This document shows, in pieces, positions 1-35,311 of a stretch of 35,311 bases of DNA; positions within the stretch are counted from its first letter, which is position 1, and every line of letters begins with the position of its first letter. The notes under the pieces are model-generated. The model ran no database searches. It saw nothing but the letters and a program-made list of their open reading frames with translations, and was not told the DNA's origin. This DNA comes from Ectothiorhodospiraceae bacterium. GTDB taxonomy: Bacteria; Pseudomonadota; Gammaproteobacteria; Nitrococcales; Halorhodospiraceae. The stretch spans positions 1-35,311 of the forward strand of contig PULM01000060.1 of NCBI GenBank assembly GCA_003552345.1. Reading direction: 5' to 3'. The position numbers and the translations under genes are program-made.

Positions 1-1
1 C

Positions 2-64
2 CTCAAGCGCAAGGATCGGAGCCGCTACCAGGACGTCATCGAGCGTCTCGGCATTCGCAAGTAA
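2..64 (+). CDS. rpsO: 30S ribosomal protein S15, C-terminal end only (5' truncated by window)
   Basis: Frame 2 reads LKRKDRSRYQDVIERLGIRK*, the typical S15 C-terminus, directly upstream of pnp (classic rpsO-pnp synteny). Confidence 0.9.
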   Translation, partial: LKRKDRSRYQDVIERLGIRK

Positions 65-83
65 GCGCAAGGGGTAAAGAACG

Positions 84-2192
84 ATGAGCGAGAGCCAGCT
101 ATCCCTGACCCCGGTCAAGCGCAGCTTCCAGTTCGGTCAGCATCAGGTGACTCTGGAGACCGGGGGTGTGGCCCGTCAGGCCGACGGTGCCGTCCTGGTG
201 GACATGGCGGACACGGTGGTCCTGGTCACCGTGGTCGGTAAGAAGGACCCCTCCGCGGCGCGTGACTTCCTTCCGCTGACGGTCAACTATCAGGAGCGCA
301 CCTACGCGGCGGGACGGATCCCGGGCGGCTTCTTCAAGCGCGAGGGCCGTCCCTCCGAGAAGGAGACCCTGACCTGCCGCCTGATCGACCGGCCGATCCG
401 GCCCCTGTTCCCCGAGGGATTCCGCCAGGAGGTGCAGGTCATCGCCACGGTGCTCTCGCTCAACGACGAGGTCGACGCCGACGTGCCGGCGATGATCGGC
501 ACCTCGGCCGCGTTGGCGCTCTCCGGGATCCCCTTCGAGGGGCCCATCGGCGCCTGCCGGGTCGGGTACCTCGATGGCGAGTTCGTACTCAACCCGACCT
601 TCAGCCAGACGGCCGAGTCGGACCTGGACCTGGTGGTCGCCGGTACCCGCGACGCCGTGCTCATGGTCGAGTCCGAGGCCAACCTGCTGCCCGAGAGCAC
701 CATGCTCGACGCCGTGCTCTACGGTCACGAGCAGATGCAGGTGGCCATCGACACCATCAACGACCTGGCCGCCGAGGCCGGCAAGCCGCGCTGGGACTGG
801 CAGCCGCCGGAGAAGAACGAGACGCTGGACTCCGCCGTGGCCGACCTGGTCGCTTCCGATCTCGAGGCCGCCTACCAGGTCGCCGACAAGCAGGAGCGCA
901 GCGAGCGGGTTGGCGCCCTGCGCGAGAAGGTGCTCGAGGAGCTGGTCGACGAGGAGACGGAAGGGCGCAGCGCCGGGGAGGTCGGTGAGGCGTTCAAGAG
1001 CCTGGAGAAGAAGATCGTGCGCGGCCGCATCCTCGCCGGAAACCCGCGCATCGACGGCCGCGACAACCACACCGTGCGGCCGCTGAACATCCAGGCCGGC
1101 GTGCTGCCGCGCACCCACGGCTCGGCGATCTTCACCCGCGGCGAGACCCAGGCGATCGTGGTCACGACCCTCGGTACCGGCCGCGACGCGCAGGTGATCG
1201 ACGCCCTGGAGGGCGAGCGCCGCGAGCCCTTCATGCTGCACTACAACTTCCCGCCCTACTGCGTGGGCGAGACGGGTTTCATCGGCTCGCCCAAGCGCCG
1301 TGAGATCGGCCACGGCAAGCTGGCCAAGCGCGGCGTCGAGGCGGTGATGCCCTCGGATGAGGAGTTCCCCTACGTCATCCGCGTCGTCTCCGAGGTCACC
1401 GAGTCCAACGGCTCCTCGTCGATGGCCACGGTCTGTGGCACCAGCCTGTCGCTGATGGACGCCGGTGTGCCGCTCAAGGCGCAGGTAGCCGGCATCGCCA
1501 TGGGCCTGATCAAGGAGGGCGACGACTTCGCCGTCCTGACCGACATCCTCGGTGACGAGGATCACCTCGGGGATATGGACTTCAAGGTCGCCGGCAGCGA
1601 GGATGGTGTCACCGCGCTGCAGATGGACATCAAGATCGACGGCATCACCCGGGAAATCATGGAGCGGGCCCTGGAGCAGGCGCGCTCGGGTCGGCTGCAC
1701 ATCCTAGAGCAGATGAACCAGGTCATCGCTCACCCGCGTGAGCAGATGTCCGAGTACGCCCCGCGTCTGCTGACCATGAAGATCGATCCGGAGCGCATCC
1801 GTGACGTCATCGGCAAGGGCGGCGCCACGATCCGCGGGCTGACCGAGGAGACGGGCACCAACATCGACATCAGCGACGAAGGCGTGGTGACCATCGCCTC
1901 TGCCGACAAGGCGGCGGCCGAGGAGGCCAAGAAGCGCATCGAGCTGCTGACCGCCGACGTCGAGGTGGGTCGGATCTACGAGGGCAAGGTCGCCAAGCTG
2001 ATGGACTTCGGCGCCTTCGTGAATATCCTCCCTGGTCGTGATGGCCTGGTGCACATCTCGCAGATCTCCAACAACCGGGTCGAGAACGTCGCCGACGAGC
2101 TCTCCGAGGGCGACTCGGTTCGGGTCAAGGTGCTCGAGGTCGATCGCCAGGGCCGGATCCGGCTGTCGATGAAGGCGGTCGAGGAGGGCTGA
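84..2192 (+). CDS. pnp: Polyribonucleotide nucleotidyltransferase (PNPase)
   Basis: 702 aa ORF with two RNase PH-like halves, KH ([24 protein letters not shown]) and S1 ([34 protein letters not shown]) domains. Confidence 0.98.
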
Positions 2193-2215
2193 CCTCCCGA
2201 CGGCCACTGCAGCAG

Positions 2216-2244
2216 CGTGGCGCCGGCTTGCGGCCGGCGCCACG
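2216..2244 (+). terminator. Perfect 12-bp hairpin downstream of pnp (terminator-like or 3'-end stabilising; no U-tract)
   Basis: cgtggcgccggc-ttgcg-gccggcgccacg, arms exactly complementary, about 24 nt after the pnp stop. Confidence 0.5.
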
Positions 2245-2289
2245 GCGGCTACCCTGAACCAGGGGGCCAGCGAGTGTCGGGGGGCTGCA

Positions 2290-2940
2290 GTGGTCGAGGC
2301 CAGGCCCAGGGATGGCGAGCACGCCGCGCTGCTCGTCGTCGACGTCCAGCCGGACTTCATGCCCGGCGGCGCACTACCCACCCAGGACGGGGATCAGATC
2401 GTCGATCCCATTGCCCGGTTGCTTGAGCAGGGCGGCACCCGCTACGTGGTGGCCACCCAGGACTGGCACCCACCGGGGCACATCTCCTTCGCATCCAGTC
2501 ATGCCGGATGCTCCCCCTTTGAGGTGATGGAACTGCACGGCGTTGAGCAGGTGCTCTGGCCGGATCACTGCGTCCAGGATACCCCGGGGGCGGCGCTGCA
2601 TTCCGGCATCCCGTGGCGGCACGCCGATTTGATCCTGCGTAAGGCCACCGACCCCTGGGTGGATTCCTATAGCGCTTTTCGGGAGAACTTCGCACCTGGC
2701 GGCTGGCGCCCGTCCACCGGCCTGGCGGGCTATCTGGGCGAGCTTGGCGTCGAGCAGCTCTACGTCTGCGGCCTGGCGCGGGACTACTGCGCGCTGTGGA
2801 GCGCGGAGGACGGGGCCCGGGCCGGTTTCCGGGTGCACTTCCTGTGGGATTTGACTCGGCCGGTGGATGCCAGCAACGACGCCTCGGTGCGCCGGACCCT
2901 GCAGGCTGCCGGGGTGGAGATCGTCACCGGGACGCCTTAG
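2290..2940 (+). CDS. pncA: Nicotinamidase / isochorismatase-family hydrolase
   Basis: GTG start; LLVVDVQPDFMPGGAL, TQDWHPPGHISFAS, WPDHCVQDTPGA, and VCGLARDYCALWSAEDGARAGF (catalytic Cys region) are nicotinamidase hallmarks. Confidence 0.93.
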   Translation: MVEARPRDGEHAALLVVDVQPDFMPGGALPTQDGDQIVDPIARLLEQGGTRYVVATQDWHPPGHISFASSHAGCSPFEVMELHGVEQVLWPDHCVQDTPGAALHSGIPWRHADLILRKATDPWVDSYSAFRENFAPGGWRPSTGLAGYLGELGVEQLYVCGLARDYCALWSAEDGARAGFRVHFLWDLTRPVDASNDASVRRTLQAAGVEIVTGTP

Positions 2941-2944
2941 GCCG

Positions 2945-4240
2945 TTAGGCGAAGAAGCCATGCAGGTGCCAGGCGTAGGGCGGGCGCCGGTCGCGAAAGA
3001 TCCATAGACGGCTGCCAGCGGGTGTGCGGGCCACGTAGTAGTCCCGGGCGATGTCGTCCCCATCCCACCAGCCGCCCTCGATCCGTTCCGGACCGGTCTC
3101 CAGGTGCAGGGGGCCGCCCCAGTGGGGGCCGTGGCCGCCGTCGCGCAGGCGCTGCGGGCGGGGCAGCAGCCAGACCGGCCGCTGTGGCGTGACCGCGGTC
3201 GGCTCCCCGGGATGCTCCAGCGGCAGGCGACGCCACGCCCGCTCCGGCCGGGGATCGGGGTAGGTGGCCAGGCGGTGCACGGCGTCCGCCCCGAGACGGG
3301 CGATGAGCCGCTCGCCGAGGGTGCGGATGGCATCACCGCTGGTACCGGGGTCCTCGAAGAGCTGGCCGCTGTTGCCGTGGTAGGGCAGCAGCTGATCCGC
3401 CTCCAGGCGCACCGCCACCGCCACGTCAGGCAGTGTCTGGCGCTCCAGCCGGTGGCGGGCGATGTGCGTCATGTGCTCGAGATCCCGGGTCGGGCGCAGG
3501 AAACCCAGGGTCAGAACGGTCTCGGGGGTATCGGGATGCTCCAGGACCACGGCGGCCTGCTGGATCCCGGCATCGAGCCCGCGCAACACCCCCACCAGGG
3601 CGCGCAGCAAGCGCTGCAAGGCGAAGTCGGTGGCACGCGTGGCTGCCGTCGGGGCGGGCAGCTCCAGGCGGCCACGGTAGCGCTGCGGCGGCGGAATGCA
3701 GTGTCGGGGCTCGGGGCGTTCGCCCACCGCCTGCTCCAGTCGGCGGACCGGGGCCGTTCCCACGCGCCGACGCAGCCCGCTGCGGGGCATGCGCAGGCAG
3801 TCACCCAGCCGGCTCAGTCCCAGGGCCTCCAGGGCCGCCTGCTGGGCCGAGGTGGGGTCGAGGAGCTGGCACGGCAGGGGCATCAGCGCGCGGCGCAGCG
3901 CCGGCCCTTCGGTCACCTGGACGCCCGGACAGCCCCGGGCCAGTAGGCGGGCGCCCTGAGGGGTGGGGGCCGTGGCCAGGGCCACCGGGCCGTGGCCGAG
4001 GTCGGTCAGGGCTTCGTGGGCGCGGCGCTGGATCTCGGCCAGTCCGCCGAACAGCCGCCGGCTGCCGCCAACCTCAAGGAAGACGGTGTCCGGGGGCTCG
4101 AGGCTTGCCTGATGGGTGAGCTCCAAGCCCCACAGGGCGATCTGCTCGAGGACGTCGCCCGCCGGGGCCGGGCCGGCCCCGGCGGTGGGCGCGGGCAGAT
4201 GGATGGCGAGCCACAGCGGGCCGGTGTGCGGCTCCGGCAT
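2945..4240 (-). CDS. imuB: ImuB, Y-family polymerase-like protein of the SOS mutagenesis cassette
   Basis: 431 aa; LWLAIHLP..., DTVFLEVGGSRRLFGG, long C-terminal region typical of ImuB; directly downstream of imuA. Confidence 0.88.
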   Translation of the reverse strand: MPEPHTGPLWLAIHLPAPTAGAGPAPAGDVLEQIALWGLELTHQASLEPPDTVFLEVGGSRRLFGGLAEIQRRAHEALTDLGHGPVALATAPTPQGARLLARGCPGVQVTEGPALRRALMPLPCQLLDPTSAQQAALEALGLSRLGDCLRMPRSGLRRRVGTAPVRRLEQAVGERPEPRHCIPPPQRYRGRLELPAPTAATRATDFALQRLLRALVGVLRGLDAGIQQAAVVLEHPDTPETVLTLGFLRPTRDLEHMTHIARHRLERQTLPDVAVAVRLEADQLLPYHGNSGQLFEDPGTSGDAIRTLGERLIARLGADAVHRLATYPDPRPERAWRRLPLEHPGEPTAVTPQRPVWLLPRPQRLRDGGHGPHWGGPLHLETGPERIEGGWWDGDDIARDYYVARTPAGSRLWIFRDRRPPYAWHLHGFFA

Positions 4241-4261
4241 GCTCGGGCGGGGCGTGACGCG

Positions 4262-5107
4262 CTAGAGGGGCAGGCGCAGCTGCCCGGCGCTGGCCCGCGA
4301 GCGGGGGGTCTGGCGCCGCGCCCGCCCTGCAGCGGCAGCCACGGCCGGGCGGGGACGGTCGGGGGCCTCTTCCTGGGCGCCTGCCTCGGCCGTTCTGCCG
4401 ATGTGCTCGGCACAGGGGCTCGGATAGCGGGTGGCCCTGGGGGCGGCCGCGCCGGTGCCCGGGGGTGCCGACGCCCCGGGATGGAGCCGCAGCCGGCGTG
4501 GCCGGGCGCCCCGGCACTTGAGCAGGTCGACGCCGAGCGCGGCGTCCGTCTCCATCTCCGCTTCCGGCTGCAGGGCCAGGCGGATGGCCGCCGTGGAGGC
4601 CTGGTGCCGTGCATCGTGTGGGCGAAACAGTGCCGCCCAGCTGCCGCCGGTCTCGGCGGCCAGTTGCAGGCGGCGCAGGGCGGTCCGGTCTGCCTGACGG
4701 GGCCAGCCGACCACGGCGCCGCAGGTTCCGCTGCGCAGCGCCTGCTCCATGGCCCAGAGGTGGTCCTCGTGGGCCCGGGGATGGATGAGCAGGACCCGCG
4801 AGAGATCCACGCCCGCATGGGCCAGCCCCGGGGCATAGGGGATGTACGGGGGGGCGACCAGGGCCAGCCACTGCCGGCGCCGGCTCAGCGCCGCCAGGCT
4901 GGGCAGGATCAGCTGCATCTCGCCGATGGCTGGTTGCTCGTGGAAGATCTCGGTGACGGTGCCCAGCGGCCAGCCACCATCAGGCAGAGCGGCATCCAGT
5001 TCCGGATACCCGGTACCCAGGGCAGGTTGCCGGGCGGTCTCGGACCGGCGCCCGGGGCGCCAGATGCGCGGATCGTTCAGCAGCGGTTGCAGGGCAGCTT
5101 CGCTCAC
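4262..5107 (-). CDS. imuA: ImuA, RecA/SulA-like translesion synthesis accessory protein
   Basis: LGTGYPELDAALPDGGWPLGTVTEIFHEQPAIGEMQLILPSLAAL is the ImuA N-terminal pattern; sits between lexA and imuB. Confidence 0.87.
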   Translation of the reverse strand: MSEAALQPLLNDPRIWRPGRRSETARQPALGTGYPELDAALPDGGWPLGTVTEIFHEQPAIGEMQLILPSLAALSRRRQWLALVAPPYIPYAPGLAHAGVDLSRVLLIHPRAHEDHLWAMEQALRSGTCGAVVGWPRQADRTALRRLQLAAETGGSWAALFRPHDARHQASTAAIRLALQPEAEMETDAALGVDLLKCRGARPRRLRLHPGASAPPGTGAAAPRATRYPSPCAEHIGRTAEAGAQEEAPDRPRPAVAAAAGRARRQTPRSRASAGQLRLPL

Positions 5108-5119
5108 GGTTGCGCCTCC

Positions 5120-5794
5120 TCAGTCGGACGCCGGCTTGCCTTCCGGCCCGCGCGGGTCGAGTGGACTTCGCAGTACGCCCACACCGATGCCCTCAAGCAC
5201 CACATCCTGGCCATCCGCCGCCACCTCGATGACCGGGTAATCCGGATGGGCCGGGATCAGCCGCAGCAGGCCCTGGCGACGCTCCAGGAACTTGACGGTG
5301 ACCTCGTCGTGGAGACGGGCCACCACGATCTGCCCATCCCGCGCCTCGGTGTCCCGGCGCACGGCGAGCAGGTCGCCGTCGAGGATGCCGGCATCGCGCA
5401 TGCTCTCGCCGCGCACACGCAGCAGATAGTCGGCCGGGGGCGAGAACAGGGCGGCATCCACCTGGCAGTGGCGCTCGATGCTCTCCTCGGCGAGCAGCGG
5501 GCTGCCGGCGGCGACCCGGCCAACCACCGGCAGCCCGGCGGCCTCCGGCTCCTCGGCGGTCGGCGAGGGCTCGGGGGCGAAGGCGTCGGTCAGCCGGATG
5601 CCCCGCGAGGCGCCGCGGCGCATCTCAATGGCACCCTTGCGCGCGAGGGCACGCAGGTGGGATTCAGCGGCGTTGGGGGAGCGGAAGCCGAGGCTCTCGC
5701 AGATCTCGGCCCGCGTGGGGGGGTACCCCCGCTCGGCCACGGAACGGCGGATGAGCTCAAGGATCTCGCGTTGACGGGCTGTAAGGGTATCCAT
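5120..5794 (-). CDS. lexA: LexA SOS repressor
   Basis: [57 protein letters not shown] w[12 protein letters not shown] cleavage/dimer region, [20 protein letters not shown] (Ser) and [19 protein letters not shown] (Lys). The ATG at 5794 is preferred over the longer track ORF (to 5971). Confidence 0.95.
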
Positions 5795-5796
5795 GG

Positions 5797-5812
5797 GTAG
5801 TACTATATACAG
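5797..5812 (-). promoter_or_regulatory. Candidate imperfect LexA/SOS operator overlapping the lexA translation start region
   Basis: Minus strand CTGTATATAGTACTAC: a good CTGTATAT half-site as in gammaproteobacterial SOS boxes, but a degenerate second half. Confidence 0.35.
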
Positions 5813-5962
5813 GACTGGCCTTATGTACAACCCATTCGGCGCGTCGCCGTGGTGCGGGGGTCGAAGGCGCCGCGTACAGGGGTGGTCCCTTGCCACAGCC
5901 CCGCTGCCGTCTGACACTCTCTCTGCTGAGCCCTCAACCCAGAACCCTGACCCCCGAGGCCC

Positions 5963-8173
5963 ATGGTCCAATCCGCCCTAGCCGACATCGACGACGTCAC
6001 CACCCTGGAGCCGGCGGCCTGGCTGCACCGCCTGCCGGTGTCGCTCAGTGACGCCGACCGCGAGCTCCTCGAGCGCGCCTGGGCCCGGGCCCAGGCCGGC
6101 TACGGGGAGGGGCTGCGCGACTCCGGCGAGCCGTACTTCGCCCACGCCGTCTACACCGCGACCATCCTCGCCGAGCTGGGTCTGGATGCCCCGACCCTGG
6201 CAGCGGCGCTGATCCACGATCTGCCCGGGTTGCAGGAGGGCGCCCTCGACGGTCTGCGCAAGCACCTGGGTCGGGATATCGCCGACCTCGCCCAGGGCGT
6301 GTGCCGCATGCACGGCATCGGGCGCTTCCGCGACGCCGCCGAACTCGAGGCGGCCGTTCAGGGCGAGCGGGTGGAGGGACTGCGCAAGATGTTGCTGGCC
6401 ATGGCCCGCGACGTCCGCGTGGTCTTCATCGCCCTGGCCGAGCGGCTCCACGATCTGCGCAGCTGCCGCGGACTCGCCGACGAGGCGCGTCTGCGCCTGG
6501 CCCGGGAGACGCGAGATATCTATGCGCCCCTGGCCAACCGGCGGGGGATCTGGCAGCTCAAGTGGGAGCTCGAGGATCTGGCCTTCCGCCACCTGGAGCC
6601 GGAGGCCTATATGGACCTGGCCAAGCGTCTGGCCGAGCGCCGGCGCGATCGCGAGGCCTACATCGAGCAGGTGTGCAGCCAGCTGCAGGCGGCCATGGAC
6701 GAGGCGGGGCTGAAGGCCGAGGTCTACGGAAGGCCCAAGCACATTTTCAGTATCTACCGAAAGATGCAGCGCAAAGGGCTGCGCTTCGATGACCTCTACG
6801 ACCTGCGCGCCGTGCGCATCCTGGTCGATGACGAGCGCACCTGCTACGCCGCCCTGGGGATCGTCCACGGCCTGTGGACGCCGATCCCGCGGGAGTTCGA
6901 CGACTACATCGCCACCCCCAAGGAGAACAACTACCGCTCCCTGCACACCGCCGTGGCCGGGCCCGAGGGCAAGGCGGTGGAGGTGCAGATCCGCACCCAC
7001 GAGATGCACGCCGAGGCGGAGCTGGGGATCGCCGCCCACTGGCGCTACAAGGAGGGCGGTCAGCAGGACGCCGAGTTCGAGGAGAAGATCGCCTGGCTGC
7101 GCCAGCTGCTCGAGTGGGGGCGTGAGGACGACGACGAGGAGGGCGATTTTGTCGACCGGGTCCGCGCCGAGGTCTTCGCCGACCGGGTCTACGCCCTGAC
7201 CCCGGGGGGTGATGTGATCGCCCTGCCGCGCGGGGCAACGGCGCTCGATTTCGCCTATCACATCCACACCGGCCTCGGGCATCGTTGCCGCGGGGCGAAG
7301 ATCAACAACCGGATCGTGCCGCTGACCCGGCCGCTGGAGAACGGCGACCGGGTCGAGATCCTCACCAGCCGCGAGGAGCGGCCCAGCCGCGACTGGATCA
7401 ATCCGGAACTCGGCTATCTCTACACCAACCGGGCCCGCACCAAGGTGCGGACCTGGTTCCGCCAGCGCGAGCACGACAAGAACGTCGCCGCCGGGCGCCA
7501 GGCCCTGGACAAGGAGCTGCGCCGGCTGGGCCTGGAGGATGTGGGGACCGACGAGGTGGTCCGGCGCAGCCGCTACAGCCGGGCGGACCTCTTCCTCGCC
7601 GCCCTGGGCCGGGGGGAGGTGACGCCGGGGCAGATCGCCGCGCTGCTGCGCGACCGCCTGTTGCCCCAGCAGCCGGCGCCCGCTCCGGCACCCGAACGTG
7701 CCCGCACCGCCGAGAAGCCGGGCGGCGACGATGACATCACCGTGGAGGGGGTGGGCAACCTGCTCACCCGCATGGCCCGCTGCTGCACCCCGGCCCCCGG
7801 GGATGCGATTGTCGGCTTCATCCCCCGGGGCTCGGGGGTGACGGTCCACCGTCAGGACTGCCGCAACGTGGAGCAGCTGCGCGAGCGCGAGCCGGAGCGT
7901 CTGCTCGACGTCAACTGGCGGACCGAGCCGGCCGGCCGCTATCCGGTGCGCATCCACGTGCGCACCAGCGTGCTCGACGGGCCGCTGAGCGAGGTCACCC
8001 GCCTCTGTGGCCACGAAGGGGTGCGCCTGGACGGGGTGCAGACCCACGCCGAGCCGGCAGACGCCTACCGCATCGACATCGACGTGCAGGTCAGCGACGT
8101 CCAGCAGCTCTCGCGGCTGATGGCCAAGCTGGCGGCCAGCGAGCGCGTGGAGCGCGTGTGGCGCGGTACATAA
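5963..8173 (+). CDS. relA: RelA-type (p)ppGpp synthetase (HD-like, synthetase, TGS and ACT-like regions)
   Basis: [53 protein letters not shown] (EXDD motif), [62 protein letters not shown]. Confidence 0.95.
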
Positions 8174-8223
8174 CGGGGCGCTAATATTACACGGGCCATC
8201 GAAAGGCCCTGCCAGGAGTCACC

Positions 8224-9324
8224 ATGCGCCCCGCTTATCAGATCCTCTTCGCCACCCTGCTGATCGCCGGGGTGGCCTCCGGCGGTTATTGGCTGACCCG
8301 GGGTGAGCCAGCCCCGGCGGGGGGTCCCCCGTCGGGGCGCGAGGTAGTGGTCGAGGCCGCCGATGCCGAACGGACGACGATCCGCGATACCTTCCGCGCC
8401 ACCGGCACCACCCGTGCCCGCGAGGCCGTGGACGTGGTCACCGAGGCGGCGGGCCGCATCACCGCCATCGGCTTCACCGAGGGGACGGCGGTGGAGGCCG
8501 GGCAGCTGCTGCTCGAACTCGACGCCGAGCGCGAACGGGCAGTGCTGGAGGAGGCCCGGGCCGAGTTGCAGGACCTGCAGGCGCAGCTGCGCCGCACGAG
8601 GGCCCTGCGCGAGAGCGGGGATGCCACCGAGCAGGACCTGGACACCCTGGTGGCCAGTGTGGCCGTGGCCGGGGCCCGCGTCCGCGTGGCCGAGGCGCAG
8701 CTGCGCGAGCGCCGCATCCACGCCCCGTTCGCCGGGGTGACCGGCATGCGCCAGATCAGCCCGGGTGCCTACGTCGATCCGCAGACCGTGATCACCACCC
8801 TCGATGACACCGAGACCCTGCGGGTCGGCTTCACCGTCCCCGAGCGGCTGCTCGGGCAGCTTGCGCCCGGGCTGCCGGTGACCGCCACCAGCGCCGGCTT
8901 CGCCGATCGCACCTTCTCCGGGGAGCTGCGCCGGATCGACAGCCGTGTCGACCCGGTCACCCGCACCCTGCGCCTGGAGTCGGAGATCGACAACCCGGAT
9001 GGCCGGCTCAAGCCGGGCATGTTCCTGCAGGTGGAGTTGGAGCTCGACCAGCGCGAGTCCATCGTCATCCCCGAGGAGGCGCTGATCCTCGAGGGCCGGG
9101 CGCGTTACGTCTACCGCCTCGACGATGGCGTGGCCCACCGGGTGGCGGTGCAGACCGGCCAGCGCCGCGACGGCTGGGTGGAGATCGTCGCCGGCCTGCA
9201 GGCCGCTGACCGGGTGGTGGCCCTCGGCCACCAGCGTCTGAGCGACGGCGCCCGGGTGCGGGTGCGCAACCCGTCGGCCGACGCCGCAGCAACCGGTGAC
9301 GGCCTGGCCGAGGCCGCCCGTTGA
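8224..9324 (+). CDS. RND efflux periplasmic adaptor (membrane fusion) protein
   Basis: N-terminal signal/anchor, REAVDVVTEAAGRITAIGFTEGTAVEAGQLLLELD lipoyl-like domain, RIHAPFAGVTGMRQISPGAYV; overlaps the RND permease. Confidence 0.93.
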   Translation: MRPAYQILFATLLIAGVASGGYWLTRGEPAPAGGPPSGREVVVEAADAERTTIRDTFRATGTTRAREAVDVVTEAAGRITAIGFTEGTAVEAGQLLLELDAERERAVLEEARAELQDLQAQLRRTRALRESGDATEQDLDTLVASVAVAGARVRVAEAQLRERRIHAPFAGVTGMRQISPGAYVDPQTVITTLDDTETLRVGFTVPERLLGQLAPGLPVTATSAGFADRTFSGELRRIDSRVDPVTRTLRLESEIDNPDGRLKPGMFLQVELELDQRESIVIPEEALILEGRARYVYRLDDGVAHRVAVQTGQRRDGWVEIVAGLQAADRVVALGHQRLSDGARVRVRNPSADAAATGDGLAEAAR

Positions 9325-12300
9325 TCCTCTCCGACATCGCGATCCGCCGCCCCGTGCTGGCCACCGTGGCCAGCGTGCTGATCGTCGTCCTCGGCATCGC
9401 CTCCCTCAACCAGTTGCCGGTGCGCGAGTACCCGGATATCGACCCGCCGGTGGTCTCCATCGAGACCCGCTACACCGGTGCCGCCCCGGCGGTGATCGAT
9501 ACCGAGATCACCGAGGTGATCGAATCGGCGGTGAGCAGTGTCGACGGCATCCGCTCGATGACCTCGGAGAGCCGCGATGGGCGCGGCGAGACCGACATCG
9601 AGTTCGAGGTAGGCCGGGATATCGACGCCGCCGCCAACGATGTGCGCGATGCCATCGGACGGATCCTCGACGACCTGCCCGCGGATGCCGACCCCCCGGT
9701 GGTGGCCAAGACCGAGGCCGATGCCCGGCCGATGATGTGGCTGTCGCTGAGCAGCAGTCGCATGAGCCCCGAGGAGATGACCGACTACGCCGACCGCCAC
9801 CTGGTGGATCGGCTCTCGGTGCTCGACGGCGTGGCGCGGGTGCGCATCGGCGGCGAGCGGCGCTACGCCATGCGTATCTGGCTCGACAGCGAGGCCCTGG
9901 CGGCCCGCGCCCTGACCGTCGAGGACGTGGAGAACGCCCTGCGCCGGGAGAACATCGAGCTGCCGGCCGGCGAGATCGAGTCGGTGGCCCGGCAGCTGAC
10001 CGTGCGCACCGACACCCGGCTGCGCGATCGCGACGACTTCGCCCGCCTGGTCATCGAGCGCCGCGGCGACGAGCTGATCCGCCTGGGCGAGGTGGCCCGG
10101 GTCGAGCGCGGGGTGGAGGATGACGACACCGCCGTGCGCCTGGACGGCGAGACCGCGGTGGGACTGGGGATCATCCGCCAGTCCCGGGCCAACACCATCG
10201 CCGTCGCCGACGCCGTGCTTGCCGAGATGGCCCGACTTGAGGATCAGCTGCCCGCCGACCTGCGCCTGGTGGTCGGCTACGACGAGTCGCAGTTCGTGCG
10301 CCAGTCGATCCGCGAGGTGGTGCGCACCCTGCTGATCGCCGTCGGATTGGTGGTGCTGACCATCTTCGTCTTCCTGCGCAGCCTGCGCGCCACCCTGATC
10401 CCCTCGGTGACCATCCCGGTGGCGGTGATCGGCGCGTTCATCGTCATGGGGCCGCTTGGCTTCTCGCTCAACGTCCTGACGCTGCTGGCGCTGATCCTGG
10501 CCATCGGCCTGGTGGTCGATGACGCCATCGTGGTCCTGGAGAACATCCAGCGGCGTATCGACGAGGGCGAGCCACCGCTGCTGGCCGCCTACCGCGGCGT
10601 GCGCCAGGTGGGCTTTGCGGTGATCGCCACCACCATCTCCCTGGTGGCGGTCTTCGTGCCCATCGCCTTCATGGAGGGCAACGTCGGACGCCTGTTCACC
10701 GAGTTCGGGTTGGTGCTGGCGGCGGCGGTGGTCTTCTCGAGCTTCGTCGCCCTGACCCTGACCGGCATGCTCTGCTCCAAGTGGCTGCGCCCCCGGCCCG
10801 AGCAGCCGGGGCGGCTGCAGGCGCTCGGTGAACGCCTGTTCACCGGCCTGACCGATGGCTATCGCCGTGCGCTGGGCGGGGCGCTGCAGGCGCCCATCGC
10901 CGTGCTCGGCGTCGGGGTGGCCGCCGCCATCGGCGCCTATGCGCTCTATCAGGCGCTGCCCCAGGAGCTGACCCCCACCGAGGATCGCGGCGTGTTCATC
11001 GTCCCGGCGAGCGCGCCGGAGGGCAGTACCGCGGCGCATACCGATGCCGGCGTGCGCGAGCTGGAGGCGATCCTCCGGCCCCTGCGCGAGGAGACCGGTG
11101 AGGCCCGCCGGGTGCTGAGCATCCTCGGCTTCGGCGGGCGTGCCAATAGCGCGTTCATCATTGTTGGCCTGGAGGACTGGGGCGAGCGTTCGCGCAGTCA
11201 GCAGCAGATCGTCGCCGAGACCATGCCGCGGCTGATGGGGGTCCCCGGTGTGCGCGCCTTCGCCGTGAACCCACCGGGGCTGGGCCAGAGCGGATTCCAG
11301 CAGCCGGTGCAGTTCGTCATCGGGGGTGCCGACTACGACGAGGTGGCCGACTGGGCCGAGCGCATCCTGGCCCGGGCGCAGGACGAGAACCCGCGCCTGC
11401 TCAACCTCGACAGCAGCTACGACGCCACACGCCCGCAGCTCAATGTGCGCATCGACCGCGACCGGGCCGCCGATCTGGGGGTCAGTGCCGAGGCGCTGGG
11501 GCGCACCGTGCAGACCCTGCTCGCCTCGCGCACGGTGACCGCCTACCTCGACCGTGGGCGCGAGTACGACGTCATGCTCCAGGACGAGCCGGCGGATCGG
11601 CGCAGCCCGGCGGATCTCGACCGGCTCCATGTGCGCAGTCTCAACGACGGGGCGCTGATCCCCCTCTCGGCGCTGGTCAGCCTGGAGGAGGAGGGCGCAC
11701 CACCGGTGCTCAGCCGCGTCGACCGCCTGCCGGCGGTGACCCTGAGCGCGTCGCTGGCGCCGGGTTACGACCTGGGGGCGGCCCTGGCCTACCTGGAGCA
11801 GGTGGCCGCCGAGGAGCTGCCCGCCACGGCGCGGATCAGCTATCTGGGGCTCTCCGACGAGTTCAAGCGCGCCGGCGGGGCCGTCTTCCTCACCTTCGCC
11901 CTGGCCCTGCTCATCGTCTTCCTGGTCCTCTCGGCGCAGTTCGAGAGTTTCGTCCACCCGTTGATCATCATGACCGCCGTACCGCTGGCCATCACCGGCG
12001 CCCTGGGGGCTCTGCTGCTGACCGGTAGCAGCCTGAACATCTACAGCCAGATCGGCCTGATCCTGCTTATCGGTCTGATGACCAAGAACGGGATCCTGAT
12101 CGTCGAGTTCGCCAATCAGCTGCGCGATCAGGGCTACAGCGTGCGCGAGGCCATTCACGCCGGCGCCACGCTGCGCTTTCGTCCGGTGCTGATGACCGCG
12201 GTCTCGACGGTCTTCGGCGCGGTGCCGCTGGTCCTGGCGCTGGGCGCCGGGGCCGAGAGCCGCGCCGCCATCGGCACCGTGATCATCGGCGGCATGGGGT

Positions 12301-12437
12301 TCGCCACCCTGTTGACGCTGTTCGTCATCCCCGTGCTATACGACCGGCTGGCGCGCTACACGACACCGGTCAACGTGGTCGGTGCCGAGCTGGAGCGCTT
12401 GGAACGGGACCACGGTGCGCCGCGGGCGAAGGCGTGA
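9321..12437 (+). CDS. RND efflux permease (HAE1/AcrB-type), likely TTG start
   Basis: 1038 aa; ILSDIAIRRPVLATVASVLIVVLGIASLNQLPVREYPDIDPPVVSIETRYTGA, GLVVDDAIVVLENI in TM4, C-terminal GLMTKNGILIVEFANQ repeat. Confidence 0.96.
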   Translation: MILSDIAIRRPVLATVASVLIVVLGIASLNQLPVREYPDIDPPVVSIETRYTGAAPAVIDTEITEVIESAVSSVDGIRSMTSESRDGRGETDIEFEVGRDIDAAANDVRDAIGRILDDLPADADPPVVAKTEADARPMMWLSLSSSRMSPEEMTDYADRHLVDRLSVLDGVARVRIGGERRYAMRIWLDSEALAARALTVEDVENALRRENIELPAGEIESVARQLTVRTDTRLRDRDDFARLVIERRGDELIRLGEVARVERGVEDDDTAVRLDGETAVGLGIIRQSRANTIAVADAVLAEMARLEDQLPADLRLVVGYDESQFVRQSIREVVRTLLIAVGLVVLTIFVFLRSLRATLIPSVTIPVAVIGAFIVMGPLGFSLNVLTLLALILAIGLVVDDAIVVLENIQRRIDEGEPPLLAAYRGVRQVGFAVIATTISLVAVFVPIAFMEGNVGRLFTEFGLVLAAAVVFSSFVALTLTGMLCSKWLRPRPEQPGRLQALGERLFTGLTDGYRRALGGALQAPIAVLGVGVAAAIGAYALYQALPQELTPTEDRGVFIVPASAPEGSTAAHTDAGVRELEAILRPLREETGEARRVLSILGFGGRANSAFIIVGLEDWGERSRSQQQIVAETMPRLMGVPGVRAFAVNPPGLGQSGFQQPVQFVIGGADYDEVADWAERILARAQDENPRLLNLDSSYDATRPQLNVRIDRDRAADLGVSAEALGRTVQTLLASRTVTAYLDRGREYDVMLQDEPADRRSPADLDRLHVRSLNDGALIPLSALVSLEEEGAPPVLSRVDRLPAVTLSASLAPGYDLGAALAYLEQVAAEELPATARISYLGLSDEFKRAGGAVFLTFALALLIVFLVLSAQFESFVHPLIIMTAVPLAITGALGALLLTGSSLNIYSQIGLILLIGLMTKNGILIVEFANQLRDQGYSVREAIHAGATLRFRPVLMTAVSTVFGAVPLVLALGAGAESRAAIGTVIIGGMGFATLLTLFVIPVLYDRLARYTTPVNVVGAELERLERDHGAPRAKA

Positions 12438-12456
12438 ACTCAGGGAGGAGTGGACC

Positions 12457-14157
12457 ATGACCGGAGCGAAGATCAGCCGCAGCCTGGCCCTGGCCCTGCT
12501 TCTGGCCGGGGGTGCGGCGGCCGCCGACGAGTCCTGCGCCTCGGCGCAGACCACCGCCGTGCACGAGGTGGCCGGTCAGGGCGCCGAGCGCCAGGCACCG
12601 GAGGAGACGATCCGGGTGCACGGCGTGGTGACCGGCGCCTTCCTGGGCGAGGATGGCCTCGACGGGTTCTTCATCCAGGGCACGGAGCCGGCCCCGGACG
12701 ATAAGCCGGCGGGACTGTTTGTCTACGCCCCCGAGCTCACCTCTGATCAGCGCGCACTCATCGAGCCTGGCCGCGAGTTGCTGCTCACCGGTCGTGCCGG
12801 CGAGCACCGCGGGCGGCCGCAGCTCGAGTGGCTGGAGGCGGTCCGCGATTGCGGGGACGGGGAGCTCGTCCAGCACCCGGTGGCGTGGCCAGTGGCCGAG
12901 CCGCAACGCCTGGAGGGGGTGCTGGTGCGCATCCTCCCACCGATGGTGGTGACCGGCAACTACGAGCTACCCCGTCACGGCACCTTGAAACTGACCCCCG
13001 AGCGACGCGCCTTCCGCCCCACCAACTTCCTGCCCGGGCACGGCCCCGACGATCCGGCCCTGGCCGGTGCGCGGCTGCTCCTCGACGACGGCAGCTACCG
13101 CAGCCGGCCTGACCCCATCCCGTATCTGGATGAGGAGGGCACCCGGCGGGTGGGGACCCAGGTGACGGATCTGACCGGGGTGCTGACCCGCGCCTTCGGC
13201 GCCTGGCGCCTGCACCCGACCGAGCCCCCCGAGTTCGAATCGGCCAACCCGCGGCCCGGTCCGCTGCCGCCGCCGGAGGGGGAGGCGGTGCGCGTGGCCG
13301 CCTTCAACGTGGAGAACTACTTCCTCACCCTCGGTGAGCGCGGCGCCGCCAGCGAGCAGGAGCTGCAGCGCCAGCGGGCCAAGCTGCTCGCCGCCGCCGA
13401 GTCCCTGCACGCCGACGTGCTGGTGCTGGTGGAGATGGAGAATCGCCGGGACGCCCCGGAGGACTTCATCGAACGGCTCGCCGCGGCCACCGATCAGCCC
13501 TGGCGTCTGGCCCGTGGCGGGGAGACCGGCAGCGACGCCATCAAGGTCTCCCTGGCCTATCGCGAGGACCGCCTCGAGCGGGTGGGCGAGACCGTCCGCG
13601 ATGCCCGGCGGGTTCACCACCGCCCGCCGCCGCTGGCTGCATTCCGCCCCCACGGTGGGGGGGAACCCTTCGCCGTGGCGGGGATCCACTTCAAATCGAA
13701 GACCGGCTGTCCGGAGAGCGGCGACGTGGATCGGGGGCAGGGGTGCTGGAATCAGCGCCGCACCGAGCAGGCCGAGGCGCTGGCCGAGTACCTGCAGCGC
13801 TGGCGCGAGGAACGGGACGAGGCACTGCCGGTGCTGATCGCCGGTGATCTCAACACCTACGGGGGCGAGGATCCGGCACGGACCCTGGCCGCCGCGGGCA
13901 AGGTGGATCTGCTCTCCGGGCATCTACCCTGGTCCGAGCGCTATACCTACGTCTTCCGCGGGGAGTCCGGCTATCTGGATCACCTGCAGGCGCACCCGGC
14001 CCTGGCCGAGCGCGTGGCGGCGGTCCACCGCCACCCGATCAACGCAGATGAGCCGCGCTTTCTCGAGTTCGACGGCGATCCCCGGCACGTCCGTGATGAC
14101 GCCTACCGCTCCTCGGACCACGACCCCATCGCCGTGGATCTGGAAGCCGCCGAGTAG
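12457..14157 (+). CDS. Secreted endonuclease/exonuclease/phosphatase-family nuclease (ExeM/NucH-like)
   Basis: Start refined to the ATG at 12457 with upstream agggaggag; signal peptide MTGAKISRSLALALLLAGGAAAADE; OB-like N-terminal region; EEP motifs VRVAAFNVENYF, LVEMEN, VLIAGDLNTYG, YRSSDHDPIAVDL. Confidence 0.88.
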   Translation: MTGAKISRSLALALLLAGGAAAADESCASAQTTAVHEVAGQGAERQAPEETIRVHGVVTGAFLGEDGLDGFFIQGTEPAPDDKPAGLFVYAPELTSDQRALIEPGRELLLTGRAGEHRGRPQLEWLEAVRDCGDGELVQHPVAWPVAEPQRLEGVLVRILPPMVVTGNYELPRHGTLKLTPERRAFRPTNFLPGHGPDDPALAGARLLLDDGSYRSRPDPIPYLDEEGTRRVGTQVTDLTGVLTRAFGAWRLHPTEPPEFESANPRPGPLPPPEGEAVRVAAFNVENYFLTLGERGAASEQELQRQRAKLLAAAESLHADVLVLVEMENRRDAPEDFIERLAAATDQPWRLARGGETGSDAIKVSLAYREDRLERVGETVRDARRVHHRPPPLAAFRPHGGGEPFAVAGIHFKSKTGCPESGDVDRGQGCWNQRRTEQAEALAEYLQRWREERDEALPVLIAGDLNTYGGEDPARTLAAAGKVDLLSGHLPWSERYTYVFRGESGYLDHLQAHPALAERVAAVHRHPINADEPRFLEFDGDPRHVRDDAYRSSDHDPIAVDLEAAE

Positions 14158-14249
14158 CCTGCACCGCCTGCCCCGGACGCCCGGGCCTGTCGCCGCGCGG
14201 CGGACCCGGGCACGTGAACATCGACCGCCTTTGCCTGTATCTTGTCGCG

Positions 14250-15920
14250 ATGGACCGCGAAGAGCTCCAGCAGACCCTCACCGACCTACGAGACGACCTG
14301 CTCGGCCTCGACAGCGAGGCGGCCCGGCAGCGGGAGGCCCCGTGGCTGCCGTCCTGGGAGCGGCTGCTGCGTCGCATCGATGGTCTGATCGCCCGACTCG
14401 AGCGCGAGGACGAGCCCCTGCTGGTGGTCTTCGCCGGCGGCACCGGCGCCGGCAAGTCGACCCTGGCCAACACGCTGGCCGGCTCGGCGGTGGCCGCCAC
14501 CAGCGCCCGTCGGCCGACCACCTCGGTGCCCACGGTCATCGGCCATCCCGCCGATCTGGATACCGTCCTGCGCCGCGGCGTGCTGGCCGCCGAGGCCGAA
14601 CGGGCCGCCCTGCGCACCGCCCCGCTGACGACGGTGCCGGAGGGGCTGGTGGTGGTGGATGCGCCGGATGTCGACAGTATCGAGACCGCCAATCGCGCCG
14701 CCACCGAGCGCCTGCTGGAGGTGGCGGACGTCTGGGTCTGGCTGGCCACCGCCCGCACCTACGCCGACGAAGCCGGCATGGCCTACCTGCGCCAGGCGGC
14801 GCAGCTCGACGTCTCGACCCTCGTCGTGCTCACCCAGGCCACCGATGCCGAGGCGCGGGAGATCCTCCCCGACCTGGCCGAGAAACTCGACGCCGCCGGC
14901 CACCGCGCCGTCGAGACGGCGCATCTGCCCACCGCGCCGGTCTCCGAGGAGCGCCTGCCCGAGGCGGTGGCCGGGCCGGTGCTCGAGCGGATCCGCGCCC
15001 TGGCCCCGGTGGAGCAGCGGGCCGCCCACCGGCGGCGGACGGTGCACGGCGCCGTGCGCTACCTGCCGGCGGAGATCGATGCGCTGCTCGAGGGGGTCGA
15101 GGCCGAGCGCCGCGCCGCGCAGGGGTTGGCCGCCGCGGTCCGGGAGGGCTACACCGACGTGCCCGAGCGGCTGCTCACCCAGCTCCACGAGGGGGAGCCC
15201 CTGCGCCGCGAGGTGCTCCGCCGCTGGACCGAGCTGGTGGGTAGCGGCTGGCTGCAGCGCCAGCTCCATGCCGCCGTGGGCCAGCTCTCGCCGCGGCGCT
15301 GGCTGGCCTGGTTGCCGCTGGGCCGGGGTGGCCGGCAGGTCGAGCAGGAAGCGAAGGAGGAGGCCCGCGCCGGCATTGCCGAGATGCTGCATACGGTCCT
15401 TGAGCAGACCGCCGCCGAGGGGGAGAGCGCCTGGCAGCAGGATCCGGTGGGGCGCGCGATCTTCGCCCGGCAGCCGCGCCCGCGCGCCGCCGGGGCGGTG
15501 GCCCGTCACGCCGAGGCCGAGGCGCTGGTGGCGGCCTGGGAGCAGCAGGTGGCCGAGCACGTGGCCACCATCGGCCGTGCCAAGCTCAGCTGGGCGCGCC
15601 GTGCCACCACCGGCATCAACGCCACCTTCACCAGTGCCGTACTGGTCCTGTTTACCCTCAGTGGTGGCCTGAGCACCGGCGAACTGGCGCTGACCGCCGC
15701 CGGCTCCACCACCACTCACACGGTCCTCTCGCGAATCCTGGGTGAGCGCAACGTCCATCAGCTGATCACGGACATCCGTGCCGATCTCCACGCCCGCGTG
15801 GCGGAGCTGGCCGAGTCCCAGGCGCAGGTCTACCAGCGGCTGCTGACCGAGGCCGCACCGCCGCCCGAGGCGGTGGCCGCCGTGCAGGGTCGGCGGGATG
15901 CGCTGGAGGCGCTGGCATGA
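14250..15920 (+). CDS. Dynamin/YfjP-like P-loop GTPase, first of a tandem pair
   Basis: G1 GGTGAGKSTLANTLAG, G2-like RRPTTSVPTV, G3-like VVDAPDVDS, G4-like LTQATD; C-terminal hydrophobic segment INATFTSAVLVLFTLSGGLSTGELALTAAGS. Start at 14250 is a choice; the track ORF begins at 14214. Confidence 0.75.
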   Translation: MDREELQQTLTDLRDDLLGLDSEAARQREAPWLPSWERLLRRIDGLIARLEREDEPLLVVFAGGTGAGKSTLANTLAGSAVAATSARRPTTSVPTVIGHPADLDTVLRRGVLAAEAERAALRTAPLTTVPEGLVVVDAPDVDSIETANRAATERLLEVADVWVWLATARTYADEAGMAYLRQAAQLDVSTLVVLTQATDAEAREILPDLAEKLDAAGHRAVETAHLPTAPVSEERLPEAVAGPVLERIRALAPVEQRAAHRRRTVHGAVRYLPAEIDALLEGVEAERRAAQGLAAAVREGYTDVPERLLTQLHEGEPLRREVLRRWTELVGSGWLQRQLHAAVGQLSPRRWLAWLPLGRGGRQVEQEAKEEARAGIAEMLHTVLEQTAAEGESAWQQDPVGRAIFARQPRPRAAGAVARHAEAEALVAAWEQQVAEHVATIGRAKLSWARRATTGINATFTSAVLVLFTLSGGLSTGELALTAAGSTTTHTVLSRILGERNVHQLITDIRADLHARVAELAESQAQVYQRLLTEAAPPPEAVAAVQGRRDALEALA

Positions 15921-17545
15921 TCCGCTCGATGGGCTCCGAACGCGGATCGACCGCCGCCGGGCATGGCGGTGTCTGCCCTGAGATCGGTCTGGAACGCCTG
16001 CAGGCACTGCACGCCCTCGGTACCGGCCGCCTGCCGCCGGCGCTGGTCGAAGAGATGGAGCAGGTGCAGCGGCGCGCCGAGCAGCGCCTGGCGCGCTCCC
16101 GGGATCACGTGGTCGTCGCGGTGGCCGGCGGCACGGGCAGCGGCAAGTCCTCGCTGGTCAACGCGCTGGTGGGCCAGGAGGTCTCCGCCCCGGGGGTGCG
16201 CCGGCCGACCACCGACCACGCCGTGGCGGTGACCGTGGGCGAGGACGAGCGCGCCGCGGCGTTGCTCGACTGGCTGCAGGTCTTCGAGCGGCACACCGTC
16301 CCGGCGGCGGGGGAGGGCGATCTGGCCGGGGCGGTCATCCTCGACCTGCCGGATATCGACTCAGTGGTCGATGCTCACTGGGCGGTGGCTGAGCGGCTGA
16401 TCGAGCGCTGCGACCTGCTGCTGTGGGTTGTCGATCCGCTCAAGTATGCCCACGGCCTGGCCCACGAGGGGTACTTCGCCCGTCTGGCCCACCACGCCGA
16501 GGTGCTCATGGTCGCCCTCAACCACGCCGACCGGCTGGCGCCGGCGGATCGGCAGGGCTGTCTGGAGCACCTGCGCGAGCTGCTTGGTCGTCAGGGGCTG
16601 CGGGCGGTGGAGGTGTTGGCCACCGATGCCATCGGCGGGGAGGGCGTGGCCGGGCTGGCCGAACGCATCGGCGCCCGGGTGCGCGAGCGCCGTGCCCCGC
16701 TGGAGCGCCTGCGCGCCGATGTCGCCGAGCTGGTCACGCGCAGCGCCGCCTGCCTTCCGGAGCCCGGGCTTGTGGAACTCGACAGCGAGCGCCTGGGGGC
16801 GGCGCAGCGCCAGGCGGTGAACGAGACGGCGCTGCTTGCCGGTGCCGCCACGGCCTACCGCCAGGGCGGCCAGCGGGCCCTGGCCTCGCCGCTTAAGCGC
16901 CTGCTTGGGGGGCTGTTCGCAGGGCTGCGCCGGCGCACGACGGGGGCGGCCGAGCCCGGCGCGGCGTTGCCGCGTCCGCAGGTGGCGGAGGCGCTGCTGC
17001 GCGATGGCCTGCTGCAGGCGGTGGAGCCGGCCGCCGGCCGCTTGCCCGCTCCGGCGGCGGAGCGGCTGCGTGACCTGGCGGCCGCGGCAGCGGCGCCGCG
17101 GGCCGGCGAGCTGCGCGGACGGCTGGGTGGGCTGCCTTGGTTCCCCCGCCCGCGGGTTTGGTGGCGCGCCCTGGGGGGGCTGCGTGGGGCCAGCGAGGCC
17201 GTCGCGGTCTTCGGCGCGCTGTGGCTGGCGGCGCGGGGCGTGGCTGAATGGCTGGCCCTGCCCAGCCTACCGGCGCCGACGGTGCTCGGGGAGATCGGCT
17301 GGCCCACCGCGCTGCTGGTGGGCGGCAGCACCGCCAGTCTGCTGCTCGGTTGGGGCGGGCGTCGACTGCTTGGCCCGGGGGGGCGGCGTCATGCCCGGCG
17401 GTTGCAGCGGCAGGTGGCCGAGACGGTGGCGGAGGAGGAGAGTGCGGCGCTGGCCGGCGTGCGTGAGGAGCTGGAGCACTGCCAGCGGCTGAGCACACGG
17501 GCCCACAGCGCCGCCACCGAGGTGGCGACGCCGCGGGCGGCGTAG
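15917..17545 (+). CDS. Dynamin/YfjP-like P-loop GTPase, second of a tandem pair
   Basis: ATGA overlap with the previous gene; G1 GGTGSGKSSLVNALVG, G2-like RRPTTDHAVAV, G3-like ILDLPDIDSV, G4-like NHADRL; two C-terminal hydrophobic segments. Confidence 0.75.
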   Translation: MIRSMGSERGSTAAGHGGVCPEIGLERLQALHALGTGRLPPALVEEMEQVQRRAEQRLARSRDHVVVAVAGGTGSGKSSLVNALVGQEVSAPGVRRPTTDHAVAVTVGEDERAAALLDWLQVFERHTVPAAGEGDLAGAVILDLPDIDSVVDAHWAVAERLIERCDLLLWVVDPLKYAHGLAHEGYFARLAHHAEVLMVALNHADRLAPADRQGCLEHLRELLGRQGLRAVEVLATDAIGGEGVAGLAERIGARVRERRAPLERLRADVAELVTRSAACLPEPGLVELDSERLGAAQRQAVNETALLAGAATAYRQGGQRALASPLKRLLGGLFAGLRRRTTGAAEPGAALPRPQVAEALLRDGLLQAVEPAAGRLPAPAAERLRDLAAAAAAPRAGELRGRLGGLPWFPRPRVWWRALGGLRGASEAVAVFGALWLAARGVAEWLALPSLPAPTVLGEIGWPTALLVGGSTASLLLGWGGRRLLGPGGRRHARRLQRQVAETVAEEESAALAGVREELEHCQRLSTRAHSAATEVATPRAA

Positions 17546-17558
17546 CGGGCGCGGCGGG

Positions 17559-17939
17559 TCAGTCGAGCAGCGGGTAGGTGCCGTTTTCGTCGTGGACCTC
17601 GCGGCCGGTCAGCGGCGGGTTGAAGACGCACATCAGGCGCAGCTCTTCCTCGGCACGCAGGTAGTGCTTCTCATGACCGTCGAGGCCGTAGAGCATGCCT
17701 GGCTCGATGGTGTAGGTCTCACCACCGACGACCTCGATCTCGCCCTTGCCCGAGATGCAGTAGACCGACTCGAGGTGGTTGGCGTACCAGATGAACATGT
17801 CGGTGCCGGCCTTGATGATGGTCTCGTGGAACGAGAACCCCATCCCGTCCTCCTTGAGGATGATCCGGCGGCTGATGAATTCGTCGGTCTCGACCTCGCG
17901 GTCGGAGCCGATGATGTCCTTCATGTGGCGGACGATCAT
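17559..17939 (-). CDS. ectC: L-ectoine synthase
   Basis: MIVRHMKDIIGSDREVETDEFISRRIILKEDGMGFSFHETIIKAGTDMFIWYANHLESVYCISGKGEIE is a characteristic EctC cupin; start refined to 17939. Confidence 0.97.
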   Translation of the reverse strand: MIVRHMKDIIGSDREVETDEFISRRIILKEDGMGFSFHETIIKAGTDMFIWYANHLESVYCISGKGEIEVVGGETYTIEPGMLYGLDGHEKHYLRAEEELRLMCVFNPPLTGREVHDENGTYPLLD

Positions 17940-17963
17940 GGTGCACCTCGCTTGCTGGTGATG

Positions 17964-17997
17964 GGCCTGGCGGGGGGTGGCAACCCCCCGCCAGGCC
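17964..17997. repeat. Perfect 15-bp inverted repeat with 4-nt loop in the ectB-ectC intergenic region
   Basis: ggcctggcggggggt-ggca-accccccgccaggcc; arms exactly reverse-complementary; no U-tract on the transcript strand. Confidence 0.85.
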
Positions 17998-18013
17998 GGG
18001 ACAGGTTGGCCGG

Positions 18014-18045
18014 GGCTGCCGGCGGTGCTGGGGCCACCGGCAGCC
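18014..18045. repeat. Second inverted repeat in the ectB-ectC intergenic region (9-bp arms)
   Basis: ggctgccgg ... ccggcagcc separated by 14 nt, just after the ectB stop. Confidence 0.6.
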
Positions 18046-18054
18046 GGGTCCGAT

Positions 18055-19338
18055 TCAGGCCAGTCCGCGGCGCTGCATGGCCTCGCCGAGGGCACGCTCG
18101 ATGATCGCCAGGCCCTCCTCGAGGTCCTGATCCTCGATGATCAGCGGCGGCAGAAGCTTGAGGACATCGTCCTCCGGGCCGGAGGTCTCGATGATCAGCC
18201 CGTGCTCGAAGGCGATCTCCGAGATCGTGCTGGCCAGCTCCTTGTCCTTGGTGAAGCGGATCCCGCGCATCATGCCGCGCCCGCGGTGCTCACCCCCGGC
18301 GCGGGGATACTTGTCGATCAGCTCCTGCAGCGCCTCGTAGATGCGCCGTGCCTTGCGCTCGGTCTCTCGCTGCAGGGCATCGTCGCTCCAGTAGAGCTCC
18401 AGGGCCCGCTTGGCGGTCACGAAGGCCAGGTTGTGGCCGCGGAAGGTGCCGTTGTGCTCACCCGGCTCCCAGATATCGTGCTCGGGCTTGACCAGGGTCA
18501 GCGACATGGGCAGCCCGTAGCCGCTGATCGACTTGGAGACGGTGACGATATCCGGGGTGATCCCAGCCTCCTCGAAGCTGAAATACGGCCCGGTGCGGCC
18601 GTTGCCGGTCTGGATGTCGTCGACGATCAGCAGTAGGTCGTGCTTGCGGCAGAGCTCTTCGAGGCCCTTGAGCCACTGCATGCTGCAGGCCGCCAGGCCG
18701 CCCTCGCCCTGCACCGTCTCGGTGATGATCGCCGCCGGGTGGTCCACGCCACTGCCCTTGTCGGCAAGCAGCTTGTCCATGTACTCGAGCGTATCGACGT
18801 CCTGCCCGAAGTAGCCGCAGTAGGGCATGCTCTCGCTGTAGGTCAGCGGGAAACCGGCCCCCTTGCGCTTGAAGGCGTTGCCGGTGACCGCCAGCGAGCC
18901 GACGGTCATGCCGTGGAAGGCGTTGGTGAACGAGACCATGCGCTGGCGGCCGGTGACCTTGCGGGCGATCTTCAGCGCCGCCTCGACGGCGTTGGTGCCT
19001 GTCGGTCCGGGGAACTGCACGCGGTAGTGCATGCCACGCGGCTCGAGGATGAGCCGGTGGAAGGTCTCCAGGAACTCGGCACGGGCCACCGAAGCCATGT
19101 CCAGGCTGTGGACAATGCGGTCATCCTGCAGGTACTCGAGCAGCGGCTTCTTAAGTTCCGGGTTGTTGTGCCCGTAGTTGAGCACGCTGGCTCCGGCGAA
19201 GAAATCCAGGTAGCCGTTGCCGTCGGTGTCGTAGACCCGTACCCCGCTGGCCTTGTCGAACGGCTTAGGGAAGGTGCGGATGTAGGAGCGCACGACCGAC
19301 TCGTGCTGCTCGATGGTCTGCATTACATCAAGGGTCAT
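18055..19338 (-). CDS. ectB: L-2,4-diaminobutyrate:2-oxoglutarate aminotransferase
   Basis: 427 aa class III aminotransferase with VRSYIRTFPKPFDKASGVRVYDTDGNGYLDFFAGASVLNYGHNNP and LLIVDDIQTGNGRTG; between ectA and ectC. Confidence 0.97.
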   Translation of the reverse strand: MTLDVMQTIEQHESVVRSYIRTFPKPFDKASGVRVYDTDGNGYLDFFAGASVLNYGHNNPELKKPLLEYLQDDRIVHSLDMASVARAEFLETFHRLILEPRGMHYRVQFPGPTGTNAVEAALKIARKVTGRQRMVSFTNAFHGMTVGSLAVTGNAFKRKGAGFPLTYSESMPYCGYFGQDVDTLEYMDKLLADKGSGVDHPAAIITETVQGEGGLAACSMQWLKGLEELCRKHDLLLIVDDIQTGNGRTGPYFSFEEAGITPDIVTVSKSISGYGLPMSLTLVKPEHDIWEPGEHNGTFRGHNLAFVTAKRALELYWSDDALQRETERKARRIYEALQELIDKYPRAGGEHRGRGMMRGIRFTKDKELASTISEIAFEHGLIIETSGPEDDVLKLLPPLIIEDQDLEEGLAIIERALGEAMQRRGLA

Positions 19339-19403
19339 GGCGTTGTTGCCTCGGTTTTGACATGCAATGGGTTGGGCGGCCCGCGGCGGTGGGCGCCGCA
19401 GAC

Positions 19404-19895
19404 TCAGCGAATGGGGGCGATGCGGTAGTGTTCTTCGGACTCATGTCCTGGCGGGAAGTGATCCTCGCGGAAGTACTCGCTGACCCGCACCTCGGCCCCG
19501 CGCTCCCGGGCGATGGCCTGGAACAGGCCGCGGGAGGCCGCATTGGAGGGCGAGATCGTGGTCTCCAGGACCCGGGCGTCACGGATGCCGGCGGTCTCGA
19601 GGAAGGCGCGCACCAGGCGCTTGCCCAGGCCGCGGCCCTGGGCGTCCGGGTCGATGCCGATCTGCCAGAGGAAGGCGGATTCAGGGCGCTGCGGCAGGCG
19701 CAGGCCGGTGACGAAGCCGAGCAGGGCGTCGTCCTCTTCGGCCACCACGCAGGTGTCGGCAAACTCCGTGCACAGGAGCAGGTAGAGGTAGCAGGAGTTG
19801 ACGTCCAGGACGCCGGTGCGCTGAACCAGCTGGTGGATGGCGGCCCCGTCTTCCCGCGCCGGGGGGCGAAAGACGATGGTAGGTTCCTCGGACAA
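19404..19895 (-). CDS. ectA: L-2,4-diaminobutyrate N-acetyltransferase (TTG start)
   Basis: GNAT protein IVFRPPAREDGAAIHQLVQRTGVLDVNSCYLYLLLCTEFADTCVVAEEDDALLGFV is EctA-typical; start codon at 19893-19895 is TTG on the minus strand. Confidence 0.95.
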   Translation of the reverse strand: MSEEPTIVFRPPAREDGAAIHQLVQRTGVLDVNSCYLYLLLCTEFADTCVVAEEDDALLGFVTGLRLPQRPESAFLWQIGIDPDAQGRGLGKRLVRAFLETAGIRDARVLETTISPSNAASRGLFQAIARERGAEVRVSEYFREDHFPPGHESEEHYRIAPIR

Positions 19896-19906
19896 CGAGC
19901 TGCGCT

Positions 19907-19918
19907 CTTGTTCACAAG
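19907..19918. promoter_or_regulatory. Short palindrome CTTGTtcACAAG just upstream of ectA (candidate operator)
   Basis: 5+2+5 inverted repeat ending about 12 nt from the ectA start. Confidence 0.3.
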
Positions 19919-20095
19919 ATTCGCATCAATTACAGCAGCCGCCCCGGGGGTGGTCAAGCCGGGCCGCTGGCGCGGGCGCCGGGCCGGGCGGGTCGCCGCC
20001 GGGCGGGATCAGCGGTATATTGCCCGCCCGCAGCGCGCGCAGAGACCACCGCCGCGTCCCCCCAGCGGGGTGTGGGCCGGCGCAGGAGGGATGGC

Positions 20096-20758
20096 ATGAC
20101 GCAGACCGTGATCGTCGCCCTGGAGACGGCCACCGAGGGCTGTTCGGTGGCCGTCTATCGCGACGGCGAGATCTTCGCCCACAGCGAGGAGGCCCCGCGC
20201 CGGCACACCGCGCGGCTGCTGCCGATGCTCGAGGCCGTGATGGCGCAGGCCGGCGTGGGCGGCGACGATGTTGCCGCGGTGGCCTTTGGCCAGGGGCCCG
20301 GGGCCTTTGCCGGCGTGCGTCTGGCGGCCTCCGCGGCCCAGGGGCTGTGCACGGCGTGGGGGGTGCCGGCGCTGCCGGTTTCCACCCTGGCCGCCCTGGC
20401 CGAGGGGGCACGCCGCCGCCACGGGGCCGGGCAGGTGCTGGCGGCCCTGGATGCCCGCATGGGCCAGGTTTACTGGGGCAGCTATCGCGCCTTGGGTAGC
20501 GCGGGGGTGGCGCTGGCCGGGGGTGCCGAGGCCGTCGATGCGCCCCAGGACGTGGCCGGAGGCGGCGACGACTGGTTCGGGGTCGGCCGCGGCTTCGCCG
20601 CCTACGCCGAGCAGTTGCCGGTCACCGGAGCCGGGCGCGACCCCGAGGCCTTGCCCGAGGCCCGCGATCTGCTGCCGATGGCGCTGGCGGACAGGCGTGC
20701 GGGACGCGTCTGCGATGCCGAGGCGGTGCGCCCGGTCTATCTGCGCGAAGGGGTCTAG
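20096..20758 (+). CDS. tsaB: tRNA threonylcarbamoyladenosine biosynthesis protein TsaB
   Basis: MTQTVIVALETATEGCSVAVYRDGEI, ARLLPMLEAVMAQAG, VAFGQGPGAFAGVRLAASAAQGL; aggaggg just upstream; start refined from 20072. Confidence 0.93.
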   Translation: MTQTVIVALETATEGCSVAVYRDGEIFAHSEEAPRRHTARLLPMLEAVMAQAGVGGDDVAAVAFGQGPGAFAGVRLAASAAQGLCTAWGVPALPVSTLAALAEGARRRHGAGQVLAALDARMGQVYWGSYRALGSAGVALAGGAEAVDAPQDVAGGGDDWFGVGRGFAAYAEQLPVTGAGRDPEALPEARDLLPMALADRRAGRVCDAEAVRPVYLREGV

Positions 20759-20776
20759 GCCCGCCGCGGCGTCGCC

Positions 20777-21694
20777 TTACCGATCCTGATCGAGGCAGTC
20801 GAGGAAGCCGTCCGCCAACCGCTCCAGCAGCTGGAAGTACGCCTTCGGCCCCGGCTCCAGGCCGGCGCCCAGGGGGTCGAGCTCACCCGGGCGGGCATCC
20901 AGGCCGCGGACCAGCGAGCGCACGATGGCCGGCTCGAACTGCGGCTCGCTGAACACGCAGACGGCGCCGAGTTCGCGGATCTGCCCGCGCAGTTCGTTGA
21001 GATGGCGCGCCCCCGGGGGCTGCTCGGGGTGAATCGTCACCGCGCCGACGGCCTCGAGGCCGAAGCGCTGCTCGAAGTACTGGTAGGCGTCGTGGAAGAC
21101 CACATAGGGGCGCCCGCGGACGGGCTCCAGGCGCTGGTTGAGGTCCGCCTCGAGCTCCGAGAGGCGTTGTTTCTGCGCCTCGGCGTTGTCGCGGTAGGTG
21201 TCGGCGTGCTCCGGGTCGAGTTCGGCCAGCCGTTCGGCCACTGCGGCGGTGATCGTCTGAGCGTTCCGGGGATCCAGCCAGATGTGGTAATCCCGGCGGT
21301 GGGCATCGTCGTTGCCGTGGTCATGCCCGTGCTCGCCCCATGCTTCGCCGTCGCGGCCGCCCAGCAGCTCGATGCCGTCGAGATCGGCGGCGGCCAGTAC
21401 GCTCTGCCGATCCCCCCGGGCGTCCAGGGCGCGCTCAAGGAAGGCTTCCATGTGCGGCGAAACGTGGACGACCAGATCGGCACTGCGCACGGCGCGCGCC
21501 TCGGAGGGGCGCATGGAGTAGGTGTGGGGCGAGTCGCCGGCGGCGAGCAGGAGTTCCGGCTCACTGACTCCGTCGGTGACCCCGGCCACCAGGCTGTGCA
21601 GGGGCTTGATCGAGACCACCACCTGCGGCGCCGCTGCGGCGGGGCCGCAGGCGAGCAGGGCCAGGGTAGTGAGAAGGGCGGTAAGCGTGCGCAT
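20777..21694 (-). CDS. znuA: Zinc ABC transporter substrate-binding protein
   Basis: Signal peptide; VVVSIKPLHSLVAGVTDGVSEPELLLAAGDSPHTYSMRPSEARAV; His/Asp-rich loop GEHGHDHGNDDAHRRDYHIWLDP; divergent from zur-znuCB. Confidence 0.95.
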   Translation of the reverse strand: MRTLTALLTTLALLACGPAAAAPQVVVSIKPLHSLVAGVTDGVSEPELLLAAGDSPHTYSMRPSEARAVRSADLVVHVSPHMEAFLERALDARGDRQSVLAAADLDGIELLGGRDGEAWGEHGHDHGNDDAHRRDYHIWLDPRNAQTITAAVAERLAELDPEHADTYRDNAEAQKQRLSELEADLNQRLEPVRGRPYVVFHDAYQYFEQRFGLEAVGAVTIHPEQPPGARHLNELRGQIRELGAVCVFSEPQFEPAIVRSLVRGLDARPGELDPLGAGLEPGPKAYFQLLERLADGFLDCLDQDR

Positions 21695-21723
21695 GGGTCG
21701 GAACCCCGGGATGTATTCGTGAA

Positions 21724-21744
21724 ATGGTAATGTTATACCATACC
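21724..21744. promoter_or_regulatory. Candidate Zur operator in the znuA/zur divergent intergenic region
   Basis: ATGGTAatgttaTACCATacc: AT-rich inverted repeat resembling the GTTATA-type Zur boxes of gammaproteobacteria, between divergent Zn-uptake genes. Confidence 0.6.
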
Positions 21745-21771
21745 AAATTCATCTGTAGCGGCGAGCAAGCA

Positions 21772-22266
21772 ATGGCCTCCGCAAACCGTCCGCTGGTCAC
21801 CGGATTCCCGGGCAGCGATCACGATCACGGCGTCTGCCGCGAGGCGGTCCTGGCCCGGGCCGATGCCCTGTGCCGCAGCCGCGGGATGCGTTTTACCCGG
21901 CTGCGTCGCCAGGTGCTCGAGCTGATCTGGGACGAGCACCGCCCGGTCAAGGCGTACGAGCTGCTCGAGCGCCTGCGCGCCGAGCGCGCTGGTGCGGCGC
22001 CGCCGACGGTCTATCGCACCCTCGACTTCCTCCTCCAGGAGGGGCTGATCCACCGGGTGGAGTCGCTCAACGCCTATGTCGGCTGCGGCGATCCGGGCCA
22101 TCTCCACCCCGTGCAGCTGCTGGTCTGCCGCTGCTGCGCGGCGGTGGCCGAACTCGCCGACGACGAGGTCGCCCGGCTGCTCCGTCACAAGGCGGGGCGG
22201 ATGGGCTTTCAGGCCGACTCCGCGGTGGTGGAGGTGGAAGGCGTATGCCCGCAGTGCAGCAGCTAG
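21772..22266 (+). CDS. zur: Fur-family zinc uptake regulator
   Basis: GMRFTRLRRQVLELIWDEHRPVKAYELLERLRAERAGAAPPTVYRTLDFLLQEGLIHRVESLNAYVGC, CxxC pairs; start refined to 21772 because the track start lies inside the putative operator. Confidence 0.93.
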   Translation: MASANRPLVTGFPGSDHDHGVCREAVLARADALCRSRGMRFTRLRRQVLELIWDEHRPVKAYELLERLRAERAGAAPPTVYRTLDFLLQEGLIHRVESLNAYVGCGDPGHLHPVQLLVCRCCAAVAELADDEVARLLRHKAGRMGFQADSAVVEVEGVCPQCSS

Positions 22267-22268
22267 CC

Positions 22269-23039
22269 ATGCAGGCCTCCGGCGAGGCCCCGCGGATCCG
22301 CCTGCAGGATGTGGCCGTCACCCTGGGCGGGCGGTCGATCCTCGAGGACGTCAGCCTGGATGTGGTGCCGGGGCGGATCACTACGCTCGTCGGCAATAAC
22401 GGCGCCGGCAAGACCACCCTGCTGCGGGTGGTGGTCGGGCTGACCCGGCCGGCCGCCGGCCGGGTCTGGCGAGCATCGCGGGTGCGCATCGGCTACGTGC
22501 CGCAGCACTTCGCGGTGGACGTCAATCTGCCCATCACGGCGCGGCGGTTCATGGCCCTGTCCGGATACGCCGATGCCGCCCGCTGGCAGGAAGTGGTGGA
22601 TGACACCGGGGTCGCCGCACTCCTCGATCAGCCCCTGCAGGGGCTCTCCGGCGGCGAGATGCGCCGCATCCTGCTCGCCCGGGCGTTGCTCCAGCACCCC
22701 TCGGTGCTGGCCCTGGATGAGCCGGCGGCGGGTCTGGATGGGCGCAGCCAGGGGGCGCTCTACCGGCTGATCGGCACCCTTCGGGATCGCTACGGCTGCG
22801 CCGTGGTGGTCATCTCCCACGATCTGAACCTGGTCATGGCGGCCAGCGATGAGGTGCTCTGTCTGGAACACGGTCGCATCGCCTGCCGCGGTGCGCCGGC
22901 GTCGGTGATCGAGCATCCGGAGTATCAGAAGCTCTTCGGCTCGCACCTGGGGCCGGATACCGGAGTCTTCCCCCACGACCACCACGATCATTCCCACGCC
23001 CACCCGAGGCGCAGCGCGGCAGGGGGTGGCCATGGATGA
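22269..23039 (+). CDS. znuC: Zinc ABC transporter ATP-binding protein (alternative ATG at 22245)
   Basis: Walker A LVGNNGAGKTTLL, signature LSGGEMRRILLARALL, Walker B VLALDEPAAGLD; followed by znuB. Confidence 0.93.
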   Translation: MQASGEAPRIRLQDVAVTLGGRSILEDVSLDVVPGRITTLVGNNGAGKTTLLRVVVGLTRPAAGRVWRASRVRIGYVPQHFAVDVNLPITARRFMALSGYADAARWQEVVDDTGVAALLDQPLQGLSGGEMRRILLARALLQHPSVLALDEPAAGLDGRSQGALYRLIGTLRDRYGCAVVVISHDLNLVMAASDEVLCLEHGRIACRGAPASVIEHPEYQKLFGSHLGPDTGVFPHDHHDHSHAHPRRSAAGGGHG

Positions 23040-23829
23040 GTTCATCCTCACCGCGCTCGCCGCCGGGCTGGGGGTAGCCCTGGTGGCCGGCCCCCTGGGT
23101 AGCTTCGTGGTCTGGCGGCGGATGGCCTACTTCGGTGAGACCCTGGCCCACTCCGCACTGCTCGGGGTGGCGCTGGGGTTTCTCTTTGGCATCAACCTCA
23201 ACCTGGGCATCCTGGCCGTCTGCGTCGTGGTGGCCGTGCTGCTGGTGCTGCTGCGCCAGTATCAGCGCCTGGCCAGCGATACGGTGCTCGGCATCCTGGC
23301 GCACAGCTCGCTGTCGCTGGGGCTGGTGGCCATCGCCTTCATGGAGGGGCTGCGCGTCGATCTGATGGGGGATCTCTTCGGCGACATCCTCGCGGTGACA
23401 CCCACCGACCTCTACTGGATCTACGGCGGCGGGCTGCTGGTGCTCGCCACCCTGGTGGCCATCTGGCGGCCGCTGCTGAGTCTGACCCTGCACGAGGAGA
23501 TGGCCCGCGTGGAGGGGGTGCGGGTGCTGCCGGTCCAGCTCGTCTTCATGGCGCTGGTGGCGGCGACCATCGCCCTGGCCATGCAGGTCGTCGGAATCCT
23601 GCTGGTGATCTCCATGCTTATCATCCCCGCCGCCGCGGCGCGAGCGTTTGCCCGTACCCCGGAGCAGATGGCGGTGATTGCGGCACTGATCGGCGCGCTG
23701 GCAGTGCTCGGTGGCTTGGCCGGATCGTTCCAGTGGGATCTGCCCACCGGGCCGGCGATCGTCGTCACCGCCACGGCGATCTTCGCGCTGGTCACCAGCG
23801 CCCGTGGCCTGGGCGCGGCCCGTGCCTAG
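23032..23829 (+). CDS. znuB: Zinc ABC transporter permease (alternative ATG at 23026)
   Basis: Multi-TM FVVWRRMAYFGETLAHSALLGVALGF, ISMLIIPAAAARAFARTPEQM; overlaps the znuC end. Confidence 0.94.
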   Translation: MDEFILTALAAGLGVALVAGPLGSFVVWRRMAYFGETLAHSALLGVALGFLFGINLNLGILAVCVVVAVLLVLLRQYQRLASDTVLGILAHSSLSLGLVAIAFMEGLRVDLMGDLFGDILAVTPTDLYWIYGGGLLVLATLVAIWRPLLSLTLHEEMARVEGVRVLPVQLVFMALVAATIALAMQVVGILLVISMLIIPAAAARAFARTPEQMAVIAALIGALAVLGGLAGSFQWDLPTGPAIVVTATAIFALVTSARGLGAARA

Positions 23830-23833
23830 GCCG

Positions 23834-24262
23834 TCAGCGGCTGTAGAGGGTCTGCGGGTCGATCTGCGGCGGTTCGTTGACCACCACCCGGTCGCCCTGG
23901 AGCACGTTGTAGAAGCAGGTGCGCCGCCCCGTGTGGCAGGCCGGGCCGTGCTGATCGACGCGCAGCAGCAGGGTGTCGCCGTCGCAGTCGAGGCGCAGCT
24001 CGCGCAGGTGCTGGACCTGGCCCGAGGATTCGCCCTTGCGCCAGAGTTTTCCGCGCGAGCGGGAGTAGTAACAGACGCGCCCGGTCTGTAGGGTTTCTTC
24101 TAGGGCCTCCCGGTTCATCCAGGCCAGCATCAGCACCTCGTTGCTGTCGTGCTGTTGCGCAATGGCCGGCAGCAGGCCGTCGGCATTGAAGGGCAGTTGG
24201 TCGAGCACCGCCGACCAGTCCAGGCCGTCTCCCGGGCGAGCCGTCTCGTTTTGTCCGATCAT
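23834..24262 (-). CDS. hisI: Phosphoribosyl-AMP cyclohydrolase (standalone HisI)
   Basis: LMLAWMNREALEETLQTGRVCYYSRSRGKLWRKGESSGQVQHLRELRLDCDGDTLLLRVDQHGPACHTGRRTCFYN; no HisE domain fused. Confidence 0.96.
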   Translation of the reverse strand: MIGQNETARPGDGLDWSAVLDQLPFNADGLLPAIAQQHDSNEVLMLAWMNREALEETLQTGRVCYYSRSRGKLWRKGESSGQVQHLRELRLDCDGDTLLLRVDQHGPACHTGRRTCFYNVLQGDRVVVNEPPQIDPQTLYSR

Positions 24263-24343
24263 GATAGGGAGGATACAGGCTGGAGGCGGGCGGCTGAAGC
24301 CGGCAAGCTGGGCGGGGCGAGCAACAGTGAGGAGTGTCTAGCC

Positions 24344-25870
24344 GTGACGGACCCGATCGCGACCCTGGAGGCCCACCGGGCCCTGGCCGAGGCCTTGCAG
24401 GCCCCGGAGTGCTATCCATGGCCGGTGGACACCGTAGAGCGCATCGAGACCCACATCTCCACGGTGCTGCTCGCCGGCGAGTACGTGGTCAAGCTCAAGA
24501 AGCCGCTGGATCTCGGCTTCCTCGATTTCTCCAGCCTCGAGCGGCGGCGCTACTTCTGCGACGAGGAGATCCGCCTCAACGGTCGGCTGGCCCCGCAGAT
24601 CTACCTGCGCCGGGTGGCGATCGCCGGCAGCCCGGCGGAGCCGCGTGTCGACGGCGAGGGCGATGCCCTCGAGCACGCCGTGCTCATGCGCCGCTTCCCC
24701 GAAAACGAGCTGATGAGCCGCCTGCTGCGCGAGGGGCGACTGCCCGCCGACGCCGTCGAGCGGTTGGCCGAGACGGTGGCGCACTTCCATGCCGGACTGC
24801 CGTCGGTGGGCGAGGAGAGTGAGTACGGCACGCCGGAGACCGTGGCCGAGCCCATGCGCGCCAACTTCCGCGCCCTGGAAGAGCTGCCGGCGGCGGCCGG
24901 GCTTCGCGCCGAGCTGCGCGCCCTGGCGCGCTGGAGCGAGGCGCAGCTCCAGCGCCTGGAGCCGCTGATCCATCAGCGGCGTGCCAGCGGCGCGGTGCGC
25001 GAGTGCCACGGCGACCTGCACCTGGGCAACGTGGCCTGGCATCAGGACGAGCTGATCATCTTCGACGGCATCGAGTTCAACCCGGCCCTGCGCTGGATCG
25101 ATACCGCCAGCGAGATCGCCTTCACGGTCATGGACCTGGACTTCGAGGGTGCCCGGCGCCTGCGCCATCGCTTCCTGGATCGCTACCTGGAGCACAGCGG
25201 CGACTATCAGGCGCTGGCGCTGCTGCCGCTCTACGCCGTCTACCGCGCCCTGGTGCGGGCCAAGATCAATGGCCTGGAGGCCGAGCAGGGCGCCGGTGGC
25301 GCCGCCCGCGAGGCCCTGGCCGAGCACGTCCAGCTGGCCCGCGGCTACACCGCGGCGCAGACGCCGGAGCTGGTCATCACCTACGGGCTTTCGGGCTCCG
25401 GTAAGAGCACCCGCGCCCGTCGCCTGGTCGAGGAGCGCGGCTTCGTGCGGCTGCGCTCGGATGTCGAGCGTAAGCGGCTCTTCGGCCTGGAGCCGCGGGC
25501 GCGCTCGGACTCCGCCCTGGACAGCGGGCTCTACACTCCGGAGGCGACCCGGCGCACCTACGAGCGCCTGCTGGAGCAGGCCGAGTGTGCCCTGGAGGCC
25601 GGCTTCTCGGTGGTTGTGGATGCCGCCTTCCTCAAGGCCGAGCGCCGGCGCCCGTTCCTCGATCTGGCCGAGCGCACCGGCTGCCGGTTTCGTATCCTGC
25701 ATGTGCGCGCCGATGAGCAGGTCCTGCGCGGGCGCCTGCGCAAGCGGCTGGCCGAGGGGCGCGACCCCTCCGAGGCCGACGAGGCGGTGCTGGATGCGCA
25801 GCTTCGCACGGCGCAGCCGCCCTCCGGCGACGAGGCGGCCTTCGTCGAAACCGTCGACGCGGACGGGTAA
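24344..25870 (+). CDS. Bifunctional aminoglycoside-phosphotransferase-like / P-loop (AAA) kinase fusion
   Basis: GTG start refined; APH-like CHGDLHLGNVAWHQDELIIFDGIEFNP; C-terminal Walker A ITYGLSGSGKSTRARRLVEE. Confidence 0.85.
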   Translation: MTDPIATLEAHRALAEALQAPECYPWPVDTVERIETHISTVLLAGEYVVKLKKPLDLGFLDFSSLERRRYFCDEEIRLNGRLAPQIYLRRVAIAGSPAEPRVDGEGDALEHAVLMRRFPENELMSRLLREGRLPADAVERLAETVAHFHAGLPSVGEESEYGTPETVAEPMRANFRALEELPAAAGLRAELRALARWSEAQLQRLEPLIHQRRASGAVRECHGDLHLGNVAWHQDELIIFDGIEFNPALRWIDTASEIAFTVMDLDFEGARRLRHRFLDRYLEHSGDYQALALLPLYAVYRALVRAKINGLEAEQGAGGAAREALAEHVQLARGYTAAQTPELVITYGLSGSGKSTRARRLVEERGFVRLRSDVERKRLFGLEPRARSDSALDSGLYTPEATRRTYERLLEQAECALEAGFSVVVDAAFLKAERRRPFLDLAERTGCRFRILHVRADEQVLRGRLRKRLAEGRDPSEADEAVLDAQLRTAQPPSGDEAAFVETVDADG

Positions 25871-25908
25871 GATAGCCGCCCTTGCCTGGAGCCGGACCGA
25901 GGAACGAC

Positions 25909-27276
25909 ATGTCAGGAATCCCCAATCAGCCGGGCGAGCCGGTGACCGGCGTCGCTCAGCTTGCCGAGCACCTTGAGCGCGGATCCCGCTCACCGGAGCA
26001 GTGGCGCATCGGCACGGAGCACGAGAAGTTCGTCCACCATCTGGAGGACTTCAGCCCCGTGCCCTATGAGGGCGAGCGCGGCATCGGCGCCTTCCTTGAG
26101 GGGCTGGTGCGCTTCGGCTGGCAGCCGGTCCGCGAGTCAGGGCGGATCATCGCCCTCAAGCGCGAGGGGGGTGCCTCGGTGAGCCTGGAGCCGGGCGGGC
26201 AGGTGGAGCTCTCCGGGGCGCAGCTCGAGACCCTGCACGAGTCGTGCATCGAGGTCCGCGAGCACCTCCAGCAAGTGGATACGGTGGCCCAGGAGCTGCA
26301 GATCGGGTTCTCCGGCTTTGGCTTTCACCCGGTCTGGCGGCGCGAGCAGATCCCCTGGATGCCCAAGGCGCGCTACGGCGTGATGCGCCGCTACATGCCC
26401 CAGGTCGGCAACCTGGGTCTGGACATGATGCTGCGCACCTGCACGGTGCAGGTGAACCTGGATTTCTCCAGCGAGGCGGACATGGTCCGCAAGTTTCGCG
26501 TCGGCCTGGCGTTGCAGCCCATCGCCACGGCGCTGTTCGCCAACTCGCCGTTCAGCGACGGCCGGCCCAACGGCTACCTGAGTTACCGCAGTCGGGTGTG
26601 GGAGGACACCGACCCGGATCGCTGCGGCATGCTCGGCTTCGTCTTCGAGTCGGGCATGGGCTTCGAGCGCTACGTGGACTATGTCCTCGACGTGCCCATG
26701 TACTTCGTCTACCGCGACGGTCAGTACATCGACTGCGCCGGCGAGTCGTTCCGCGACTTCATGGCCGGGCGGCTGCCGCAGCTGCCGGGTGAGCGGCCCA
26801 CGCTCAGTGACTGGGACGATCACCTGACCACGCTCTTCCCCGAGGTGCGCCTGAAGCAGTTCCTGGAGATGCGCGGCGCCGACGGCGGGCCGTGGCGGGG
26901 GCTGTGTGCGCTGCCGGCGCTGTGGACCGGGCTGCTCTACGACGATGCGGCCCTGGCCGCCGCCGAGGCGCTGATCCGGGACTGGAGCGTCGAGGAGATC
27001 GTCACCCTGCGTCACGAGGTCCCCCGCACGGCGCTCGACACCCCGTTCCGTGATACCACGGTGGGGGCGTTGGCGCGGGAGGTGCTGACCATCGCCAGCG
27101 ACGGGCTGCGCAACCGCCAGCGCCTGGACCAACGCGGGCGGGATGAGCGCCGCCACCTGGAGCGGCTCTGGGAGATCGTCGACGCCGGACGAACCCCTGC
27201 CCAGGACCTGCTCGACGCCTACCATGGGCGTTGGGGCGGCTCGCTCGATCCGGTCTTCACGGAGTACGCCTATTAA
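25909..27276 (+). CDS. gshA: Glutamate-cysteine ligase (proteobacterial/plant-type)
   Basis: [122 protein letters not shown]. Confidence 0.95.
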
Positions 27277-27295
27277 CGAGCCAGGGGGCAGGGCT

Positions 27296-27694
27296 ATGGA
27301 GACGGACCCGCAGGCGGTCGTTGAATGCTATCTGCAGGCCCTTGAGGAGCGCGACTACGAGGTGGCCCGGGCGTGCCTTGCGGATCAGGGCTTTAGCTAC
27401 ACCAGTCCCATCGCCGCTTACACCCGGGCCGAAGACCTGCTGGATCACGCCATGATTGGCGGCTCGATCGTCCAGCAGCGCCAGGTGGTCAAGTGCTTCG
27501 TGGATGGTCCTGACGTCTGCCACATCCTGCGCTACTGCATCCAGCTCTCCGACAAGCAGCAGATCGACCTGGCCCACTGGGCGCGCGTCGAGCAGGCGCG
27601 GATCGTATCTATCCTGGCCATCTTTGACGCCCACGCCTACTGGACCCTGTTCGAAGAGCCCGAGCCGAGGCAGAACCCTTGCAGATTGACCTAG
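27296..27694 (+). CDS. Small NTF2/SnoaL-like domain protein
   Basis: METDPQAVVECYLQALEERDYEVARACLADQGFSYTSPIAAYTRAEDLLDHA... has the NTF2-like N-terminal pattern; overlaps the mgtE start. Confidence 0.7.
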   Translation: METDPQAVVECYLQALEERDYEVARACLADQGFSYTSPIAAYTRAEDLLDHAMIGGSIVQQRQVVKCFVDGPDVCHILRYCIQLSDKQQIDLAHWARVEQARIVSILAIFDAHAYWTLFEEPEPRQNPCRLT

Positions 27695-29067
27695 CTGCGG
27701 CACCGACCGACCCGAGCGCCTACGACGCGCGCAAGCGCCGGCTGGTGGATACCTTCACCAAGCTCTATCTGCGCGGTGCGTGGCGGCCGCTGGACCGGCT
27801 GGTGCGCCGGCTGCACGCGGCCGATGCGGCGGCGGTCTTCGCCGAGCTGCCGGTCCCGCAGGTGGTCGATACCCTCCAGGTGGTAAGCCGGCCCCGTCAC
27901 GCAGCGCGGATCGTCAATGAGATGCCCCAGGCGCTGCGCCATCAGGTCGTCGAGGCCTTGCCCCGCGAGGAGCTGGCGGAGCTGCTGGAGAATTTCCGCC
28001 CCGATGAGCTGACGGACCTGATCCAGGCCTTGCCGGAGGATCGGCGCGAGCATCCGCTCTCCGCGCTGCCCGCCGACAGCCGCGACGAATTAGACACCCT
28101 GCTGGCCCACGATCCCGGGGCCGCCGGTGGTCTGATGACCACGGAGTTCTTTGCCCTGCACGAGACGGTCACCGTGCGCGAGGCCATCGATGCCCTGCGG
28201 GGATGCTCCGATGCCGAGATGGTCTTCTATCTCTTCCTGACCGACGAGGCCGGCCACCTGACCGGGGTCATCTCGCTGCGCCAGCTGCTGCTCGCCCGGG
28301 AGGACGCCCAGGTGGCAGAGGTCATGAGCCGGCGGGTCATCCGCGTGCGCACCGACACCGAGGAGGAGCAGGTCTCGCGGCTCTTCGACAAGTACCGATT
28401 GCTCGCGCTGCCGGTGGTGGACGAGGAGGATGTTCTGGTGGGGATCGTGACGGTCGATGACATCATCGACGTCATCGGCGAATCCACCACCGAGGACATG
28501 CTCCGCATGGCCGGTACCCGGCAGTCGGAGATGCTCACCGACTCGGTCTTCCGGATCGCCGGGGTGCGCCTGCCCTGGCTGTTCGCCGCCTTCCTCGGCG
28601 GGCTGGGGGCGACGGCGGTGATCGGTCAGTACGAGGACATCCTCGCCCAAGTTATTATCCTCAGCGCCTTCGTGCCCATCATCATCGGCATGGCCGGTAA
28701 CGTCGGCGTCCAGTCCGCCACGGTCACCGTCCGCGGCCTGGCCACCGGCGCGATCCATCTGCGCGATACCGTGGCCATGGTCTTCAAGGAGCTGCGGGTG
28801 GGGCTGTTGCTGGGTGCCTTCTACGGCGTGATTCTCGCCCTCTACGGCTTGTGGATGTACGACAGCCTGCAGCTTGGTCAGGTGGTCGGGCTGACCATCC
28901 TGACCAATATGGCCGGCGCGGCCCTGCTGGCGGTCTCCCTGCCGATGCTCTTCGTGCGCCTGAATGCCGACCCGGCGGTGGCGACCGGGCCTTTCGTCAC
29001 CACCGCCATCGACGTGCTCGGGGTGCTCAACTACTTCGTCATCGCCAGCCTGATCTACGGCCTGTAG
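27679..29067 (+). CDS. mgtE: Magnesium transporter MgtE (TTG start)
   Basis: MgtE N-domain, tandem CBS (LMTTEFFALHETVTVREAI; EVMSRRVIRVRTDTEEEQV), C-terminal TM domain RLPWLFAAFLGGLGATAVIGQYEDIL, VPIIIGMAGNVGVQSATVTVRGLATG. Confidence 0.95.
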   Translation: MQIDLAAAPTDPSAYDARKRRLVDTFTKLYLRGAWRPLDRLVRRLHAADAAAVFAELPVPQVVDTLQVVSRPRHAARIVNEMPQALRHQVVEALPREELAELLENFRPDELTDLIQALPEDRREHPLSALPADSRDELDTLLAHDPGAAGGLMTTEFFALHETVTVREAIDALRGCSDAEMVFYLFLTDEAGHLTGVISLRQLLLAREDAQVAEVMSRRVIRVRTDTEEEQVSRLFDKYRLLALPVVDEEDVLVGIVTVDDIIDVIGESTTEDMLRMAGTRQSEMLTDSVFRIAGVRLPWLFAAFLGGLGATAVIGQYEDILAQVIILSAFVPIIIGMAGNVGVQSATVTVRGLATGAIHLRDTVAMVFKELRVGLLLGAFYGVILALYGLWMYDSLQLGQVVGLTILTNMAGAALLAVSLPMLFVRLNADPAVATGPFVTTAIDVLGVLNYFVIASLIYGL

Positions 29068-29182
29068 CCGGCCCCGGTTCGCCGCGCCGGGATGACGCGG
29101 GTACTAGCGCTCGTCCCCCGGTCCGTAGGACACTACCGGGCGTTGCCCAGGCTCCCGGGGGAGCGCAGCGCAGGTCGTTTCG

Positions 29183-30259
29183 ATGTCGGGCCGCAGTCTC
29201 TATACCCTGATGTACGTGGTGGCCACGGCCATCTGCGTGGGGATCAGTGTCTACCTCTCGTACTACGGCTACTACAGCCACCTCCAAGAGCTGGCGATCT
29301 TCTTCGCCGCCCTGCTCGGGATCTTTCTCTTCGGCACCGACATGCTGCTGCGCCGCTTCCGGCTCGAGGGGCGCAGCCCGATCAAGCCGCTGGCCTTCTT
29401 CGTCATCGTCGCTTTTTTCAGCGGCGCGAGTAACTACAACTTCCTCTACACCAACTTCATGGAGCGGGACATGGCCGAGCGCGTGGTCAGCGACCAGTTC
29501 TCGGTCTTCCGTGACGACCTGACCGCCACGCGCAGCGTGCTCGGCGAGGCGCCGATCATCGACCGGGTCGCCGAGCAGCGCCGCGAGCTGGCCCGCGCGC
29601 TGGATAACCTCGACACCCAGATCAACGATCCGCTGCGCCCCGGCTGCGGGGCGCGCTGCCGCGAGCACATCGAGCAGATCCACGATCAGCTTGGTGGCGC
29701 GCCGACAGAGCTCGCCGTGCCCTCGCCGGATGCCGGCGCCGAGGCCAACGAACGCTGGTACGAGCACTTCCGCGAGGCGGTCATCAACGACTTCGAGAAC
29801 GGCGTCGTGCCCGAGGCGTACCACCGGACCCGGGAGCTGATCGGACAGATCGACGCCCTGCTCGAGCGCTACGACGACCCGTACCGCGCGCTGGCCGAGG
29901 AGCTCGAGCAGCGGGATCGGGCCCTGCTTGAGCATCGCGACTTTGAGATCATCGCCACCCTGCGCACCCACTCCCGCGAGGTACAGCGCCGTGCGAACGT
30001 GCTCCTGCCCGAGGCGGGGCAGGTGCAGCACCGCATCATCCGGTCCGATCTGGACAAGCTCGGCGAGATCCCGATCAGCGTGCGCGACGGCTTCATCGAC
30101 CGCCCCAACCCCGGGGTGACGGCGGTCTCGGTGATCCTCGGGGTGTTCGTGGACGTAGCCCCGGTGCTCTTCGCCTGGCTGATCTTCGCGCCGGCGTCAG
30201 CCGGCGCGCGCGGTGGCGGTACCACCGGTCGGGGACGTAACCGGGTGGCGACGCGCTAG
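29183..30259 (+). CDS. Uncharacterised multi-TM protein with large central soluble region (cassette gene 1)
   Basis: 358 aa; about three N-terminal hydrophobic segments, a roughly 230-residue hydrophilic helical region with CGARC, one C-terminal TM (TAVSVILGVFVDVAPVLFAWLIFAPA). Confidence 0.7.
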   Translation: MSGRSLYTLMYVVATAICVGISVYLSYYGYYSHLQELAIFFAALLGIFLFGTDMLLRRFRLEGRSPIKPLAFFVIVAFFSGASNYNFLYTNFMERDMAERVVSDQFSVFRDDLTATRSVLGEAPIIDRVAEQRRELARALDNLDTQINDPLRPGCGARCREHIEQIHDQLGGAPTELAVPSPDAGAEANERWYEHFREAVINDFENGVVPEAYHRTRELIGQIDALLERYDDPYRALAEELEQRDRALLEHRDFEIIATLRTHSREVQRRANVLLPEAGQVQHRIIRSDLDKLGEIPISVRDGFIDRPNPGVTAVSVILGVFVDVAPVLFAWLIFAPASAGARGGGTTGRGRNRVATR

Positions 30260-30278
30260 CGGGCAAGGAGGGGAAACC

Positions 30279-31334
30279 GTGGTCGAGCCCAGGGAGTCAC
30301 GCTGGCAGCTGCGGCGCTACTACGAGCGCCGCCCGGAGCAGGAGTCGCCGGCCGAGGAGGGCGGCGAGCAGGAGCCGTCCTCGGCCCCCACGCCGTGGCC
30401 CTCGCCGGAGGAGCGCCTGGCCGCCGACGTAGAGCCGGTGCAGCGCGGCGCGCTGATCGACGACAACATCGACCAGCGCCAAGGCAATTACCTGATCTCT
30501 TTTGGCTTTCCGGGCTCCGGCAAGACCACCTTCCAGTCCTTCCTGGCCTACTACATCACCCACATCGGCCCGTTCGAGGCCCAGCCGCTCATTGCCCCGG
30601 AGCAGAGCGTCCAGGGCTGGGAGCCGATGGCCATCTTCAACGAGTGGATGCGCATCTGGGGCCAGGGGCGCTTCCCGCCGGCGAACCCGGTGGACGAGGG
30701 CGACATCCGCGAGCTGAGCTTTCGGGTGCGGCCGCTGCAGGGCAGCGGTGAGGCGGTGGATCTGAGCTTCCTCGAGGCCTCCGGCGAGCTGATGACCCAG
30801 GTCGTGGCCGACCGTGTGCGCGATCCGGCCATGATCGAGACCCTCAGCCGTTACTTCGCCAACGAGCAGCTGCGCCTGATCCTGGTGCTGGTGGTCGATC
30901 CGGAGCACGGCGAGGAGAACGACATCCTCTTCCAGAACCTGCTCGCCTTCCTCGATCTGCACTTCCCGGCCCTGCGCGGGCGCACCTCGCTGGCGGTGCT
31001 GGTCTCCAAGCCCGAGCAGGCGCTGCGCCGGCTGCAGGGGCGTGACGAGCACTACCGCCGTTACGAAGAGCTCAGCGCCGACGCCTGCGAGGCCTTCGTG
31101 CAGCGCTTCGCGCCACGCACCTACCGCATCCTCGACGGCTGGACGGACCAGGATCGCGTGCAGCTCATGGCCCTGCACCTGGGCACGGTGCCCGACGGCG
31201 AGCAGGGGCCGCGGCTGCAGGAGCCCGACTACGACGACATCCGCGACATCTTCGCCTGGATCTACGGCCAGTTCGGCGGCGGGCGGATGGGGCCGACCTG
31301 GTGGCAGCGCATTCTGGAGTGGCTGCGCCTATGA
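30279..31334 (+). CDS. Uncharacterised P-loop GTPase-like protein (cassette gene 2)
   Basis: GTG start preceded by aaggagggg; Walker A ISFGFPGSGKTTFQSFLAYY; VDLSFLEASGE at a Walker B/G3-like position; VLVSKPEQ at a G4-like position. Confidence 0.72.
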   Translation: MVEPRESRWQLRRYYERRPEQESPAEEGGEQEPSSAPTPWPSPEERLAADVEPVQRGALIDDNIDQRQGNYLISFGFPGSGKTTFQSFLAYYITHIGPFEAQPLIAPEQSVQGWEPMAIFNEWMRIWGQGRFPPANPVDEGDIRELSFRVRPLQGSGEAVDLSFLEASGELMTQVVADRVRDPAMIETLSRYFANEQLRLILVLVVDPEHGEENDILFQNLLAFLDLHFPALRGRTSLAVLVSKPEQALRRLQGRDEHYRRYEELSADACEAFVQRFAPRTYRILDGWTDQDRVQLMALHLGTVPDGEQGPRLQEPDYDDIRDIFAWIYGQFGGGRMGPTWWQRILEWLRL

Positions 31335-32119
31335 GCCAGGGGGCATCGGCGATCCTCGGCCGCTGCGCCTTCGCCACCGTGCGCGGTCTGACCGTCCACG
31401 GCAGCGGCGCCCTGGCCGGACTCTCCGGCTTCCCCCAGGCGGTGGAGTTCCGCGGCCGCGGTGGCGACGACCACGCCCTGCCGGCCGGTCATGAGCAGGT
31501 GGTCTTCCGTCGCGTGGTGCGTTACCAGGAGAGCACCGCCCCGGAGCGCGGCGGCCGGCTGGATCTGATCGGCGCGTTGGTCCGCCGCCTGGATGCCAGC
31601 CGCCGGGCGGGGTACGCCGGCGCCTGTGTGGCGGTGGCCCACCGCGATCTGGAGGCGTACGCCGCGGCCCTGGACGAGGCGCAGGAGCTGGTCCGCCAGG
31701 TGGATGAGGTGATCGCCGAGGGCAGCGCCGCGCGCTGGTCCCGGGAGGCCCGCGGCGGTCGGGAGGCGGGCCGCCGGCGCTTTGCGTTCGAGGGCCGCGG
31801 CGCTGGTCGCGTCCTGTGGCTCCATCGTGGCACCGCCGCCGAGGCCGATCCGGCGCTGGTCCCGGAGGTCCTGCGCCAGATGGCCTGGCTGGATGCCTAC
31901 GCGCTCACCGGGGTATTGATCTTTCCGGCGGCACGGCCGGGCTCGCGCGCCGTGGACAGCGACCTGATCGCCGGTTGTCGGCGCGCCAAGCAACAGGAGA
32001 TCGAGGGCGTGGAGGCGGGCTTCCGGGCCGAGTTCGAGCGCCGCCTGGCGGAGATCGAGTACGAGTACCAGGCCGCCACCCGGGCGGCGGAACCGTCGTC
32101 GCCGCGCGGTGACGACTAG
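31331..32119 (+). CDS. Uncharacterised GTPase-associated partner protein (cassette gene 3)
   Basis: ATGA overlap with cassette gene 2; 262 aa, ILGRCAFATVRGLTVHGSGALAGLSGFPQAVEFRGRGG... ending in a charged helix (AKQQEIEGVEAGFRAEFERRLAEIEYEYQAATRAAE). No family assigned. Confidence 0.65.
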   Translation: MSQGASAILGRCAFATVRGLTVHGSGALAGLSGFPQAVEFRGRGGDDHALPAGHEQVVFRRVVRYQESTAPERGGRLDLIGALVRRLDASRRAGYAGACVAVAHRDLEAYAAALDEAQELVRQVDEVIAEGSAARWSREARGGREAGRRRFAFEGRGAGRVLWLHRGTAAEADPALVPEVLRQMAWLDAYALTGVLIFPAARPGSRAVDSDLIAGCRRAKQQEIEGVEAGFRAEFERRLAEIEYEYQAATRAAEPSSPRGDD

Positions 32120-32952
32120 GGCACCACCAGCACCGGGAGCTGTACGGCCTCGATCAGCGCGCGGGCGTCGTGGGCGGCGAGCAGGGCGCTGCGGCGGCTG
32201 ACGATCAGCTTCTCCGCCCGGCCGCCGCCCAGGTGCCGCGCCAGGGCCGCCGGCGATCCGGCGGCGCCGGCCAGCCAGCAGGCCTGCGGGCAGTGCTGCG
32301 CCACCCAGAGGCGGGCCGGGTCGTCGTCGGGTAGGCGCGTGGTGCCATCCGGGATGAGGCAGCGCACGGTTTCGTGCTCGCCGAGCAGCGCCGCCGCGTA
32401 GCTGAGCGTCCGCACCCCGGCCTCGCCGGGCTCGACGACGACGGCCACGCCGTGTTGGGCGGGGGAGCGCTGCGGCCGCTCGAAGACCAGCACCGGCCCC
32501 GAGGTGCCCAAAAGGATGGCCCGCGCCGTGGAGCCGATGCGCAGGCCCCGGGCGCGGGCGTAGCCCACCTTGCCCAGGACCAGCAGATCGTCGCGCTCGA
32601 TCAGGCTCAGGGTCTCGCGGACCACGGTGCCGCGGCAGACCTCCAGGCGGCAGTGCACCCCGCGGCGCCGGCCGGTCTGTGCCAGTGCCTTGCGGATCGC
32701 CTCGGCACGGCCGCGCATGCGCTGCTCCTCGATACCGGTCTCCAGGGCGCGGGTGGCGCCCGAGAGGCCCACCTCGCGCGCCCAGGGGTAACCGGCGCAG
32801 CGCAGCAGCGCCTCCTCCTCGACGAAGATCGCCAGCAGCTCGGCGCGCCGCTGGGCGGCCATCTCCGCGGCCGCCTCCAGCGCCTCGAGGCTGGCCCGCG
32901 AGGCGTCGAGCAGCACCACAATGCGCGGGTGCGCCGGCCCCGGCTCAGTCAT
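32116..32952 (-). CDS. Universal stress protein (UspA-like)
   Basis: PRIVVLLDASRASLEALEAAAEMAAQRRAELLAIFVEE, GTVVRETLSLIERDDLLVLGKVG, IGSTARAILLGTSGPVLVFE; possible degenerate second domain. Confidence 0.8.
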   Translation of the reverse strand: MTEPGPAHPRIVVLLDASRASLEALEAAAEMAAQRRAELLAIFVEEEALLRCAGYPWAREVGLSGATRALETGIEEQRMRGRAEAIRKALAQTGRRRGVHCRLEVCRGTVVRETLSLIERDDLLVLGKVGYARARGLRIGSTARAILLGTSGPVLVFERPQRSPAQHGVAVVVEPGEAGVRTLSYAAALLGEHETVRCLIPDGTTRLPDDDPARLWVAQHCPQACWLAGAAGSPAALARHLGGGRAEKLIVSRRSALLAAHDARALIEAVQLPVLVVP

Positions 32953-35311
32953 CGTCATCCTCCGTGGCCTCGCCCGCATCGCCGTCACCGCGCCGGCGCT
33001 GGCTCCGGGCGAACGCCTCCAGGCGGTCGGCCACGGCGCGGTTCACCGACCCCTGCGGGTACGCACCGGTGTCATCGAAAACGCCGGCGGGCCGGCCGGT
33101 GAGCAGCTCCAACGCCTCATCCACATGGCTCAGCGGGTAGATGTGGAACTGCCCGGCGGCCACCGCGTCGCGCACCTCCTGGCGCAGCATCAGATGCACC
33201 ACGTTGGTGGCCGGCAGCGCCACGCCCTGCCGGCCGGTGAGCCCGCGCCGCCGGCAGACCTCGAAGAAGCCCTCGATCTTCTCGTTCACCCCGCCGACGG
33301 CCTGTACCTCGCCGAGCTGGTTCACCGAGCCGGTGACGGCGATGCCGTGATCCAGCGGGACGCGGCCGATGGCCGAGAAGAGCGCGCAGAGCTCGGCCAC
33401 CGAGGCGCTGTCGCCGTCGATGCCGCCGTAGGATTGCTCGAAGGCGAGGCTCGCCGACAGCGATAGATCGCCCTCCGGGGCGAAGCGGCTGGCGAGAAAG
33501 CGCGAGAGGATCATCACCCCCTTGGAGTGGATCTTGCCGCCGAGCTTCGCCTCGCGCTCGATATCCACCAGCTGTCCGCGCCCGGGGCGGGCGGTGGCGG
33601 TGATCCGCGTCGGCCGGCCGAAGCCGAAATCACCCAGCTGCAGGACCGAGAGCCCGTTGACCGAGGCGGTGCGGTGCCCCTCGGTGTGGATCACCAGGGT
33701 GCCGCGCTCGATGGTCTCCTGGCTGCGATCGCGGATGCGCCCGGCACGGCGCTCCTGGGCGGCGAGGGCGCGCTCGATGTGATCCTGACCGATGATATCG
33801 GCGCCGTCGCCGGTGGCGTAGTGATCCGCCTCCTGGAGCAGATCGGTGATGGCCCGCCCGCCGGCGGCCAGCCGCTCGCTGTCATCGGCCATGCGGCTGC
33901 CGTGCTCGATCACCCGGGCCACGGCGAAGCGGTCCAGATGGCGCAGACGGCGCTGGCGGACCAGGGTGGCGAGCATGCGGGCGTAGAGCTGCTGGGTCTC
34001 GGCGTCCCGGGGCAGGTCGTCATCCAGATCGGCCTCGACCTTGAACAGCTCCGGGAAGTCCGGGTCGTAGGCCGAGAGCAGGTAGTAGACCATCCGGTCG
34101 CCGAGCAGCACCACCTTGGTGCGCAGGGGCATCGGCTCCGGCTCCAGGGTGACTGTGGTCCAGAAGCCGTGGACCTGTTCCAGGGACTCGATGCGCACCT
34201 CGCCGGCGGAGAGCGTCCGTTTGAGCGACGGCCAGGCCAGCGGCTGGGTAAGGATGCGGTGGGCATCGATGATCAGATAGCCGCCGTTGGCCTGGTGCAG
34301 CGAGCCGGGGCGGATCAGGTTGAAGTCGGTGAGCAGCGCCCCCTGGTGGACGTGGTGCTCGGTGCGGCCCACCAGCCGCTGGTGGGTGGGCATGTCCTCG
34401 TAGACCACCGGCGCGCCGTCGGCCGGGTCGTGGGAGAGCAGCAGGTTGGCCCGGTAGCGGCCGAGGATGTACTCCACATGGTCCTGCTCGCCGGAGCGGA
34501 AGGCGTCCACGTGCTCGATGATGTCGTTGCGGATGGCGTCCAGGTGGGCGGCGGCCACCGGCAGCTCGCCGTAGCGCTGGCGCAGCTCCTGGATGCGCTG
34601 GCCGACCGCCAGCAGCGTCATCTCCTCATTGAGCTTGCGGACCTGCTCCTGGATCTCCTTGCGCCACTTGGGGATCTGCTTGACCACTGCCTGCAGCCGC
34701 TCCTGCAGGAACTCGATGGCCTCCTGATAGCGCCGGCGCTCCTCCTCGGGCAGCTGTTGGAACTGCTCCGGCTCGATCACCTCGCCCTCCTTGACCGGGG
34801 CGAAGCTAAAACCCGACGGGGTCTGCAGCAGCGTGACGTCGTACTGCTCCGCCTCCTTCTGGATCGCCTCGAAGGCCTCGCGCTGGCGGCGGTTGATCTG
34901 CTGGTGCAGCTCCTGCAGCCGGTTCTGGTACTCGTCGCTTTCGAAGGTGGCCGGGATGGTGCTGCGCAGCTCCTCGATCAGCTGCTCCAGATCGTGGCGC
35001 CAGCGCGCCCCCTGGCCCGGCGGCAGGCGCAGCAGCCGCGGCCGCGTCGGCTCCTCGAAGTTGTTCAGGTAGCACCAGTCCGACGGCGTCGCCTCCCGCG
35101 CGGCACGCTCGGCCAGCAGCCGGTGGACCATCTCCAGCTTGCCGTCGCCCTCCGGCCCCATCACGAACAGATTGAAGCCCGCGGCGCGCATGCTCGCGCC
35201 CAGATCCATCGCCTCCAGGGCCCGCTCCTGCCCGGGTGGCCGGTCCATGGCCGACAGCTCCTCGGTGGTGCGGAAACCGAGCTGCTCCGGGTCACAGACC
35301 CGGTAGAGGCG
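32945..35311 (-). CDS. Lon-family ATP-dependent protease (LonB/YcbZ-like), N-terminus beyond window
   Basis: Lon proteolytic domain with GGIDGDSASVAELCALFSA (Ser) and VGGVNEKIEGFFEVC (Lys); AAA region NGGYLIIDAHRIL; frame stays open to the window edge (RLYRVCDPEQLGFRTTEELSAMDRPPGQERALEAMD). Confidence 0.92.
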   Translation of the reverse strand, partial: RLYRVCDPEQLGFRTTEELSAMDRPPGQERALEAMDLGASMRAAGFNLFVMGPEGDGKLEMVHRLLAERAAREATPSDWCYLNNFEEPTRPRLLRLPPGQGARWRHDLEQLIEELRSTIPATFESDEYQNRLQELHQQINRRQREAFEAIQKEAEQYDVTLLQTPSGFSFAPVKEGEVIEPEQFQQLPEEERRRYQEAIEFLQERLQAVVKQIPKWRKEIQEQVRKLNEEMTLLAVGQRIQELRQRYGELPVAAAHLDAIRNDIIEHVDAFRSGEQDHVEYILGRYRANLLLSHDPADGAPVVYEDMPTHQRLVGRTEHHVHQGALLTDFNLIRPGSLHQANGGYLIIDAHRILTQPLAWPSLKRTLSAGEVRIESLEQVHGFWTTVTLEPEPMPLRTKVVLLGDRMVYYLLSAYDPDFPELFKVEADLDDDLPRDAETQQLYARMLATLVRQRRLRHLDRFAVARVIEHGSRMADDSERLAAGGRAITDLLQEADHYATGDGADIIGQDHIERALAAQERRAGRIRDRSQETIERGTLVIHTEGHRTASVNGLSVLQLGDFGFGRPTRITATARPGRGQLVDIEREAKLGGKIHSKGVMILSRFLASRFAPEGDLSLSASLAFEQSYGGIDGDSASVAELCALFSAIGRVPLDHGIAVTGSVNQLGEVQAVGGVNEKIEGFFEVCRRRGLTGRQGVALPATNVVHLMLRQEVRDAVAAGQFHIYPLSHVDEALELLTGRPAGVFDDTGAYPQGSVNRAVADRLEAFARSQRRRGDGDAGEATEDDDD

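Follow-up and report, generated by a model that had tools for sequence, protein, structure and literature searches.

The window analysed here, a stretch of 35,311 nt from an Ectothiorhodospiraceae bacterium, contains three consecutive genes downstream of mgtE, which we call P1, P2 and P3 and refer to together as the triad (Table 1). The spacing that an earlier note had read from the DNA alone agrees with the checked coordinates: three open frames, of which P1 and P2 are separated by 19 nt and P2 and P3 overlap by ATGA, set off from mgtE by the intergenic gap, in which a consensus scan found neither a sigma-70-like promoter nor a terminator. Chance open frames in high-GC DNA can be excluded for all three genes, because the differences between orthologues fall mainly at third codon positions, the genes are under purifying selection (dN/dS of 0.08-0.27 between orthologues), and the gene order is kept elsewhere.

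Table 1. Features of the triad locus, in window positions unless residues are given.
Feature	Position	Strand	Description
mgtE-P1 gap	29068-29182		115 nt; mgtE stop at 29067
P1	29183-30259	+	358 aa, open frame
P2	30279-31334	+	351 aa, open frame; GTG start preceded by GGAGGGG
P2 N-terminus	residues 1-59		low confidence
P2 Walker A	residues 76-84		GFPGSGKTT
P2 Walker-B region			SxxExSGE
P2 G4-like motif			[ST]KP
P3	31331-32119	+	262 aa, open frame

Hydropathy places transmembrane helices in P1 at about residues 8-26, 37-55, 65-83 and 317-335, and four such segments are found in 11 of 11 homologues, in keeping with the earlier description of the first gene product as a multi-spanning membrane protein. 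The loop between the second and third helices and the C-terminus are positively charged and the large domain carries a net negative charge, and from these loop charges the N-terminus is probably inside and the charged domain of ~220 residues (about 90-310) probably periplasmic. P1 has no Pfam match above cut-off, and a profile search against the PDB gave only coiled-coil and helical-bundle noise. It is the best conserved member of the triad within the genus, and the alignment contains a motif with two cysteines, RPGCGxxCR, that is conserved across both the Halorhodospira and the alphaproteobacterial-type groups.

In the case of P2, the P-loop noted earlier is present, and each of its residues is invariant in 12 homologues except residue 77, which is F or L. 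The closest Pfam families are DO-GTPase2 (PF19993; 24.9 bits, 1.9e-5) and DO-GTPase1 (PF19975; 22.0 bits, 1.1e-4), both matched below their 27-bit curated cut-offs, and these two are the nearest in all of Pfam for 5-7 of 7 P2 homologues. Genuine DO-GTPase1 and DO-GTPase2 proteins cross-match at 19.6-27.1 bits, and since these scores are similar to those of P2, the protein looks like a third branch of equal depth. Alignment of profiles by hhalign gives the same neighbours (E of 7e-9 and 1.5e-7; 95.8% and 94%; scores of 68 and 60), with a modest margin over a TssM control (score 48, E 8e-6). For the most part, a PDB profile search with P2 hit SRP-type and G-alpha GTPases in their P-loop region, and the AF2 model of P2 (pLDDT 73) matches G-alpha, Rho/Rac, YcjX and GTPases of similar kind in Foldseek (best E 3.6e-5), so that on the model P2 is a TRAFAC-fold P-loop NTPase. 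The fold and the proximity to DO-GTPases agree with the earlier label "P-loop GTPase", but guanine specificity does not follow: the G4-like motif continues with a variable residue where the usual Asp is missing, its lysine is lost in one homologue (L027), and the guanine-specific pattern NKxD/TKxD is not found. Because the G4 Asp is absent, "GTPase" is used here for P2 as the name of a fold and makes no claim of activity, and P2 might bind ATP, or might bind a nucleotide without hydrolysing it.

The third protein is the least conserved member, with 23% mean identity between groups. Its AF2 model (pLDDT 81) shows an N-terminal domain of about residues 8-130 with the arrangement beta-beta-(alpha)-beta-beta-beta-alpha and a G-x6-D-x3-R-x-G motif, and a C-terminal part formed by a long helix (210-253); the strand order of the modelled domain appears longin/roadblock-like. 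P3 has no Pfam match, its PDB profile search yielded the same coiled-coil and helical-bundle noise as that of P1, and a viral fold library contained no match. In Foldseek its top seven PDB matches are all TagF, though weak (E 2.9e-3 to 6.5e-2, TM-scores 0.24-0.29), and G-x6-D-x3-R is present in 12 of 12 P3 and 12 of 12 TagF sequences in the same register as in the hhalign alignment, a motif that is weak taken alone, as 26% of permutations reach three matching invariant columns. The hhalign comparison of P3 with TagF has a probability of 3% and a score above 100 of 100 column shuffles, and HMMER gives no significant match between them (best E 0.17, shuffles' best 0.71). Homology to GAP1 was also considered and is not demonstrated, as against GAP1-N1 the hhalign score is not significant (3 of 100 column shuffles reach it) and there is no Pfam match and no meaningful HMMER match. 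Given the weak motif, the lack of HMMER support and the result for GAP1-N1, we call P3 TagF-like and place it in neither family. A C-terminal transmembrane segment is present in 7 of 7 alphaproteobacterial-type P3 proteins and in none of five from Halorhodospira, which suggests that P3 works close to the membrane, in the former group at any rate.

The P2 gene is found in 7 of 9 Halorhodospira genomes; it is missing from two genomes of 77% and 83% completeness and present in each of the six genus relatives that reach at least 93%. No match was found in the other 50 relatives examined or in a sample of 320 further genomes of the class, nor were plasmids and phages matched by P2 or plasmids by P1. 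When 85,462 species genomes were scanned with alignment A1, five MAG loci from beyond Halorhodospira came to light, four labelled Rhodobacteraceae/Paracoccaceae-type and one Microbacteriaceae, and sampled Alphaproteobacteria added one genome with P2 as query (G502, among 346) and one with P1 (G753, among 289). In the scan of genome contigs a single sequence retrieved nothing and an alignment retrieved eight loci; with few scan patterns and small samples, the genome counts for the triad are lower bounds. The locus labelled Microbacteriaceae (L018, SKHB01000152.1) bears an alphaproteobacterial-type triad, possibly through mis-binning, and one further weak match (G415/L028) was discarded as an ABC-transporter-like protein.

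Whether the three genes co-occur in other genomes had been proposed as a refutation test, and here the triad passed: the order P1-P2-P3 is present in every one of the 13 loci that offer sufficient context from Halorhodospira, Rhodobacterales and related MAGs (the window, L008-L012, L016-L020, L027 and L032), and a further 1.3-kb contig (L005) carries P2 and the start of P3. A search with P1 only among the 289 Alphaproteobacteria turned up two genomes, each of which has all three genes, and the divergences of P1, P2 and P3 correlate (r = 0.83-0.95), to which shared phylogeny contributes. Two copies are frameshifted, in P1 of L017 (6771-7864) and in P2 of L020 (7734-8916); as both are MAG contigs, gene decay and assembly error are indistinguishable there. 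In the window the wider neighbours include pnp, a relA/spoT-type gene, RND, an ABC transporter, glutamate-cysteine ligase, mgtE, usp and a lonB-type gene, and in the inner Halorhodospira clade the triad is flanked by mgtE, usp and lonB, with mgtE itself not found in L010. In two other genomes (G002 and G008) an RND efflux operon lies upstream and a DUF945 gene downstream, and in L020 the reading frames show adjoining miaB-like and phoH-like genes. The flanking genes thus change while P1-P2-P3 stays whole, which identifies the triad as the conserved unit and mgtE as incidental. The notion that three unrelated genes have come together by chance or operon inertia, for example around magnesium transport given that mgtE lies just upstream of P1, is very improbable and largely refuted, since the triad is intact where mgtE is absent nearby (G002/G008) or not seen beside it (the alphaproteobacterial loci), and its order is conserved in a different class.

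We consider the triad to be one membrane-linked NTPase switch with P1 as anchor, P2 as switch and the TagF-like P3 as adaptor, a reading to which we give a probability of about one half. It draws on the co-inheritance and order of the genes, the hydropathy-based topology of P1 and the modelled folds of P2 and P3, whereas mutual binding of the three proteins, GTP hydrolysis by P2, the signal and the output are inferred. P1, as an outward-facing scaffold or sensor, would hold the complex in the inner membrane with its helical domain exposed to the periplasm, where that domain would respond to an envelope or ionic condition, and on the cytoplasmic side P2 would switch according to the nucleotide it binds. 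P3 would bind P2 through the TagF-like N-terminal domain and relay or regulate its state, and would stay at the membrane by means of the long helix at its C-terminus, a role that falls to the C-terminal transmembrane helix in Rhodobacterales; as the least conserved member, it may be dispensable for P2. An output domain is not apparent.

The earlier note had also proposed a conflict or immune role, and while its outline of a membrane protein, a switch and a partner gains from the co-inheritance and from the TRAFAC fold of P2 near the DO-GTPases, this flavour finds no support. The corresponding explanation, that the triad is a divergent or reduced DO-GTPase/GAP1-type conflict system, with P2 as its GTPase, P3 as a minimal GAP1 and P1 as a triggered membrane sensor or effector, has several likenesses to the DO-GTPase1/2 systems of Kaur et al. 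2020 (PMC7159879): those families are nearest to P2 by both Pfam and hhalign, with a shared Walker A, [DE]xxGE after strand 3 and, on the model, a TRAFAC-type fold; in the classic loci the gene immediately downstream of DO-GTPase1 is GAP1, just as P3 follows P2; GAP1-N1 (PF20012) and P3 have a strand order similar by eye and an R-x-G at the hairpin; and membrane association is common to both, transmembrane parts being frequent in published GTPase-centric systems. In these systems, however, the core is constant and the effectors vary strongly (PMC7159879), whereas the triad has no visible variable part and a single GTPase, without the G4-like Asp and below both Pfam cut-offs, and is without a GASH gene, GAP1-M/C, second GTPase, effector or EAD; no GASH gene or variable effector lies beside it in the window or in L011/L012, and at the other loci the flanks were read as open frames. 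Furthermore, P3 has 262 aa compared with roughly 650-880 aa, no further GAP1 domains and no significant profile match to GAP1-N1. The triad is genus-core, with housekeeping neighbours and no PADLOC match, its membrane protein is the best conserved of the three within the genus, P2 matches nothing in plasmids or phages, and PHROGs and NCBIfam gave nothing useful. This explanation is unlikely, and the triad appears to be an undescribed membrane-linked molecular switch and not an anti-virus system; the open-licence literature searched contained no description of it.

The TagF matches of P3 raise another alternative, namely that the triad is a cousin of the TssM-TagF pair in which a membrane NTPase and a TagF-type regulator control how an envelope complex that is not a T6SS is put together. 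The best PDB matches, the hhalign score above all column shuffles and the motif shared with TagF (PF09867) argue for it, as does the adjacent membrane NTPase gene: in the T6SS loci that were fetched, TagF adjoins long P-loop proteins with TssM-like sequence. The SDR motif of TagF is required for Fha binding (PMC5995506). Against it stand the low Foldseek and hhalign values, an HMMER result not clearly above shuffles, the permutation frequency of the motif, the absence from P3 of the TagF N-terminal GKxPxxGDF, the absence from the genus of any TagF above cut-off and of a T6SS TagF, and the closer relation of P2 to DO-GTPases than to TssM (68 vs 48), and we regard this kinship as doubtful.

MglA-MglB and Rag-Ragulator each consist of a Ras-like GTPase with a roadblock/longin partner. 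What the triad has in common with them is the broad concept of a Ras-like switch paired with a small alpha/beta platform, but there is no sequence match and P1 has no counterpart there.

The triad is a compact module, three genes in a clear order, and its proposed switch can be tested. If the resemblance to TagF holds, then the T6SS regulator, the GAP1 partner of GTPase-centric systems and the triad would share one principle, and with its few parts the triad would be a tractable model. It is conceivable, though improbable, that a new class of membrane NTPase switch begins with the triad and that P3, TagF and the GAP1 N-domains are branches of one adaptor superfamily, whose members partner TRAFAC-type NTPases in bacterial machines that have nothing else in common.

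Three other genes of the window, all on the forward strand, were recorded alongside the triad. The frame at 15917-17545 encodes a bacterial dynamin-like GTPase (Dynamin_N, 1.6e-10) with a weak PADLOC match to LeoA (3.7e-6). The product of 5963-8173 is a RelA/SpoT-type protein that matches the PADLOC candidate PDC-S33 over its RelA_SpoT region and is most likely a housekeeping enzyme of that type. Finally, the protein encoded at 24149-25870 has an N-terminal part with no match at the threshold used and a C-terminal AAA_33 domain (3.6e-41).
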